In this document: positions 1 through 64,000 of the stretch, in pieces
Layout of the letters: every line of letters begins with the position of its first letter
Numbering within the stretch: position 1 is the stretch's first letter
Origin: Sphingomonadales bacterium
GTDB taxonomy: Bacteria > Pseudomonadota > Alphaproteobacteria > Sphingomonadales > Sphingomonadaceae
DNA: 64,000 nucleotides
Direction: 5' to 3'
NCBI GenBank assembly: GCA_017309275.1
Contig: JAFKLT010000045.1
Coordinates: 1-64,000, forward strand
Notes under the pieces: generated by a model
Told to the model about the DNA's origin: nothing
Databases searched by the model: none
Seen by the model: the letters and a program-made list of their open reading frames with translations, nothing else
Translations under genes and position numbers: made by a program

Positions 1-427
1 GACGCCCGACCGCCCCGCCGTCGGTTATTTCACCGTCGAGGGCGGCCCGCGCGACGTCCAGCTGGTGGCGGTCACCGCCGACCTGGCGCAGCGCGTCGAG
101 ATGCACGAGAGCGTCAAGGAAAATGGCGTGATGACCATGAAACCCTTGCTGCGCGCCGATGTGCCCGCGAAGGGCAAGCTCCAGTTCAAGCAGGGCGGCA
201 AGCATCTGATGATCTGGAACATCAATGGCGCCGCCGTGCGTGCGGGCAAGCTGCCGATGCAGTTCGTGTTCACGAACAACAACAACGAGCGCATCCTGTT
301 CGACCTGCCGATCAAGCCCGCGCCCGAGGCGGATGCCGGCGGCGAGGCGGCGATGGATCACAGCAAGATGGATCATGGCGCGATGGGAGCCGACGAGGCG
401 CCGGCAGCGGACGCGGCCAAGAAATAA
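1..427 (+). CDS. PCu(A)C-family copper chaperone (5' end outside window)
   Basis: The open frame runs from the window edge to TAA at 425-427, so the N-terminus and any signal peptide are missing. The visible 141 residues fit the periplasmic PCu(A)C (DUF461) family, which delivers Cu(I) to cytochrome oxidase CuA centres. The start reads PAVGYFTVEGG. It is followed by a Met-His-Glu-Ser turn, a Met in the next strand, and a later His-Leu-Met, which are the usual Met/His copper ligands. The C-terminal tail is rich in Met, Asp and His (MDHSKMDHGAMG), a common extra copper-binding tail in this family. Family membership is seen in the sequence; delivery to oxidase is family knowledge. Confidence 0.82.
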   Translation, partial: TPDRPAVGYFTVEGGPRDVQLVAVTADLAQRVEMHESVKENGVMTMKPLLRADVPAKGKLQFKQGGKHLMIWNINGAAVRAGKLPMQFVFTNNNNERILFDLPIKPAPEADAGGEAAMDHSKMDHGAMGADEAPAADAAKK

Positions 428-474
428 TATAAGCGTGGCCGTTCCGCGTCGCTCGCAATGACGAAGGTCCGATA

Positions 475-966
475 GTGCCGCGTCCCTCACGCCCGCTCAC
501 GACCGGGGAAATCGCGCTCGCGCGCAGCGTGTTCGGCGATGCGGTCGACTATGCCCGGGTGCGGGTGCGGCACTATAAGTGGATCTTCTTCCAGCCGCGC
601 CGCATCGTCATGGCGCCGATGGGCGACCTGCATTTCCACCCGAAAGGCAGCGTCTATTGCGACGATTTTTCCTGCCCCGCGGGCGGCCGCGAGGAGGAAT
701 TGCGCGCCAAGGGGCTGTTCCTTCACGAAATGACGCACGTCTGGCAGGCGCAGCAGCGCGGGCGCTGGTATCTGGTGCTGATGCGCCATCCCTTCGCCAC
801 CTATGACTATAGCCTCAAGCCCGGATGGCCGCTGGAGCGCTATGGGCTGGAACAGCAGGCCGAAATCGTGCGGCATTATTGGTTGCTGACGCAGGGCGTG
901 ACGGTCGGCGGCGCGCCCGACGCGGCGGCTTATCGCGCCATATTGCCCGCCGCCTGGGGAAGGTGA
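475..966 (+). CDS. HExxH-containing conserved protein (putative metallopeptidase-like)
   Basis: GTG start, 163 residues. The central motif HEMTH (residues 84-88) sits in a LFLHEMTHVWQAQQ helix, the usual form of a zincin active-site helix. A Glu in LEQQAE, about 40 residues further on, could be a third ligand. There is no signal peptide, so the protein is probably cytoplasmic. Similar sphingomonad proteins are, as I recall, sometimes labelled vgr-related, but I see no VgrG domain here. The stop overlaps the ATG of the membrane gene downstream (TGATG), so the two are translationally coupled. Peptidase activity is inferred from the motif alone. Confidence 0.6.
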   Translation: MPRPSRPLTTGEIALARSVFGDAVDYARVRVRHYKWIFFQPRRIVMAPMGDLHFHPKGSVYCDDFSCPAGGREEELRAKGLFLHEMTHVWQAQQRGRWYLVLMRHPFATYDYSLKPGWPLERYGLEQQAEIVRHYWLLTQGVTVGGAPDAAAYRAILPAAWGR

Positions 967-1538
967 TGAGCGATTTCGAGTTCGTCTTTGCGCTGTACAG
1001 CCTGCTGCTCGGCCTATCGATGGTCGAACTGCTCGGCGGGCTCGGCCGCGCGCTGGAGGTGCGGTTCGCGGCCGAAGCGGGGCGCGAAAAATTCGCGATC
1101 GGCTGGCTGACGCCGCTTCTCGCGATCTTCGTGATGCTCGACCTGCTGTCCTTCTGGCAGGCGGCGTGGACGGTGCGCGGCGATATCGCGGTGTCGGGAT
1201 CGACGCTGATGGCGGTCGCGACCTTTGCCAGCCTCTATTTCCTGGCCGCGCGGCTCGTCTTTCCGTCGCATCCCGAAGGCTTCGCGAATCTCGACACCCA
1301 TTATTTCCGCGTCCGGCGCGTCGTGCTGGGGCTGCTGCTCGTCCTGCTCGCCGCGCAGCTGCTCTTCTATCTGTCGCATCCGGTGCTGGTCGCCGCTTTC
1401 CATCATCCGCTGGTGTGGGGTCTGACGCTGATCCTGGCGGCACTGATGGTGGGGGCGATGCTCACCCGGGGCGTGCGCGCGAGCATCGCCGTGCTGACCG
1501 TGCTGATCGCGCGTTACGTCATTGTCTATCTGCTATGA
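966..1538 (+). CDS. Integral membrane protein of unknown function
   Basis: 190 residues starting at the ATG that overlaps the stop of the HExxH gene. It shows about five to six hydrophobic segments separated by short charged loops (for example FALYSLLLGLSMVELL near the N-terminus and a strongly hydrophobic C-terminal third). I recognise no catalytic motif and cannot name a family with certainty. The coupling suggests a membrane partner for the metallopeptidase-like protein, but that is inference. Ends at TGA 1536-1538. Confidence 0.6.
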   Translation: MSDFEFVFALYSLLLGLSMVELLGGLGRALEVRFAAEAGREKFAIGWLTPLLAIFVMLDLLSFWQAAWTVRGDIAVSGSTLMAVATFASLYFLAARLVFPSHPEGFANLDTHYFRVRRVVLGLLLVLLAAQLLFYLSHPVLVAAFHHPLVWGLTLILAALMVGAMLTRGVRASIAVLTVLIARYVIVYLL

Positions 1539-1556
1539 TCGCATAGGATCGCGCAC

Positions 1557-1594
1557 CCGAAGCCTGTAACCGAAGCCCGTAACCGAAGCCGCAA
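1557..1594. repeat. Short tandem repeat, about 13 bp x 3
   Basis: Three head-to-tail copies of CCGAAGCCYGTAA (13, 13 and 12 bp; the last unit is CCGAAGCCGCAA) lie immediately upstream of the Shine-Dalgarno sequence of the PH-domain gene. They occupy most of the untranslated gap after the membrane-protein gene. Probably slippage-generated; no function is evident. Confidence 0.7.
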
Positions 1595-1611
1595 CCAAGG
1601 AAGTGCCCGCC

Positions 1612-2052
1612 ATGCCCGAAGTCCTCGACCGCTTCCGTTCCTCGACCTGGGGCTGGCTGCGCGGGACGCTGCTCGGCTGGCTGACGCTGCTTCTCTGCCT
1701 GGTCGGCGTCGGCTTTCTGATCATCCTGGTCCAATGGATCCGCAATCTCGACGTCACCTATGAACTGACCGAGGACAGGCTGATCCTGCGCAAGGGCATC
1801 TTCGTCAAAAGCATCGACGAGATCGAACTCTATCGCGTCAAGGACGTGCGGATGGACTTCACCCTCGTCAATCAATGGGCGGGGATCGGCACGATCAGCA
1901 TCGATTCGAGCGACGAGACGACGCGCGCGGGCGCGCTGGTCATGCCGCATGTCGAGCGCGCGGCCGAACGGCGCGAAGAATTGCGCCGGCTGGTCGACGC
2001 CGCGCGGCAAAAGCGGCGCGTGCGCGAACTCGATGTCGCCAGCGATCTCTGA
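1612..2052 (+). CDS. Bacterial PH-domain (bPH2/YdbS-like) membrane protein
   Basis: 146 residues. The ATG at 1612 is preferred over an in-frame GTG at 1603 because AAGGAAG lies 8 bases before it. Residues about 18-43 form one long hydrophobic stretch (LLGWLTLLLCLVGVGFLIILVQW). It is followed by a compact beta-rich domain (VTYELTEDRLILRKGIFVKSIDEIELYRVKDV) typical of bacterial PH (DUF304/YdbS) domains. Such proteins sit in the inner membrane with a cytosolic PH fold; their ligands are mostly unknown. No neighbour gives a specific role. Confidence 0.65.
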   Translation: MPEVLDRFRSSTWGWLRGTLLGWLTLLLCLVGVGFLIILVQWIRNLDVTYELTEDRLILRKGIFVKSIDEIELYRVKDVRMDFTLVNQWAGIGTISIDSSDETTRAGALVMPHVERAAERREELRRLVDAARQKRRVRELDVASDL

Positions 2053-2104
2053 CGCGATATTTATCGGCTAGCCAGAATGGCGGTGTTCGATCTATGTTCC
2101 GCCA

Positions 2105-3448
2105 ATGGACATCATCGCACTCGCCGTCGCCGTCGTTGCCCTGTTTCTGGGGGGACTGATCGGCTGGTTGCTCGCGGGGCGGCATGCCGGCGGGCTGAAG
2201 GCCGAACGCGACGGCTTGTCCGAACGTTTCAGAACCGCCGTGACCGACCTGGCGGCCGAGGCCGATGCACGCAAGGCGGCCGACCTGAAGCTCGCCGCGC
2301 TGCTCGCCGAACAGAAGGCCCGCGACGAGGCGCATGATGCGCAGATCGCGCAGCTTCGCGACGCGCAGGCGGCGCTGACCGCGCAGTTTCGCGAAGTCGG
2401 CCAGACGATGCTGGGCGAGGCGCAAAAGGCCTTTCTCGAACGCGCCGACGCACGCTTTCGGCAGAGCGAGGAAACGGCGGGGCAGAACCTGAAAGCCTTG
2501 TTGTCGCCCGTGCACGACCGGCTGCAGAAATATGAGGAGGCGGTGGGCAAGGTCGAGGCCGAACGCCGCGATGCCTTTGGCCTGCTCCACGGCCAGATCG
2601 CGGCGATGCGCGAGGGGACCGAGCGCGTGTCGAGCGAGGCGGCGAAGCTGGTCAACGCGCTGCGCAACGCGCCGAAGGCGCGCGGGCGCTGGGGCGAGCA
2701 GCAGCTTCGCAACGTGCTGGAAAGCTGCGGCCTGTCCGAACATGCCGATTTCCAGACCGAGGTCAGCGTCGCCGACGGCGACGGTGGGCGCCTGCGTCCC
2801 GACGTCGTCGTCAAGGTGCCGGGCGGACAGAGCCTGGTCATCGATGCCAAGGTGTCGCTGAACGCCTATCAGGACGCGTTCGGCGCGGTCGACGAGGGCG
2901 AGAAGGCGGCGCATCTGGCCGCGCACGCCGTCGCGATGAAAGCGCATGTGAACACGCTCGGCGCCAAATCCTATTGGAACCAGTTCGAGGACACCCCCGA
3001 CTTCGTCGTGATGTTCGTTCCCGGCGAGCATTTCCTTGCCGCCGCGCTCGATCAGGATCACGAGCTTTGGGACTATGCGTTCGAACGCAAGGTGCTGCTC
3101 GCCACGCCGACGAACCTCATCGCGATCGCGCGCACCGTTGCGGCGGTGTGGCGGCAGGAGAAGCTGGCGGGGCAGGCGCGCGAGATCGCGGCGCTGGGCA
3201 AGGAGCTTTATGCGCGCATGTCGGTGATGGGGTCGCATATCGCGCGCGTCGGCAAGAATCTGGACCAGGCGACCGGCGCGTACAACGCCTTCGTCGGCAG
3301 CTTCGAATCGCAGGTGCTGACGCAGGCGAAGCGTTTCGAGGCGCTGGACGTCGAAACCGGCGACAAGGAAATCCCGTCGCTTCCGGTCGCCGAACAGGCG
3401 GCGCGCCCGCTGGCGAAGCTGTCGGGCGGGGGCGGCGCGAACGACTAG
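2105..3448 (+). CDS. rmuC: RmuC family DNA recombination protein
   Basis: 447 residues, a normal length. An N-terminal membrane anchor (residues 3-25, IALAVAVVALFLGGLIGWLLAG) is followed by a long Ala/Glu/Arg-rich coiled coil to about residue 190. The RmuC nuclease-like domain then shows GRWGEQQLRNVLE, a VIDAKVSLNAY strand (PD-(D/E)XK-like D-x-K) and DFVVMFVPGEHF. In E. coli RmuC limits inversions and rearrangements at short inverted repeats. The gene is monocistronic by position. Its stop overlaps the stop of the convergent META lipoprotein gene by four bases. Confidence 0.9.
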   Translation: MDIIALAVAVVALFLGGLIGWLLAGRHAGGLKAERDGLSERFRTAVTDLAAEADARKAADLKLAALLAEQKARDEAHDAQIAQLRDAQAALTAQFREVGQTMLGEAQKAFLERADARFRQSEETAGQNLKALLSPVHDRLQKYEEAVGKVEAERRDAFGLLHGQIAAMREGTERVSSEAAKLVNALRNAPKARGRWGEQQLRNVLESCGLSEHADFQTEVSVADGDGGRLRPDVVVKVPGGQSLVIDAKVSLNAYQDAFGAVDEGEKAAHLAAHAVAMKAHVNTLGAKSYWNQFEDTPDFVVMFVPGEHFLAAALDQDHELWDYAFERKVLLATPTNLIAIARTVAAVWRQEKLAGQAREIAALGKELYARMSVMGSHIARVGKNLDQATGAYNAFVGSFESQVLTQAKRFEALDVETGDKEIPSLPVAEQAARPLAKLSGGGGAND

Positions 3449-4161
3449 ATCGCGCGCTTCAGCACCGCCGTCTGTCCGTCGGCGCCGCCGATCTCCATCG
3501 TGCCGTCGGTCGGAAAGCTGAGGCTCACCGGCGCGGACATCAGTTTGAAGAAGGCGTTCTCCTGCGCCATGCCGGCGCCGGGGCACGCCATCTTCGTCGA
3601 CATCAACGGCCCCGCGGTCAATTTGCGGCCGTCGGCGGTGTAGCTGCCCGAAAAGCGATTGCATCCCGCGCTGCCGCTGATCCGCGTGCCGTCGAAGCTC
3701 AGCGATGTCGGCCGGTCGGCGGCAACCGCCACGCCGCCGATCGACACGAAGCGCCAGTTCGATCCGGCGAGCGTATCGGGCGGAAGAATGGCCCCGCCGC
3801 AGCCCTGCACGCTCTTTCCGTCGGCGACGACGCGCACCGTGTCGGCATAGCGGCGGTCGCTCATCCCGTCGCTGCAGGGCGCATGCTTGATCACGACCGC
3901 CAGCCGGCCGGCGGCATAGACCTCGCCGTTCATCGACGCTTTCGCGCCGGGGTTCGGCACGACGATCTTCGTCTCGCCATAGTCGCCGGCATAGGTGAGC
4001 CGCGTCGGGGTGATCTCCAGCGTCCAGCCGGGCTCGGTGCCGATCGCCATATAGGCGGCGGCGGGCGGCGCGGGCGGTTGCGGGCCCTGTGCGGCGGGCA
4101 TGCAGGCTGCCAGCGACAGGGCGCAGGGGAGGGTGGTGAGGAGGAGGAAGGGCTTGGTCAT
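3445..4161 (-). CDS. META-domain (HslJ-like) lipoprotein
   Basis: 238 residues from ATG 4161, preferred because GGAG precedes it at SD distance and a lipobox follows at once (Leu-Ala-Ala-Cys20), so this is a predicted lipoprotein. Residues 45-135 form a first domain starting GTEPGWTLEI, typical of COG3650-like membrane-associated proteins. The C-terminal half is a META/HslJ domain (LAGSNWRFVSIGG, then GSAGCNRFSGSYT). META proteins are linked to heat shock or novobiocin tolerance in E. coli; the biochemical role is unknown. Longer upstream starts exist but lack a good SD. Confidence 0.8.
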   Translation of the reverse strand: MTKPFLLLTTLPCALSLAACMPAAQGPQPPAPPAAAYMAIGTEPGWTLEITPTRLTYAGDYGETKIVVPNPGAKASMNGEVYAAGRLAVVIKHAPCSDGMSDRRYADTVRVVADGKSVQGCGGAILPPDTLAGSNWRFVSIGGVAVAADRPTSLSFDGTRISGSAGCNRFSGSYTADGRKLTAGPLMSTKMACPGAGMAQENAFFKLMSAPVSLSFPTDGTMEIGGADGQTAVLKRAI

Positions 4162-4260
4162 GCGGCACTCCATGATCTCGCGCGACGCGGCGCGGCGGGG
4201 AGGACGGGCGCATAATAGCATGGAGTTGGCGCCGGGCTTAACCGAAACGCCATGCTGCAT

Positions 4261-5076
4261 TCAGCTTCGGCGCTGGTTCAGCACCTCATAGGCCATCACC
4301 GCGGCCGCGACCGCGGCGTTCAGGCTGTCGGCCTTGCCCATCATCGGCATCTTTACGCGCACATCGGCGGCGGCGGCATATTCGGGCGGCATGCCCTGCG
4401 ATTCGTTGCCGATCAGGATGAAGGTCGGCGCGGCGTAGCGCACCGCCTGATAATCCTGTGTATCGTCGCCCAGCCATGTCGCGACCAGCTCGCCCTTCCC
4501 CTCGCGCAGCCAGGGCAGGAATTCCTGCCACCGCGCCTGCACCAGCCGCTGGGTAAAGATCGCCCCCATGCTCGCGCGCACGGCTTCGACCGCATAGGGA
4601 TCGGTCGATTCGTCGAGCAGGATCAACCCGCCCGCGCCGACGGCGTCGCTGGTGCGCAGCATCGTGCCGAGGTTGCCCGGATCGCGCAGCCGCTCGGCGA
4701 CGAGCCAGATCGGCGCGGCGTCGCGGTCGATGTCGGCCAGCGCGGTCTTCGGTTCGGCATAGATGCCGACGATCGTCTGCGGATTGTCCTTGCCCGACAG
4801 CTTCGACAGGATGGCGGGCGTGGTGTCGACCACCTCGCCGCCGCTTTCCAGCGTCGCGTCGACCAGCGCCTGCGTCAGCGGGTGCGCCGCGCCCTCGTCG
4901 GCCAGGAACAGCCATTGCGGCAGAACCCCCGCCTCGCGCGCTTCGGTCGCGATGCGCAGCCCCTCGGCCAGGAACAGTCCCTCGGCCCGCCGATGCCGCT
5001 TCTCGCGCAGCAGGCGCATCCGCTTGACCAGCGGATTGGAAAGGCTTTCGATACGGGAACGGCGGCCGGTGGCCAT
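4261..5076 (-). CDS. TrmH/SpoU-family RNA 2'-O-methyltransferase
   Basis: 271 residues. An N-terminal substrate-binding segment (SNPLVKRMRLLREKRHRRAE, ending FLAEGLR) precedes a SPOUT catalytic domain. The three SpoU motifs are visible: LRDPGNLGTMLRT, IGNESQGMP and a final MGKADSLNAAVAAAVMAYE knot helix. These enzymes methylate ribose 2'-OH in rRNA or tRNA using SAM. The target cannot be read from the sequence; an rRNA guanosine (RlmB-like) is plausible. The start at 5076 lies four bases below the ptsH stop, so it may be the last gene of the ptsH cluster. An upstream in-frame start at 5145 would overlap ptsH and is less likely. Confidence 0.85.
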   Translation of the reverse strand: MATGRRSRIESLSNPLVKRMRLLREKRHRRAEGLFLAEGLRIATEAREAGVLPQWLFLADEGAAHPLTQALVDATLESGGEVVDTTPAILSKLSGKDNPQTIVGIYAEPKTALADIDRDAAPIWLVAERLRDPGNLGTMLRTSDAVGAGGLILLDESTDPYAVEAVRASMGAIFTQRLVQARWQEFLPWLREGKGELVATWLGDDTQDYQAVRYAAPTFILIGNESQGMPPEYAAAADVRVKMPMMGKADSLNAAVAAAVMAYEVLNQRRS

Positions 5077-5080
5077 CGGA

Positions 5081-5359
5081 TCAATCCTCGCCGAAGCTGT
5101 CCTTGACCAGCCCGACCAGCTTGAGCAGCGCCGCGTCCGCGCCATCGCCGCTCGTATGGATCGTGATGCTGTCGCCCTTCGCGGCGCCGAGCATCATCAG
5201 GCCCATGATCGACGTGCCGTTGACGCGCGATCCGCCCTTTTCGACCTCGACGCTCACCGTTTCGGGCAGGCGGCTGACGAACGTCACGAACTTCGCGCTG
5301 GCGCGTGCATGCAGCCCGCGCTGGTTCGTAATTTCGACCGTCTCGCTGTTCTCGCTCAT
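5081..5359 (-). CDS. ptsH: Phosphocarrier protein HPr
   Basis: 92 residues. The phosphorylatable His17 lies in GLHARAS, and Ser50 in TSIMGLMML corresponds to the regulatory Ser46 of classical HPr. HPr relays phosphate from enzyme I to EIIA proteins and is modified on Ser by HprK. Its ATG overlaps the stop of the upstream EIIA gene (ATGA), and hprK lies two genes further up, so kinase and substrate share a cluster. No sugar-specific EIIB/EIIC gene is nearby, which fits a regulatory rather than transport PTS. No enzyme I gene is in the window. Confidence 0.95.
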   Translation of the reverse strand: MSENSETVEITNQRGLHARASAKFVTFVSRLPETVSVEVEKGGSRVNGTSIMGLMMLGAAKGDSITIHTSGDGADAALLKLVGLVKDSFGED

Positions 5360-5784
5360 GGTCCCACTCCCAGCATTTCCGATGCGACCGAAATATATTT
5401 CTGGCCAGCTTCTTTGGCTGCGATCACGGCGGCGCGCAATTCCATCGTCTTGCGCGCGCTTTCCAGCCGGATCAGCATCGGAAGATTGACGCCCGCGATC
5501 ACTTCGGTGCGCCCGCTTTCGAGCAGGCTGATCGCGAGGTTCGAGGGGGTGCCGCCGAACAGGTCGGTCAGCATGATGACGCCGCGGCCTTCGTCGACCT
5601 TGCGGATCGCGTCGGCGATTTCCTTGCGGCGCATCTCCATATTGTCGTTCGGGCCGATGCATACGGTCGCGATCGCGCGTTGCGGGCCGACGACATGTTC
5701 CATCGCGCGCACCATCTCTTCGGCAAGGCGGCCGTGGGTGACGAGGACCATTCCGAGCAGCGGCAGAGCTTTATCGACGGCCAT
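5356..5784 (-). CDS. PTS EIIA(Man)-type regulatory protein
   Basis: 142 residues from ATG 5784. The active His17 lies in LVTHGRLAEEMV. The rest has the EIIA-mannose fold signatures: GPNDNMEMRRKEI, then MLTDLFGGTPSNLA and VIAGVNLPMLI. In alphaproteobacteria this stand-alone EIIA receives phosphate from HPr and acts as a regulator rather than a transporter subunit. It sits between rapZ (14-base gap) and ptsH (4-base overlap), the conserved order of this cluster. A longer reading to 5874 would run into rapZ and is not needed. Confidence 0.92.
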   Translation of the reverse strand: MAVDKALPLLGMVLVTHGRLAEEMVRAMEHVVGPQRAIATVCIGPNDNMEMRRKEIADAIRKVDEGRGVIMLTDLFGGTPSNLAISLLESGRTEVIAGVNLPMLIRLESARKTMELRAAVIAAKEAGQKYISVASEMLGVGP

Positions 5785-5797
5785 GAAATCGGGACCC

Positions 5798-6739
5798 TTA
5801 TGCTTTTCTGTCGCCGGATGCGGATGCTGCAGGCGGGGGCTTGCCCTCAAGCCCATCTTGCGGCGCGGAGTCAAGATTGCGGTGGGTCACGGTCGGCTCA
5901 TGGCCGGCGTTGCGTAGCGTTTGGGCAACACGCTGCGCGACATGGACCGAACGATGCCGACCGCCGGTGCAGCCGAAGGCGATGGTGACATAGCTTTTGC
6001 CCTCGGCGCGATAACGCGGCAGCAGCGTCAGGATCAGCGTCTCGATCTGCGCCAGGCTGTCGGCATAGGCGGGGTCGGCGATCACATAGGCGGCGACGTC
6101 GGCGTCCAGGCCCGTACCCGGCTTCAGCCTGGGGTCCCAATGCGGATTGCGCAGATAGCGCATGTCGAACACCAGGTCGGCGTTGCGCGGCAGCCCGCGC
6201 GCAAAGCCAAAGCTCAGCACATTGAGGACCGGCTCGTCGTCCCCGGTATCGGCGAATCGCTGGCGAATTTCCTGTTGCAGGTCGTTGCTGCTGTAATTGG
6301 TGGTGTCGATGACATGCTCGGCCCAGCGGCGGAGCGGCTCCATCATCTCGCGTTCGCGGGCGATGCCGTCGGCGGCGGGGCGATCCTCGGCCATCGGGTG
6401 GCGCCGGCGCGTTTCGGAAAAGCGGCGCTCAAGTTCGGCACCCGCGCAGTCGAGGAACAAAGTCTGGATGTCGCGGCCGCCGTCCTCGCGCAATTCCTTG
6501 ATCCGCTTGACCAGCAGCGGCGGGCGAAAGCCGCGGCTGCGGCTGTCGATCCCGACGGCGATCGGGCGATTGGCCTCGCTGCGCCGCGCCGGCGCGTCGA
6601 TCAGCGCCTCGAGCAGCGCGAGCGGAAGATTGTCGACGACCTCCCAGCCCAGATCCTCCAGAACCTTGAGCACGGTCGATTTGCCCGCGCCCGACAGGCC
6701 GGTGACCAGCAACAGCCGTGGTTCTGCCGCGTCGCTCAT
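5798..6739 (-). CDS. rapZ: RNase adapter / nucleotide-binding protein RapZ
   Basis: 313 residues. A Walker A motif lies at the N-terminus (TGLSGAGKST), and the C-terminal signature is AFGCTGGRHRSVHVA, both diagnostic for the RapZ/YvcJ family. In E. coli RapZ senses glucosamine-6-phosphate and directs RNase E to a small RNA. In alphaproteobacteria the target is unknown, but the gene is conserved beside hprK and the PTS genes, as here. Its ATG overlaps the stop of hprK by four bases. The C-terminal tail (about 20 residues) is low-complexity and Pro/Ala-rich. Confidence 0.93.
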   Translation of the reverse strand: MSDAAEPRLLLVTGLSGAGKSTVLKVLEDLGWEVVDNLPLALLEALIDAPARRSEANRPIAVGIDSRSRGFRPPLLVKRIKELREDGGRDIQTLFLDCAGAELERRFSETRRRHPMAEDRPAADGIAREREMMEPLRRWAEHVIDTTNYSSNDLQQEIRQRFADTGDDEPVLNVLSFGFARGLPRNADLVFDMRYLRNPHWDPRLKPGTGLDADVAAYVIADPAYADSLAQIETLILTLLPRYRAEGKSYVTIAFGCTGGRHRSVHVAQRVAQTLRNAGHEPTVTHRNLDSAPQDGLEGKPPPAASASGDRKA

Positions 6740-7182
6740 GCGCCGGGCGCCAACCGTTCGAGCGCGAGCATGATCTTGATCGGAGCCGACGCCTCGAAGG
6801 CCGAAAGCAGCAGCGCGGGGAGCGGATGACCCGCCACCATCTCCACCTGGTTGATCACGGGCATGCGGTCATAGCGGTCGGTGAGGCGCACCGCGAGCGC
6901 CAGCGGCACGGGCGCGGTCCACGGTCGGTCGATGATGCCGATGCCGCGCACCTCCAGCTTTCCAGCCAGATTTTCGGGCGGGCGGCACCATAGCCGTTCG
7001 CGATCGTACCAGATGTCGCAGCGATCGTCGGCGACCAGCCGCGCGCCGCGATCGATCAGCCGCAGCGCGAGGTCGGATTTTCCCTGTCCGGAATTACCCA
7101 GAATCAGCACGCCTCCACTTCCCGCCGCAACGCAGCTGGCATGGATATTGACGATCTCGGGCTTGGTCCGGCTCGGGAGCAT
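6736..7182 (-). CDS. hprK: HPr kinase/phosphorylase, short alphaproteobacterial form
   Basis: 148 residues, only the catalytic C-terminal half of the roughly 310-residue Firmicutes enzyme. This is normal for alphaproteobacteria. It has the P-loop GNSGQGKSDLALRLIDRGARLVADD and the HprK signature LEVRGIGIIDRP. It phosphorylates the regulatory Ser of HPr. It overlaps rapZ by four bases and follows chvG by a 52-base gap, so it may be co-transcribed from the chvI promoter. Confidence 0.93.
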   Translation of the reverse strand: MLPSRTKPEIVNIHASCVAAGSGGVLILGNSGQGKSDLALRLIDRGARLVADDRCDIWYDRERLWCRPPENLAGKLEVRGIGIIDRPWTAPVPLALAVRLTDRYDRMPVINQVEMVAGHPLPALLLSAFEASAPIKIMLALERLAPGA

Positions 7183-7234
7183 TGCACAGGCTTAACGACG
7201 ATGTTGCAGTGCCGCAAGATTGATAGGGGTCGTG

Positions 7235-8836
7235 TTAAGCGCGTTCGTCACTGCCGTCGCGCGCCGGCAGGGTGATCAGCAGGCTGGCGCCCTGCTTGCC
7301 GTCGTCGCGATCGCGGGCCGAAATCGTCCCGCCATGCCCCTCGATGATCGTCCGCGCGATCGCCAGGCCCAGGCCGCTGTGGCGCCCAAAGGCCTCTCCC
7401 TTCGGCCGTTCGCTGTGGAAACGGCGGAAGATGGCTTCGCGCTGCGCCGGCTCGATCCCCGGTCCGTCATCGTCGACGCGGACGTGGACCTCGTCGCCCA
7501 ATCGCGTCGCGGCGATGCAGACGAGGCCGTCGGGCGGCGAAAAGCTGATCGCATTGTCGATGATATTGTCGATCGCGCGTTCCAGCCGATGACCGTCGCC
7601 CGCCACGGTCGTCGTATCCTTGCGCGGGCGGGCGAAGGCGATGCGCGGCACCGGGCCGCTTTGCCCGGCGCGCGCGGCGCGACCCGCCAGCATCGATTCG
7701 ATCATCATGCCGACGTCGACCGGCTCGAACAGCGTGCGCGACAATTGCGCATCGACGCGGCTCGCCTCGCTGATGTCGCTGACCAGCCGGTCGAGCCGCC
7801 GGACATCCTCGTCGGCGATCGCCAGCAATTGCGTGCGCTGTTCGTCGGATTGCACCCGGCCCAGCCCCTCGATCGCAGATCGGACCGAAGCGATGGGATT
7901 TTTGAGCTCGTGCGTGACGTCGGCGGCGAAATGCTCGCCGGCATCGATCCGCTCGCGCAGCGCCTGCGTCATGTCGCTCAGCGCGCGCGCGAGCGTTCCG
8001 ATCTCGTCGCGGCGGCTCGGCAGGCGGGGCACGACGACCTCGCGCGCGCGGCCCAGCCGGACGCGGACGGCGGCGCGCGCGAGCCGGCGCAGCGGGCGGA
8101 CGATCGTGCGGGCAAGGAACAGCGACAACAGGATCGACGCCATCAGGACCGTCGCGACGACGAGGGCGAGGCGGAATCGCTCGGCGCGCACCGTCTTGGT
8201 GATGTCGCGCGCATTGAGCGTCATCAGCATGACCTCGGGCGTGTCGAGGTCGACGATTCGCGTCGCGCTGAGCAGCGGAGTGCGTTCGGGGGCGTAGCGG
8301 AAGCGGCTGGACTCCCGCCCGGTCTTCATCGTTTCGGCGACTTCGGGCCAGGACGCGCCGCGATCGACCGCCGGTTCCTCGAACTCGGGATAGGTGGGTG
8401 CGCCGACGATCCAGTCGATGCCGCGGTCCATCGCGCGCGCCGCGTCGCGTTTCCAGGGCTGAAGGTCCGGGTCGCGCAGCGTATAGGTCGGGGGACGGCC
8501 CGCGAAGCTGTCGTCCAGCTTGCGACCTTCGGCGTCATAGAAGCGCAGGCGCGATTCGGTCGCCTGGGTGAACTGGTCGATCAGGTGCTGCCGCTGGTCG
8601 GGCCGCGCCGCCTCCAGCGCTTCGTCGAGCTGCGCGAGTTGGTCCTGCATGACGTCGACGCGCGTGTCGACCAGCCGGCTGCGATAGGTGTCGAGATAGA
8701 AGAAGCCACCGCCGAACAGCACGATCGCCAGGATGTTCACCGCCAGGATGCGCGTCGTCAGCGACCAGCGCGCCGACCAAACCAGCGGCGCTTCCTCCTG
8801 CTCGGCGGCAGTCGCGTCGGCGGACGACCTACCCAT
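7235..8836 (-). CDS. chvG: ChvG-type sensor histidine kinase
   Basis: 533 residues from ATG 8836, which overlaps the chvI stop by eight bases; an earlier in-frame ATG at 8863 is possible. Order of parts: TM1 ([22 protein letters not shown]), a periplasmic sensor of about 200 residues, TM2 ([20 protein letters not shown]), HAMP, and a His-kinase dimerisation helix with [12 protein letters not shown]. The ATPase domain has an N box ([10 protein letters not shown]) and G boxes ([16 protein letters not shown]). ChvG/ExoS kinases respond to acid or envelope stress. Partner of the adjacent ChvI. Confidence 0.92.
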
Positions 8837-9539
8837 CGTCGGAGAAGCGGTAGCCCGCGCCATAGAGGGTGGCGATCGCGTCGAATTCGGGGTCGACCTC
8901 GCGGAACTTGCGGCGCAGGCGCTTGATGTGGCTGTCGATCGTGCGGTCGTCGATATAGACGTCGTCCTGATAGGCCGCGTCCATCAACTGGTTGCGGCTG
9001 CGCACGATGCCGGGGCGCGACGCCAGCGTTTCCAGGATCAGGAATTCGGTGACGGTCAGCGTGACGTCCTTGCCGTCCCAGCCGACCTTGTGCCGCGCCG
9101 GATCCATCTGCAGCCGCCCGCGCGTGATCGGTTCGGCGACAGGCTCGTCATCCTCGCTCGGCGCTGCGCGGTTGAGCTCGACGCGGCGCAGGATCGCGCG
9201 GATGCGTGCGATCACCAGGCGCTGCGAAAAGGGTTTGGCGATATAATCGTCCGCACCCATCGCCAGGCCCAGCGCCTCGTCGATCTCGTCGTCCTTGCTG
9301 GTCAGGAAGATCACGGGAAGCTGGCTTTTCTCGCGCAGCCGGCGCAGCAGTTCCAGCCCGTCCATCCGCGGCATCTTCACGTCGAACACCGCCAAGTCGG
9401 GCGGGTTGTCGATCAGCGGCTTCAGGGCGGCCTCGCCGTCCGAATAGACGCGCGTGACAAAGCCTTCGGCCTGTAACGCGATCGACAGGGACTGGAGGAT
9501 GTTGCGGTCGTCGTCGACCAGCGCGATGGTTGCCGTCAT
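8829..9539 (-). CDS. chvI: ChvI-type response regulator
   Basis: 236 residues from ATG 9539, which has GGAAAG just upstream. The receiver domain has the acidic pocket VDDD at residues 8-11, phospho-acceptor Asp53 in [10 protein letters not shown], and the conserved Lys in KPFSQRL. The C-terminal OmpR/PhoB winged helix ends [11 protein letters not shown]. It is the DNA-binding partner of ChvG. The gene is divergent from pckA across a 302-base intergenic region, the conserved chvI-pckA neighbourhood of alphaproteobacteria. Confidence 0.94.
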
Positions 9540-9841
9540 GCTCTTTCCAGTGGGGCGGACCCGGGCAGGAACTAGCCTATCTGCGGCGCCGTCACAACCG
9601 CGTGCGGCCAAACAGTTCCGGAACGAAACGCCCCTCCGCTACTCGTCGCGGCTTTGCCATATTGTGCCAGGCAAAACGGCTTTAATCTTTTGACCTGCCC
9701 CCTCATGCTCGCTAACGCGACAGGGATTTCGGAATCGACGCTACGTCGGCACCCCATGTTCATGCGGGCCTCCGCCTTTTCATGGCATGTGTTGCATACC
9801 TATGCAGTGGCGCGGACCGAGCAAGGGAAAGGCGAAGGCAA
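9540..9841. promoter_or_regulatory. chvI-pckA divergent intergenic region
   Basis: 302 bases with no gene. It must hold promoters for both chvI (minus) and pckA (plus). A candidate plus-strand promoter is TTGACC (9690-9695), then 17 bases, then TAACGC (9713-9718); the -10 is weak. An inverted repeat (9793-9806) is listed separately. No terminator, tRNA or small ORF with a good SD was seen. Confidence 0.45.
9793..9806. promoter_or_regulatory. Palindrome upstream of pckA
   Basis: TGCATA-CC-TATGCA is a perfect 6+6 inverted repeat. It ends 35 bases before the pckA ATG, so it would lie close to the transcription start or early leader. Symmetry and position suit an operator for a dimeric regulator. 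The regulator is not identifiable from sequence; ChvI is one candidate by neighbourhood only. Confidence 0.35.
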
Positions 9842-11443
9842 ATGACCAAGGTTGTGATCGGCACGGACGCCGTCGAGACAAAGGCGGATGTGGCCGAAAA
9901 CTGGGGCACGTCGGCCCTTATCGAAGATGCCGTGCGCCATGACGAAGGCCTGCTCGCCAAGGACGGCCCGCTCGTCGTCCAGACCGGCAAGCACACCGGT
10001 CGCAGCGCCAAGGACAAGTTCATCGTCCAGGACGACGAAACGCGCGACACCATCTGGTGGGGCAAGACGAACGTTCCGATGACGCCCGACCATTTCGCGG
10101 CGCTCAAGGCCGACTTCTTCGCGCACATGGCCGAACGCCCGCGCCTCTATCGCCAGCAGCTGTTCGGCGGCTCGCAGCCCGAACATCGCGTGGGCGTGCA
10201 GGTCATCACCGAATTCGCATGGCACAGCCAGTTCATCCGCACGCTCCTCTGCCGTCCGACCGCGGCCGAGCTGGCGGCGTTCGCGGCCGAATATACGATC
10301 ATCGACCTGCCGAGCTTCCGCGCCGATCCGGCGAAGCATGGCTCGCGCACCGAAACGGTGATCGCGGTCAATTTCACCGAAAAGCTGATCCTGATCGGCG
10401 GCACGCAGTATGCCGGCGAGATGAAGAAGTCGGTGTTCGGCATCCTCAACTATCTGCTCCCCGTAAAGGGCGTGATGCCGATGCACTGTTCGGCCAACAT
10501 CGGCGCGAACGGCGACACCGCAGTTTTCTTCGGCCTGTCGGGCACCGGCAAGACGACCCTGTCGGCCGACGCCTCGCGCACGCTGATCGGCGATGACGAG
10601 CATGGCTGGTCGGACACCGCGGTCTTCAATTTCGAGGGCGGCTGCTATGCCAAGATGATTCGCCTCTCGCCCGAGGCCGAGCCCGAAATTTTCGCGACCA
10701 CCAAACGCTTCGGCACGGTGCTCGAGAATGTCGTCATGGATTCCGCGACGCGTGAGCTCGATTTCGACGATGCCACGCTGGCCGAAAACAGCCGCGGTTC
10801 GTATCCGATCGACTTCATCCCGAACACGTCGGAAAAGAATCTCGGCCCGGTGCCGAAGAACATCATCTTCCTGACCGCGGACGCCTATGGCGTGCTGCCT
10901 CCGATCGCGAAGCTGACGCCCGACCAGGCGATGTATCACTTCCTTTCCGGCTACACCGCGCGCGTCGCGGGGACCGAGATCGGCGTGACCGAGCCCGAGG
11001 CGACCTTCTCGACCTGTTTCGGCGCGCCCTTCATGCCGCGCCATCCGTCGGTCTATGGCAACCTGCTCAAGGAGCGCATCGCCAAGGGCGGCGTGCAGTG
11101 CTGGCTGGTCAACACCGGCTGGACCGGCGGCATGGCGACGATGGACGGCATCAAGCGCATGCCGATCAAGGCGACCCGCGCGCTGCTCAACGCCGCGCTC
11201 GACGGCAGCCTGAACGACGCCGAATTCCACAAGGATCCGAATTTCGGTTTCCAGGTTCCCGTTGCGGTTCCGGGTGTCGACAGCGGCCTTCTCGACCCGC
11301 GCGAAGCCTGGGCCGACAAGGACGCCTATGATCGCACCGCCCAAGCGCTCGTCCAGCAATTCATCGATAATTTCGCGCAATTCGCGGACCATGTCGACGA
11401 AGGCGTCCGCCAGGCGGCACCGCAGGCGGCCGTCGCAGCATAA
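9842..11443 (+). CDS. pckA: Phosphoenolpyruvate carboxykinase (ATP)
   Basis: 533 residues from ATG 9842; GGAAAGG lies about 10 bases upstream. It converts oxaloacetate and ATP to PEP and CO2, the first committed step of gluconeogenesis. Visible motifs are a [10 protein letters not shown] substrate loop, the kinase-1a P-loop [13 protein letters not shown], kinase-2 [10 protein letters not shown], and NTGWTGG near the C-terminus. Length and motif order are normal for the ATP-dependent bacterial enzyme. It lies divergent from the chvI-chvG-hprK-rapZ-PTS block, which suggests control by carbon or envelope signals. Confidence 0.96.
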
Positions 11444-11446
11444 TCT

Positions 11447-11483
11447 CACCCGGATCGCTTCCGGGTGGCGTATCACCCGGAAG
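11447..11483 (+). promoter_or_regulatory. Alternative hairpins between pckA and next gene
   Basis: CACCCGG (11447-11453) can pair with CCGGGTG (11461-11467). The same right arm, extended to CTTCCGGGTG (11458-11467), can instead pair perfectly over 10 bp with CACCCGGAAG (11474-11483). The second hairpin covers the AAG of the AAGGA that precedes ATG 11494. There is no T-run, so it is not a classical terminator. It may stabilise pckA mRNA or limit downstream translation. Confidence 0.45.
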
Positions 11484-11493
11484 GACCGGAAAG

Positions 11494-11940
11494 ATGACCA
11501 CCGAATACAGCCCGCGACTCTTCGCGGACGATCATGAAATCAGCGCGATCGGCGAAGGCCTGCTCGCGCGCACCCTCCCGCGCGAGGCGTGGACGCACGA
11601 GGCGCATCTCGGCGCGTGCCTGTGGCTGCTCGCCGAACGCCCCGACATCGACGTCGATGCCGAGATCGCGGGGATCATTCGCGGCTTCAACGAAAGCGTC
11701 GGCGGCGTGAACGACGACAGCCAGGGCTATCACGACAGCATCACCCGCGCCTATGTCGCGGGCGTGCGGCTGTTCCTGGCGGAAACCGGCGAGACCGGCC
11801 TTGCCGGGCGCGTCAACGCGATGCTGCTCTCCGACGTCGGCCGCCGCGACTGGCCGCTGCGCTTCTACAGCCGCGAGCTGCTGTTTTCGGTGCCCGCGCG
11901 GCGGGGGTATGTGGCGCCCGACCTCGCGCCCCTGCCCTGA
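11494..11940 (+). CDS. Conserved hypothetical protein, cytoplasmic
   Basis: 148 residues; I do not recognise the family with certainty. No signal peptide or membrane segment. It is largely helical by composition, with a WTHEAHLGACLWLLAERP segment near residue 35 and a conserved-looking DWPLRFYSRELLFS near the C-terminus. It starts 50 bases after pckA and may be read from the pckA transcript through the intervening hairpins. The SD AAGGA lies partly inside the second hairpin stem. A 15-bp tandem duplication straddles its stop codon. Confidence 0.6.
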   Translation: MTTEYSPRLFADDHEISAIGEGLLARTLPREAWTHEAHLGACLWLLAERPDIDVDAEIAGIIRGFNESVGGVNDDSQGYHDSITRAYVAGVRLFLAETGETGLAGRVNAMLLSDVGRRDWPLRFYSRELLFSVPARRGYVAPDLAPLP

Positions 11941-11963
11941 TCGTCATTGCCCTGATCGTCATT
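11934..11963. repeat. 15-bp tandem duplication across a stop codon
   Basis: GCCCTGATCGTCATT occurs twice head to tail (11934-11948, 11949-11963). The first copy contains the last codon and stop of the 148-aa gene. It is followed directly by a CCCCGGC/GCCGGGG hairpin. Confidence 0.8.
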
Positions 11964-11967
11964 GCTT

Positions 11968-11985
11968 CCCCGGCCTTCGCCGGGG
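11968..11985. terminator. GC-rich hairpin between convergent genes
   Basis: CCCCGGC-CTTC-GCCGGGG, a perfect 7-bp stem with a 4-base loop, lies between the 148-aa gene (plus) and the DUF885 gene (minus). No T-run on either side, so termination is uncertain. The flanks (TCATTGC before, GATGACG after) match the GTCAT-type dispersed palindromes common in alphaproteobacteria. Confidence 0.4.
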
Positions 11986-12000
11986 TCGCGATGACGCGGC

Positions 12001-13857
12001 TTACCCCTTCGCGACCGCGATATATTCGTCGACATTCTTGGCGAGCACGTCGAGCGGGACGTTGCCGCCCTTGACCACCGTGTCGTCGAAATCGCGCAGG
12101 TCGTATTTGGCGCCCAGCGCCGCCTGCGCGCGGCCGCGCTGGCGCACAATCTCGCTGTGCCCGACCTTGTAGCCGCACGCCTGGCCGACCCAGCTGCAAT
12201 AACGGTCGACCTCGCTTGAGACTTCCAGCGGGTTCGAGCCGTTTTCCTTCACGAAGAAATCGACGCCCTGCTCGCGCGTCCAGCGCTTGGCGTGGATGCC
12301 CGTGTCGACGACCAGGCGGCACGCGCGGAAGGCGAGCGACTGGAGGTAGCCGAGCCGCCCGACCTCGAAATCGTCATAGAGGCCCAGCTCGTCGGCAAGC
12401 TGTTCGGCATAGAGGGCCCAGCCTTCCGAATAGGCGTTGAACGCCAGCATCGTGCGGATCAGCGGCATGCTGTGCGCATATTCGCCCTGCCACGCATGGC
12501 CCGGGATCGCCTCGTGCATCGTCAGGTCGGGCAGCGAATATTTGCTGTGCAGCTCGGTCGTGCGCAGGTTGATCCAGAAACGTCCGGGAATGCTGCCGTC
12601 GATCGATCCCGCGCCGCCATAGGCCGCGGGCGCGCCGGGTTCCTCGGCCAGCGGCAGGCGCTTCACTTCGACATTGCCCTTCACCAGCGTGCGGAAGGCG
12701 CGGGGCAGCTGCGCGCGGATCTTGCCGAGCCAGGTCTGGATATAGGCGACGATCTCGGCGCGACCCTGGTCGTTGTCGGGGAATTTGAAGCGCGGATCCT
12801 TCGCCAGCTCGTTCATCCGGTCGCCGACCGAGCCGTTGGTATAGCCAAGCTTGCGCAGGATCGGGTCCATCTGGCCGTGCAGTTCGGCAAGCTGCTCGCG
12901 GCCCATCGCATGGACCTCGTCGGGGGTCATGCGCGTCGTCGTCGAGGCGCGCAGCGCCCAGGCGTAGAATTCGTCGCCATGCGGCCGCGCCCACATGCCT
13001 GCGTCCATCGTGGCTTTCGGGCGCTGCGCCTTCAGCTCGGCAAGCTGGCGCTCCAGCGCCGCCGCGACCGGACCCTGCACGATCTTCGACGACCGCGCCG
13101 ACCAGTCGCCCGCGATCTTCGCCTCGCCGGTGCGGCGGACCAGGCTTTCGACCATCGACCCGCCGCCCTTCGCGTCGGCGAGGCTCGCCTCCATCTGCTT
13201 GACCGCCTTGTCGATCAGGAAGCCGGGGGCGATCAGCCCGTGTGCACCCGCGGCCTTCAACCGGTCCGTCTCGCCGTCGAGTACGCCGGGAAAGGCGTTG
13301 AGGCGCGACAGATAGGCCTCTGCGTCGGGCGCGCTCTTCACCGGATGGTCGCTGTCGAGGAATTTCGGAATGTCGAGATAGGCGCCGACATTCTGGATGA
13401 CGACATAGGGCGTGTTGCGCCAGCCGCCGACCGCGACGTCGCCATAGGGCTGGGCAAAGCCGTCGATCGCGACGCTGTACGCGCTGTCGACGACCGCCAG
13501 GCTGGTGCGCATCGCATGGTCGAGCCCGTCGGTCTTGAGCGCGCGGATACGTGCCACATCGGCCTTCAGCGTGTCCGCGACCGCCGTCATCCCGGCAGCG
13601 GAGCGATCGCCGAGCTGCCCGCGCATCGCGGCGCGCGCACCGGTATCGATGCCCAGCGAGGTCGCGCCCTCGGGCGAGAGCGCCAGAAGATTGTCGGCGA
13701 TCGAATCGAGCAGGGTCGCGGCAGGCGATTTCGCCCGGCCGGCGGTCGCGATCGTCTCTGCGGCGGCCGGTCCCGCGATGGCGATGCCCGCCGCGCCCGC
13801 GCCCAGGGCGGCGAGGGTCTGGCGGCGGCTGACGGGGGTGGAAAGCGTATCGTGCAC
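12001..13857 (-). CDS. DUF885-family exported hydrolase (Tat signal)
   Basis: 618 residues. The N-terminus has a twin-arginine signal (SRRQTLAALGAGAAGIAIAGPAAA), so export of a folded protein is predicted. The body is a DUF885 protein, a family with a zincin-like core. The diagnostic motif MHEAIPGHAWQ contains the H-E-x-x-x-x-H arrangement. Further Glu/Tyr-rich helices follow, including AYSEGWALYAEQL. DUF885 proteins are presumed metallopeptidases, often in the periplasm. No operon partner; a gap of 126 bases separates it from the DUF3597 gene end. Confidence 0.8.
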   Translation of the reverse strand: MHDTLSTPVSRRQTLAALGAGAAGIAIAGPAAAETIATAGRAKSPAATLLDSIADNLLALSPEGATSLGIDTGARAAMRGQLGDRSAAGMTAVADTLKADVARIRALKTDGLDHAMRTSLAVVDSAYSVAIDGFAQPYGDVAVGGWRNTPYVVIQNVGAYLDIPKFLDSDHPVKSAPDAEAYLSRLNAFPGVLDGETDRLKAAGAHGLIAPGFLIDKAVKQMEASLADAKGGGSMVESLVRRTGEAKIAGDWSARSSKIVQGPVAAALERQLAELKAQRPKATMDAGMWARPHGDEFYAWALRASTTTRMTPDEVHAMGREQLAELHGQMDPILRKLGYTNGSVGDRMNELAKDPRFKFPDNDQGRAEIVAYIQTWLGKIRAQLPRAFRTLVKGNVEVKRLPLAEEPGAPAAYGGAGSIDGSIPGRFWINLRTTELHSKYSLPDLTMHEAIPGHAWQGEYAHSMPLIRTMLAFNAYSEGWALYAEQLADELGLYDDFEVGRLGYLQSLAFRACRLVVDTGIHAKRWTREQGVDFFVKENGSNPLEVSSEVDRYCSWVGQACGYKVGHSEIVRQRGRAQAALGAKYDLRDFDDTVVKGGNVPLDVLAKNVDEYIAVAKG

Positions 13858-13983
13858 TGGCGGCTCCCTCGGCGACTTCGTTTCTGTTGAAACCTGTCTA
13901 GGGGGCCGCGCGCGCCGGTCAACGAAAAGGGGCCGGGAAGGCTTGCGCGCTCCCGACCCCTGTCGAAAATTATCGACCGTCTA

Positions 13984-14394
13984 TCAGTCGGTCAGGTCGG
14001 CCGGCACCTTGCCGCCATTGGCGGCGAGTTCGCGCATCACCGCCTTGTGCAGCCATATGTTCATCTCGGCGCTGCCGTCGAGTTCGCCGGTATAGCCCAG
14101 CTCCTGCGCCAGCTCCTTGCGGTTGGCGAGGCTCGAATCGATGCCGAGCAGCTTCATCAGGTCGACGATCGAGGTGCGCCAGTTGAGCGGCTGGCCGGCA
14201 TTCGCGGCCTCTGCGGTCAGGATCGCGTCGACATCGACTTCGGCGGCGGGAGCCGCGGGGGCGGAGGCCATGGCGTCGGCCGCGGCCTCGACCCCGGCGC
14301 TGAAAGGGCTGGCGGTCGGATTGGCGGGAGCAGGCTCTGCAGCCTCTGCCTTCTTGCCGAAAATCGCGTCCTTGATCTTGCTGAAAATGCTCAT
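13984..14394 (-). CDS. DUF3597 domain protein
   Basis: 136 residues. A short amphipathic N-terminus (SIFSKIKDAIFGKK) is followed by an Ala/Pro-rich linker (about residues 17-60) and a globular DUF3597 domain (NWRTSIVDLMKLLGIDSSLANRKELAQELGY). DUF3597 proteins are small and uncharacterised, sometimes LysM-associated. Divergent from the DUF937 gene across 176 bases in which I see no further gene. The function cannot be stated. Confidence 0.7.
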   Translation of the reverse strand: MSIFSKIKDAIFGKKAEAAEPAPANPTASPFSAGVEAAADAMASAPAAPAAEVDVDAILTAEAANAGQPLNWRTSIVDLMKLLGIDSSLANRKELAQELGYTGELDGSAEMNIWLHKAVMRELAANGGKVPADLTD

Positions 14395-14570
14395 CTCTTT
14401 GCTCCCACTGAATGTGCGGCGAGTCCGGGACCGGTCGAGTCGCGGGGTCGCATGATGGAACTATGCATTTGAAAATGACAGCGAAATGAACGGCTCGTCC
14501 TCCACCCTGCCGCTGGTATAAGAATGCATGTGGCGCTGTTTCGATCCGTGCCTTTGTGGGAGACCGAGCA

Positions 14571-15188
14571 ATGAATTTGACCGACATTCTGGCGCAGGCC
14601 GGCGGCATCGAATCGATGGCCAAGGAACTGGGCGTGCCGCCCGCCCTGGCGAAGCAGGGCGCCGAGGCGCTGCTGCCGGCGATCCTGGGCGGTTTCAAGA
14701 AACAGGCCGAGGGTAGCGGCGGCGTCGAAGGGCTCGGCGGGCTTTTGGGCCAGCTCGGCGGCGGCGGCCTGCTCGATGCGGTGCTCGGATCGCAGCCGAC
14801 TCCGACCGATTCGGGCAACGACGTGCTCGGACAGATATTCGGAACCAAAGACGTCAGCCGCACGGTTGCCGATCATGCCGCGGGCCAGACCGGCATCGAT
14901 TCGGGGCTGCTCAAGAAGATGCTGCCGATCCTCGCGATGATGGTCGCGGGCTATATGGCGAAGCAAGGCGGGCAGGGCCAGGGCGGCGGCGGCCTGGGCG
15001 ATCTGATCGGCGGCGCGCTCGGCGGTGGCGGATCGACCGGGGGCCTCGGCAGCGTGCTCGGCAATGTGCTTGGAGGCAGCGGCGGAACGGGTGGCGGCCT
15101 CGGCGGCCTGGGCAAGCTCATCGACCTGAACGGCGACGGCAACCCGCTCGACGACATCCTCGGCATGGCCGGGAAATTGCGCGGGTGA
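14571..15188 (+). CDS. DUF937-family Gly-rich protein
   Basis: 205 residues from ATG 14571, preceded by GGGAG at good spacing. The N-terminal 100 residues match DUF937 (NLTDILAQAGGIESMAKELGV, ILGGFKKQ). The middle is a Gly-rich low-complexity stretch (about residues 115-180). The C-terminus contains DLNGDGNPLDDI, a dockerin/EF-hand-like Ca-binding loop, typical of this family end. Cytoplasmic; role unknown. Confidence 0.72.
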   Translation: MNLTDILAQAGGIESMAKELGVPPALAKQGAEALLPAILGGFKKQAEGSGGVEGLGGLLGQLGGGGLLDAVLGSQPTPTDSGNDVLGQIFGTKDVSRTVADHAAGQTGIDSGLLKKMLPILAMMVAGYMAKQGGQGQGGGGLGDLIGGALGGGGSTGGLGSVLGNVLGGSGGTGGGLGGLGKLIDLNGDGNPLDDILGMAGKLRG

Positions 15189-15193
15189 CCCGC

Positions 15194-15215
15194 CCCCCTC
15201 CCGATCGTGGGAGGG
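15194..15215. repeat. CCCCTCCC...GGGAGGGG palindrome, between convergent genes
   Basis: An inverted repeat CCCCTCCC-GATCGT-GGGAGGGG lies directly after the DUF937 stop. It belongs with similar elements at 37166-37187 and looser ones near 61942 and 63300. Position between converging genes suits a bidirectional terminator or a REP-like element. No T-run. Its edges are accurate to a base or two. Confidence 0.55.
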
Positions 15216-15222
15216 GAGGGGC

Positions 15223-15819
15223 CTATGCCGCCATCAGGCGGATTTGTTCGCGAAAATCCTCATGCGCGCCGATTCGTCCGCGCATGGGGGTAACGGCATC
15301 GCTGCCGTCACCATCGCCTTCCTCGAACAGCGCGCAGGCCGCTTCGCCGCCGCGCGCGACGCTATAGCGCTGCGCCACCTTGCCGGTCGGCCGAAAGCCG
15401 AGCTTGCGGAGCACCGCCCCCGACGCGGGATTGTCGATGAAGTGGCCGGCCGACAGCTTCGGCAGGTTCATCGCACGGGCGATGCGGACGAGTTGGCGCC
15501 CGGCCTCGGTCGCGAAGCCGAGGCCCCAATAGGGACGCGCGATCCAATAGCCCATTTCCAGTTCACCCTCGGGACTCGGCGATATGCCGCAGCCGCCCAC
15601 GAGGCGGGGCGCCCCGCCGGTGCGGGCAAAGATCAGGAAGCGCGGCTGATCGGGGTCGACCGGCAGGCGCAGGAATTTCTGTGCCTCTTCCTCACCATAG
15701 GGCCAGGGTGCGCGGGCAAGGTTGCGGACGACGGCTTCCTCGCCGATCGCCTGCGCAAGGGCGGGGGCATCTTCCTGCCAGCCGGGCCGCAGCAACAATC
15801 TTTCGGTACGCGCGAACAT
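15223..15819 (-). CDS. GNAT-family N-acetyltransferase (RimJ/RimL type)
   Basis: 198 residues from ATG 15819 with GGAG upstream; a longer frame to 15876 lacks an SD. The N-terminus TERLLLRPGWQEDAPAL and the later GYWIARPYWGLGFATEAGR (acetyl-CoA pyrophosphate loop) place it in the RimJ/RimL-like Acetyltransf_3 group. These enzymes acetylate protein N-termini or small amines. The substrate cannot be predicted. The last 30 residues (VTPMRGRIGAHEDFREQIRLMAA) lie outside the fold. Confidence 0.8.
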   Translation of the reverse strand: MFARTERLLLRPGWQEDAPALAQAIGEEAVVRNLARAPWPYGEEEAQKFLRLPVDPDQPRFLIFARTGGAPRLVGGCGISPSPEGELEMGYWIARPYWGLGFATEAGRQLVRIARAMNLPKLSAGHFIDNPASGAVLRKLGFRPTGKVAQRYSVARGGEAACALFEEGDGDGSDAVTPMRGRIGAHEDFREQIRLMAA

Positions 15820-15942
15820 CGTATCACTCCCATTTGCCTGTCGCCCTGACGCCAGTTGGTGACGCTTTGACGACATTCGATAGAGAGGGAGATGGATGGC
15901 CCTGTTTTCGCGTCTGAAATCCGGGGCACCGGAAATTCGGAC

Positions 15943-15978
15943 AAGAAAAAAGGGAGAAGGGGGGTGACCCGTCTCCCT
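15943..15978 (-). terminator. Intrinsic terminator of rplU-rpmA
   Basis: Read on the minus strand, AGGGAGA (15972-15978) pairs with TCTCCCT (15951-15957) and is followed by TTTTTTCTT. A perfect 7-bp stem with a T-tract, 80 bases after the rpmA stop. It separates the ribosomal operon from the GNAT gene. Confidence 0.75.
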
Positions 15979-16058
15979 CTTTTCGAACTTTGTTCCCGCA
16001 TCAGCGGAAAGGACCGTTCCGGGTCATCCCTGGTGGACGACCCGTACAAAGTCGTCCT

Positions 16059-16328
16059 TTATTCGGCGGCTTCCGCCATGGCGTCGACCGACACATATTT
16101 GCGGCCAAGCTTGCCATCGTGGAATCGGACATGGCCGTCGGCGGTGGCGAACAGCGTGTGGTCCTTGCCGATGCCGACGTTGACGCCCGGGTACACCTTG
16201 GTGCCGCGCTGGCGCACGATAATGTTGCCGCCGATCACTTCCTGACCGCCGAACTTCTTCACGCCAAGGCGCTTGGCTTGCGAGTCGCGACCGTTGCGCG
16301 ACGAACCGCCTGCTTTCTTATGTGCCAT
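16059..16328 (-). CDS. rpmA: 50S ribosomal protein L27
   Basis: 89 residues, normal length, beginning [27 protein letters not shown], the flexible N-terminal tail that reaches the peptidyl-transferase centre. It lies 48 bases downstream of rplU and forms the standard rplU-rpmA pair. The intrinsic terminator at 15943-15978 closes the operon. Confidence 0.97.
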
Positions 16329-16376
16329 GACCTAAACTCCTTATCTCGTTCCGGGGGCCGAGCTGCGTTGCCGCGC

Positions 16377-16859
16377 TCAGGCTTCCTTCTTGGGGGCCGC
16401 CTTCTTGGCAGCGGGCTTCTTTTCGGCGGCTTCGGCCTTCGGGGCAGCAGCCTTCTTCGGCGCGGCGGCCTTCTTCTCGGCGGCGGGCGCAGCGGCGACT
16501 TCGGCAGCCGGGGCTGCTTCGGCCTTCGGCGCGGCTTCCTTCTTCGGCGCGGCCTTCTTGGCTTCGCCGACGGCCAGGATGCGCAGCAGCGTCAGCGACT
16601 GGCGGTGGCCATTGCGGCGACGATAGTTGTGCCGACGGCGCTTCTTGAAGACGATGACCTTTTCGCCACGGGTCTGGGCGATGATCTCGGCCGAAACGGT
16701 CAGACCCTTCGCATCCTTCACCTCGCCGCCGTCGCCGGCCAGCAGGACGTCGCCCAGCGACACGGTGTCACCGGCTTCACCATCGATCTTCTCGACGGCG
16801 ATCTTGTCTCCGGCGGCAACGCGATACTGCTTTCCGCCCGTGCGCACGATTGCGAACAT
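16377..16859 (-). CDS. rplU: 50S ribosomal protein L21 with long basic tail
   Basis: 160 residues against about 103 in E. coli. The first 103 residues are a normal L21 ([20 protein letters not shown], then [16 protein letters not shown]). The rest is a low-complexity tail of Ala, Lys, Pro and Glu built from KKAAPKK-like and AAPKAEAA-like repeats. Alphaproteobacterial L21 proteins often carry such extensions; what the tail binds is unknown. First gene of the rplU-rpmA operon, with a candidate promoter at 16949-16977. Confidence 0.96.
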
Positions 16860-16948
16860 GGTCTTCCATCCAATCAGAAACTAGAACACCCGCGCTGCCA
16901 GTTGCCCGCCGAAGCAGGCGACTTTTCCGGCATGCGGGAAAGTCAGCG

Positions 16949-16977
16949 CCACTAGCGTTCAATGCTGAAGCTGTCAA
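16949..16977 (-). promoter_or_regulatory. Candidate sigma70 promoter of rplU
   Basis: On the minus strand a perfect -35 TTGACA (16972-16977) is followed after 17 bases by TAGTGG (16949-16954). The -10 is weak but the spacing is ideal. It would give a leader of about 80 bases before rplU. Confidence 0.5.
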
Positions 16978-17087
16978 CCGCATATTTCCGTGCTTTTTAA
17001 GGAAAAAGGACGGGGCGGTGCGTGCGGCGGGCGCTGCGCCGATTCGGCACTTGCTGCAAGGCGCCGGCGCTCATATCAGGGTCGGTG

Positions 17088-17609
17088 ATGAAGCGCGCGC
17101 TCCTTTTTCCTTTGCTGATGGCCGGGCTGTCGTTGTCGGCATGCGCCGGCGCGGTGGGTGGCGGGGCTGCTGCGCCCTCGCTGGCCAAGCGTCCGGTCGA
17201 AGGGCGCTTCGACGTCGCGCCGCCCAGCGTCGCGGTTACGCCGCCGGGGCCGTTGCCCGCCGACCTTGCGGGCCGCCTCGCGCGCTGGGATGCCGACGGC
17301 ACCGCCGCGCAACAGGCCTTTGCCGCCGAACGCGGGACGACCGCGTCGCTCGTCTCCGCCGCCGCGGGTGCGCCGATCGCCAGCGAACGCTGGGTGGTCG
17401 CGCAGCAGGCGATCTCGCGCCTGATCGCGGCCCGTGCGCCGCTTACCGCCGCGCTCGCCGACATCGACCGGCTGTATCTGGAACGCAGCATCGACGAAGC
17501 CGTCGATGGTCTGCCCGACGTCTATGCGCTGCGCGAACGGCTTGCCGATACCGCGTCGGCGCAGGATGCCGTCATCCAGGCGCTCAGCAACCAGCTGCCG
17601 GGCGAATAG
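17088..17609 (+). CDS. Small lipoprotein of unknown function
   Basis: 173 residues from ATG 17088. A classic lipoprotein signal ends Leu-Ser-Ala-Cys19 (LLMAGLSLSACAGA). The mature part has a Pro-rich stretch (residues 40-60), then Ala-rich helices (SERWVVAQQAISRLIAARAPLTAALADIDRL). I recognise no domain. Similar short Ala-rich lipoproteins are scattered in sphingomonads. Convergent with pspF; the 83-base gap contains a palindrome. Confidence 0.65.
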   Translation: MKRALLFPLLMAGLSLSACAGAVGGGAAAPSLAKRPVEGRFDVAPPSVAVTPPGPLPADLAGRLARWDADGTAAQQAFAAERGTTASLVSAAAGAPIASERWVVAQQAISRLIAARAPLTAALADIDRLYLERSIDEAVDGLPDVYALRERLADTASAQDAVIQALSNQLPGE

Positions 17610-17655
17610 CGGCCTTCGCCGCCCCGGACTGATCATGCACCATCTGCCGAATCGG

Positions 17656-17674
17656 CCCCGGATCCAGTCCGGGG
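17656..17674. repeat. CCCCGGA/TCCGGGG dispersed palindrome
   Basis: CCCCGGA-TCCAG-TCCGGGG followed by TGACG. A near copy with the same flank (CCCCGGATCAAGTCC...GGGTGACG) occurs at 46213-46237. It lies between convergent genes and may act as a weak bidirectional terminator. Confidence 0.55.
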
Positions 17675-17692
17675 TGACGGTGATGGGGGTGG

Positions 17693-18730
17693 TTACTGGT
17701 TCAGTCCGTGCTTCTTCAGCGCGTGGCGAATCTGGTCATAGCTCAGCCCCAGCGCTTCGGCCGCGACCTTCTGGTTGAAACGGCACCGCGCCATCGTGTC
17801 GGACAATATCTGCTTTTCATACGCATCGACCGCGGCGCGCAGGTCGCTGACCGCTCCCGTTTGCACCGCATGGGGGGTCGGCGCGGGCGCCGCGTCGCCT
17901 GCCTTCGCTGGCGCTGCGGCTTCGGTCGCCGCGGCCGTCTTTCGCGCCGCGGGCTGCCAGGGGCTGGCAAAGGGGTCGAAGCTCATGGCGTCGACGGGCC
18001 GTGTCGGATCCGCCCAGCGATAGATGGCGCGCTCGATCACATTGCGAAGTTCGCGGACATTGCCCGGCCAGTCGTGCCCTTCCATCGCCGCGAGTGCGCG
18101 CGGACCGAAGCCGGGCCACTCGTCCCAGTCGAGCACCGCTGCCATCCGCTGGCCGAAATAGGTGGCCAGAACCTCGATGTCGCCTTCGCGTGCGCGCAGC
18201 GGAGGGAGGGTGATCACTTCGAACGACAACCGGTCGAGCAGGTCGGCGCGGAACCGGTTCTCGTCGACCAGTGCGGGCAGATGTTCGTTGGTCGCCGCGA
18301 CGATTCGCACGTCGACACGGATCGGGCGCGACGCGCCGACGCGCGTGACCTCGCCATATTCGACCGCGCGCAACAGGCGTTCCTGCGCGCCCATCGACAT
18401 CGTCGCCAGTTCGTCGAGGAACAGCGTGCCGCCGTCGGCTTCCTCGAACCGTCCGGCGCGCGATTTGGTCGCGCCGGTAAAGGCGCCCGCTTCGTGCCCG
18501 AACAATTCGGATTCGATCAGCGTCTCGGGCATCGCGGCGCAGTTCAGGATCACATAGGGGCGGTCCCAGCGCGCCGACAGACGGTGGAGGCGCTCGGCGA
18601 TCAATTCCTTGCCGGTGCCGCGTTCGCCGATGACAAGGACCGGCCGGTCGAGCAGCGCGGCCTGGCTCGCGCGATCGACCGCGTCCTGAAAGGCCGCCGA
18701 CTGGCCGATGAACTGCGTTTCGCGTTCCAT
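17693..18730 (-). CDS. pspF: PspF-type sigma54 enhancer-binding activator
   Basis: 345 residues from ATG 18730 (a TTG at 18736 is in frame). No N-terminal receiver or sensor domain, as in E. coli PspF. The AAA+ domain has Walker A GERGTGKE, the sigma54-contact loop GAFTGA, a Walker B DGGTLFLDEL, and the R-finger region. A Pro/Ala linker (about residues 255-290) leads to a Fis-type HTH (CRFNQKVAAEALGLSYDQIRHAL). In E. coli PspA binds and inhibits PspF until the envelope is stressed. It lies divergent from the psp operon and next to its sigma54-type promoter. Confidence 0.93.
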   Translation of the reverse strand: MERETQFIGQSAAFQDAVDRASQAALLDRPVLVIGERGTGKELIAERLHRLSARWDRPYVILNCAAMPETLIESELFGHEAGAFTGATKSRAGRFEEADGGTLFLDELATMSMGAQERLLRAVEYGEVTRVGASRPIRVDVRIVAATNEHLPALVDENRFRADLLDRLSFEVITLPPLRAREGDIEVLATYFGQRMAAVLDWDEWPGFGPRALAAMEGHDWPGNVRELRNVIERAIYRWADPTRPVDAMSFDPFASPWQPAARKTAAATEAAAPAKAGDAAPAPTPHAVQTGAVSDLRAAVDAYEKQILSDTMARCRFNQKVAAEALGLSYDQIRHALKKHGLNQ

Positions 18731-18738
18731 TCCCAATC

Positions 18739-18771
18739 ATTGGCAAAATTTCCCGCTGATTGGCAAGCCAA
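18739..18771. promoter_or_regulatory. Candidate PspF upstream activating sites
   Basis: ATTGGCAA occurs at 18739-18746 and again at 18759-18766, exactly 20 bp apart (two helical turns). The second copy is part of the palindrome TTGGC-AA-GCCAA (18760-18771). The sites lie 60-90 bp upstream of the sigma54-type promoter and within 45 bp of the pspF start, where E. coli PspF sites both activate psp and repress pspF. Confidence 0.5.
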
Positions 18772-18830
18772 ATCGCGGCGAAATGCGATTTGCGAGTGAA
18801 GATCGGCGCTTTTCCGCCAGTTTCGGTAAT

Positions 18831-18846
18831 TGGCACGCCTCCTGCA
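18831..18846 (+). promoter_or_regulatory. Sigma54 (-24/-12) promoter of the psp operon
   Basis: TGGCAC-GCCTC-CTGCA matches the sigma54 consensus TGGCAC-N5-TTGCA in all but one position, with the required GG and GC ten bases apart. The expected start is near 18857, about 50 bases before the first small ORF. With pspF divergent this is the expected architecture. Confidence 0.85.
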
Positions 18847-18905
18847 AAGATTGAGACGAACCGGCGCAACACGCTCCGGTGCAGCGATAAGAGAAAGGTA
18901 GAACC

Positions 18906-19046
18906 ATGAAGACGATGTTTGCCCAGGCCGCCACCTTCGCGTTCAGCGCGGTCGGAGCGCTGGCCATCTTCGTCGGCGTGATCGACCAGCCTCAGGCGCT
19001 TTACGGCGCTGCTGCAGCAACCCCGGCGGTCAGCCAACTGGCCTGA
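18906..19046 (+). CDS. 46-residue hydrophobic protein at the head of the psp operon
   Basis: ATG 18906 with AGAAAGG seven bases upstream; TGA at 19044-19046. The product is 46 residues with a hydrophobic helix at about residues 7-26 (TFAFSAVGALAIFVGVI) and a short polar, Ala-rich tail. It is the first gene after the sigma54-type promoter and so the first product of the stress response. I recognise no family. SD quality, position and a sensible membrane-protein composition argue that it is real. It could be a membrane-stress effector or only a leader peptide. Confidence 0.6.
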   Translation: MKTMFAQAATFAFSAVGALAIFVGVIDQPQALYGAAAATPAVSQLA

Positions 19047-19053
19047 CCGAACA

Positions 19054-19097
19054 CTGGTGCCGGGGCACTCTCCCCCCTTGCCCCGCCCCGGCACCAG
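19054..19097 (+). promoter_or_regulatory. 13-bp hairpin between first psp ORF and pspA
   Basis: CTGGTGCCGGGGC (19054-19066) pairs perfectly with GCCCCGGCACCAG (19085-19097); the loop is 18 bases. It is followed by CATTTTA, so partial termination or 3'-end protection is possible. It begins 8 bases after the small ORF and ends 37 bases before pspA. Confidence 0.6.
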
Positions 19098-19134
19098 CAT
19101 TTTACTGGACCAAGTTTTCGACAGGAGTTTCCAA

Positions 19135-19797
19135 ATGGGTATTTTCTCACGAACCCGCGACATCATCGCCGCCAACGTCACCGATTTGCTCGACCGGGCG
19201 GAAGATCCTGAAAAGATGATCCGCCAGATCATCTTCGAGATGAACGAAACGCTCGTCGAAGTCCGCGCTTCCGCTGCCCGCACGATCGCGGACCAGAAGG
19301 AAATGCGGCGTCACATCGCCAAGCTCGACAGTCTGCAGGACAGCTGGAAGGAAAAGGCCGAACTCGCGCTGTCGAAGGACCGCGAAGATCTGGCCACCGC
19401 CGCGCTCGTCGAAAAGCAGAAGGCCGGCGAGATGGCCGAGAAGCTGAAGGCCGAGATCGCCGTCCTCGACGATGCGCTCAAGGGCTATGAAGACGATATC
19501 GCCAAGCTGCAGAAAAAGCTCAGCGAAGCGCGGACGCGTCAGGCGAGTGCGGCGAACCGCCTCGAAAGCGCCGAGAATCGCTACAAGCTTCGCGAAATGA
19601 CCAACGGCGACCGCGTCGAAGATGCCTTCTCGCGCTTCGAAATCCTCGAACGCCGCGTCGACGAGGCCGAGGGCCGCGCCGAAGCCGCCGGCCTCGGTTA
19701 CAAGAAGTCACTCGACGAGGAATTCGCCGAACTGCAGGCGGCCGACAAGGTTGCCGAAGAACTTGCCGCGCTGAAGGCGGCGCAGGGCAAGAACTAA
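19135..19797 (+). CDS. pspA: Phage shock protein A (PspA/IM30)
   Basis: 220 residues from ATG 19135 with AGGAG upstream. The N-terminal amphipathic helix GIFSRTRDIIAANVTDLLDRAEDPEKMIRQ binds stressed membranes. The rest is nearly all coiled coil (helices 2-5), rich in Glu, Lys, Ala and Arg. PspA oligomerises on the inner membrane (ESCRT-III-like) and, when free, holds PspF inactive. First canonical gene of the operon, with a 12-base gap to pspB. Confidence 0.95.
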   Translation: MGIFSRTRDIIAANVTDLLDRAEDPEKMIRQIIFEMNETLVEVRASAARTIADQKEMRRHIAKLDSLQDSWKEKAELALSKDREDLATAALVEKQKAGEMAEKLKAEIAVLDDALKGYEDDIAKLQKKLSEARTRQASAANRLESAENRYKLREMTNGDRVEDAFSRFEILERRVDEAEGRAEAAGLGYKKSLDEEFAELQAADKVAEELAALKAAQGKN

Positions 19798-19809
19798 GGA
19801 GCCGGACCG

Positions 19810-20091
19810 ATGGAAGAGATCATCATCGTCCCGATCGTCATCGGCACCCTCTTCCTCGGTCTGCCTTGGCTGATCCTCCACTACATCACGAAGTGGAAGC
19901 AGGCCAAGACGCTGACCGGAGAGGACGAGCAGCTGCTCGACGAACTGTACGATACGGCGCGCCGGCTGGAAAATCGCCTGCACACCGTCGAACGTATCAT
20001 CAGCGCCGACCATCCCGACTTCCGCCCTGCGGTGCGGAGCGATGAAGAGCTGGCGCAACTGGAAAACAACAGCACGAGCCGGAGGAACTGA
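19810..20091 (+). CDS. pspB: Phage shock protein B
   Basis: 93 residues. TM helix at about 5-25 (IIVPIVIGTLFLGLPWLILHY), then a cytosolic coiled coil with RLHTVERIISADHPDFR (residues 56-72), the PspB family end signature. PspB and PspC relay membrane stress to PspA. It is longer than E. coli PspB by a polar tail of about 20 residues. Two bases separate its stop from the pspC start. The end signature recurs in the array proteins downstream. Confidence 0.9.
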   Translation: MEEIIIVPIVIGTLFLGLPWLILHYITKWKQAKTLTGEDEQLLDELYDTARRLENRLHTVERIISADHPDFRPAVRSDEELAQLENNSTSRRN

Positions 20092-20093
20092 AG

Positions 20094-20474
20094 ATGTCTG
20101 CCAGCCGCACAAAATTCTACCTCGACAAACAGAACGCCAAGTGGAGCGGTGTGTGCGCCGGGATCGCGGACTATAGCGGTATCGACGTATTGTGGGTCCG
20201 CGTCGGTGCGGTCCTCCTCACCCTGATGGGTGGCTTCCCCTGGACGCTGATCGCCTATTGGATGGTCGCCTGGATGGGAACGCCGAAGCCGTTCGCGCTC
20301 TATGGCTCGAGCGAGGAAGCGAAGTTCTGGCAGGGCGTTCGCTCGAACCCCAGCGCCTCGACCCGCGACATCCGCTCGCGCTTCCGCGACATCGACCGCC
20401 GGCTCGCCGACATCGAACTTTATTACACCAGCCACAACCGCCGCCTCGCCGACGAAATCGACGCGCTGCGCTGA
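20094..20474 (+). CDS. pspC: Phage shock protein C
   Basis: 126 residues. A PspC domain (FYLDKQNAKWSGVCAGIADYSGID) leads into hydrophobic segments at 32-60. The C-terminal half is a basic linker and a helix, RRLADIELYYT...DEIDALR (102-126). This end aligns with the ends of the small proteins encoded downstream (compare RLAVIERIVTD...HEIEALR). A sensor/partner of PspA at the inner membrane. An 8-bp hairpin follows the gene. Confidence 0.92.
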   Translation: MSASRTKFYLDKQNAKWSGVCAGIADYSGIDVLWVRVGAVLLTLMGGFPWTLIAYWMVAWMGTPKPFALYGSSEEAKFWQGVRSNPSASTRDIRSRFRDIDRRLADIELYYTSHNRRLADEIDALR

Positions 20475-20487
20475 TCGGGGTGGCACT

Positions 20488-20509
20488 CCGGGGCGCCAGG
20501 CCGCCCCGG
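20488..20509 (+). promoter_or_regulatory. Intra-operon hairpin after pspC
   Basis: CCGGGGCG (20488-20495) pairs with CGCCCCGG (20502-20509), loop 6. It lies in the 54-base gap between pspC and the first array gene. There is no T-run. It may set the level of the downstream array genes relative to pspABC. Confidence 0.5.
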
Positions 20510-20528
20510 GACAACAGGGAGACTTACA

Positions 20529-20828
20529 ATGAATTTCGGTGGCTCCACCTTCGTCCTCGCCATCATCGCCCTGTCGATCGGCGGCTGGATGTTCACCACC
20601 TGGATCCGCGCGAAGCACGGCTATCCCGTTGAGAATGAATGGGGCGGCACGGTTCATCGAACCGACGTCGACGCTGATCGAAAAATCGCTCTGCTGACGG
20701 ACGACAATGCCAAGCTGGCAGGCCAGATCGGCCGGTTGGAGGAACGCATCTCGGTGCTCGAACGCATCGCGACCGAAACCAACGGCCAGGCGGCGCAGCT
20801 CGCCGACCAGATCGACCGCCTGCGCTGA
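20529..20828 (+). CDS. Psp array protein 1: PspB-like TM/coiled-coil protein
   Basis: 99 residues, AGGGAG SD. TM helix at 7-25 (TFVLAIIALSIGGWMFTTWI), a linker with AKHGYPVENEWGG, then a coiled coil. The end motif is RISVLERIATE (73-83) and DQIDRLR (93-99). Residues 18-40 match array protein 2 closely (GGW-FTTW-R-K-GYP-EN-W), so the two genes are a recent tandem duplication. Predicted inner-membrane protein with a cytosolic coiled coil. The likely partner is PspA or PspC, by operon and motif; not proven. Confidence 0.75.
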   Translation: MNFGGSTFVLAIIALSIGGWMFTTWIRAKHGYPVENEWGGTVHRTDVDADRKIALLTDDNAKLAGQIGRLEERISVLERIATETNGQAAQLADQIDRLR

Positions 20829-20841
20829 GAGGATAGATAGA

Positions 20842-21159
20842 ATGAATCTCGACGTTCTGAATACCATCGCCCCCGTCGCCGCGATCGTCGGCCTGGCCGG
20901 GGTCGGCGGGTGGGTCTTCACCACCTGGCTGCGCGTCAAGAACGGCTATCCGCTCGAAAACAGCTGGGGCAAGCCGATCTATCCGAAGACCAGCGACGAG
21001 GCGATGGAACGCGTCAAGCTGATCAGCCAGGAAAATGCCCAGCTGCGCGCCGAACTGGGTTCGGTGAAGGATCGCCTTGCGGTGATCGAGCGCATCGTCA
21101 CCGACGAGGGCCACCGGCTGAGCCACGAGATCGAGGCGCTGCGGCGCCCTGCAAACTAA
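20842..21159 (+). CDS. Psp array protein 2: PspB-like TM/coiled-coil protein
   Basis: 105 residues from ATG 20842, 13 bases after the previous stop, with GAGAGGAT about 10 bases upstream. TM helix at 8-29 (TIAPVAAIVGLAGVGGWVFTTW), linker VKNGYPLENSWGKPIYP, then a coiled coil with RLAVIERIVTD (78-88) and HEIEALR (95-101). Duplicate of array protein 1 by the shared TM-linker block. Its end is the closest match to the PspC tail. Confidence 0.75.
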   Translation: MNLDVLNTIAPVAAIVGLAGVGGWVFTTWLRVKNGYPLENSWGKPIYPKTSDEAMERVKLISQENAQLRAELGSVKDRLAVIERIVTDEGHRLSHEIEALRRPAN

Positions 21160-21171
21160 GGAAGACCTGTC

Positions 21172-21420
21172 ATGGGTGATGCCATCTGGATTTTGATCCC
21201 GCTCGCTCCCTTCATCCTCGGCGGCTTCGCCATCTGGTCGAAGCATCAGCAAAAGATGATCGAGAAGCAGTCCGAAATGACCGCCGAAAGGGCCGCGCAA
21301 TATGCGGCGCAGACTGAACGGCTCGAAGCGCGCGTCCGCGTTCTCGAACGCATCGTTACCGACAAGGGAATCGACGTGTCGACCGAGATCGAGAAGCTGC
21401 GCGACGCGCCGCTGAACTGA
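21172..21420 (+). CDS. Psp array protein 3: PspB-like TM/coiled-coil protein
   Basis: 82 residues, AAGGAAG SD. TM at 5-22 (IWILIPLAPFILGGFAIW), directly followed by a charged coiled coil (KHQQKMIEKQSEMTAERAAQ). End motif RVRVLERIVTD (54-64) and TEIEKLR (71-77). It lacks the GYP-EN-W linker of array proteins 1 and 2 and so resembles PspB most in size and layout. 12 bases after array gene 2. Confidence 0.72.
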   Translation: MGDAIWILIPLAPFILGGFAIWSKHQQKMIEKQSEMTAERAAQYAAQTERLEARVRVLERIVTDKGIDVSTEIEKLRDAPLN

Positions 21421-21448
21421 CAAGACAAGACCGAAAGGAGCCCGCCCC

Positions 21449-21718
21449 ATGAACCCCTTTGAAATGGTCATCGGCATCGTTCTGATCGTGACGATCGGCA
21501 GCATCGTCCGCGCCCGCCACGGCATCCGGCGCGACCGTCACGGTAACGAGTTTTTCGTCGGCAACACCGCCAACGATGCCGAAACCAAGGCGCTGCAGGC
21601 CGAAATCCGTGCGCTCAAGGACCGTATCCAGGTGCTCGAACGCATTGCGACCGACAACAATCGTGCCGTCTCGCTCGATCAGGAGATCGAGAGCCTGCGC
21701 GACCGGTCCCACCCCTGA
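21449..21718 (+). CDS. Psp array protein 4: PspB-like TM/coiled-coil protein
   Basis: 89 residues, AAAGGAG SD. TM at 4-20 (FEMVIGIVLIVTIGSIV), a basic stretch RARHGIRRDRHGNEFF on the cytosolic side, and a coiled coil with RIQVLERIATD (59-69) and QEIESLR (78-84). The RIQ-LE-I core is very close to the PspB end as I recall it from E. coli. 28 bases after array gene 3. Confidence 0.72.
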   Translation: MNPFEMVIGIVLIVTIGSIVRARHGIRRDRHGNEFFVGNTANDAETKALQAEIRALKDRIQVLERIATDNNRAVSLDQEIESLRDRSHP

Positions 21719-21745
21719 GTTTCGTGACGAAGAAGGAGCCTGATC

Positions 21746-22000
21746 ATGGCCGCCATCACTTCTGATCTTGCCACCAATCTGGTCACCGCGGCGGTCGCGC
21801 TGAGCGCCCTGATGATCGTCAGCCTCGCGGCGCTTCGCGGCTGGCGCGACTGGATCCAGCTCAAGCGCGAGGAACTTGCCGCCGGACATCTGCCGGCACA
21901 GGACCCCGCGGTGCCGCACGCCGGATCGCGCATCGAGATCGCCGACCTCAAGGAACGGCTGCGCAAGCTTGAAGCCATCGCTGCGGGGGTCGACCTCTAG
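21746..22000 (+). CDS. Psp array protein 5: divergent TM/coiled-coil protein
   Basis: 84 residues, AAGGAG SD. TM at 11-30 (NLVTAAVALSALMIVSLAAL), then an amphipathic stretch (GWRDWIQLKREEL), a Pro/Ala linker and a short helix IEIADLKERLRKLEAIAAG. RLRKLEAIAAG (71-81) is a degenerate version of the array motif, and the terminal [EQ]-I-[DE]-x-L-R part is absent. Last gene before the 19-bp hairpin that closes the operon. Confidence 0.65.
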   Translation: MAAITSDLATNLVTAAVALSALMIVSLAALRGWRDWIQLKREELAAGHLPAQDPAVPHAGSRIEIADLKERLRKLEAIAAGVDL

Positions 22001-22023
22001 TCGCTCCTTCCGCAAGTGCCGGC

Positions 22024-22083
22024 ATCGGCCCGCTCCCCTGTCAGCCTCCCGCCGTCCCGGGGCCGACAGGGAAGCGGGCCGAT
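22024..22083 (+). terminator. Large hairpin closing the psp operon
   Basis: ATCGGCCCGCT (22024-22034) pairs with AGCGGGCCGAT (22073-22083), and CCCTGTC (22036-22042) with GACAGGG (22065-22071). The result is 18 pairs interrupted by one C-A mismatch, with a 22-base loop. It is by far the strongest hairpin in the operon. No T-run follows, so it may protect the 3' end or terminate only in part before sufE. Confidence 0.6.
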
Positions 22084-22133
22084 CTCGTCTCAGGGCCTTC
22101 CCACGCGCGCGCAAACATGCAAGGGGCGCCGCC

Positions 22134-22544
22134 ATGCGCAGCCTCGACGACATCTTCGAAGAATATGACTTTCTCGACGGCGACGATCGCTATCGCCTGC
22201 TGATCGAGCTTGGCCGCGATCTGGAGCCGATGCCCGACGCGCTGAAGACCGACGCGACGCTGGTGCGTGGATGCAGCGCCAGCGTCTGGGTCTATCCCGT
22301 GCCGCAAGACGATGGCCGGCTGCACTTCCTGGCCGACAGCAATGCTGCGATCACCAAGGGGATCGTCGCCCTGGTGCTCGCCGCGGTACAGGACCAGCCC
22401 GCCGCCGAGGTGGCTGCTATGGACGTCGCCGCCGCGCTCGCGCCCTTCGATCTGACGCGCCAGCTCTCGTCGAACCGCACGCAGGGCGTCCCCAACATGA
22501 TCGCGCTGGTACAGGACACCGCCCGTCGCCTCGCCGCGGGCTGA
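22134..22544 (+). CDS. sufE: SufE-family cysteine desulfuration protein
   Basis: 136 residues from ATG 22134 with AAGGGG upstream. SufE accepts the persulfide from SufS and passes it to the Fe-S scaffold. The acceptor Cys47 lies in LVRGCSASVW. The first helix DDIFEEYDFLDGDDRYRLLIELG and the C-terminal LSSNRTQGVPNMI are family signatures. It follows the psp array after a 133-base gap with a strong hairpin, so it probably has its own promoter. No suf operon is in the window. Confidence 0.92.
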   Translation: MRSLDDIFEEYDFLDGDDRYRLLIELGRDLEPMPDALKTDATLVRGCSASVWVYPVPQDDGRLHFLADSNAAITKGIVALVLAAVQDQPAAEVAAMDVAAALAPFDLTRQLSSNRTQGVPNMIALVQDTARRLAAG

Positions 22545-22548
22545 TCGC

Positions 22549-22577
22549 GGCGGGCGGATCGCTCCGCCGCCATTTTC
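22549..22577 (+). terminator. sufE terminator
   Basis: GGCGGGCGGA-TCGC-TCCGCCGCC with one bulged base, followed by ATTTTCATTTC. It lies 5 bases after the sufE stop. Confidence 0.6.
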
Positions 22578-22591
22578 ATTTCTTCCAGACA

Positions 22592-22624
22592 AGAAAAAGG
22601 GCGCGGGAGTTTCCTCCCGCGCCC
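22592..22624 (-). terminator. Terminator of the TonB-dependent receptor gene
   Basis: A perfect 11-bp stem, GGGCGCGGGAG (22599-22609) with CTCCCGCGCCC (22614-22624), TTTC loop. Read on the minus strand it is followed by TTTTTCTT. It lies 25 bases after the receptor stop. Confidence 0.85.
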
Positions 22625-22648
22625 GATTTCGTACCGGTCGTCTGGCGC

Positions 22649-25312
22649 TTAGAAGCCGACGGTCAGCGTGCCGCTGATCGTGCGCGGCGCGCCGATCTGG
22701 GCGAAGGGAACCGAAGCCGGTGCGGCGGTGAACACGCCGCCGCCAAGGACGTTACCCTGGTTGAGGCTGGTCGTGTACTTGCCGACATACAGGCTGTCGA
22801 ACAGGTTGTAGACGTTCAGCTGGAAGAAGGTCTTGTCGTTCAGACCGGCCCATTCCAGGCTCATGCGCGCATCCAGGTTGACCAGCCAATAGGCGTTGGT
22901 CTTGGCCGGATAGACGATCGTCGGAGCAGCCTGCGTACCAGCGTAGATCGGCAGGTTCGTGTCATAGATGAAACGACCGCCGGTACGCTTGCCGGTGATG
23001 CCGAGTTCGACCGGGCCGAGCGTGCCGCGGACCGAGCCACCGAAGCTGTATTCGGGGGCACCGGCTTCGCGCTTGCCGGCCGTCCGAATGAGCAGCGGCT
23101 GGCCGACGGCGGTGCAGCCGATGGCCGGATTGATGGCGGTGCAGTTACCCGACTGGATATCGTCCTTGATTTCCGACTTCATCCACGAACCGAAGACATA
23201 GAGCGACATGTTCGAAATCGGCTGATAGGCGATGCTGCCATCGATGCCGTACTTGTCGACGCGGCCGAGGTTACGATAGACGTTGCGGTCGAGAACCGGG
23301 TCGTACGCCGACGCAAGGCGATCGTTGTACTTGGTGAACCAGCCCGAGACCTGCGCCTGGATCTTGCTCGTGCGGTAACGAACGCCCAGGTCGAAGTTGT
23401 CCGACGTTTCCGGGTTCGGACGCGCCGAAGCCGTGTTCGGGGCAAAGAAGAACGCGTTGTACAGCGAGTCCGTGCCCGGAACCTGCAGACCCTTCGAATA
23501 GTTCGCGAAGATCGACATCTGGTTGTTCGGCTTGAACATCAGGCCGATGTTCGGGAGGATGTCGTCATACTTCAGAACGCGCTGCTGCGGGCCCTGCAGC
23601 GGCTGCCCGATCGAGTTGGTCGGGTTGGCGGCCGCGTAGCCGGCATTCTGCGCCGCGCTGAGGCAGTCGACGTTGCCGTTTTCAGCCGTGGTGAAGCAAT
23701 AGTTGTTCAGGTCACGCTTGAAGAACGGAGCGCGGATGCCGAGCGTGGTGACCAGCTTGCCGTCGGCCCATTCGCCGCGATACTCACCCGAAACCTGGGT
23801 CAGGATCGCATAGGACAGGCGGTTACGCTTCTGGACGGCGACGCCGTTGGCGTCGACCAGCGGGTTGTTGACCGGGAACACGTCGAAGGGTTCGCCGTTC
23901 AGCTGAACCGGCATCAGTTCGCCGGTCTGGCGGTGACGGGCGCGGTCATAGGTGAAGCCGACGCGGATCGTGTGCGCATCGTTGATGTCCCAGCGCAGGT
24001 TGGCGATCACGCCATAGCGATGGGTCTGCGTCTGGCTGGGAGCCAGCAGCGTCACGCCGGCGAAGGGCGTGTTGGTTGCCGACGCGGTCGAGCTGCAAGC
24101 CTGACCGGCGGTCGCGGCGTTGCGGCAGGTGTCGAGGATGTCGCCGTCACCGTTCAGGTCGCGTCCGAAATAATAGTTGCCGCCGATGAAGCCGGTGTAG
24201 TTCACACCGTTGATCGTGCGGAAACCTTCGCGGCCGGTGACGGTGCCGCCGCCGTTCGCCTTCACATACTGATAGCTGGGATCGACCGTCAGGACGACGC
24301 CGTCAGCGAGCGTGAACTTCGACGAACCGCGGATGTTGCCCGTGTTCGACGGGTTGTAACGACGGTCGAATTCGGTGCCGCAGGTGTTCGTGACGTCCTG
24401 GACGCCGGCCTGCGGAACGTCGGTCTGACACGGATAGTTGATGTTATATTCGCGCTCGTCGCTGTCGATGGGGAAGCGGTTGCCCGAACCCGAACCGACG
24501 ACGCGGTTGGCGTCGAGGCGCAGCGGAAGCGAACCGAAGAAGTTGGTGCGGTTCTCGTTATAGTGACCCGCGACCGACACGAAGTCGCCGTTGCTGCCGA
24601 TCGGCTGCCAGATGCGGCCGTTGAACTGCTTCTTGCGGACGCGGCCGTAGTTGTTGAACGGGTTGTCGTTCGACGAAGACGAGGCCGACAGGAAAGCGCG
24701 GGTGCCGAACGGCGTGAACTCGCCGGTGTTGATCAGGCCGAACACGCGGAAGAACTTATATTCACCCGCCGAACCCGAAAGGCGCACGCCGAAATCTTCG
24801 GTCGGGGTGATGGTGCGATAGTTGACGGTCGAACCGGTCGCCGCGGCGGTCGGGCTGTCGACGTCGGTCGAGCCGAGGTTGACGTTGACCTGTTCGATCA
24901 GTTCGGGATCGAGCTGCTGGTTCGAATAGATGGCATAGTTACCCGAGTCGTTCAGCGGCACGCCGTCGAAGGTCAGGCTGATGCGATCTTCCGAAAAGCC
25001 GCGGATCGTGAGCTGACCGCCCGACGAGCCATAGGCGTCGTTGTTGGTGAAGTTGACACCGGGGACGAGGTTGATCGTGTCGAGGATCGTCTGGCCCGGG
25101 TTTTGGCGGGCGATCACTTCTTGTCCAAGGACCGATTTGGCCTTCGACGTGTCGGGCGACTGGATGCCGGCGACGTCCGAAGCGGTCGCGCCGGTGACGA
25201 CGATTTCCTCGTCGAAGTCGACCGAGCCCGTGGACTGGGCAAAAGCCGGCGTGGACAGCAGCGCAAGCGGAAGCAGCGCGGCGCCAGCGGCGAGCGTGTT
25301 ACGTAGAGTCAT
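22649..25312 (-). CDS. TonB-dependent outer-membrane receptor
   Basis: 887 residues from ATG 25312. Signal peptide LRNTLAAGAALLPLALLSTPAFAQ, then a TonB-box-like EEIVVTGA. The plug domain follows (GQTILDTINLVPGVNF, QLTIRGFSEDRISLTFDGVPLND), then a 22-strand beta-barrel ending in Phe (TISGTLTVGF), the usual outer-membrane end signal. It would import a ligand using TonB energy. The ligand cannot be read; no uptake genes adjoin. Pho-box-like repeats upstream hint at phosphate control, but weakly. Monocistronic, with its own terminator. Confidence 0.93.
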   Translation of the reverse strand: MTLRNTLAAGAALLPLALLSTPAFAQSTGSVDFDEEIVVTGATASDVAGIQSPDTSKAKSVLGQEVIARQNPGQTILDTINLVPGVNFTNNDAYGSSGGQLTIRGFSEDRISLTFDGVPLNDSGNYAIYSNQQLDPELIEQVNVNLGSTDVDSPTAAATGSTVNYRTITPTEDFGVRLSGSAGEYKFFRVFGLINTGEFTPFGTRAFLSASSSSNDNPFNNYGRVRKKQFNGRIWQPIGSNGDFVSVAGHYNENRTNFFGSLPLRLDANRVVGSGSGNRFPIDSDEREYNINYPCQTDVPQAGVQDVTNTCGTEFDRRYNPSNTGNIRGSSKFTLADGVVLTVDPSYQYVKANGGGTVTGREGFRTINGVNYTGFIGGNYYFGRDLNGDGDILDTCRNAATAGQACSSTASATNTPFAGVTLLAPSQTQTHRYGVIANLRWDINDAHTIRVGFTYDRARHRQTGELMPVQLNGEPFDVFPVNNPLVDANGVAVQKRNRLSYAILTQVSGEYRGEWADGKLVTTLGIRAPFFKRDLNNYCFTTAENGNVDCLSAAQNAGYAAANPTNSIGQPLQGPQQRVLKYDDILPNIGLMFKPNNQMSIFANYSKGLQVPGTDSLYNAFFFAPNTASARPNPETSDNFDLGVRYRTSKIQAQVSGWFTKYNDRLASAYDPVLDRNVYRNLGRVDKYGIDGSIAYQPISNMSLYVFGSWMKSEIKDDIQSGNCTAINPAIGCTAVGQPLLIRTAGKREAGAPEYSFGGSVRGTLGPVELGITGKRTGGRFIYDTNLPIYAGTQAAPTIVYPAKTNAYWLVNLDARMSLEWAGLNDKTFFQLNVYNLFDSLYVGKYTTSLNQGNVLGGGVFTAAPASVPFAQIGAPRTISGTLTVGF

Positions 25313-25406
25313 GATAAGGTTGTCCCCTTGGTAGTGGCAATCGGCAGGCGCGCGGCAGAGGGGCGCGCCTGACCTGCGAGCGCCCCTGAAGCCCGCATGT
25401 GGCACG

Positions 25407-25428
25407 ATTGTGACAGCAATTGTGACAG
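25407..25428 (-). promoter_or_regulatory. Direct repeats upstream of the TonB receptor
   Basis: On the minus strand CTGTCACAAT occurs twice, 12 bp apart, about 95-115 bases upstream of the receptor ATG. CTGTCAC resembles the Pho-box half-site, but the canonical period is 11 bp. Presumably an activator or repressor site. Confidence 0.35.
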
Positions 25429-25596
25429 TGCAAGCCGCGAAGGCGCCGGGGATCAGCGAAAGGTCAAAAAAGCGCGAATTTGCGTCGAGGCCCCCGGATT
25501 ATCCACAGGGGCCGATGCGTTTTTTCAGGCAACTGTTGCTGCAATGCAACATAGTGCGGTGGGCGCTAGCCGGCGGGAGAGGGTGGACGCCGCGAC

Positions 25597-26865
<1,269 letters not shown>

Positions 26866-26919
26866 ATTCAATCCTCTGGCAGGCCCGAAGGGGAGCTGCC
26901 GTCAATATCCTAGCCCGCG

Positions 26920-26951
26920 GTCACCCAATTACAATATGGCAATTGGGTGAC
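26920..26951. promoter_or_regulatory. 11-bp inverted repeat in the clpX promoter region
   Basis: GTCACCCAATT (26920-26930) and AATTGGGTGAC (26941-26951) form a perfect dyad with a 10-bp spacer. On the minus strand a possible promoter, TTGTCC-N17-CATATT, overlaps it. No T-run, so an operator is more likely than a terminator. It lies 55-86 bases upstream of the clpX start. Confidence 0.5.
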
Positions 26952-27044
26952 ATTGGGACAATCTCGGTGAATAGCGCGTCGCGGCAAAGGGGGCGTCAAG
27001 AAACGCGGTTACCAGTCCTTTGCCGTCGGTCGCGGCGCCATTCG

Positions 27045-27695
27045 TCAGGGCGTCGGGCCCTCGCTCTGCGTTGCCGCACCGGTTTCGCCATCGGCAGGCG
27101 GGCGCGAGCCGAAGACATGGTCGACAAGGCCGAATTCCTTGGCTTCCTCGGCTTCGAGGAAGGTGTCGCGGTCCATCGCCTTTTCGATCTCTTTCAACGA
27201 CTTGCCGGTATATTTCACATACAGGTCGTTCATCCGCTTGCGGATGCGCAGGATCTCGCGCGCCTGGATTTCGATGTCCGAAGCCATGCCGCGGGCGCCG
27301 CCCGACGGCTGGTGGATCATCACGCGGGCGTTGGGAAGCGCGACGCGCATGCCGGGCTCGCCGGCGGCAAGCAGGAAGCTGCCCATCGACGCGGCCTGGC
27401 CGATGCAGAAGGTGCCGACGCGCGGGCGAATATATTGCATGGTGTCGTGAATCGCCATGCCCGCCGTCACGACGCCGCCCGGCGAGTTGATGTACATGAA
27501 GATGTCCTTCTTCGGATTCTCCGATTCCAGGAACAGCAACTGCGCGGTGATCAGCGAGGCCATATTGTCCTCGACCTCGCCGGTGACGAAGATGATCCGC
27601 TCGCGCAGCAGGCGCGAGAAGATGTCGAAGCTGCGTTCGCCGCGGCTGGTCTGTTCGACGACGACAGGAACAAGGGCGGCGAGCGGGTCGATCAT
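27045..27695 (-). CDS. clpP: ClpP, proteolytic subunit of Clp protease
   Basis: 216 residues. The catalytic triad is Ser103 (GQAASMGS), His128 (MIHQPSGG) and Asp177 (MDRDTF), with the same spacing as E. coli. The head and handle regions are complete. The C-terminus has about 15 extra Gly/Ala/Pro residues. The tetradecamer partners ClpX (next gene) and ClpA. The ATG at 27695 has an AAGGA-like SD. Confidence 0.97.
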
Positions 27696-27796
27696 CTGAA
27701 TTTCGTCCTTATGATTCCGGGATGCCTCGCCGCGAACCGGCGGGCTGCCCCTCTGCCATCCTACATCGTCGCCAAGCCGGACGGTTTCAAGGGGGC

Positions 27797-27823
27797 AAAA
27801 AAAGGGGCGGGATGTCCCGCCCC
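27797..27823 (-). terminator. Intrinsic terminator of fdxA
   Basis: GGGGCGGGA (27804-27812) and TCCCGCCCC (27815-27823) form a perfect 9-bp stem. On the minus strand the 3' arm runs into seven T residues. It lies 23 bases after the fdxA stop and insulates clpP. Confidence 0.88.
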
Positions 27824-27846
27824 GGTAAACTTGTCTCGGTTGGCGA

Positions 27847-28185
27847 TCAGTCGCCTTCGCCAGGTTCGGGCGAGAAGAGGTTTTCGAACTTGCCCTCGAC
27901 GCCCTTGAATTCGTCGGCGTCGGCGGGGCTGTCCTTCTTGACCGTGATGTTCGGCCATTCGGCGCTGAACTTGCTGTTCACTTCCAGCCACTTTTCCAGG
28001 CCGCTCTCGGTGTCGGGTAGAATCGCCTCGGCGGGACATTCGGGCTCGCACACGCCGCAGTCGATGCACTCGTTCGGGTTGATGACGAGCATATTCTCGC
28101 CCTCATAGAAACAGTCGACGGGGCACACCTCAACGCAGTCCATATATTTGCACCGGATGCAGGCGTCGGTGACGACATAGGTCAT
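27847..28185 (-). CDS. fdxA: FdxA, 7Fe ferredoxin (3Fe-4S/4Fe-4S)
   Basis: 112 residues from ATG 28185; the frame is open further upstream without an SD. Two cluster motifs are present: Cys9-x2-Cys12-x4-Cys17-x3-Cys21-P with Cys25, and Cys40-x2-Cys43-x2-Cys46-x3-Cys50-P, the arrangement of Azotobacter-type FdI/FdxA. The C-terminal 50 residues ([23 protein letters not shown]) are the usual FdxA extension. A low-potential electron carrier. A Fur-box-like site lies about 105 bases upstream. Confidence 0.94.
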
Positions 28186-28289
28186 GGGTTCTGGCTCCCT
28201 TGGTCGCGGCGGCACCCTTGCCGTCCGGACGGTGATTTGCCCCGCCTCTATGCCGCGCGCACGCGGCGCGTCAACGCAAAGCGACTGTT

Positions 28290-28308
28290 GCGAATCACTT
28301 TCATTTTC
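28290..28308 (-). promoter_or_regulatory. Possible Fur box upstream of fdxA
   Basis: The 19-mer on the minus strand (GAAAATGAAAGTGATTCGC) matches the classical Fur consensus at 13 of 19 positions by my count. It lies 105-123 bases before the fdxA start. Iron control of an Fe-S protein would make sense, but the match is only moderate. Confidence 0.3.
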
Positions 28309-28360
28309 TAGGCGGACCAACGGGATTCGGGGCGACAGCTTTTCCTCGCCGGTCGATAGT

Positions 28361-28660
28361 TCAACTGGGGGCGGCGGGCTTTTCGGTGTCGAGCCGGACG
28401 TAGCAGGCCTGGGCTTCCGGGGCAGGGCCGCGACGCAGCGGCAGGGTCAGGAGGCGGATCACCTCGATCCGCTCGCCGACCGGCAGCACCAGCGTCGCTC
28501 CGGCATGGACCGCGGCCGAGGCGCGGGTGATGCGGCGCCCGTCGAGCCGGATATGACCTGCCGCGACCATTGCCTGCGCCAGCCCGCGTGAGCGCGCGAA
28601 GCGCAGGTACCAAAGCAGCTTGTCGAGCCGGATGCTTCCCGCCGCGCCCGGACTCGTCAT
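28361..28660 (-). CDS. S4-domain RNA-binding protein
   Basis: 99 residues. The S4 fold is clear: [35 protein letters not shown], then a strand with [14 protein letters not shown]. HslR (Hsp15)-like proteins of this type bind stalled 50S subunits carrying nascent chains. Its ATG overlaps the stop of the SUV3-like helicase gene (ATGA), so the RNA-binding protein and the RNA helicase are co-translated. Confidence 0.85.
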
Positions 28661-31440
28661 CAGTCTTTCCGGGCGTCCGCGAGCAGGGCCGCCAGTCCGG
28701 CGAAGGGGCTGTTCGGCGACGGGCCCCTCCGCACGGCGCGATCGGCGCGGTCGGTGCGGGGCGAGCGAGCGCTGGCCTCGGCGGGCTTGGTCGGCGTGCC
28801 TGGCTTGCCGCGCCGCATCTTGGCCTGCTTGGCCTGCTTGGCCGGCAGTTGCGGCCGGTCGCCGTGGGTGGCGGGCTGCGCTGCGGCCGGCGCCTTCTTG
28901 CCGCGTTTGCGCCGCTGGCGCTGATCGGCGCTTTTCAAGCCCGACCAGCGCCAGCGCTGGAGCGCGGGCTCGCCGACGGCGCGAAAGCCGAAACTGCCGA
29001 GCAGCGCGCGGCGCGTTTCCTCGTCGAGGCCGAGCGATGTTGCGAGCGCCGGGTCGATGACGAAGCCCGGCGCGTGCGGCGCATGGTCGTCGCCATGATC
29101 GTCGTGATGATGTTCGTCGCGGCCGGCGAGCGGGGAAGTCGGCGGCGCGGCCGCCTGCATCCGCGCGGCATGCGCCTGGCGCGCCAGCTTTTCGGCCATG
29201 TCGATGCGCAGCCAGCCGTTCGCGCAGCGGCGGAAGCCCGCGATGACCAGTCCGGCGTGGCTGCCGGTCTTCTGCGTCACCGCGCCTTGCGGCGGCAGCG
29301 CCGGAATCGTCGCGCTCTGTTGCGCGGCCATCAGCGCGGCGCGCCAGCGCACCGCCTCGGGCTTCAGGAGAGTCGGGTGGAAAATGTCGAGCGAGCCGAT
29401 GGTCAGGCCGAGCTTGCGAAGCTGCGGTCGCTCGTCGGCGGTGATCGCGGTGAGCTGGGCTTCGACCGCGGCGCGGCTCGCGGTGCCACCGCCGTCGACG
29501 AGCGCCGCGAGCAGCGCGCGGACGCGCGGCGGGGTGAACAGGTCGCCCGCGGCCTCGCCCATCGCCGCAAGCGGGGCGGCGTGGCGCGCGAGTTGCTGCG
29601 CGACGAACGCCTGCAGCCGCTCCGAAATCGCCTGCACCTGCTGCGGTTCGAGCCGCCGGAGCGACGCGTCGATCTGAATCGCCGGCTGGACCAGCGTCGG
29701 CCCGCGCGTCAGCGTCGCGACAACATGCCCGTGCCAGGCGAGGCGCGGTGCCGTGCCGGGCTCGCTGACCAGCGCCAGGCCGTTGTCCTCGCCCGCCGCG
29801 AGCGCGGCGGCGCGGCGGGCCAGCTCGCTGCGCAGATGTTTTTCGGCCGCGGCCAGCAGCATGCGGTGGTCGCTCGCGCGTGCCTTTGCGTCGACCTTGA
29901 ATTGAAAGCCCTTCAGCGTGCCAATCGCCTCGCCGTCGACCGCGACGGTGCCGTCGGGGCCGACCGCGACGGGCAGGGCGGCGTGGCGCTGCCCCGCATC
30001 GCGGAGCAGCAGCGCGAGGCGGCGGTCGACGAAGCGCTGCGCCAGCGCCGCGTGGAGCGCGTCGGAAAGCCGCGATTCGAGCACCTGCGTCTGTTCGGTC
30101 CAGCCTGCGCCGCCGGCGATCCAGTCACCGCGCTGCGCGATGAAGCAAAGGGTGCGCACCGCGGCGATCCGGCTGGCGAGCTGTTCGATGTCGCCCTCGG
30201 TATCGTCGAGCCGCGCCAGCCGCCGCGCGAACCAGTCGGGGTCGATCATCCCGTCGCCGCTGGTCCGCCATTGCCACAGCTTGAAGACGGTGCGGCTGTG
30301 ATGCTCGGCGCCGAGCTGTTCGAAATCGGGCAGGCCGCACACGTCCCACAGGCGCTCGACCGCCTCGGGCTCGCCGCCGCGCATCCGCACCTCCATGTCG
30401 CCCGCCAGATGCTTGAGCACGGCCAGGTCGACCGCTTCGGGCGCGGCGCGCAGGCTGGGCTGCGTCGGCGGCTGCGCCAGGTCGGCGAGCAGGCGGTCTA
30501 GACTGTCGTAGCGCGGCGTCGGGTTGCGCCAGAAGAGGGTGGAGAGCGGCGGGAAATGATGGCCCTCGATCGCCAGTATCTCCTCGGGCGTCATCCCGCC
30601 CTGCGGCATCGCGATGGTGCCGAAGCTGCCGTCCTGCTGGTGCCGGCCCGCGCGCCCCGCGATCTGCGCCATTTCCGATATGGTCAGGCGGCGCAGGCGG
30701 CGGCCGTCGAATTTCTGAAGACTCGCAAAGGCGACATGCTGGACGTCGAGGTTGAGCCCCATGCCGATCGCGTCGGTCGCGACGAGATAATCGACTTCGC
30801 CGGCCTCGAACATCGCGACCTGCGCGTTGCGCGTCTTGGGGCTGAGCGCGCCCATGACGACCGCGGCGCCGCCCGCGAAGCGGCGCAGCATCTCTGCGAT
30901 CGCATAGACTTCCTCGGCCGAGAAGGCGACGATCGCCGATCGTTTCGGCAGCCGCGACAGCTTCGACGTCCCGGCATAGCTCAGCGTCGAGAAGCGCGGG
31001 CGGGTGATGATGTCGGCTTCGGGGACCAGCCCCTTGACCAGGCCGCGGATCGTGGCGGAGCCGAGGATCATCGTCTCCTCGCGGCCCCGCGCGCGCAGCA
31101 GCCGGTCGGTGAAGACATGGCCGCGTTCGGGGTCGGCGCCGAGCTGTGCCTCGTCGATCCCGACGAAGGCGACGTCGCGATCGACCGGCAGCGCCTCCAT
31201 CGTGCCCAGCAGATAGCGGGCCTCGGGCGGCATGATCCGTTCCTCGCCCGTGATCAGCGCGACCTGCGCCGGTCCCTTGATCGCGACGACACGATCATAG
31301 ACCTCGCGCGCCAGCAGGCGCAGCGGAAAGCCGATCATCCCGCTGGTATGGGCGGTCAGACGCTCGACCGCCAAATGGGTTTTGCCGGTGTTGGTGGGGC
31401 CAAGGACAGCCTTGACCGGGGTGGAAGAGGATGACGTCAT
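28660..31440 (-). CDS. SUV3-like DExH RNA helicase with low-complexity tail
   Basis: 926 residues from ATG 31440; the frame is open to 31539 with no SD. It has Walker A GPTNTGKTH, motif II DEAQ, GSATIRGL (motif III) and motif VI QIAGRAGRH, matching the mitochondrial SUV3/MgpS group. A long alpha-helical SUV3-C region follows. The last 200 residues are His/Ala/Pro and then Lys/Arg-rich (QRQRRKRGKKAP, KQAKQAKMRR), likely an RNA-binding tail. SUV3 helicases act with exoribonucleases in RNA turnover. Co-translated with an S4 protein. Confidence 0.88.
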   Translation of the reverse strand: MTSSSSTPVKAVLGPTNTGKTHLAVERLTAHTSGMIGFPLRLLAREVYDRVVAIKGPAQVALITGEERIMPPEARYLLGTMEALPVDRDVAFVGIDEAQLGADPERGHVFTDRLLRARGREETMILGSATIRGLVKGLVPEADIITRPRFSTLSYAGTSKLSRLPKRSAIVAFSAEEVYAIAEMLRRFAGGAAVVMGALSPKTRNAQVAMFEAGEVDYLVATDAIGMGLNLDVQHVAFASLQKFDGRRLRRLTISEMAQIAGRAGRHQQDGSFGTIAMPQGGMTPEEILAIEGHHFPPLSTLFWRNPTPRYDSLDRLLADLAQPPTQPSLRAAPEAVDLAVLKHLAGDMEVRMRGGEPEAVERLWDVCGLPDFEQLGAEHHSRTVFKLWQWRTSGDGMIDPDWFARRLARLDDTEGDIEQLASRIAAVRTLCFIAQRGDWIAGGAGWTEQTQVLESRLSDALHAALAQRFVDRRLALLLRDAGQRHAALPVAVGPDGTVAVDGEAIGTLKGFQFKVDAKARASDHRMLLAAAEKHLRSELARRAAALAAGEDNGLALVSEPGTAPRLAWHGHVVATLTRGPTLVQPAIQIDASLRRLEPQQVQAISERLQAFVAQQLARHAAPLAAMGEAAGDLFTPPRVRALLAALVDGGGTASRAAVEAQLTAITADERPQLRKLGLTIGSLDIFHPTLLKPEAVRWRAALMAAQQSATIPALPPQGAVTQKTGSHAGLVIAGFRRCANGWLRIDMAEKLARQAHAARMQAAAPPTSPLAGRDEHHHDDHGDDHAPHAPGFVIDPALATSLGLDEETRRALLGSFGFRAVGEPALQRWRWSGLKSADQRQRRKRGKKAPAAAQPATHGDRPQLPAKQAKQAKMRRGKPGTPTKPAEASARSPRTDRADRAVRRGPSPNSPFAGLAALLADARKD

Positions 31441-31715
31441 TGTCGTTCGACTCACGCTGGCATGGTCGCGGGCGGCGCGCAACCGCCGATCGTCGAACCA
31501 AGGCGAATATCCCCCATTTTCTGCCGTCCGGCACATCATGGCGTGGCCCCGCCACGGCCCGCCGCAACGAGAGCCGCCCGACAGGCCATTAAATTGACTT
31601 TAACGACCTTTCTTTACAGACCGACGCTCGGAAAATCATTCGACGGCAGGGCTTGAAGGGGCTCCGTCGAGCGGGGGTTGCGTTTTTGTTTCAGCGTCAC
31701 GAGCCCATTGGGGGT

Positions 31716-34320
<2,605 letters not shown>

Positions 34321-34333
34321 CTTTGGGGGGTAA

Positions 34334-36592
34334 ATGACGCAGGGACCGCGGCGCTGGCTTTTCGTGCTGACCATCTTGGTCGGCAGTTTCCTGCTTTTCC
34401 AGGTGCAGCCGATGGTGGCGCGCATGGTGCTCCCCAAATTGGGCGGCGCGCCGGCGGTCTGGAACAGCGCGATGCTCGTCTATCAGGCGCTGCTGCTTGG
34501 CGGCTATGCCTATGCGCACTGGCTCGGCCGCTTCGAAATCCGCCGTCAGGCGACCATCCATCTCGCGCTGTTTCTGGTGGCCGCATTGTGGTTGCCGCTC
34601 GGCATCGCGCAGATCGGCTCGCCCGCGCCGGGGCAGGAGGCGCTGTGGGTGCCGCTGCTGCTGCTCGCCTCGATCGGCCCGGTCTTTTTCGTCGTCTCGG
34701 CGCAGGCGCCGCTGATGCAGCGCTGGTTCGCCGCCGATCCGCGCGCGGGCGATCCCTATTATCTTTACGCCGCCTCGAACCTCGGCAGCTTTGCGGGGTT
34801 GATCAGCTATCCGGCGCTCGTCGAACCCAATATGCCGCTCGCGACGCAAAGTTGGGGCTGGACCGCAGGCTATGCGCTGCTCGTGCTCGTCGTCGCGGCG
34901 AGCGCCGCCGCGCGCTGGAACAGCCACGCCATCCATGATGACGCCGCGAAATCCACCGAAGAACCGCGCCCGACGCTACGCCGCCAACTTCATTGGCTGT
35001 TGATCGCGGCGGTGCCGTCGGGATTGATGCTGTCGACGACGACGCATCTGACCACCGACATCGTCGCGATGCCGTTGCTGTGGGTGCTGCCGCTCGGCCT
35101 CTACCTTCTCAGTTTTTCGATCGCCTTTTCGAACAGCGAATCCATCAAGAGCACCTTCCGCGTCATCGCGCCGGCGGTGCTGCTGATTGCGGGCGGGCAG
35201 GCGCTGCTCAGCACCAGCGGCGGGACGATGCTGATCGCGTTGATGAGCCTGGTGATGCTGTTCGTCGTCGCGACCGCGCTGCACGACTATCTACACCATC
35301 TGCGTCCCTCGCCGCGCTATCTTACGCTCTTCTATCTGATCATGTCGGCGGGCGGGGTGCTCGGCGGGCTGTTCGCGGCGCTGATCGCACCGCTGCTGTT
35401 CGACTGGGTCTATGAACATCCGATCCTCGTGCTGGCGGCGGCGATGCTGATGCCGCTTCCCGCGCTGCTGCCGTGGAACGAGTGGTTCAAGATCGACCGG
35501 CCGCTGCGGATCGTCGTCCTGCTCCTGCTGCTTGCGGCCTTCGCCAGCTATTCGCTCGCGGTCAATTGGGACGGCACGTTCAACGGCGCCAATGGTGCGT
35601 GGGCGGCCCTTATCCTCGCGGTCGGGCTGCTCGTCATCGCCTGGCGCTGGGCCTATATCATCGCGCTTGGCCTGCTGATGCTCGGCGTGGGCGGTGCGGA
35701 GACGCTGAAGAGCAGCACCGAAGGCATGCGGACGCGCAGCTATTTCGGTGTCTACACGGTCACCGACGACACCTATCGCCACCAGCGCCGGCTTGCGCAC
35801 GGCACGACGCTGCACGGGTTGCAGCGCACCGACAAGGGCGACGAGCTGGAGCCGACCACCTATTATGGTCACCGCTCGGGCGTCGGGCTGACACTCGACA
35901 AGGCCGAACAGCTGGCGGGCCCCAATGCAGCGGTCGGTATCGTCGGACTCGGTGCAGGAACGCTGTCCTGTTACCGCCGCCCGGGTCAGGCCTGGACGAT
36001 CTTCGAGATCGATCCCGCCATGGCGAGGATCGCGCGCGACCCGTCGAAATTCACCTTCCTCAGCAAATGTGCGCCCAACGTGCCGATCGTACTCGGCGAC
36101 GCGCGGCTTCAGATTGCAGAAATGCAGCCGGCGCAGTTCGACATATTGGTCATCGACGCCTTTTCGTCGGATGCGATCCCGCTGCACCTGCTGACCAAGG
36201 AAGCGATCGGCATCTATGCCCGCGCGCTCAAGCCCAACGGCATCCTGCTGATCCATATCTCGAACCGTTTCTTCGATCTGGAGCCCGTGCTCGCCGCCGA
36301 GGCGAAGGCGCGGGGGTGGAGCGCGGCGATCCGCCTCGATCCCTCGCCGTCGGACAAGGATCCGCAGCGTATCGATTTCGGCAATCTGACCGGCTCGAAC
36401 TGGGTGGCGCTCAGCGCGACGCAGCAGCGGCTGGACCAGCTGACGGGCGGAACGCAGCCTCGTGCGAAGGCGGACGAGGACGGCGCCTGGGTGCCGCTGC
36501 GGGCGCAGCCGCATTTCGAACGCTGGACGGACGATTATGCCTCTACCCTACCGGTCCTGTTGTGGGGCCACCTGATTGGAAAGCGCGAATGA
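34334..36592 (+). CDS. Membrane protein fused to a spermidine-synthase-like domain
   Basis: 752 residues. The first about 470 contain roughly a dozen hydrophobic segments (LFVLTILVGSFLLFQVQPMVAR, then repeated TM pairs). The C-terminal about 250 residues are a Rossmann methyltransferase-like domain related to spermidine synthase. It has the glycine-rich VGIVGLGAGTLSCY, an acidic ribose-binding EIDPAM and a catalytic-site-like DAFSSDAIPLHLLT. Such fusions are widespread but uncharacterised; polyamine synthesis is not proven. The stop overlaps the ATG of the carbonic anhydrase gene. Confidence 0.82.
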   Translation: MTQGPRRWLFVLTILVGSFLLFQVQPMVARMVLPKLGGAPAVWNSAMLVYQALLLGGYAYAHWLGRFEIRRQATIHLALFLVAALWLPLGIAQIGSPAPGQEALWVPLLLLASIGPVFFVVSAQAPLMQRWFAADPRAGDPYYLYAASNLGSFAGLISYPALVEPNMPLATQSWGWTAGYALLVLVVAASAAARWNSHAIHDDAAKSTEEPRPTLRRQLHWLLIAAVPSGLMLSTTTHLTTDIVAMPLLWVLPLGLYLLSFSIAFSNSESIKSTFRVIAPAVLLIAGGQALLSTSGGTMLIALMSLVMLFVVATALHDYLHHLRPSPRYLTLFYLIMSAGGVLGGLFAALIAPLLFDWVYEHPILVLAAAMLMPLPALLPWNEWFKIDRPLRIVVLLLLLAAFASYSLAVNWDGTFNGANGAWAALILAVGLLVIAWRWAYIIALGLLMLGVGGAETLKSSTEGMRTRSYFGVYTVTDDTYRHQRRLAHGTTLHGLQRTDKGDELEPTTYYGHRSGVGLTLDKAEQLAGPNAAVGIVGLGAGTLSCYRRPGQAWTIFEIDPAMARIARDPSKFTFLSKCAPNVPIVLGDARLQIAEMQPAQFDILVIDAFSSDAIPLHLLTKEAIGIYARALKPNGILLIHISNRFFDLEPVLAAEAKARGWSAAIRLDPSPSDKDPQRIDFGNLTGSNWVALSATQQRLDQLTGGTQPRAKADEDGAWVPLRAQPHFERWTDDYASTLPVLLWGHLIGKRE

Positions 36593-37146
36593 CCTTTACC
36601 GACGTCAGCATCGTCAGCATCAACGGCAAGACTCCGCGGATCGATCCCAGCGCCTTCATCGCGCCGGGATGCCGGATCATCGGCGACGTAACGATCGGGC
36701 CGGATGTCAGCATCTGGTATAATTGCGTGCTGCGCGCCGATGTCAGCCACATCGTCGTCGGCGCACGGTCGAACATTCAGGACGGCAGCGTCGTGCATTG
36801 CGACGGCCCGATGCCGCATCGCCCCGACGGCTTTCCGACCATCATCGGCGAGGATGTGCTGATCGGCCATCTGGCGATGGTGCACGGCTGCACGCTTGCC
36901 GACCGGGCGTTCGTCGGCCTGAAGGCGACGGTGATGAACGGGTGCCGCATCGGCAGCGACGCGATGCTCGCGGCCGGCGCCTTGCTGACCGAGAACAAGC
37001 AGATTCCCGATCGCGAATTGTGGGCGGGATCGCCCGCCCGGCGCGTGCGCGAGATCGACTATGCGCAGGCTGCCGGGATGCAGATGGGCGTCGCACATTA
37101 TGTGCACAACGGCCGCCTCCACAAGGCGGCGATCAACGGCGGATGA
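36589..37146 (+). CDS. Gamma-class carbonic anhydrase-like protein (LbH fold)
   Basis: 185 residues from ATG 36589 (ATGA overlap with the previous gene). The left-handed beta-helix hexapeptides are clear (RIIGDVTIGPDVSIWYNCVLRAD, SNIQDGSVVHCDG). The zinc His ligands sit in VVHC and GHLAMVHG, as in Cam/YrdA proteins. The family interconverts CO2 and bicarbonate or acts as an uncharacterised scaffold. A 10-bp hairpin follows between this and the convergent PuuD-like gene. Confidence 0.88.
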   Translation: MTFTDVSIVSINGKTPRIDPSAFIAPGCRIIGDVTIGPDVSIWYNCVLRADVSHIVVGARSNIQDGSVVHCDGPMPHRPDGFPTIIGEDVLIGHLAMVHGCTLADRAFVGLKATVMNGCRIGSDAMLAAGALLTENKQIPDRELWAGSPARRVREIDYAQAAGMQMGVAHYVHNGRLHKAAINGG

Positions 37147-37165
37147 GCCGCGGATGAGCCGATAT

Positions 37166-37187
37166 CCCCTCCCGCAAGCGGGAGGGG
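37166..37187. terminator. Bidirectional CCCCTCCCGC hairpin
   Basis: CCCCTCCCGC (37166-37175) and GCGGGAGGGG (37178-37187) form a perfect 10-bp inverted repeat with only AA between. It lies between convergent genes. Same sequence family as 15194-15215. Likely a terminator and/or a REP-like element; there is no T-run. Confidence 0.6.
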
Positions 37188-37197
37188 AACGTCCGGC

Positions 37198-37770
37198 TTA
37201 GCTGAAGTTCACCATCGCATAGAGCATCGGGATCGACAGCAGGGTGTTGGTCCGGGAAAAGATCATCGCGGTCTTCGCGGCCTTTGCCTTGGTCGCATCG
37301 TCGGCTTCGACGATACCCAGCGCCTTTTTCTGGTTCGGCCAGATCACGAACCAGACGTTGAACGCCATCACCAGGGCCAGCCACATGCCGACGCCGATCA
37401 GCTTGTACGGGTCCTGAAGTCCAAGCGCGGGTGCCAGATATTTGGCGTGACCCGCGATGGCGAGGCCCAGCAGCACGGTGATCAGTGCCGCCCAGCGGAA
37501 CCAGAACAGCGCGGCGGGCGCGATATGCTTCGATACGCCGGGCTTCAGCTCGGCCGGAATCTTGGGCATGGTCGGAATCTGGACGAAGTTGAAATAATAG
37601 AGCAGGCCGATCCACAAAATGCCGAAGAAGGTATGCAGCCAGCGCAGGATCGCGTTGCCCGCCGCGATGCCATCCTCGAAATTCTGGCCATTGAGGCCCA
37701 GCATCAGCACGATTGCGAGGATCAGCCCCGCGCCCAGCACGGCGTGCAGATTTCCGAAAAACTTGTCCAT
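37198..37770 (-). CDS. PuuD-like urate hydroxylase membrane domain
   Basis: 190 residues from ATG 37770 (GGGGG lies 7-8 bases upstream; ATG 37776 is too close). Four to five TM helices, with RWLHTFFGILWIGLLYYFNFVQIP in the second and FNVWFVIWPNQKKALG in the fourth. These are the signatures of the PuuD membrane domain. Longer PuuD proteins carry a cytochrome c C-terminus; here only the membrane part is present. No purine genes adjoin, so the urate role is doubtful. Confidence 0.72.
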   Translation of the reverse strand: MDKFFGNLHAVLGAGLILAIVLMLGLNGQNFEDGIAAGNAILRWLHTFFGILWIGLLYYFNFVQIPTMPKIPAELKPGVSKHIAPAALFWFRWAALITVLLGLAIAGHAKYLAPALGLQDPYKLIGVGMWLALVMAFNVWFVIWPNQKKALGIVEADDATKAKAAKTAMIFSRTNTLLSIPMLYAMVNFS

Positions 37771-37864
37771 GTGCATTCCCCCTCGGTTGTGCGGCGCCCG
37801 TTTTGTCCGGTCGGGGTGCGACCCGGCGCCGATGACGCTGCTATGGCAGCGTCGGGGGCCGGAC

Positions 37865-38545
37865 TCAACTTTTGTCGGCGGTCGCCTCTTCGGGGATCGT
37901 GAGCCCGTTCTTCAGCATCACCGGCAACTGGCTGATCGTGAACAGGAACGATAGCGCGGTGACGCCCCAGACCTTGATCGTCAGCCACAGGTCAAAGCTC
38001 ATGCGTCCCGCCTGGATCAGCTCGTACATCACGTGATTGGCGATGCCGAGCGCCGCAAAGAACAGCCCCCAGTTGCGCGACAGCAATAGCCATCCCTTTT
38101 CCGTCACCCCATCCAACGCCGACTGGAGCAGATATTTCAGCATCGGCCGCTTGAACCACCATCCGCCGAGCAGCAGCGCCGCGAAGGCGGCATAGATTAT
38201 GGTCGGCTTCATCACGATGAAACGCTCGTCGTGGAACCAGATGGTCAGCGCGCCGAAGCCGATGACGAGTACGCCCGACATCCAGAGCATCGGCGAAATC
38301 TTGCCCAGCTTCCATTTCGACACGGCCATTGCGATGAGGATCGCGACCATGAAGGCGACGGTGCCCTTGATCGCGCCCGTCGTTGCCGCGAACGCGCCCT
38401 GGCCTCCGGATGTGAATTTATAGGTCAGGAAGAAGACGAGCAGCGGCCCGAAATCGATCGCGAAGTTCAGCCAGCCATGCTTGGCGGGCGGCGGGGCGGG
38501 GACGGGCTCGGGGCCGCCCGGAAGCTGTTCGATCTGGTTGCTCAT
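37865..38545 (-). CDS. ispZ: Septation protein A (IspZ/YciB family)
   Basis: 226 residues with about six TM helices. The family starts with NFAIDFGPLLVFFLTYKF and contains the typical WKLGKISPMLW. In Shigella ispZ affects cell division. The product acts in the inner membrane. The ATG overlaps the stop of ftsY (ATGA), so ispZ is the last gene of the dapF-mtaB-ftsY-ispZ operon. About 30 residues of Pro-rich N-terminus (LPGGPEPVPAPPPAKHG) precede the first TM. Confidence 0.88.
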   Translation of the reverse strand: MSNQIEQLPGGPEPVPAPPPAKHGWLNFAIDFGPLLVFFLTYKFTSGGQGAFAATTGAIKGTVAFMVAILIAMAVSKWKLGKISPMLWMSGVLVIGFGALTIWFHDERFIVMKPTIIYAAFAALLLGGWWFKRPMLKYLLQSALDGVTEKGWLLLSRNWGLFFAALGIANHVMYELIQAGRMSFDLWLTIKVWGVTALSFLFTISQLPVMLKNGLTIPEEATADKS

Positions 38546-39468
38546 CGGATGTTTCCGGCAATGATGCCTGCAATTTCGTCGGCGTCGAAGGGGCGGAGGT
38601 CGTCGATCGTCTCGCCGATGCCGATCGCATGAATGGGAAGGCCGTGGCGTTCGGCCGCGGCGACGAGGACGCCGCCGCGTGCGGTACCGTCGAGCTTGGT
38701 CATCACCAGCCCGGTGACCCCTGCAACCTCGCGGAACACGTCGATCTGCGACAGGGCATTCTGTCCCGTCGTCGCGTCGAGCACCAGCACGACGTCGTGC
38801 GGCGCCGCGGGATTGAGGCGGCCCAGCACGCGCTTGATCTTCTCAAGCTCGTCCATCAACTCGCGCTTGTTCTGCAGGCGCCCGGCGGTGTCGACGATCA
38901 GCACGTCGATGCCGGTCGCGGTCGCTTTCTTGACGGCATCGAACACGATCCCCGCAGCGTCGCCGCCTTCCGGGCCGGTCATGATGGGGACGCCCAGCCG
39001 CTCCGCCCAGACCTTGAGCTGTCCGATCGCGGCGGCGCGGAACGTGTCGCCGGCAACCAGCATCACGCCATAATCCTGTTCCTGGAACAGATGCGCCAGC
39101 TTGGCGATCGTCGTCGTCTTGCCTGACCCGTTGACGCCGATCACCAATATGACCTGCGGGCGCGGAAAAGCGTCGATTTCCAAGGGTTCTGCTACGGGCT
39201 TGAGAACTGTCGCGATTTCCTCGGCGACGACCTTGCGCAGTTCGTCGGTTCCGTTGGCTGCGATGTCGCGGCGTTCGGACAGGCGGTCGCGGATGCGCGC
39301 TGCCATGTTGGGGCCGAGGTCGGCGGTGATCAGCGCGTCCTCGATGCGGTCGAGGTCGTCATCGTCGAGGCGCGACTTGCCGGTCAGTCCCGACAGATTC
39401 TCGCCCAGCCGCTCCGACGTGCGCTTAAGGCCGCCGAGCAGCCGTTCGCTCCAGCTGAGCCCGCTCAT
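38542..39468 (-). CDS. ftsY: FtsY, signal recognition particle receptor GTPase
   Basis: 308 residues, lacking the long acidic A domain of E. coli. The NG domain is complete: G1 GVNGSGKTTTIAKL, the DTAGRLQNKRELMDEL box, TKLDGTARGG, and the final GIGETIDDLRPFD. With Ffh (encoded at 43418) and 4.5S RNA it targets membrane proteins. The gene overlaps mtaB and ispZ by four bases on each side, so translation of the four genes is coupled. Confidence 0.95.
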   Translation of the reverse strand: MSGLSWSERLLGGLKRTSERLGENLSGLTGKSRLDDDDLDRIEDALITADLGPNMAARIRDRLSERRDIAANGTDELRKVVAEEIATVLKPVAEPLEIDAFPRPQVILVIGVNGSGKTTTIAKLAHLFQEQDYGVMLVAGDTFRAAAIGQLKVWAERLGVPIMTGPEGGDAAGIVFDAVKKATATGIDVLIVDTAGRLQNKRELMDELEKIKRVLGRLNPAAPHDVVLVLDATTGQNALSQIDVFREVAGVTGLVMTKLDGTARGGVLVAAAERHGLPIHAIGIGETIDDLRPFDADEIAGIIAGNIR

Positions 39469-40685
39469 GCCGCGATGCTTTCGGCGATCAGGCGGTCGCC
39501 GTCGCGGGCGACCAGGCGGACGGCTAGAATGCGGCCGGGCTCGGCAGGCGTCGCCAGCGTCAGCGCGGCGAAATTCGCGGCATGGCCGGTCAGCCCGTCG
39601 CGCTCGACGAGCATCGACGCGGTGCGGCCGACCTGCGCGTCGAGCCAGGCGCCGCGACGGGCGGCATTGGCCTCGCGAAGCCGGGCGGCGCGATCGCGCG
39701 CGATGGCGCGGCCGACCTGCGGCATGCGCGCGGCAGGCGTGCCGGCGCGCGGGCTATAGGGAAAGATATGGCCGAAAACGATGTCGCAATCGTCGATCAG
39801 GGCCATGCTGCCTGCAAACATGTCTTCATCCTCGGTGGGAAAACCGGCGATCAGGTCGGCGCCGATGGCGATTTCGGGACGCGCGGCCTTCAGGCGCCGG
39901 GTCAGGGCGACGGCATCGGCGCGGCGATGGCGGCGCTTCATGCGGGTGAGTATCATGTCGTCGCCCGCCTGCAGCGACAGGTGGACGTGCGGCATCACGC
40001 GCGCTTCCTGCGTTAGCAGGGCGAACAGCGCATCGTCGATGCGATCGGGGTCGAGCGACGAGAGACGCAGGCGCTCGATGGGCAGCGCGAGCAAAGCCTG
40101 AACCAGTTCGGCAAGCGTCGTGCCGCAATCGTCGCCATAGCTGGCGAGGTCGACCCCGGTCAGGATGATCTCGCGCTGGCCGCGATCGACGGCGGAGCGC
40201 GCGGCCGCGACGACGGCCTCGGTCGTCGCCGACCAGGCGGTACCGCGCGCCATCACCGTCGCGCAAAAGGTGCAGCTGTGCGAACAGCCGGTCTGGACGC
40301 CCAGGAAGGCGCGCGCATGGTCGGCGCCCGAAAGGGCGGGGGTATAGGAAGGCGCGGCGGGAGAGGCGTCGCCGCCATAGCTTTCGCTGCGGCCCTTCGC
40401 GTCGTTCGCGACGACGCGCGCGCCCATCGCGGCGAAGCTGTCGCGCTCCAGCTCGGCGGCGCATCCGGTCACGACGACGTCGGCGCCCGGCCGCTCGCGC
40501 AGCGCGCGGCGGACCGCCTGGCGGGCCTGTCGCACCGCCTCGTCGGTCACCGCGCAGCTGTTGAAGACGATGGTGTCGCGCGCGCCGGCCCGGCGTACGG
40601 CGGTGCGAACCCCCTCGCCCTCGGCGATGTTGAGCCGGCAACCGAAATTGACGACCTCGACCGGGTCGGCGAGGGCTGCGCTCAT
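39465..40685 (-). CDS. mtaB: MtaB, tRNA t6A37 methylthiotransferase
   Basis: 406 residues from ATG 40685 (overlapping the dapF stop). The N-terminal UPF0004 domain has Cys16, Cys44 and Cys75 for the auxiliary cluster. The radical-SAM motif is Cys134-SHS-Cys138-TF-Cys141. The C-terminus resembles a TRAM domain. It converts t6A37 to ms2t6A37 in tRNAs reading ANN codons. MtaB is the better choice than MiaB from context and the short CSHSCTFC form. Second gene of the dapF operon. Confidence 0.9.
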   Translation of the reverse strand: MSAALADPVEVVNFGCRLNIAEGEGVRTAVRRAGARDTIVFNSCAVTDEAVRQARQAVRRALRERPGADVVVTGCAAELERDSFAAMGARVVANDAKGRSESYGGDASPAAPSYTPALSGADHARAFLGVQTGCSHSCTFCATVMARGTAWSATTEAVVAAARSAVDRGQREIILTGVDLASYGDDCGTTLAELVQALLALPIERLRLSSLDPDRIDDALFALLTQEARVMPHVHLSLQAGDDMILTRMKRRHRRADAVALTRRLKAARPEIAIGADLIAGFPTEDEDMFAGSMALIDDCDIVFGHIFPYSPRAGTPAARMPQVGRAIARDRAARLREANAARRGAWLDAQVGRTASMLVERDGLTGHAANFAALTLATPAEPGRILAVRLVARDGDRLIAESIAA

Positions 40686-41488
40686 CCGAACTGCGCCCAA
40701 TCGGTCTCGCCCTCATAGACGCGCGTCGCGGCGCCGACCATGACGATCGGCTCGCCCGGCGCCCAACGGATCATCAGGTCGCCGCCGGGCAGCGAGACGG
40801 TGACGGGTGACTGGACGATGCCGGCGCGGATCGCGGCGACCGCGGTGGCGCACGCGCCCGTTCCGCACGCCTGCGTCAGGCCGACGCCGCGTTCCCAGAC
40901 GCGAAGCTGAAGCTGATTCTCGCCGTCGAGGCTCGCGACATTGACGTTCACGCGCTCGGGAAAGAGCGGGTCGGTTTCGATCCGCGGCCCGATCTCGTCG
41001 AGTGCGACGGCATCGGCCTCCGGCACGAAGAAGATGATGTGCGGATTGCCGACATTGACCGCGGCGCCATGCTCCAGCTCGTCCCAGGCCACGGGCATGT
41101 CGCGCGTGTCCATCGGCATCGCGAGCGGGATATGCTCCCAGTCGAACACGGGTTCGCCGAGCGTGACCTCCGCGCCGCCGTCGGCAGGCGTCACGCGCAG
41201 CATGCCGCCCAGCGTCTCGATCACCGCGGGCTGGCCGAGCAGCGTCGCGACGCAGCGCGTCGCATTGCCGCATGCCTCGACCTCGCTGCCGTCGGCGTTG
41301 AAGATGCGCATCTTCACATCGGCCTTGGTCGAGGGTTCGAGCAGGATGAGCTGGTCGCAGCCGATCCCGAACCGCCGGTCCGCAATCGCATGCGCGCGCG
41401 CCGGGGTCATCTCGACGCCGCGCTCGCGCGCGTCGATCACGACGAAGTCGTTGCCGAGGCCGTGCATCTTGGTGAAGCGATCCGCCAT
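40682..41488 (-). CDS. dapF: Diaminopimelate epimerase
   Basis: 268 residues. The catalytic cysteine pair is Cys73 (EACGNATRC) and Cys208 (TQACGTGACA), each in its conserved context. It interconverts LL- and meso-diaminopimelate for lysine and peptidoglycan. First gene of the overlapping operon dapF-mtaB-ftsY-ispZ. The gap of 51 bases to the divergent or upstream GGDEF-EAL gene end holds no obvious feature. Confidence 0.95.
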   Translation of the reverse strand: MADRFTKMHGLGNDFVVIDARERGVEMTPARAHAIADRRFGIGCDQLILLEPSTKADVKMRIFNADGSEVEACGNATRCVATLLGQPAVIETLGGMLRVTPADGGAEVTLGEPVFDWEHIPLAMPMDTRDMPVAWDELEHGAAVNVGNPHIIFFVPEADAVALDEIGPRIETDPLFPERVNVNVASLDGENQLQLRVWERGVGLTQACGTGACATAVAAIRAGIVQSPVTVSLPGGDLMIRWAPGEPIVMVGAATRVYEGETDWAQFG

Positions 41489-41539
41489 AGCTCGCGCATG
41501 TAAGGGCGCGCAGGCGGGAAGTCTAGCGATGTGGGGCGG

Positions 41540-43171
41540 TCAGGCCGTCTTGCGCAGCGGTTCCTCGTCGCCGGCGGGAGGGCCGCTGCGCGGCTGAACC
41601 GGGGCGCGGAGCAAGCCGCGGTCGGCAAGGACGCGCGCCGTATCCTCTGCCGAGGCGGCGCGGCCGAAATACCAGCCCTGTCCCTTCGAGCAGCCGAGCC
41701 GGGTCAGTTCGATCGCGGTCGCCTCGTCCTCGACACCCTCGGCGGTGATCGGCATCGCCAGGCTTTCGCCCAGGCGGACGATCGCGACGACGATCGCCTG
41801 CGCGTCGGTGCTGCCGCGCATCGCGGCGATGAAGCTGCGGTCGATCTTGATCCGGTCGAACGGCAGCGCGCGCAGGTGCGACAGCGAGCTGTAGCCGGTG
41901 CCGAAATCGTCGAGGCCGAGCGATACGCCCTGATTCTTGAGGCTGGTGACGATCGAGCGGACGAGTGGCAGATTTTCGAACAACGAGCTTTCGGTGATCT
42001 CGACCTCAAGCTGGTTGGCGGGAAAGCCGACCTCGACCAGCAGCTTGGTCAGCTTCTGGCTGAACCAGGGGTCCTTGAGCTGCTGCGGCGAGATGTTGAC
42101 CGCAAGCATCACCGACGGATCCCAGCCTTTGGCGACTTCCATCGCGTTGCGGATGACCTGCAGCGACAATTCGCCGATCAGGCCGCTTTCCTCCGCGACC
42201 GGAATGAAGCGTTCGGGCGGGATCAGGCCATATTCGGGCGATTCCCACCGCATCAGCATTTCGAAACCGATCAGGCGGCCGCTCGCGATATCGACCTGCG
42301 GTTCGAAATAGGGGATGAATTCGCCGCGCGGCATGCCGTCGCGGATGCCGTTTTCGATCTGGTTGCGGACCTGCACCGCCATTTCCATGCCCTGTTCGAA
42401 CCAGATATGGCGGTTCCGGCCCTCGTCCTTGCAATGATACATCGCGATGTCGGCTTGCCGGACCATCGTTTCCATCGTCATGCTCGCCTCGGTCGCGAGC
42501 GAGATGCCGAGCGAGGCGCCGATGCGTATCTGTTGCGAATCATGGGTGACATTCGCCTCGAGCGTCGAGACGAGCTCGGCGGCGATCGCGTCGATGTTCG
42601 CGCGGGCGCCGGGTTCGAACTGGAGCATCGCGACGAATTCGTCGCCGCCGAGGCGCGCCTTGGTGGCTGTCGGCGGCAGCACGCCGTTGATGCGTTCGGC
42701 CGCGACCTGCAGCACGCGGTCGCCGGCGGCGTGACCGTGGATATCGTTGACCGTCTTGAAATGGTCGAGGTCGAGAAGGAACAGCGCGACATGGCGCTTC
42801 GCCGCCGTCGCCTCGGCCACGAGTTGCTGCCCCCTGGCGAGCAGTGCGCGGCGGTTGAGGAAGCCGGTGAGGGGGTCGGTGTCGGCGAGATAGCGCGCGC
42901 GCTGTTCGGCCTCGGTGCGTTCGCGAATTTCGCGGTTGAGATCCTCATAGCGGCGCCAGCCGAACAGGATCAGCGCGACGTTCAGGATCACCGCCGCCGA
43001 CAACGCCTTGTCGGGGCCGCCGCCGATGCCGATCAGCGTCTGGACGACCGCCTGCATCACGGTGCCGCCCGTGCCGACGAACAGCAGAATCGCGGCGACG
43101 ACGATACCCCCGGCGACGACGTCGCGCTTGGCATCTTCGCTCCGATTTCGAGGTTTCGGCTCGGCTAGCAT
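41540..43171 (-). CDS. GGDEF-EAL cyclic-di-GMP protein, membrane-bound
   Basis: 543 residues from ATG 43171, where GGGGA lies at SD distance (ATG 43189 also possible). Two hydrophobic segments (VAGGIVVAAILLFVG and ALSAAVILNVALILFGW) precede GGDEF (LGGDEFVAML) and EAL domains. The EAL start is FEMLMR (Glu kept, EML). The remaining catalytic residues are present (ITESSLF, DDFGTGYSS, IKIDRSF, TAEGVED), so both halves may be active. Hence it makes or degrades c-di-GMP. No sensor domain is obvious. Confidence 0.9.
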   Translation of the reverse strand: MLAEPKPRNRSEDAKRDVVAGGIVVAAILLFVGTGGTVMQAVVQTLIGIGGGPDKALSAAVILNVALILFGWRRYEDLNREIRERTEAEQRARYLADTDPLTGFLNRRALLARGQQLVAEATAAKRHVALFLLDLDHFKTVNDIHGHAAGDRVLQVAAERINGVLPPTATKARLGGDEFVAMLQFEPGARANIDAIAAELVSTLEANVTHDSQQIRIGASLGISLATEASMTMETMVRQADIAMYHCKDEGRNRHIWFEQGMEMAVQVRNQIENGIRDGMPRGEFIPYFEPQVDIASGRLIGFEMLMRWESPEYGLIPPERFIPVAEESGLIGELSLQVIRNAMEVAKGWDPSVMLAVNISPQQLKDPWFSQKLTKLLVEVGFPANQLEVEITESSLFENLPLVRSIVTSLKNQGVSLGLDDFGTGYSSLSHLRALPFDRIKIDRSFIAAMRGSTDAQAIVVAIVRLGESLAMPITAEGVEDEATAIELTRLGCSKGQGWYFGRAASAEDTARVLADRGLLRAPVQPRSGPPAGDEEPLRKTA

Positions 43172-43417
43172 ATATTCATTCCCCACCATCGGCACGATAT
43201 TGGCGGCTAGCGGTGAAATTTGCGTTAAATGGCGCATGATGCCGCGCTTGCGTTTCCGCCCGCTTTTGCGTAAAGGCGCCGCGTCCGGACGCATATTGCA
43301 TCCGGGCGAACAAGACATCCGCGACGGAAAAGTCTGTCCACGGATAGCCGCTGGTTGGCGAGGTTTCGCTCACCGGCGTGTTTTGCGTTGCGGTCGTCGG
43401 AAGGGTTGAAAAGGCGC

Positions 43418-44875
43418 ATGTTCGACAGTCTGAGCAATCGGCTTGGCGATGTTTTCGGAAAGCTCCGCGGTCGCGGCGCGCTGACCGAGGCCGACGTGCG
43501 CGCGGCGATGCGCGAAGTGCGAATCGCCCTGCTCGAGGCCGATGTCGCGCTGCCCGTCGTGCGCAGCTTCGTCGATCAGGTCACCGAACTCGCGATCGGC
43601 CAGAATGTCCTGCGCTCGGTCACGCCGGGTCAGCAGGTGGTCAAGATCGTCAGCGACGCGCTGACCGAGATGCTGGGTTCGGAAACCGCCGAACTCGACC
43701 TGAATGTCGCGCCGCCCGCGATCATCATGATGGTCGGCCTTCAGGGGTCGGGCAAGACGACCACGACCGCGAAGATCGCGAAGCGGCTGAAGGACAAGGA
43801 GCGCAAGAAGGTGCTGATGGCGTCGCTCGACGTCAATCGCCCCGCCGCGCAGGAACAGCTTGCCGTCCTCGGCAGCCAGATCGATGTCGCGACGCTTCCG
43901 ATCATCGCCGGCCAGCAGCCGGTCGAGATCGCGCAGCGCGCGCTGCAGGCCGCGAAGCTGCAGGGCTTCGACGTGCTGATGCTCGACACCGCGGGCCGTC
44001 TCCACGTCGACCAGCAGTTGATGGACGAGATGCAGGCGGTGGCGCGGACGGCGAACCCGGCCGAAACCCTGCTCGTCGTCGACAGCCTGACCGGCCAGGA
44101 TGCGGTGCAGGTCGCGCAGCGCTTTACCGACCAGGTGCCGCTGACCGGCGTCGTGCTCACGCGCATGGACGGCGACGCGCGCGGTGGCGCCGCGCTGTCG
44201 ATGCGCGCGGTCACGGGCAAGCCGATCAAGTTCGCCGGCACGGGTGAAAAGCTCGACGGGCTCGAACTGTTTCAGCCTTCGCGTATCGCGGGCCGCATTC
44301 TGGGCATGGGCGACGTCGTCAGCCTGGTCGAGCGCGCTGCCGAGACGATCCAGGCCGAAGAGGCCGAGGCGATGGCGGCGAAGATGGCCAAGGGCCAGTT
44401 CGACCTCAACGACCTGCGCACCCAGCTCAACCAGATGCGCCGCATGGGCGGCCTCGGCGCGCTCGCCGGCATGATCCCCGGCCTGAAAAAGGCGCAGGCG
44501 GCGATGGCGCAGAGCGGCGCCGACGACAAGATGCTGATCCATTTCGATGCGATCATGGGGTCGATGACCCCCAAGGAGCGCGCCAAGCCCGAAATCCTGA
44601 CCGCGAAGCGCAAGATTCGCATCGCCAACGGATCGGGCACGACGGTGCAGCAGGTGAACCGGGTGCTGAAGATGCACCAGGAAATGTCCACCGCGATGAA
44701 GAAGATCCGCAAGATGGGCGGCCTCAAGGGGCTCGGCGCGCTGTTCGGCAAGGGCGGCGGCATCCCCGGAATGGGCGGCGGCGGCATGGGCGGCGGCGGC
44801 CTTGGCGGGCTTCCCGGCCTCGGCGGCGGGGCGATCCCGCCCGACCTCGCCAATCTGATCAACAAGAAGAAGTGA
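43418..44875 (+). CDS. ffh: Ffh, signal recognition particle GTPase (SRP54)
   Basis: 485 residues from ATG 43418 with AAGGCG upstream. NG domain: GLQGSGKTTTTAKIAKRL, DTAGRLHVDQQLMDE, TRMDGDARGGAA. The M domain is Met-rich and ends in a Gly/Met tail (GGGMGGGG, PDLANLINKKK). It binds signal sequences with 4.5S RNA and docks to FtsY. Standard gene order ffh-rpsP-rimM-trmD-rplS begins here. A 90-base gap precedes rpsP. Confidence 0.96.
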   Translation: MFDSLSNRLGDVFGKLRGRGALTEADVRAAMREVRIALLEADVALPVVRSFVDQVTELAIGQNVLRSVTPGQQVVKIVSDALTEMLGSETAELDLNVAPPAIIMMVGLQGSGKTTTTAKIAKRLKDKERKKVLMASLDVNRPAAQEQLAVLGSQIDVATLPIIAGQQPVEIAQRALQAAKLQGFDVLMLDTAGRLHVDQQLMDEMQAVARTANPAETLLVVDSLTGQDAVQVAQRFTDQVPLTGVVLTRMDGDARGGAALSMRAVTGKPIKFAGTGEKLDGLELFQPSRIAGRILGMGDVVSLVERAAETIQAEEAEAMAAKMAKGQFDLNDLRTQLNQMRRMGGLGALAGMIPGLKKAQAAMAQSGADDKMLIHFDAIMGSMTPKERAKPEILTAKRKIRIANGSGTTVQQVNRVLKMHQEMSTAMKKIRKMGGLKGLGALFGKGGGIPGMGGGGMGGGGLGGLPGLGGGAIPPDLANLINKKK

Positions 44876-44965
44876 GGGCCCAGCAGGCCGTCATCCCGGC
44901 GAAGGCCGCGACACAGAGTTTATGAAGACCCAGGTTTGAATTGAATTAGAAAGAAGGACTTAATC

Positions 44966-45607
44966 ATGGCTACCTCCATTCGCCTTTCGCGCGGCGGTTC
45001 GAAAAAGCGCCCCTATTACAAGATCGTCGTCGCCGATTCGCGCAGCCCGCGCGACGGCCGCTTCATCGAACGCATCGGCAGCTACAACCCGCTGCTCGCC
45101 AAGGACAATCCGGAGCGCGTGAAGCTCGACGGTGAGCGTGCGGCCCATTGGCTGAGCGTCGGTGCGCAGCCGACCGACCGCGTTGCCCGCTTCCTCGACG
45201 CCGCCGGTGTCAAGGAACGCGCCGTCCGCAACAACCCGAAGAAGGCCGAACCGGGTGAGAAGGCCAAGGAACGCGCCGAAGAAAAGGCCCAGAAGCTGGC
45301 TGACGCCGAAGAGGCCGCGAAGGAAGCCGCTGCGGCTCCCGCTCCGGAACCGGAAGTCGAAGCTCCCGCCGAGGAAGCTGCTGCTCCCGAAGCCGCTGAA
45401 TCGGATTCGACCGGTTCGGTGAAGAGCGAAGAAACCGCCGAAGCCGTTGCCGAAGCCGTGGCCGAGGAAGTCCCGGCCGACGCGACCGCCGAAGACGCGA
45501 CCGCGATCGCCGAAGAAGTCGCCGAAGGCGGCCCGGTGGCCGAAGAAGCTCCGGCTGCCGAAGAAGCTCCGGCTGCTGAAGCAGGCGAAGAAAAGGCCGA
45601 AGGCTAA
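44966..45607 (+). CDS. rpsP: 30S ribosomal protein S16 with long acidic tail
   Basis: 213 residues; S16 proper is about 85 ([24 protein letters not shown] through [15 protein letters not shown]). The remaining about 110 residues are low-complexity Glu/Ala/Pro ([24 protein letters not shown]), strongly acidic. Shorter extensions occur in other alphaproteobacterial S16; this one is longer than the ribosomal core itself. AAGAAGGA precedes the ATG. rimM starts four bases after the stop. Confidence 0.95.
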
Positions 45608-45610
45608 GCC

Positions 45611-46120
45611 TTGGCCGACGCCCATCGCCCTGTCACCCTTGCCGCCATCGCCGGCGCGCATGGGGTGCGGGGCGAGGTGCGCCTCAAATTGTTCGGCGAA
45701 GGCGCGGAGGCTCTCCGCGCCTTTTCCGTTTTCGATGCCGGCGGCCGCACGCTGACGCTGAAGTCGGTGCGCCCGGCAAACCAGGGCGCGGTCGCGAGCT
45801 TTGCCGAAGTTGCCGACCGCAGCGCGGCCGAGGCGCTGCGCGGCACCGTGCTGACCGTCCCGCGCTCGGCATTGCCCGCGCTCGGCGAGGGCGAATATTA
45901 TCACCACGACCTGATCGGCCTGCCGTGCGTTTCCAGCGACGGCCAGGCGATCGGCCATGTCGCCGCGGTCGAGAATTTCGGCGCGGGCGACATCCTGGAA
46001 ATCGAGAGGCCGGGCGACGCCGGCAAGAAGCCCGTCCGCTTCATGGTGCCGATGAACGCGCGCGCGGTTCCGGCATGGGACGAGAATGGCGTCACCGTCG
46101 ACGCGGCGTTCGTCGAATAG
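45611..46120 (+). CDS. rimM: Ribosome maturation factor RimM
   Basis: 169 residues with a TTG start at 45611, forced by the frame and by the position four bases after rpsP. The N-terminal RimM barrel (VTLAAIAGAHGVRGEVRLKLF) and the PRC barrel (EYYHHDLIGLPCVSSDGQ) are both present. RimM binds S19 and helps assemble the 30S head. The TTG start may lower translation relative to S16. Downstream, the usual trmD is displaced by 3 kb of other genes. Confidence 0.92.
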   Translation: MADAHRPVTLAAIAGAHGVRGEVRLKLFGEGAEALRAFSVFDAGGRTLTLKSVRPANQGAVASFAEVADRSAAEALRGTVLTVPRSALPALGEGEYYHHDLIGLPCVSSDGQAIGHVAAVENFGAGDILEIERPGDAGKKPVRFMVPMNARAVPAWDENGVTVDAAFVE

Positions 46121-46212
46121 CCGACAGCTAGATTGCTCCATCCTTCCCGGATTCCGATCCCGGGTCTGCCTTGCCGCCGCAATGGCAAAGCGGGTTGACC
46201 TCAAGCGCGGGA

Positions 46213-46237
46213 CCCCGGATCAAGTCCCAGGGTGACG
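46213..46237. repeat. CCCCGGATCAAGTCC dispersed repeat copy
   Basis: CCCCGGATCAAGTCCCAGGGTGACG, a near copy of the element at 17656-17678, lies in the 157-base gap between rimM and the beta-lactamase-fold gene. An imperfect palindrome. Confidence 0.5.
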
Positions 46238-46277
46238 TGCAGGGGCATGTCGCGTCGGTTCGCCCGGGAGGATCGTG

Positions 46278-47810
46278 ATGCGCTTGAAGTCGGCTCTTGT
46301 CTTTGGCCTGTTGCTTGGTGGCTCGTTCCTGGGGGCTTTGGCGCCCGCCGCGGCGCAGGACGCCGCTCCAAAAACCCTCGAGCAACTGGCGCCGGAGATC
46401 GACGCGCTCTTTGCCAAATTCCAGGCCGACCAGCATGTTCCGGGCGTCGTCTATGGCGTCGTGAAGGACGGCAAGCTCGCCTATGTGAAGGGGCTGGGCG
46501 TCCAGACCATCGACGGCAAGCGGCCGGTGACGCCCGACACGCTCTTTCGCATCGCGTCGATGACCAAGGCCTTCACTGCGCTGTCGATCCTGCACCTGCG
46601 CGATCAGGGCAAGCTGCGGCTCGACGATCTGGCCGAGGACTATATCCCGGAGATGAAGGGCTGGACCTATCCCACCAAGGACAGCCCGCGCATCCGCATC
46701 CGCGACCTGTTGCAGCACGTCGGCGGCTTCGTCACCGACGATCCGTGGGGCGACCGGCAACAGGTGCTGCCGCAGGACGACTTCACCCAGATGATCGCGG
46801 CGGGCGTGCCCTTCAGTCGCGTGCCGCAGAGCAGCCACGAATATTCGAACTTCGGCTATGCGCTGCTCGGCCGGATCGTGGCGAAGGCGTCGGGCATGGC
46901 CTATACCGACTATGTGCGGCAGACGATCCTGGTGCCGCTGGGGATGACGAGCAGCGGCTATGACGCGCCGCACGCGCCAAAGGCGCGCTATGCGCTGGGC
47001 TATCGCTGGGAGAATGAGCGCTGGACCGCGGAGCCCGAGATGGTCGACGGCGCGTTCAACAGCATGGGCGGGCTTCAGGTCAGCGCGAACGACTATGCCA
47101 AATGGGTCGCCTTCCTGCTGTCGGCCTGGCCGGCGCGCGACGATCCCGACACCGGGCCGATCAAGCGCGCGACGGTGCGCGAGATCGCGCAGGGGCTGAA
47201 CTTCGTTTCGGTGACGAACCGCATCGGATCGAGCGGCGCGACCGCGTGCAAGCAGGCGGCCGCCTATGGCATGGGCTGGCGCGTGGCGCAGGATTGCGAC
47301 CTGGGCCTGACGCTGGCGCATGGCGGCGGCTATCCGGGCTATGGCAGCCATGTGATGCTGATGCCCGATTATGGCGTCGGCGTCTTCGCGCTGTCGAACC
47401 GCACCTATGCCGGACCGTCGGCGCCCGCGTGGGACGCGGCGGTGGCGATGGGCAAGGCCGGGCTGCTGCACGCACGCGCGGAGCCGGTGTCGCCGGCGGT
47501 GGCGGAAATGTACGCCGCGGCGAAGGCGGCCTATGCGGCGGGCAATCTCGACCCGCTGAACGGCCGGCTGGCGATGAACTTCCTGCTGGATCGCTCAGCG
47601 GAGAACTGGGCAGCGGAATTCGCGCGGCTTAAGGCAGAGGTCGGGGCCTGTCCCGCCGACGAGCCGCTGGCGCCAAAGGGCGCGATGGCGGCGGCGTTCC
47701 GTCTCGATTGCGAAAAGGGCAGGCTCGACGGCATGCTGCTGCTGGCGCCGACGAACCCGGTGACGATCCAGGCGCTGCGCCTGCGCGTCGTGCCGAAGGA
47801 TGTGCCCTAG
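46278..47810 (+). CDS. Beta-lactamase-fold serine hydrolase, exported
   Basis: 510 residues from ATG 46278 (GTG 46275 possible; GGGAGGA precedes). Signal peptide ends near residue 27 (GALAPAAAQ). The penicillin-binding-protein/class C fold shows Ser94-x-x-Lys97 (RIASMTKAFT), Tyr189-Ser-Asn191 (EYSNFGY) and a HGGGYPGY box. A C-terminal domain of about 120 residues follows. Such proteins are esterases or D-aminopeptidases rather than drug-hydrolysing AmpC; substrate unknown. It interrupts the rimM-trmD gene order. Confidence 0.85.
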   Translation: MRLKSALVFGLLLGGSFLGALAPAAAQDAAPKTLEQLAPEIDALFAKFQADQHVPGVVYGVVKDGKLAYVKGLGVQTIDGKRPVTPDTLFRIASMTKAFTALSILHLRDQGKLRLDDLAEDYIPEMKGWTYPTKDSPRIRIRDLLQHVGGFVTDDPWGDRQQVLPQDDFTQMIAAGVPFSRVPQSSHEYSNFGYALLGRIVAKASGMAYTDYVRQTILVPLGMTSSGYDAPHAPKARYALGYRWENERWTAEPEMVDGAFNSMGGLQVSANDYAKWVAFLLSAWPARDDPDTGPIKRATVREIAQGLNFVSVTNRIGSSGATACKQAAAYGMGWRVAQDCDLGLTLAHGGGYPGYGSHVMLMPDYGVGVFALSNRTYAGPSAPAWDAAVAMGKAGLLHARAEPVSPAVAEMYAAAKAAYAAGNLDPLNGRLAMNFLLDRSAENWAAEFARLKAEVGACPADEPLAPKGAMAAAFRLDCEKGRLDGMLLLAPTNPVTIQALRLRVVPKDVP

Positions 47811-47824
47811 TGGGCGACGCCAAA

Positions 47825-47855
47825 AGGCTCCCCGTCAGATCCTGACGGAGAGCCT
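47825..47855. terminator. Bidirectional terminator
   Basis: AGGCTC-C-CCGTCAG / CTGACGG-A-GAGCCT: 13 pairs with one mismatch and a 3-base loop. On the minus strand TTTTGG follows. It lies between the convergent hydrolase gene and the 75-aa gene. Confidence 0.7.
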
Positions 47856-47881
47856 GGGCGCGAAGCGGCGACCGACCCTGG

Positions 47882-48109
47882 TCAGCGTCGCCGCGCCGCG
47901 CGGGCCGGGACTGCCCTTTTTCCGGGGCGGATGACCGCCGCCGAACGGTTGAAACCTGCCTCCGCGTCCGCGTCCGGGGTGCGGCGCGTGGTGACGAGCT
48001 TTGCCCAGCGCCGCAGCGCGGTGCCGAGCTTCCTGAATCCGCGATCGAGATCGGCGCTCAGGCGGTCGTGGCCGTGGTTCCAGCCGCGCATGAAATGTTC
48101 TTCCATCAT
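47882..48109 (-). CDS. 75-residue basic protein of unknown function
   Basis: ATG 48109 has a strong SD (AAAGGAGAAA, 7-base spacing). The product is basic (about 14 Arg, 5 Lys/His in the C-terminal half), with a first part [35 protein letters not shown] and a Pro/Ala/Arg-rich end. No signal or TM. I do not recognise it. It is divergent from the LysR gene across 103 bases, the usual position of a LysR target. Downstream lies a proper terminator, which supports a real transcription unit. Confidence 0.5.
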
Positions 48110-48212
48110 CGCTTTTCTCCTTTCCGTTCGATGCCCTGCAAATGCGCCTCCCCGCGCCGCGAAGCCAACAAAAGCTCTGGTGCATATCATAAGGCAGGCT
48201 TATAAGATCGAT

Positions 48213-49131
48213 ATGTCGAAACTCCCCCCTCTTGCCGCTATCCGGGCGTTTGAAGCGGCAGCAAGGCTCCAGAATTTCTCGCGCGCGGCCGAAGAGTTGG
48301 GGATGACGCAGGCGGCGGTCAGCTATCAGGTACGTCAATTGGAGGATCGCCTGGGCCGCGCGCTGTTCGTGCGCGAAAAGGGGCGGGTGCGGTTGTCCGA
48401 CACGGGGCAGCGACTGCTGCCCGCGGTAAGCAATGCCTTCGCGACGATGGGTGACGCCTTCGCCGCGCTCGACAGCGACGAGGCCGACGTGCTGACGATC
48501 AACGCGGTGACCAGCTTCGGCGGCACCTGGCTCAGCGCGCGCATCGGCGGGTTCCAGCTCGACTATCCCGACCTGGCCGTGCGCATGTCGATGAGCAATC
48601 ATCTGATCGACTTCGACGCGTCAAATGTCGATGTCGCGATCCGCATCGGCAATGGTCGCTGGCCGGGCCTGCGCCGATTTCCTGCTGCGCCAATATGTCG
48701 CGCCGATCTGTTCGCCGACCTTCCTGGCGGAGCATGCCATCCGCGAGCCCGCCGACCTGCTGCATGTCCAGCGGCTCGCGCCGAACGACAGCTGGTGGGC
48801 CGACTGGTTCGTCGCCGCAGGCGTGACGACCGCGCCGGTGCCTTCCGACCGCGGCATCGAACTCGACAGCCAGTTGCAGGAGGCGAGCGCGGTGCAGGCG
48901 GGGTTCGGCATCGCGATGATGACGCCGCTCTTCTGGCACGCCGATCTGGCGAGCGGCCGCCTGGTCCAGCCGTTCGAGACCTATCATGCCTCGGGCCTCG
49001 GCATCTGGCTGGTGCAGCGGGAGAATCGCGTAGGGGTCCGCAAGATCGAGCGTTTCCGCGAGTGGCTGCACGCCGAGCTTCAGAAGGATCGCCAGCGCGT
49101 TCCCGAGCCGCTATGGGAGCCGCTGCCATGA
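48213..49131 (+). pseudogene. LysR-type regulator (GcvA-like), frameshifted
   Basis: ATG 48213. The HTH ([27 protein letters not shown]) and first effector lobe read normally up to [13 protein letters not shown] at about codon 152. The sensible frame then moves to another frame ([21 protein letters not shown] ...), ending at TGA 49131. The break is near 48668-48676, where expected CGCGCC appears as CGCC; loss of one GC would explain it. In the original frame there is no stop before the end of trmD. Either a true mutation or a sequencing error. The second part overlaps the trmD start (ATGA). Confidence 0.75.
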
Positions 49132-49865
49132 GTTTCGCCGCCGTTCCGCTGACGCTTTATCCCGACATGTTCCCCGGTCCGCTGGGGCACAGCATGGCGG
49201 GGCGCGCGCTCGACGCCGGGGTCTGGTCGTGCCGGCCGGTGCAGATCCGCGACTTCGCGACCGACAGGCACCGCACCGTCGACGACACGCCCGCGGGCGG
49301 CGGCGCGGGAATGGTGCTGAAGGCCGACGTCCTAGCGGCGGCGATCGACCATGCGGCGGCGGCGAATCCCGACCTGCCGATCCTGGCGATGACCCCGCGC
49401 GGGACGCCGGTGACGCAGGCGCGCATCCGGCGGCTGGCGACGGGGCCGGGGGCGATCATCCTGTGCGGCCGGTTCGAAGGATTCGACGAACGTATCTTTG
49501 ACGCGCGTCCCATCGAACAGGTGTCGATGGGCGACATCATCCTGTCGGGCGGCGAGATGGCGGCGCTATTGCTGCTGGACGCTTGCATTCGGCTGCTTCC
49601 CGGCGTAATGGGCGCGGCTTCAAGCGGGGACGACGAATCGTTCGAAAACGGTTTGCTCGAATATCCGCACTATACCCGACCCGTCGAATGGGAAGGGCGC
49701 ACGATCCCCGAAGTGCTGCGATCGGGGGATCATGCGAAGATCGCCGCCTGGCGGAAACAACAGGCTGAGATCGATACACGGTTACGCAGGCCGGACCTTT
49801 GGGAGCGCCACGAGGGCGCTCGGGACCGACCTGCCTCTGGCGCGCGGCGAAAAGAAAAGGACTAG
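49128..49865 (+). CDS. trmD: tRNA (guanine37-N1)-methyltransferase TrmD
   Basis: 245 residues from ATG 49128. SPOUT enzyme: start [21 protein letters not shown], knot [17 protein letters not shown] loop [12 protein letters not shown], and C-terminal [13 protein letters not shown]. It makes m1G37 in tRNAs to prevent frameshifting, and is essential. It overlaps the end of the broken LysR gene and precedes rplS by 5 bases. Because no stop intervenes, LysR-frame ribosomes could read through into trmD in frame. Confidence 0.95.
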
Positions 49866-49870
49866 AGGAC

Positions 49871-50248
49871 ATGAACCTCATCCAGACGATCGAAGCCGAA
49901 GAAATTGCCAAGGCGGCAAAGACCATTCCGACCTTCCGTCCCGGCGACACGCTGAAAGTCGGCGTGAAGGTTGTCGAAGGCGAACGCACCCGCGTCCAGA
50001 ATTTCGAAGGCGTGTGCATCGCACGCTCGAACAAGGGCATGGGCTCCAACTTCACCGTGCGCAAAATGTCGTTCGGCGAAGGTGTCGAGCGCGTCTTCCC
50101 GCTTTACTCGCCCAACATCGATTCGATTACCGTCGTCCGCAAGGGCGCCGTTCGTCGTGCGAAGCTTTACTATCTTCGTGGCCGAACTGGTAAATCCGCG
50201 CGTATTGCGGAACGCCGCGAATACCGGTCGGAAGCCGGCGAAGGCTAA
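49871..50248 (+). CDS. rplS: 50S ribosomal protein L19
   Basis: 125 residues from ATG 49871 with AGAGGA upstream. Normal L19 ([51 protein letters not shown] ... ), within an operon that ends at the terminator 50286-50325. The 10-residue C-terminal addition (EYRSEAGEG) is usual in alphaproteobacteria. Confidence 0.97.
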
Positions 50249-50285
50249 GGAGAGCTACTCCTCCATAAAGCCGAAACAGCTTTCA

Positions 50286-50330
50286 AAAACGACCGGTTCC
50301 GCCAACAGGCAGAGCCGGTCGTTTTCATTT
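50286..50330 (+). terminator. Intrinsic terminator of the trmD-rplS operon
   Basis: AAAACGACCGG (50286-50296) pairs with CCGGTCGTTTT (50315-50325), an 11-bp perfect stem, followed by CATTT. It lies 38 bases after the rplS stop. Confidence 0.85.
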
Positions 50331-50343
50331 GGGCGAAACGAAT

Positions 50344-50964
50344 TTGTCGCAGCCGTCACCTTTTTTCCAACCGACGCGGCGCGCCTTCATCGGCGCGGCG
50401 ATCGCCGTTGGGGCGTTCGGCGCGTCGGGCGGGGCAATGGCGGCGACCAATGCGCAGCGCCTTGTCGCCGCGGCGCGCGGGCAGGTCGGCGTCACGCTGC
50501 GCTATGATCCCGCCTATACGGTGCTCGCCTTTCCGAACGGCGACGTCGACCGGGCGAAGGGCGTTTGCACCGACGTCGTGATCCGCGCGTTTCGCGATGC
50601 GCTCGCGCTCGATCTGCAGGGTCTTGTAAACGCCGACATGCGCGCCAATTTTGGGGCTTATCCAAAGAATTGGGGTCTGGGGCGGCCCGACCGGAATATC
50701 GACCATCGGCGCGTGCCCAATCTCGCGGCCTTCTGGCGGCGACAGGGCGCCGCGGTTCCGGTGACCGACAAGCCGGCCGATTGGCGGCCGGGCGACATCT
50801 TCACCCAGATGGTGAACGGGCGGCTGCCGCACACCGGCATCGTGTCCGACCGCAAGAATACCACGGGCACGCCGCTCGTGATCCACAACATCGGCGGGGG
50901 CACCCGCGAGGAGGATGCGTTGTTCGACCATCCGCTGACCGGCCATTTCCGCTGGAAAGTCTAA
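50344..50964 (+). CDS. DUF1287-family exported protein (NlpC/P60-like fold)
   Basis: 206 residues from TTG 50344; TTG 50329 is also in frame, and neither has a strong SD, so the start is uncertain. A Tat-like signal (TRRAFIGAAIAVGAFGASGGAMA) is followed by the DUF1287 domain. It contains a Cys (AKGVCTDVVIRAFR), His and Asp in positions like a papain/NlpC fold (WRPGDIFTQM, LPHTGIVSD). DUF1287 members are presumed cell-wall hydrolases. Begins just after the rplS terminator. Confidence 0.75.
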   Translation: MSQPSPFFQPTRRAFIGAAIAVGAFGASGGAMAATNAQRLVAAARGQVGVTLRYDPAYTVLAFPNGDVDRAKGVCTDVVIRAFRDALALDLQGLVNADMRANFGAYPKNWGLGRPDRNIDHRRVPNLAAFWRRQGAAVPVTDKPADWRPGDIFTQMVNGRLPHTGIVSDRKNTTGTPLVIHNIGGGTREEDALFDHPLTGHFRWKV

Positions 50965-51009
50965 CTGACCTACGTTTTCAACCGAGTTCTTACGCTGAGG
51001 AGTGAGTAA

Positions 51010-52035
51010 ATGGGTTATCGTATCGTTGTCGCCGGCGCGACGGGCAATGTCGGGCGCGAAGTGCTCGCCATCCTGGCCGAGCGTGAATTCCCGATTGCCG
51101 AACTGGCCGCGGTCGCATCGTCGCGCAGCCAGGGCGACGAGATCGAGATCGGCGATACCGGCAAGACCGTCAAATGCCAGAATATCGAGAATTTCGACTG
51201 GTCCGGCTGGGACATGGCGATTTTCGCGATCGGCAGCGACGCGACCGCGATCCACGCGCCGAAGGCGGCTGCCGCCGGCTGCGTCGTGATCGACAACTCG
51301 TCGCTCTATCGCATGGACCCCGACGTGCCGCTGATCGTGCCGGAGGTGAACCCCGAGGCGATCGACGGATACACCGCGCGCAACATCATCGCGAACCCGA
51401 ACTGCTCGACCGCGCAGATGGTCGTCGCGCTGAAGCCGCTGCACGATGCGGCGAAGATCACGCGCGTCGTCGTGTCGACCTATCAGTCGGTGTCGGGCGC
51501 GGGCAAGTCGGGCATGGACGAGCTGTGGAACCAGACGCGCCAGATCTTCGTCGGCGACGAAAAGGACATCAACAAGTTCACCAAGCAGATCGCGTTCAAC
51601 GTGATCCCGCACATCGACAAGTTCCTCGACGATGGTTCGACCAAGGAGGAATGGAAGATGGTCGTCGAGACGAAGAAGATCCTCGACCCGAAGATCAAGG
51701 TGACCGCGACCTGCGTCCGCGTCCCCGTTTTTGTCGGCCATTCGGAGGCGATCAACATCGAGATGGAAAATGAGCTGTCGGCCGAGGACGCCCAGCGCAT
51801 CCTGCGCGAGGCGCCGGGCGTGATGCTCGTCGATAAGCGCGAGGACGGCGGCTATATCACCCCCGTCGAATGCGTCGGCGACTATGCGACCTTCGTTTCG
51901 CGCGTCCGCGACGACAGCACCGTCGACAATGGCCTCAACCTCTGGTGCGTCAGCGACAACCTGCGCAAGGGCGCGGCGCTGAACGCGGTTCAGATCGCCG
52001 AACTGCTGGGCCGCCGGCACCTGAAGAAGGGCTGA
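51010..52035 (+). CDS. asd: Aspartate-semialdehyde dehydrogenase
   Basis: 341 residues. Nucleotide fold VVAGATGNVGREVL and active Cys132 in IIANPNCSTAQM. It makes aspartate semialdehyde for the lysine/DAP, threonine and methionine routes, and so shares a pathway with dapF (40.7 kb). AGGAGT precedes the ATG. A 27-bp inverted repeat pair lies in the following gap. Confidence 0.95.
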   Translation: MGYRIVVAGATGNVGREVLAILAEREFPIAELAAVASSRSQGDEIEIGDTGKTVKCQNIENFDWSGWDMAIFAIGSDATAIHAPKAAAAGCVVIDNSSLYRMDPDVPLIVPEVNPEAIDGYTARNIIANPNCSTAQMVVALKPLHDAAKITRVVVSTYQSVSGAGKSGMDELWNQTRQIFVGDEKDINKFTKQIAFNVIPHIDKFLDDGSTKEEWKMVVETKKILDPKIKVTATCVRVPVFVGHSEAINIEMENELSAEDAQRILREAPGVMLVDKREDGGYITPVECVGDYATFVSRVRDDSTVDNGLNLWCVSDNLRKGAALNAVQIAELLGRRHLKKG

Positions 52036-52049
52036 TCGGCCCGGTAAAC

Positions 52050-52129
52050 CCGCTCGTGTCGAGCGAAGTCGAGGCACCCGTCGCGGGTGCGCTCCGCAAG
52101 AGCATCTCGACTTCGCGCGATGCGAACGG
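52050..52129. repeat. REP-like inverted pair (CTCGACTTCG type)
   Basis: Left arm 52050-52076 and right arm 52103-52129 are inverted copies of a 27-bp unit containing TCG-GAAGTCGAG, matching at 20 of 27 positions by my count. The unit resembles the intergenic TCGAGCGAAGTCGAG palindromes common in sphingomonads. It lies between asd and the dimethylargininase-like gene. Confidence 0.65.
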
Positions 52130-52141
52130 ATAAGAGGAGGG

Positions 52142-52918
52142 ATGGTCAGTCCCTTCGCCTTTTCGCACGCGCTCTGCCGCGCCCCAGCCCCTTCGGCCGT
52201 CAACGGCATCCGTGCCGGCGGCGGACCCGACCCCGATTTCGACACGCTTGCCGCCGAGCATGCGGCTTATGTCGCGACGCTCCGCGAGCTCGGGCTGTCG
52301 GTCGAAGTCCTTCCCGCGCTCGACGATTATCCCGACGCGCTCTTCACCGAAGATGTCGCGCTGACCTTTCCCGAAGGCGCGATCCTGTTGCGCCCGGGTG
52401 CGTCGAGCCGCGCGGGCGAGGTTGCGCATATCCGCGAGGCGCTCGCCGCACGTCATCCGGTTCTGCTCGAAATGACCGTGGGGCATGTCGAGGGGGGCGA
52501 CGTGCTGCGCCTTGCCGACCGCGTGATCATCGGCCTGTCCGACCGCACCGACCGCGCGGGCGCCACCGAGCTTGCGGGCCTGCTCGAACGGATCGGCCAT
52601 CGCGCCGAGATTGCGGAGACGCCCGCGAGCGTGCTGCATTTCAAGACGGGGTGCAGCCTGATCGACGCGGGTACCGTCCTCGCGGTTCCGGCGATGCGCG
52701 ATTGCCCCGAATTCGCCGGGCTGGAGGTCGTGCTGACCCCGCTGGGCGAGGAGGGGGCGGCGAATATCCTGCGCGTGCGCGACACGGTGCTGATCGGCGA
52801 GCGCTGGCTGGCGACGCAGGCACTGCTCGCGGCGCGGGGCGTACCGTTTCGCGCGATGGCGACCGAACATATCGCGCGCATCGACGCCGGACTGAGCTGC
52901 ATGTCGCTGCGCTGGTGA
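52142..52918 (+). CDS. Dimethylargininase (DDAH)-like amidinotransferase-fold hydrolase
   Basis: 258 residues from ATG 52142 with GAGGAGGG upstream. The DDAH/arginine-deiminase fold is seen: EDVAL (Glu70-Asp71), a HVEGGDVLR strand (115-123), His166 in VLHFKTGCSL, and the catalytic Cys254 near the end (GLSCMSLRW). It would hydrolyse methylated arginine to citrulline and methylamine, or a related guanidine. No partner genes for arginine degradation nearby. Confidence 0.88.
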   Translation: MVSPFAFSHALCRAPAPSAVNGIRAGGGPDPDFDTLAAEHAAYVATLRELGLSVEVLPALDDYPDALFTEDVALTFPEGAILLRPGASSRAGEVAHIREALAARHPVLLEMTVGHVEGGDVLRLADRVIIGLSDRTDRAGATELAGLLERIGHRAEIAETPASVLHFKTGCSLIDAGTVLAVPAMRDCPEFAGLEVVLTPLGEEGAANILRVRDTVLIGERWLATQALLAARGVPFRAMATEHIARIDAGLSCMSLRW

Positions 52919-53061
52919 CGCATCGAAAATCGCTGTCCTGCACCCTATTGCTGCCCTAGCCTGACCGGCATGATGCAAGCCCCGTCCTCCCGTGCGATTT
53001 ATGCGTTTTCGAGTGAAGTTGCGCAGTTTTCCGCCATTTCCGCCTTTGCGGATTTTGGTCG

Positions 53062-53685
53062 ATGACCGACGCGTCGGCGCGTCCCGAGGTGCAAAGACTC
53101 CTGCTCGGCCTGTTGCTGGCGCTGCTGCTGGCGGCGCAGATCGACCAGCCCTATCCCGAGGTCGCGCTGTTGCAGCACCTCCCGACGATGCTGCTGCTTG
53201 TCGCCTCGCCCGCTTTGCTGCGCCGCTGGCCGCTGTCGACGCCCGCGCTGGCGTGCATCGTCGTCTTCCTGGCGCTGCATACGCTCGGCGGCCGGTACGC
53301 CTATAGCAACGTCCCTTACGACGACTGGGCGCGCGCGGTGACCGGGTCGACCCTGTCCGAGACCTTCGGTTGGGGCCGCAATCATTATGATCGGCTGGTC
53401 CATTTCGCCTTCGGCGCGCTGTCGGTGGTGCCGGTCGCGGAGGTGGCTCGGCGCTGGGGCGGGCTGGAGCCGCGCGGCGCGGCGCTTGCGGCGCTCGGCT
53501 GGGTTCTGGCCATCTCGTGCCTCTACGAGATTTTCGAATGGCTGCTGACGATCGTTGCGGCGGGCGAGACCGCCGATCGTTATAATGGTCAGCAGGGTGA
53601 CATCTGGGACGCCCAAAAGGATATGGCGCTCGCGGCATTGGGTGCGATATTGATCATGCCGTTCGCAGGCAGAGGCAGGAGATAG
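53062..53685 (+). CDS. DUF2238 (YjdF-like) membrane protein
   Basis: 207 residues with about six TM helices. The DUF2238 features are HTLGGRYAYSNVPYDDW, GWGRNHYDRLVHFAFG and YEIFEWLLTIVAAG, ending in NGQQGDIWDAQKDM. These conserved polar residues lie between TMs and look like a binding site, but the function is unknown. The gene is followed after 3 bases by a lipoprotein gene. Confidence 0.8.
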   Translation: MTDASARPEVQRLLLGLLLALLLAAQIDQPYPEVALLQHLPTMLLLVASPALLRRWPLSTPALACIVVFLALHTLGGRYAYSNVPYDDWARAVTGSTLSETFGWGRNHYDRLVHFAFGALSVVPVAEVARRWGGLEPRGAALAALGWVLAISCLYEIFEWLLTIVAAGETADRYNGQQGDIWDAQKDMALAALGAILIMPFAGRGRR

Positions 53686-53688
53686 ACG

Positions 53689-54312
53689 ATGCGGAAACTG
53701 GCGGCGCGGAAATTGGCGACCCTGGCCCTCGTGGCGATGCTCGCGGCGTGCAAACCCGCTGCGGACAAGCCGGCCGCTGGCGAAGACACCGTCGATGCGC
53801 CGCCGATGCCCGAGGCAAAGGCCGATGGTCCGGCTGCCGCGACGACGGCGATCAGCCTCGACGGCGAGGGGCTGCGCTTCGTTGACAAGACCAGCGGCAA
53901 GACCAGCCTGCTCGCTTTCGGCATTCCGCGTGCGCAGGCGGAAGAGGCGCTGGCGCGCGTCGAGGGCAAGGCCGACGACCGTAGCACCAACGAGGAATGC
54001 GGCGCGGGGCCGATGGAATTTACGCGGTTCGACGCGATGACGCTGAATTTTCAGGACGGCAAGTTCGTCGGCTGGTTCCTGGGCAACGAGAATGGCGCCT
54101 CGGAATATTCGACGATGAGCGGCATCGGCATCGGCACGACCCGCGCGAAGGCGAAGCAATCGGTGTCGATCATCGATGTCGAGGACAGCACGCTGGGCGA
54201 GGAATTCAGCATCGGCAGCGGCGAGAATGCCGTCGGCGGGATGTTCGCCGAGCCGGGCGAAGCGGCAAAGATCGAGGCGCTGTTCGCCGGCGCGAACTGC
54301 TTCTTTCGCTAA
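53689..54312 (+). CDS. Lipoprotein of unknown function
   Basis: 207 residues. Basic start and lipobox (ARKLATLALVAMLAACKP, Cys21) predict a lipid-anchored protein. A Pro/Ala spacer precedes a compact domain containing ECGAGPMEFTRFDAMTLNFQDGKFVGWFLG. I recognise no family; the layout suggests a small periplasmic binding or sensing domain. Three bases after the DUF2238 gene, so co-translated. Ends four bases before the stop of the convergent EmrB gene. Confidence 0.65.
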   Translation: MRKLAARKLATLALVAMLAACKPAADKPAAGEDTVDAPPMPEAKADGPAAATTAISLDGEGLRFVDKTSGKTSLLAFGIPRAQAEEALARVEGKADDRSTNEECGAGPMEFTRFDAMTLNFQDGKFVGWFLGNENGASEYSTMSGIGIGTTRAKAKQSVSIIDVEDSTLGEEFSIGSGENAVGGMFAEPGEAAKIEALFAGANCFFR

Positions 54313-54316
54313 GGCG

Positions 54317-55900
54317 TCAGTGGCCCATTTCGGCCATCGACGCCTTTGGTCCGTCGGACTTTGGCGGGCGTAGCAGAAAGACGAGGGGCAGCGCCGCGAG
54401 CGTGACCCACATCATCAGCCAGAAATCGTCGATATAGGCGACCATGGCCGCCTGCCGGTTGATCTCCGCATTGACCATCGCCATCGCCGTGTCGCCGACG
54501 ATCCCGAAGCGGTCGGCGGTCGAGGCATCGAGCAGGCTCGTCGAACTGTTTGTGATATGGGCGACCATATCCTCGTGGCTGCGCTGGATATTCGCGCCGA
54601 GCAGGGTCGTGACGATCGAGATGCCGACCGATCCGCCGATGCTGCGCAGCAGGTTCATCAGGCTGGACCCGTCGGTGCGATATTGGGGCGGGATCGTCGC
54701 GAAGGCCATGGTGTTGAGCGGAATGAAGACGAGCCCCATCCCGATTCCCTGGACGAGGCCGCTGACGATCACCGGCTGCATGCCCATCTCCAGCGACCAG
54801 TGGCTCATCTGCCAGAGCGAAAGCGCGGCGACCAACAGGCCGGTACCGACCATCCAGCGTGCGTCGACCTTGCCCAGCAACTGGCCCGCCGCCCACATCG
54901 ACATCAGGATACCGACGCCGCGCACCGCGAGCACCCAGCCGGTATCGATCACCGGCCAGCCGAACAGATTCTGCAGCATCGGCGGGAGCAGCGCCATCGA
55001 CGCGAACATGACGATGCCGATGACGATCATGAAGCCCATCGCGGTCACCAGGTTGCGGTCGCGGAGCATCTGCCGGTTGAACAGCGTCTCGCGGCCGGTG
55101 ACCAGGTGAATGACGAACATCCAGAGACAGGCGACCGACACGCCGAGCTCGATCCAGATCTCGGTGCTGTCGAACCAGTCCTTTTGCGCGCCGCGATCGA
55201 GCATGAGCTGGAGCGAGGCGAGGCCCAGCGCGAGCATCGAAAAGCCGAACAGGTCGAACTTTCGCTGCCGCGTCTTCGTGGCGGGGAGCAGCGCCCACAT
55301 CAGCGCCAGCGTCACCAGTCCGACGGGCAGGTTGACGTAGAAGACCCAGCGCCAGTTCACCGACTCGGTCAGCCAGCCGCCCAGCACGGGTCCCATGATG
55401 GGCCCGATCATGATGCCCATTCCCCAGATCGACATCGCCCGGGCGTGGCGTTCGGGCGGATTGATGTCGAGCATCACCGACTGGCTGAGGGGGCCGATGA
55501 ACGCGCCGCTGATCCCCTGGAGGAAGCGGAAGATCACCATTTCCTCCAGATTCTGCGCCGCGCCGCAGGCCATCGAGGCCATGATGAAGCCGGTGACGGC
55601 GCCCAGGAACAGGCGGCGGCGGCCGATCCGGTCGGCGAGCCAGCCGGTGATCGGCATCGCGACGGCGGCGGCGATGATGTAGCTGGTCAGCACCCAGTTG
55701 ACCGTCTCGCTCGTCGCGCCGAGTGCCGCGCGCATGTGCGGGATCGCGACGTTGGCGATTGTCGTGTCGAGGATCTGGATGATCGATGCGCCCATCACCG
55801 CCACCGTCAGCAGGCCGCGATAGCGAATCTGCTCGTGCAGCGGGATTGAGTCGTCGACCGGCGCCGCGGGCGACCGGCGGGAAAGGGCGCGGCTCGGCAT
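54317..55900 (-). CDS. emrB: DHA2-family drug:H+ antiporter (EmrB-like)
   Basis: 527 residues with 14 predicted TM segments, typical of DHA2 major-facilitator pumps. Visible are motif A (GWLADRIGRRRLFLGAV), motif C (GPVLGGWLTESVNWRWVFYVNLP) and the first-TM MGASIIQILDTTIANVAIPHM. It exports hydrophobic drugs through a tripartite complex with the adjacent HlyD protein and an outer-membrane channel not in this window. Four bases follow the EmrA gene. Confidence 0.92.
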   Translation of the reverse strand: MPSRALSRRSPAAPVDDSIPLHEQIRYRGLLTVAVMGASIIQILDTTIANVAIPHMRAALGATSETVNWVLTSYIIAAAVAMPITGWLADRIGRRRLFLGAVTGFIMASMACGAAQNLEEMVIFRFLQGISGAFIGPLSQSVMLDINPPERHARAMSIWGMGIMIGPIMGPVLGGWLTESVNWRWVFYVNLPVGLVTLALMWALLPATKTRQRKFDLFGFSMLALGLASLQLMLDRGAQKDWFDSTEIWIELGVSVACLWMFVIHLVTGRETLFNRQMLRDRNLVTAMGFMIVIGIVMFASMALLPPMLQNLFGWPVIDTGWVLAVRGVGILMSMWAAGQLLGKVDARWMVGTGLLVAALSLWQMSHWSLEMGMQPVIVSGLVQGIGMGLVFIPLNTMAFATIPPQYRTDGSSLMNLLRSIGGSVGISIVTTLLGANIQRSHEDMVAHITNSSTSLLDASTADRFGIVGDTAMAMVNAEINRQAAMVAYIDDFWLMMWVTLAALPLVFLLRPPKSDGPKASMAEMGH

Positions 55901-55903
55901 GCC

Positions 55904-57013
55904 CTATTTGTCCGAGGTAAAGACCCGAACGTCCGCCGACAGGCCGGCGATCATGTCGCGCGAGGGCTTTTCGTCGAAGGCGATGCGGACGGGGACGCGC
56001 TGCGTGACCTTGACCCAGTTGCCGGTCGCGTTCTGGGCCGGCAGCACCGAAAACTCGCTGCCCGTCCCGGCGCCGATCGTCAGCACATGGCCGCGGATCC
56101 GGACGCCGGGATAGGCGTCGAAGCTGATCTCGGCGCGCTGTCCAACGCGCATGTTGGCCAGGTCGGTTTCCTTGAAATTCGCCTCGACCCACGGATGCTG
56201 CGTATCGACGATCGTCACCGCCGGCAGCCCGGCGACCATCATCTGGCCGATCAGCAGCCGGTCCGACTGCGCGATTCGGCCCGCGCTGGGCGCCCGCACC
56301 TCGGTCCGGCCGAGATTGACCTGCGCCTGCGCGCGCTGGACCTTGGCGGCCTCGACCTGTGGATTGACGCCGCTCGACGGGCCGGCAGCGAGCTTCGTCC
56401 GCGCTTCGGCGGCTGCGGCCTCGGCCTGACGGACGCGTTCGCGCGCCTGCGTCACGGCATGGCGCGACGCGTCATAGGCGGCCTTGGTGGTAAAGCCCTT
56501 TTCCATCAGCGCCGCCTGACGCTCGAAATTCACCTGCGCGAAGGCGACATCTTCGCGGGCGGCGGCGATGTCCACCGCCGACGTGTTGGCGCTGGCCGAC
56601 AGATTGCCGACCTCGACCTGCGCGGCGTCGATCGCGGCCGTCGCCTGCGCGACATTGAGGGCGTAAGGCTCGCCGTCGATGCGGAACAGCAGCTGCCCGG
56701 CATTGACCATCTGGCCGTCCTTGACCGCCACTTCGGTGATGCGGCCGCCGACTTCGGCGGCGATCGAAACCTTGTCCATCTGGACATAGGCGTTGTCGGT
56801 CGACACCGATCCGCCGCTGGTCAGCCAGTACCAGCCACCCACGGCGATCAGCACCGCGGGAAGGCCGAACATCAATATGCGGGTGCGCCAGCTCGGCCTG
56901 GCCTGCGGATCGCCCTCGGCCGCTGACACGGGCGGCGGCACGGGATCGGCCTTTGGCGCGCGCGCCGGTGCCGCGTCTTCGGCTTTCGGGCGGGAAGGGG
57001 AGAGCTGGTCCAT
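55904..57013 (-). CDS. emrA: HlyD/EmrA-family membrane fusion protein
   Basis: 369 residues from ATG 57013, overlapping the MarR stop (ATGA). A cytosolic Pro-rich N-terminus, one TM at about 43-62 (ILMFGLPAVLIAVGGWYWL), and then the lipoyl/barrel-sandwich halves (VGGRITEVAVKDGQMVNAGQLLF and VRAPSAGRIAQ). The coiled-coil hairpin lies in between. Forms the periplasmic adaptor of the EmrB pump. Confidence 0.92.
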   Translation of the reverse strand: MDQLSPSRPKAEDAAPARAPKADPVPPPVSAAEGDPQARPSWRTRILMFGLPAVLIAVGGWYWLTSGGSVSTDNAYVQMDKVSIAAEVGGRITEVAVKDGQMVNAGQLLFRIDGEPYALNVAQATAAIDAAQVEVGNLSASANTSAVDIAAAREDVAFAQVNFERQAALMEKGFTTKAAYDASRHAVTQARERVRQAEAAAAEARTKLAAGPSSGVNPQVEAAKVQRAQAQVNLGRTEVRAPSAGRIAQSDRLLIGQMMVAGLPAVTIVDTQHPWVEANFKETDLANMRVGQRAEISFDAYPGVRIRGHVLTIGAGTGSEFSVLPAQNATGNWVKVTQRVPVRIAFDEKPSRDMIAGLSADVRVFTSDK

Positions 57014-57453
57014 CAGGCGGTCTCTTTTTGGCATTCGCGGCGGGAGAGATTGGCGCGCACGCGCTCGACGAGCGCGATGAGCTGGTCGCGTTCGTCGGCG
57101 TTCAGGCCTTCGGTCGCGTCTTCGGTGAGCTGTTCGGCCACGCTGCGCATTTCGTTGAGCAGGTCGGCGGCGCGCGGGGTCAGGTAGAGCTGCCAGGCGC
57201 GGCGGTCGGTCGGGTCGGGCCGCCGTTCGACAAGGTCGGCCTCGGCAAGCCGGTCGACCATGCGCGACAGGGTGATCGGTTCGACCTCGATCAGTTCGGC
57301 GAGCGGTCCCTGCCGAATGCCGGCGTGGCGCTTCAGATAGGTGATCAGCCGCCATTGCAGCGCGGTGATGCCGCTGCTGCGGGTGCGCGCGTTGAAGGCG
57401 CGGCGAAACAGGCGTGCACTGTCGTTAAGCAGGAAGCCGATCGTCTCGCTCAT
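57013..57453 (-). CDS. MarR-family transcriptional regulator
   Basis: 146 residues from ATG 57453; an earlier TTG at 57489 would extend across the operator. The winged helix is clear (ITALQWRLITYLKRHAGIRQGPLAELIEVEPITLSRMVDRLAEADLVERRPDPTDRRAW). It is the first gene of the MarR-EmrA-EmrB operon and very likely represses it through the palindrome 15-26 bases upstream of its start; release by a ligand would induce efflux. Confidence 0.93.
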   Translation of the reverse strand: MSETIGFLLNDSARLFRRAFNARTRSSGITALQWRLITYLKRHAGIRQGPLAELIEVEPITLSRMVDRLAEADLVERRPDPTDRRAWQLYLTPRAADLLNEMRSVAEQLTEDATEGLNADERDQLIALVERVRANLSRRECQKETA

Positions 57454-57467
57454 GGCAGCACATATAA

Positions 57468-57479
57468 TAGCAATTGCTA
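57468..57479. promoter_or_regulatory. MarR operator palindrome
   Basis: TAGCAATTGCTA is a perfect 12-bp palindrome, flanked by AT-rich sequence (TATAA and CTATATT). It lies 15-26 bases upstream of the MarR start and about 105 bases from the divergent isomerase gene. It resembles SlyA/MarR half-site sequences (TTAGCA). Confidence 0.65.
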
Positions 57480-57584
57480 CTATATTCAATTGATGCTTTG
57501 CTGCATCTGCGAAACATCTGATCTGGTGTTAAAATTCTCCGTGGCGCGCTTGCGCGGCGCGGGTTTTTTGGCAGGATGAGTGTC

Positions 57585-58232
57585 ATGACTTTGCACGCCG
57601 ACCTCTTCTGGTCCTTTCGCTCGCCGTACAGCTACCTGGCTATCGGCCGTTATCGCTCGCTGGCTGCGAGCCATGATGTCGTGATCAATCTGCGGCCGGT
57701 CTATCCGCTTGCGATCCGCCAGCCCGACTTTTTCGAGCGCAACCATCCGAACTGGCTGAGCTATACGATGCGCGACATGATCCGCGTGGCGCAGTTCCAC
57801 GGAATTCCCTTCGGTCCCCCGCGGCCCGATCCGATCGTCCAGAATGTCATGACGCGGGAGATCGCGGCCGAGCAGCCCTATATCTATCGCCTGACGCGGT
57901 TGGGCCAGGCCGCGTCGCGGCGCGGCAAGAGCCTGGCGTTCGCGCACGAAGCCGCACAGCTTATCTGGGGCGGCGCGCAGGACTGGCACCTGGGGGATCA
58001 TCTGGCGGGCGCCGCGCGTCGCGCCGACCTGAACCTGGCCGAGCTCGATGCCGAGGCGGAGGCCGATGCCGAAGCGCTGGACAATGAGATTGCGGCGAAT
58101 CAGGTCGCGCTGGAGATCGCGGGCCATTGGGGTGTGCCGACGCTGGTGTTCGATGGCGAACCCTTCTTTGGTCAGGACAGGATCGAAATGGCGAAATGGC
58201 GGATGGAGCAGAAGGGGCTGCAGCCGCGCTGA
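57585..58232 (+). CDS. DsbA-family 2-hydroxychromene-2-carboxylate isomerase-like protein
   Basis: 215 residues from ATG 57585, with AGGA 8 bases upstream (ATG 57576 is too close to it). The GST-kappa/DsbA fold has the active Ser motif FWSFRSPYSYLA in place of a CXXC, and a cis-Pro GVPTLVFDGEPFFGQDRI. NahD enzymes isomerise chromene intermediates of naphthalene degradation with glutathione. No aromatic pathway genes adjoin, so the physiological substrate is open. Divergent from the MarR operon. Confidence 0.82.
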   Translation: MTLHADLFWSFRSPYSYLAIGRYRSLAASHDVVINLRPVYPLAIRQPDFFERNHPNWLSYTMRDMIRVAQFHGIPFGPPRPDPIVQNVMTREIAAEQPYIYRLTRLGQAASRRGKSLAFAHEAAQLIWGGAQDWHLGDHLAGAARRADLNLAELDAEAEADAEALDNEIAANQVALEIAGHWGVPTLVFDGEPFFGQDRIEMAKWRMEQKGLQPR

Positions 58233-58274
58233 TCGGCCTTGCCCAACCGCGCGGCATGAGCGCATAGGCGGCGC

Positions 58275-59027
58275 ATGACGACCGAACCGCAATTTTTCGA
58301 GGCACGCGACGGCGTGCGGCTGGCGTGGCGCGAGATGGGGGAGGGACGCCCGGTTGTGCTGTTGCACGGGCTGTTCTCGAACGCCGAGGTCAACTGGATC
58401 AAGTTTGGCACGGCAGAACGGATCGCGCGCGAAGGATTTCGCGTGATCATGCCCGATCTGCGCGTCCATGGATCGAGCGACGCGCCGCACGAGCCGGAGC
58501 AGTATCCGGCCGATGTGCTCGTCCGCGATCTGGAAGACCTGGTGGCGCATCTGGGCCTGTCCGATTTCGACCTCGGCGGCTTTTCGTTGGGTGCGCGGAC
58601 CAGCACGCGCGCCGTTGTCGCTGGGATGCGACCGCGGCGCCTGATCCTCGGCGGAATGGGGCTGGCCGGGCTGGCCGGCTGGGCAAAACGCGGGCAGTTC
58701 TTTCAGCGCGTCATCGCGGACTATGAAACCGCGAAGCGCGGCGACGACACCTGGCTGTCGATCCAGTTCATGAAGACGATGAAGATCGACCGCGTCGCGG
58801 CGAGCCTGCTGCTGGACAGTTTCACCGATACCACGCCCGAGATGTTGAGCGCGCTGACGATGCCGACGCTGCTGGTCTGCGGCGAACAGGATCAGGACAA
58901 TGGATCGGCGGAGGAACTCGCCGCCGTACTGCCCGACGCGCGGCTTGCGACGATCCCCGGCACGCATATGTCGAGCGTGACGCAGCCCGAAATGGGCGAG
59001 GCGATGGCGGCGTTTCTGGCGGCTTGA
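58275..59027 (+). CDS. Alpha/beta-fold hydrolase
   Basis: 250 residues. The nucleophile Ser104 is in the elbow GGFSLGA, with oxyanion HGLFSNAEVNW, Asp in the GEQDQDNG loop, and His in GTHMSSV near the end. The catalytic triad is complete, so activity is likely. Substrate unknown: esterase, lactonase or haloalkane-type. It follows the isomerase gene by 42 bases and may share its transcript. Confidence 0.87.
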   Translation: MTTEPQFFEARDGVRLAWREMGEGRPVVLLHGLFSNAEVNWIKFGTAERIAREGFRVIMPDLRVHGSSDAPHEPEQYPADVLVRDLEDLVAHLGLSDFDLGGFSLGARTSTRAVVAGMRPRRLILGGMGLAGLAGWAKRGQFFQRVIADYETAKRGDDTWLSIQFMKTMKIDRVAASLLLDSFTDTTPEMLSALTMPTLLVCGEQDQDNGSAEELAAVLPDARLATIPGTHMSSVTQPEMGEAMAAFLAA

Positions 59028-59126
59028 TCCCGGCGGCTCTCGCGGCTTGACCGCATCGGCGGCTAGGTCCAGATTACGCGCCATCGCGCCACAGAGCGCA
59101 TCAGAATATCCAGAGGACGCACCCCC

Positions 59127-60989
59127 ATGAAAGCCATGATTTCGACGCTGTCGCTTGCCCTGTCGCTCGCGCTTGCGGCGCCGGCCGCCGCGCAGGCCGA
59201 CCAAAATGCCGCCCCCGCTGCGGCCCCTACCGCCGCCCCCACCGCCGCCCCCACCGCCGCCGATGCCGATGCCTTCATCGCCTCGGTCGAAAAGGACCTG
59301 TTCGACTATACGGTCGAGGCCAGCCAGGTGAACTGGGTCAATGCGACCTATATCACCGAGGATACCGACGCGATGGCGGCGCGGATCAACGCGGTCGGCA
59401 CCGAAAAGTCGGTGAAATATGCGCTCGAGGCCGCCAAATATATGGCGGTTCCGGGCCTGAATGCCGACACCAAGCGCAAGCTGGACATATTGCGGACCGG
59501 CATCGTTCTGCCGGCGCCGACGACGCCGGGCGCCGCGACCGAGCTCAACCGGATCGCCACCGACCTGCAGTCGAAATACGGCAAGGGCCGCGGCACGCTG
59601 GACGGCAAGGAAATCTCCGGCTCCGACATCGAGGCCGAGATGGGCAATCTGAAGCGCACACCCGCCGAATTCGCCGAGATGTGGACGAGCTGGCACAATA
59701 ATGTCGGTGCGCCGATGAAGGACGATTATGCCAAGATGGTCGGCATCGCGAACGATGGCGCGAAGGAGCTGGGCTTTGCGGACACGGGCGCGATGTGGCG
59801 TTCGGGATACGACATGCCGCCCGAGGAGTTCGCCAAGGTCACCGAACAGATCTGGCAGGACATGAAGCCGCTGTATGTCGCGCTGCACACCTATGTCCGC
59901 TGGAAGCTGAACGAGAAATATGGCGACGCCGTGCAGCCCAAGACGGGCCCGATCCGCGCCGACCTGCTCGGCAATATGTGGGCGCAGGAATGGGGGAATA
60001 TCTATCCGCTCGTCGCGCCCGCGGGCACCGGCGACCTTGGCTATGACATCGGCGACCTGCTGGCCGAAAAGGGCAAGGGGCCGCTCGACATGGTCAAGGC
60101 GGGCGAGAATTTCTATTCCTCGCTCGGCTTTGCCGGGCTTCCCGAAACCTTCTGGAAGCGCAGCCAGTTCACCAAGCCCGCCGACCGCGAAGTCGTGTGC
60201 CACGCATCGGCGTGGGACGTCGACAACAAGGACGATATCCGCATCAAGATGTGCATCAAGGTGAATGCCGACGACTTCGTCACCATTCACCACGAGCTTG
60301 GCCACAATTATTATCAGCGCGCCTATAACAAGCAGCCGTTCCTCTATCTGAACGGCGCGAACGATGGTTTCCACGAAGCCATCGGCGATTTCGTCGCGCT
60401 GTCGATCACGCCGCAATATCTGGTCGACATCGGCCTGCTCGACAAATCGAAGGTGCCGAGCGCCGACAAGGACATCGGGCTGCTGCTGCGGCAGGCGATG
60501 GACAAGGTCGCCTTTCTGCCCTTCGGTCTGCTCGTCGACCGCTGGCGCTGGGGCGTCTTCGACGGATCGATCAAGCCCGCCGACTACAACAAGGCGTGGA
60601 CCGACCTGCGCAAGCAATATCAGGGCATCGTGCCGCCGGGCGAGCGGCCGGCGAACGCGTTCGATGCGGGCGCGAAATTCCACATTCCGGGGAACACGCC
60701 CTACACCCGCTATTTCCTGGCGCGCGTGCTGCAGTTCCAATTCTATCAGGCCGCGTGCAAGCAGGCCGGATGGAAGGGACCGCTCCATCGCTGTTCCTTC
60801 TATGGCAACAAGGACGTCGGCGCGAAGCTGAACGCGATGCTCGAAATGGGTGCGTCGAAGCCGTGGCCCGATGCGCTGCAGGCGTTCACGGGCAGCCGCG
60901 AAATGTCGGGCAAGGCGATGGCCGAATATTTCGCGCCGCTGAAGAAATGGCTGGACCAGCAGAACAAGGGCAAGCCGTCGGGCTGGTAA
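59127..60989 (+). CDS. M2-family peptidyl-dipeptidase (ACE-like), exported
   Basis: 620 residues. Signal peptide LSLALSLALAAPAAAQ, then three tandem AAPT units made by a 12-bp DNA repeat. The zinc motif is HELGH (389-393) in FVTIHHELGHNYYQRAY, followed by a GFHEAIGDFV ligand Glu about 24 residues on. Peptidase M2 family, rare in bacteria but found in some sphingomonads and xanthomonads. It would release dipeptides from peptide C-termini in the periplasm. Confidence 0.93.
   Translation: MKAMISTLSLALSLALAAPAAAQADQNAAPAAAPTAAPTAAPTAADADAFIASVEKDLFDYTVEASQVNWVNATYITEDTDAMAARINAVGTEKSVKYALEAAKYMAVPGLNADTKRKLDILRTGIVLPAPTTPGAATELNRIATDLQSKYGKGRGTLDGKEISGSDIEAEMGNLKRTPAEFAEMWTSWHNNVGAPMKDDYAKMVGIANDGAKELGFADTGAMWRSGYDMPPEEFAKVTEQIWQDMKPLYVALHTYVRWKLNEKYGDAVQPKTGPIRADLLGNMWAQEWGNIYPLVAPAGTGDLGYDIGDLLAEKGKGPLDMVKAGENFYSSLGFAGLPETFWKRSQFTKPADREVVCHASAWDVDNKDDIRIKMCIKVNADDFVTIHHELGHNYYQRAYNKQPFLYLNGANDGFHEAIGDFVALSITPQYLVDIGLLDKSKVPSADKDIGLLLRQAMDKVAFLPFGLLVDRWRWGVFDGSIKPADYNKAWTDLRKQYQGIVPPGERPANAFDAGAKFHIPGNTPYTRYFLARVLQFQFYQAACKQAGWKGPLHRCSFYGNKDVGAKLNAMLEMGASKPWPDALQAFTGSREMSGKAMAEYFAPLKKWLDQQNKGKPSGW
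59223..59258. repeat. 12-bp tandem repeat inside the M2 peptidase gene
   Basis: Three copies of GCCCCCACCGCC (first one with one change) encode A-P-T-A just after the signal peptide. A linker of variable length is expected here; copy number may differ between strains. Confidence 0.7.
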
Positions 60990-61060
60990 GCGGCGGCACG
61001 GACACAAGATGCGAGGGCCGGGGCAGCGATGCTCCGGCCTTTTGCATTGCGCCGTGAGCC

Positions 61061-61402
61061 CTAGGCGTCCTCCCCTGGAAGCGCCTCGACAGCCTGTTTG
61101 AACCGGGCGAGCCGCGTCGTCGCAGCGGCGGCGTGCGGGCCGATCCAGCGGTCGTGGATATCCTGGATCGGCATGGCGTTGAGGTGATTCCAGCGTTCGC
61201 GGCCACGGCGTTCGGCGATGACCAGCCCGGCATCCTCCAGCACCTTCAGATGCTGCATCACCGTGCAGCGGTCGATGTCGGCGAAATGGCCACACAGCGC
61301 GCCGGTGGTGAGCGGCTGGTCGCGCAGATCGTCCAATATCTGTCGCCGGATCGGCGAGGCGAGCGCCTTGAAAGTTGCGTCGAACTGGTCGTGAATTGAC
61401 AT
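61061..61402 (-). CDS. ArsR-family transcriptional regulator
   Basis: 113 residues from ATG 61402. Winged helix LASPIRRQILDDLRDQPLTTGALCGHFADIDRCTVMQHLKVLEDAGLVIAERRGRERWNHLN. No paired cysteines for metal sensing, so the ligand is probably not arsenic. The start lies inside the palindrome 61401-61420; no SD is evident. It is divergent from an SRPBCC/AHSA1 gene, a common pairing in which the ArsR protein controls the operon. Confidence 0.9.
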   Translation of the reverse strand: MSIHDQFDATFKALASPIRRQILDDLRDQPLTTGALCGHFADIDRCTVMQHLKVLEDAGLVIAERRGRERWNHLNAMPIQDIHDRWIGPHAAAATTRLARFKQAVEALPGEDA

Positions 61403-61420
61403 GTTATATAAATATAACAT
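61401..61420. promoter_or_regulatory. ArsR operator palindrome
   Basis: ATGTTATAT-AA-ATATAACAT is a perfect 9+9 inverted repeat between the ArsR and SRPBCC genes. It contains the ArsR start codon and is strikingly AT-rich in a GC-rich genome. Ideal position for autoregulation and control of the divergent gene. Confidence 0.75.
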
Positions 61421-61450
61421 AAAAGGATGCGACTCAAGCGGAGAGTGAGC

Positions 61451-61933
61451 ATGGAGCTGAAGTTCAGGGTCGCGGCGCGGATCGCGAAGCCGGTGCGCGA
61501 GGTGTTCGAGGCGGTCGCCGACCCCGCGAAGCTGTCGCATTATTTCACGACCGGCGGCGCCAAGGGGCGGCTGGAGACCGGGGCGACGGTGACGTGGGAT
61601 TTCCACGACTTTCCGGGTGCCTTTCCCGTCCATGTGATCGAGGTCGTGCCCGACGAGAAGATCGTCCTTGAATGGCAGGCGAACGAGGGCGAGGCGCCGA
61701 ATGTCGAGGGCGGCGAGTTGAAGGACGCCGACTATCGCACGCGCGTGACGATGAGCTTCACGGGCCTGGACGACGGCCGGACGCTGGTCGAGATCGCCGA
61801 AGAGGGCTGGCGCGAAAATCAGGGCGCGCTCGGCGCCTCCTATGGCAATTGCCAGGGCTGGTCGCAGATGCTCTGCGCGCTGAAGGTGTGGATCGAGCAC
61901 GGCATCAATTTGCGGGCCGACATGTACAAGTGA
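61451..61933 (+). CDS. SRPBCC/AHSA1-like domain protein
   Basis: 160 residues from ATG 61451 with GGAGAG upstream. START-like fold: RVAARIAKPVREVFEAVADPAKLSHYFTTGGAKG, WQANEGEAPNVEGG, and the last helix EHGINLRADMY. Hsp90-activator-like (AHSA1) proteins often pair with ArsR regulators. It may bind a hydrophobic ligand; function open. Divergent from ArsR through the shared operator. Confidence 0.85.
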   Translation: MELKFRVAARIAKPVREVFEAVADPAKLSHYFTTGGAKGRLETGATVTWDFHDFPGAFPVHVIEVVPDEKIVLEWQANEGEAPNVEGGELKDADYRTRVTMSFTGLDDGRTLVEIAEEGWRENQGALGASYGNCQGWSQMLCALKVWIEHGINLRADMYK

Positions 61934-61941
61934 CGGTCCGC

Positions 61942-61975
61942 CTCCCCGCCACGGCGAGGGTTGTGGGGAGGGCTA
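61942..61975. repeat. CCTCCCC...GGGGAGG inverted repeat
   Basis: CCTCCCC and GGGGAGG flank about 20 bases between the SRPBCC stop and the HxlR stop. It is a looser member of the same family as 15194-15215 and 37166-37187. Possibly a bidirectional terminator for the convergent genes. Confidence 0.4.
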
Positions 61976-62410
61976 TTCGGGGTAGTCGAACCGTAGCGGG
62001 CGCGATCCCAGCGGAGCGCCCGTGTTGGCGTCGACGACCACCGGGCGGATTGGCTTTCCGGTTTCGACGTCGATCTGCCGTGTGAGCGCGCCCTGGCCGT
62101 TATGCTTGCGTCCCCACGCCCCGATCGCCGCGAGGATCGGCAGGAAGTCGCGCCCCGCATCGGTCAGCAGATATTCGTCGCGCGGCGGCCGTGCGCTGTA
62201 GCGCCGCTTTTCGATCAGCCCCGCCGCGACGAGTGCCGACAGGCGGCGCGCCAATATGTTCGGCGCGATGCCCAGGCTGGCGCGGATCTGGTCGTAACGC
62301 GTCAGGCCGCGGTCGATGTCGCGGAGGATCAATATGCTCCAGCGGTCGCCGACGCGCATCAGCCCGCGATCGACGGGGCAGGTCCCCGAATTTTCTTCCG
62401 GTGCGGTCAT
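61973..62410 (-). CDS. HxlR-family transcriptional regulator
   Basis: 145 residues from ATG 62410 (ATG 62419 also possible; neither has a clear SD). The winged helix shows CPVDRGLMRVGDRWSILILRDIDRGLTRYDQIRASLGIAPNILARRLSALVAAGLIEK. HxlR proteins are small MarR-like DNA-binding proteins that respond to aldehydes, quinones or redox state. Divergent from an SDR gene, its likely target. Confidence 0.9.
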   Translation of the reverse strand: MTAPEENSGTCPVDRGLMRVGDRWSILILRDIDRGLTRYDQIRASLGIAPNILARRLSALVAAGLIEKRRYSARPPRDEYLLTDAGRDFLPILAAIGAWGRKHNGQGALTRQIDVETGKPIRPVVVDANTGAPLGSRPLRFDYPE

Positions 62411-62426
62411 TGAAAGCATATGGGGC

Positions 62427-62451
62427 AGTCACTATCATTTTGCAAGCGACT
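62427..62451. promoter_or_regulatory. Candidate HxlR operator
   Basis: AGTCACT (62427-62433) and AGCGACT (62445-62451) form an imperfect dyad (one mismatch) with 11 bases between, in the HxlR/SDR intergenic region. Suits a dimeric HxlR site. Confidence 0.35.
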
Positions 62452-62483
62452 CGCTCCCCGGGCCGCCTACAAGGAAGAATGTC

Positions 62484-63284
62484 ATGATCCCTACTGGAAC
62501 GGCCCTGATCACGGGCGCCTCGACCGGCCTTGGCGCCGTCTATGCCGACCGCCTAGCCAAGCGCGGGCACGACCTGATCCTCGTCGCGCGCAACGCGGCG
62601 CAGATGGAAGAGCTTGCGGCGAGGCTTCGCGCCGCGACGGGGGTCGCGGTCGACGTGATCGCCGCCGACCTGACGCGGAGCGACGATGTGACGCGCATCG
62701 AGCAGCGCCTGATCGACGATGCGGCGATCACGCTGTTCGTCAACAATGCCGGCATGTCGCTGAACGGGGGAACGCTGGACAACAGCGCCGCCGATATCGA
62801 GCGGATCATCGCGCTGAACATCACCGCCGCCGCGCGGCTCGCGATCGCGGCGGGCAAGGCGTTCGGGGCGCGCGGCAAGGGCGCGATCGTCAACATCGCC
62901 TCGGTCCTCGCGCTCGCGCCCGAGAGTTTCGAAGGCGTGTATAGCGGGTCGAAGGCGTTTCTGCTGAACCTGAGCCACGCGCTGGCAACGACGGGGCGCG
63001 AAAAGGGCTTTCATGTGCAGGCGGTGCTGCCCGGCGCCACGCGCACCGAAATCTGGGAACGGTCGGGCAAGGATGTCGACGCCTTTCCGGCCGAGATGGT
63101 GATGGACGCTGGCGATCTGGTCGACGCAGCGCTGCTCGGCCTCGACCGCGGCGAAAGCGTCACGATCCCGCCGCTGGCCGACGAGGCGCAGTGGCAGGCG
63201 CATGAGGCGGCGCGGCTGGCGATGGGTCCGAACCTGTCGAAGCGCGACCTCGCGCCGCGCTATCGGACGACCGCGGCGGTTTGA
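62484..63284 (+). CDS. Short-chain dehydrogenase/reductase
   Basis: 266 residues from ATG 62484 with AAGGAAG upstream. Rossmann fold with the NADP(H) motif TGASTGLG, an NNAG motif, and the catalytic Ser-Tyr-Lys: Ser in NIASVLAL, Tyr and Lys in GVYSGSKAFL. The product reduces an aldehyde or ketone; substrate unknown. Divergent from the HxlR regulator. Confidence 0.9.
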   Translation: MIPTGTALITGASTGLGAVYADRLAKRGHDLILVARNAAQMEELAARLRAATGVAVDVIAADLTRSDDVTRIEQRLIDDAAITLFVNNAGMSLNGGTLDNSAADIERIIALNITAAARLAIAAGKAFGARGKGAIVNIASVLALAPESFEGVYSGSKAFLLNLSHALATTGREKGFHVQAVLPGATRTEIWERSGKDVDAFPAEMVMDAGDLVDAALLGLDRGESVTIPPLADEAQWQAHEAARLAMGPNLSKRDLAPRYRTTAAV

Positions 63285-63299
63285 GCGGGCGGGGCTGTA

Positions 63300-63330
63300 T
63301 CCTCCCTGTCGCGTAGCGATGGGGAGGATC
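63300..63330. repeat. ATCCTCCC...GGGGAGGAT inverted repeat
   Basis: ATCCTCCC and GGGGAGGAT flank TGTCGCGTAGCGAT between the SDR stop and the TetR gene. A member of the CCTCCC/GGGAGG family. An ATG at 63319 falls within it and is not a likely start. Confidence 0.45.
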
Positions 63331-63405
63331 TGGCAAGTGCGCCTTTCGTCGATGGCATGCGAGCCCAGCTTGCCCAAGCCTGCCCGCATGGCCTATCGCG
63401 CTGGC

Positions 63406-63999
63406 ATGGGGACGAAGAAGAGCATTGGCGGACCGGGAACGCGCGACAAGTTGATCGAGGCTGCATTTCGTGTCGTCGCGCGCGACGGGCTGGCCGATGC
63501 CAACGTCAAGTCGATCGCGGCCGAGGCGGGGGTGAATCCGGGGCTGCTCCATTATCATTTCGCGACCAAGGATGCGCTGCTCGAAGCGGCGATCGAAAGC
63601 GCCTCGGCGCGCTATATGGCACAGATCGACGCGCTGATCGCCGCGACGCCGCGCGCGGGGCTGTTCGATGCCTATGTCGCCTTTGCCGCCGCCACGCTCG
63701 ATGCCAATCGCGATCTTTTCCGGGTGCGGCTGGCGCTGGGCGCGCGCGCGATGAACGATGCGCGGCTGGCCGAGCGGCTGGAGGTCGGCAATGCCGCGGT
63801 GCGCAGCCGGCTGGCGATGGTCTTTGCCGCGGGGGCGGGGCGGAGCGAGGTCGACGACCGCGACCGGCTGCGCGCGCGCATGACCAAGGCGGCCTTCGAG
63901 GGGCTGATGCTGTCATGGCTGACCCAGCCCGATTTTCCGATGCGCGAGGCGCTGACCGAATGGGCGGTCGGGCTGCGCGCGGGACTTGGCGAAGGCTGA
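63406..63999 (+). CDS. TetR-family transcriptional regulator
   Basis: 197 residues from ATG 63406. Upstream ATGs at 63388, 63352 and 63319 are in frame and none has a clear SD, so the start is uncertain. TetR N-domain with HTH: TRDKLIEAAFRVVARDGLADANVKSIAAEAGVNPGLLHYHFATKDALLEAAI. The C-terminal ligand domain is Ala-rich and unremarkable. It ends one base before the window edge, so its target lies outside or is the SDR gene upstream. Confidence 0.88.
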   Translation: MGTKKSIGGPGTRDKLIEAAFRVVARDGLADANVKSIAAEAGVNPGLLHYHFATKDALLEAAIESASARYMAQIDALIAATPRAGLFDAYVAFAAATLDANRDLFRVRLALGARAMNDARLAERLEVGNAAVRSRLAMVFAAGAGRSEVDDRDRLRARMTKAAFEGLMLSWLTQPDFPMREALTEWAVGLRAGLGEG

Positions 64000-64000
64000 C

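Follow-up and report, generated by a model that had tools for sequence, protein, structure and literature searches.

An array of small PspB-related membrane proteins encoded behind pspC at the psp locus of sphingomonads

The means by which PspB and PspC perceive membrane damage is a long-standing question in work on the Psp response. According to the available part of PMC3068692, contact of PspC with PspA in E. coli requires residues 40–119 and the leucine zipper of PspC, and PspB and PspC meet through the membrane part. In the on state of the Yersinia system, PspA is bound by the cytoplasmic C-terminal domain of PspC, and PspF is thereby freed (PMC5596341, available part). The accessible text of Ravi et al. 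2024 (PMC11237479) mentions duplicated PspB within the operon, citing AOL22920.1, and fusions in which a divergent PspB forms the C-terminal part of PspC. Here we describe an array of small genes behind pspC in a stretch of sphingomonad DNA of 64 kb, called the window below. We propose, with a probability of roughly 0.55, that the array proteins are co-induced inner-membrane adaptors of the Psp system, in which varied anchors would carry a common tail that docks with PspA or PspBC. The parts of the locus, by position in the window, are as follows.

17693–18736, minus strand: pspF, the divergent activator, a 347-aa ORF named by eye from its sequence and place
18831–18846, plus strand: putative −24/−12 (sigma54) promoter, TGGCACGCCTCCTGCA, the sole exact match in the window
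18906–19046, plus strand: ORF0, a 46-aa hydrophobic small protein in the promoter–pspA interval, from the ORF listing
19135–19797, plus strand: pspA (TIGR02977, 267.6 bits, above cut-off), its start set at the MGIFSR motif
19810–20091, plus strand: pspB (PF06667, 97.8 bits; TIGR02976, 91.2 bits; both above cut-off)
20094–20474, plus strand: pspC (TIGR02978, 116.7 bits, above cut-off), with the C-terminal tail RLADIELYYTSHNRRLADEIDALR
20529–20828, plus strand: a1, 99 aa, class 3 in the clustering, dN/dS 0.153
20842–21159, plus strand: a2, 105 aa, predicted TM helix 3–33 and long helix 51–101, dN/dS 0.239; start 20842 chosen from the SD and orthologues, the ORF list giving a longer frame from 20707
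21172–21420, plus strand: a3, 82 aa, its N-terminal half belonging to one of two types
21449–21718, plus strand: a4, 89 aa, dN/dS 0.259
21746–22000, plus strand: a5, 84 aa, with a near-invariant C-terminus, dN/dS 0.162
22134–22544, plus strand: sufE (PF02657, 117.3 bits), the downstream neighbour and possible operon end

A Sphingomonas record has an annotated pspF in the corresponding position. Short ORFs resembling ORF0 were seen by eye in many relatives, and a hypothetical protein is annotated at the ORF0 position in NZ_CP155749. The nearest named relatives of the window's genome are Sphingopyxis, among the matches listed in the a2 search. A sequence-only reading of this DNA had described five small genes after pspA-pspB-pspC, tightly spaced with good SDs, each product having one N-terminal TM helix and a coiled coil and four of them sharing two C-terminal motifs. 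This description was borne out. The five ORFs at 20529–22000 are separated by gaps of 13, 12, 28 and 27 bases with SD-like sequences present, and a1 follows pspC after 54 bases. Each product has a single N-terminal hydrophobic segment (19-residue KD mean 1.83–2.45) and a coiled-coil-like remainder, and both motifs were found as written in a1–a4. BLASTP in a database of seven proteins gave mutual matches among a1–a4 with E from 2e-25 to 1e-5. Judged by sequence, a1–a4 are paralogues with one predicted N-terminal TM helix and a common C-terminal helix.

The single exact −24/−12 match in the window compares with 0.21 expected. Promoters were also searched for in 80 named loci, the best 80 of at least 378 a2 matches, of which 74 were testable. 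In 53 of these 74, a match to the strict pattern sits no more than 400 bases upstream of pspA, against 0.19% of base shuffles; a looser pattern, judged by eye and without a shuffle control, was seen in 65 of 74. With the strict pattern, no internal sigma54 promoter was found from pspB to a5 in the same 80 of at least 378. The simplest reading of these sequences and of the close gene spacing is a single putative sigma54 operon. A conserved hairpin between pspC and a1 was considered and rejected: the gap gives −22.9 kcal/mol in the window and about −21 to 0 in relatives, with differing sequence. By eye, only the SD region GCAACAGGGAGA of this gap is common to the relatives.

A PspB match is present in 140 of the 147 genomes of the order, 84 of them in the window's own family, its own genome included. 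Sixty PspB loci were fetched, 40 from the family (at least one per genus code having a PspB match, four from the window's own genus) and 20 of 56 from other families. The profile search across the order found the array behind pspC in all 40 family loci, out of 83 such pspB-bearing family genomes with the window's own uncounted, versus an array-like gene in 3 of the 20 other loci. By gene arrangement they extend the psp operon, as the sequence-only reading had supposed for the window. Counting a5, the family loci hold one (one locus), three (3), four (9), five (13), six (10) or seven (4) array genes. The three loci outside the family (L088, L090, L091) all come from one other family, and in each a short PspC-domain gene, the second of its locus, precedes a lone a4-like gene; these a4-like genes are 35–43% identical (by eye) and form small clusters of their own. 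L081 has a second PspB, and the remaining non-family loci of the 20 fetched have no array gene, L074 ending at a contig edge.

In a class-wide search of 289 genomes, which scored at most 18 first-look candidates in most of them, 12 genomes matched at E ≤ 0.001, five in the window's family and seven in others. The only strong match of these seven is in G312 (E 2.9e-13), with a weaker second match adjoining; there the a4-like gene adjoins dut and coaBC (named by eye) and lies about 80 kb from pspA, which counts against an adaptor role. Weak matches in G366 and G434, from another family, are second PspB-like genes in psp operons (L173, L174). Among the best 80 of at least 378 a2 matches, the named holders of the array include Sphingopyxis, Sphingobium, Sphingomonas, Novosphingobium, Blastomonas, Rhizorhabdus, Sandarakinorhabdus, Chakrabartia and Sphingorhabdus. 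The accession series of AOL22920.1 is presumably that of an Erythrobacter genome. The array and a5 are present in all 80 named loci (best 80 of at least 378), which were picked by their a2 and so give no measure of frequency. One record carries the whole psp operon on an 880 kb replicon (plasmid check). In the one annotated record examined, each of the four genes separating pspC from sufE bears the label "hypothetical protein", and a2 matched only the first.

Within the window's genus, the a2 search matched 17 of the 18 other genomes, and 16 have a clear a2 orthologue. All of a1–a5 are present and in order in 15 of the 18 (L003–L017), giving 16 loci with the window, and L018 is without a4. The array is therefore not a product of chance. 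In G009 (L019; 550 contigs, 88% complete), one ORF with an a1-like start and an a4-like end is followed by a5, and this array looks as if it had shrunk by recombination. The incomplete genome G018 (85% complete, 7% contaminated) gave no a2 match and no PspA match either. The dN/dS values are medians over 16 genus genomes, with L018 and L019 dropped. Those of a1, a2, a4 and a5 are listed above, and the two types of a3 gave 0.117 and 0.254 (0.403 if pooled); the comparison values are 0.064 for pspB, 0.070 for pspC and 0.105 for sufE. Medians of 0.117–0.259 indicate purifying selection on a1–a5, which agrees with their conservation as proteins in relatives. This selection is weaker than that on pspB and pspC, and the higher array values count against the adaptor reading. 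The fifth gene had been taken for a decayed form. We reject decay because its final 24 residues, SRIEIADLKERLRKLEAIAAGVDL, differ little or not at all among 18 of 18 genus sequences and its dN/dS is 0.162; a5 is also present in 36 of the 40 family loci. The two a3 types have N-terminal halves 20% identical and C-terminal halves 92% identical within the genus, and Sphingopyxis indica (L113) has both types in tandem. By sequence, the predicted membrane part of a3 varies while the predicted cytoplasmic end stays constant.

The likeness of the array to PspB, claimed by the sequence-only reading, needs a qualification. In the profile search of the window, none of a1–a5 scored above a Pfam or NCBIfam cut-off, PspB and PspC included, and this counts against adaptors of the Psp system. 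The best PspB score in the window array is that of a3 (TIGR02976, 19.4 bits vs 51.7; PF06667, 13.7 vs 25.6), which has weak matches to TIGR02978 (E 5.4e-4, positions 72–121) and TIGR02976 (E 9.3e-4). The PspC domain PF04024 was not matched by any of a1–a5. Two array genes of relatives, in G099 (32.8 bits, L042) and G135 (27.2 bits, L048), pass the PF06667 cut-off of 25.6. At E ≤ 0.1, 14 diverse members matched TIGR02978 in 9 cases (best 7e-5), TIGR02976 in 6 (best 1.7e-7) and PF06667 in 5.

Profile-profile comparison was clearer. A profile of 163 family array proteins aligned by hhalign with PspB of the 20 non-family loci at 96% (E 4.6e-9), over the TM segment plus helix, and with PspC of other families at 73% (E 3.1e-5), over 43 columns reaching the PspC end; PspA gave 1.5% and SufE 0.2% (other families). 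By these profiles the array proteins are hybrids with a PspB-like front and an end like the PspC tail. What stands of the earlier claim is an expanded, conserved and PspB-related set; the proteins are not simple PspB copies, since the window members fall below the cut-offs and have the PspC-like end. a5 aligned with the array profile at 94% (E 1.4e-7), and gave 1.7–1.8% with PspB or PspC by hhalign and no profile match to them, which counts against the adaptor reading. By these sequence comparisons a5 is related to a1–a4 and not measurably to PspB or PspC. Its weak match to PspM (NF047839; E 0.0063, 16.5 bits) falls well short of the 80-bit cut-off, and a5 does not belong to that family. With a 14-row profile, the PspC tail of the window ranks next after the four array genes, at an E of only 0.076, which is a further point against.

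The array profile was also run against 4,789 six-frame ORFs of the 60 loci. It matched a5 in 36 of 36 cases, PspC in 50 of 64 and PspB in 44 of 61; of 60 PspA proteins it matched one. At E < 10 it matched no unlabelled ORF among the 4,789, strong array matches having been labelled beforehand by an earlier array profile and HMMER filters being liable to drop weak ones. Coiled-coil composition by itself gives weak matches, since of 43 a2 proteins 38 matched bZIP_1 and 33 ZapB at E ≤ 0.1, and this counts against the adaptor reading. Chance coiled-coil likeness as a general explanation is weakened by the 0 unlabelled ORFs and the single PspA, and persists for the bZIP and ZapB matches. A search of solved structures gave no convincing match, the best being a prefoldin at E 0.0099.

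Near the N-terminus, 157 of 163 family array proteins carry a strong TM segment (KD ≥ 1.6). K/R residues are more numerous after this segment than ahead of it in 161 of 163, a pattern shared by 40 of 40 PspB. The predicted topology is therefore that of PspB, with one N-terminal TM and a cytoplasmic helix placed C-in by the positive-inside pattern. A model of a2 from 43 sequences (mean pLDDT 77, pTM 0.34) has the helix 3–33, a linker with a conserved GYPLE..WG stretch and the single helix 51–101. The PspC model was poor (mean pLDDT 58) and was set aside.

The adaptor reading builds on the conservation, selection, gene order and spacing, and hybrid homology described above. Each array protein would be anchored by one N-terminal TM helix, N-out and C-in as in PspB, and its cytoplasmic helix would begin PspB-like and end like the C-terminal tail of PspC. 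The array would be induced together with PspA from the sigma54 promoter under PspF. Since a PspC-like tail sits on anchors of their own, the array proteins may serve as further docking points for PspA, as partners of the PspB and PspC tails, or both. The common tail would bind PspA and/or pair with those tails, so that PspA would be drawn off PspF and concentrated at the membrane. The differing TM and juxtamembrane parts would feed different membrane conditions or sites into the same output. The E. coli data count against this scheme in one respect, as the available part of PMC3068692 puts the PspC end tentatively in the periplasm and allows for two topologies or a switch.

The array proteins could instead join PspB and PspC in a single hetero-oligomeric membrane scaffold, acting as a joint effector complex rather than as separate inputs, with a fixed place for each class. 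Distinct classes are indeed kept. Clustering of 207 proteins (199 from the 40 family loci, 3 from other families and 5 from the window) gave classes seeded by a3 (46), a5 (37), a2 (36), a1 (28) and a4 (18), a further class of 13 that occupies the a4 position and three small classes (6, 2 and 2). The order a1-a2-a3-a4-a5, by best match to the window proteins, is found in 41 of 80 named loci (best 80 of at least 378). The median gap between neighbouring genes from pspC to a5 is 13 bases, with 193 of 199 at most 60 and 68 overlaps of 1 or 4, gene starts in the fetched loci having been called by a score that favours small gaps. The long helix predicted for a2 would also suit a scaffold. On the other side, a locus holds anything from 1 to 7 copies, 14 of 40 loci have no member of the a1 class, and 19 of 207 proteins are unclassed. 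Variable copy number and missing classes are therefore a poor fit to a fixed stoichiometry, and we consider a scaffold unlikely.

The adaptor reading also draws on the predicted topology, on the exchange of TM halves in a3 and on the persistence of the array beside pspA after loss of pspB and the PspC tail. G063 and G139, both genomes of the family, gave no PspB match and keep pspA and the array. In G063 (100% complete), pspA is followed by an 88-aa PspC stopping before the tail, an a3-like gene and an a4-like gene, and no a5 or sufE was found behind this array. The whole genome of G063 has one PspC-domain match and no PspB above the cut-off, the best being the a4-like array gene itself. No pspF adjoins its pspA, and the putative status of PspF control there counts against the adaptor reading. 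An exact −24/−12 match lies upstream of the G063 pspA, and is weak by itself because a one-mismatch search saw 2 against 1.35 expected. In G139, pspB is missing and a pspC with tail is followed by three array genes. Short tail-less PspC genes also occur besides the full pspC: in L088, L090 and L091 they adjoin the array gene, and in L060, L132 and L156 they separate pspB from pspC.

These losses bear on the idea that the array proteins are negative modulators, whose tails would compete with PspC for PspA or hold PspC off and so damp the response. PspB-CT and PspA are said to compete for PspC-CT, reportedly in JBC in 2015, which would favour damping. The array tails do resemble the PspC tail, and PspBC of Yersinia alternates between an off and an on state (PMC5596341, available part). 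The array was nevertheless kept in both genomes that have lost pspB, in one of them together with the PspC tail; a supplying role therefore fits better, on two genomes only, and damping seems improbable. Least probable of all is a separate membrane job, for example with SufE or in outer-membrane biogenesis, in which the operon would be shared for co-induction and the PspB/PspC likeness would be old and no longer functional: sufE lies at most 400 bases from the array in 37 of 40 family loci and G312 has its lone a4-like gene away from pspA, but the most conserved array columns fall in the part common to PspC and PspB, the array stays with pspA after pspB loss, and L176 has no sufE directly behind the array.

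The adaptor reading can be taken one step further. Sphingomonads may have unbundled the PspBC sensor by placing the PspA-binding tail of PspC on variable, separate TM anchors, so that several interchangeable sensors would steer one PspA pool; in at least one genome (G063) the set would have replaced PspB and the PspC tail altogether. We advance this form tentatively, at somewhat less than even odds. The array may give one stress response several membrane inputs. Family-wide natural hybrids of PspB and the PspC tail, together with the loss genomes, allow direct tests of the sensing part versus the PspA-docking part.

The sequence-only reading knew of no described function for such an array. No function was found by us either, yet the array is not wholly unmentioned: for a described array function, the matches listed from the open-access PMC literature offered only a clause in PMC11237479. 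In its accessible text, this source has one clause on duplicates and nothing on classes, tail homology, a family-wide count, a5 or loss cases. The accessible text of Popp et al. 2022 (PMC9239133) has no mention of the array, psp is absent from the main text of PMC7083833 on Sphingopyxis stress, and a Zymomonas review, in its accessible part, reports PspA/B/C under stress and names no array. We have not seen the family-wide array, its classes, the PspC-like tail, a5 or the loss cases in print among the matches listed from the open-access literature.

The PspB duplicates of Ravi et al. are, as far as the accessible text of PMC11237479 goes, probably the same phenomenon as the array. The PspC–PspB fusion in that text, where the PspC end is read as PspB-like, agrees with the hybrid nature of the array proteins; it is a fused protein, whereas the array proteins are free-standing and multiplied. 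With PspB (TIGR02976, PF06667) they share one N-terminal TM, a cytoplasmic helix with an RLxxRLxxLERI-like core and a position in the predicted psp operon. They differ from PspB in that they continue into a PspC-like end, form several diverged classes per genome and, in the window, score below the cut-offs. With the C-terminal domain of PspC (TIGR02978, about positions 72–121) they share 43 columns to the PspC end. Unlike PspC, they are without the PspC domain PF04024 and carry the tail on a TM anchor of their own.

The array of five small membrane-protein genes (a1–a5) lies behind pspA-pspB-pspC and is followed directly by sufE, and a further short reading frame precedes pspA.
18906–19046, + strand: ORF0, 46 aa, hydrophobic and signal-peptide-like, between the predicted sigma54 promoter (−24/−12 site) and pspA
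22134–22544, + strand: sufE, directly behind the array
A search of ORF0 against Pfam and NCBIfam gave no match over the cut-off. Comparison by eye found similar short ORFs ahead of pspA in many relatives, and in Sphingomonas parapaucimobilis one of these is annotated as a hypothetical protein. At the other end, sufE is found downstream of the array in 37 of the 40 psp loci fetched from the same family; an iron-sulphur helper gene is placed there behind a membrane-stress operon.

Several array proteins in some genera carry a C-terminal tail of the type SGVPLN..KER[AV] (fetched loci L056, L058, L059, L063 and L065), and the KER codons may also act as a putative Shine-Dalgarno sequence for the overlapping next gene. 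Array-like genes also occur in other arrangements.
L019 1477–1788, reverse-complemented: a single composite ORF, a1-like at its start and a4-like at its end, in the psp locus of a same-genus genome
L172 2979–3209, − strand: lone a4-like gene in genome G312, from another alphaproteobacterial family
The composite ORF looks as if the array had contracted via recombination; it is possibly an artefact, because the assembly is a draft of 550 contigs. The lone gene adjoins dut and coaBC (both named by eye), and pspA lies approximately 80 kb away. Therefore, this protein type can exist outside the psp operon.

In two psp operons of another alphaproteobacterial family (L173 and L174), pspA and pspB come first and are followed by a gene for a short PspC; between this and a full pspC stands another PspB-like gene, which is probably an independent duplication of PspB.
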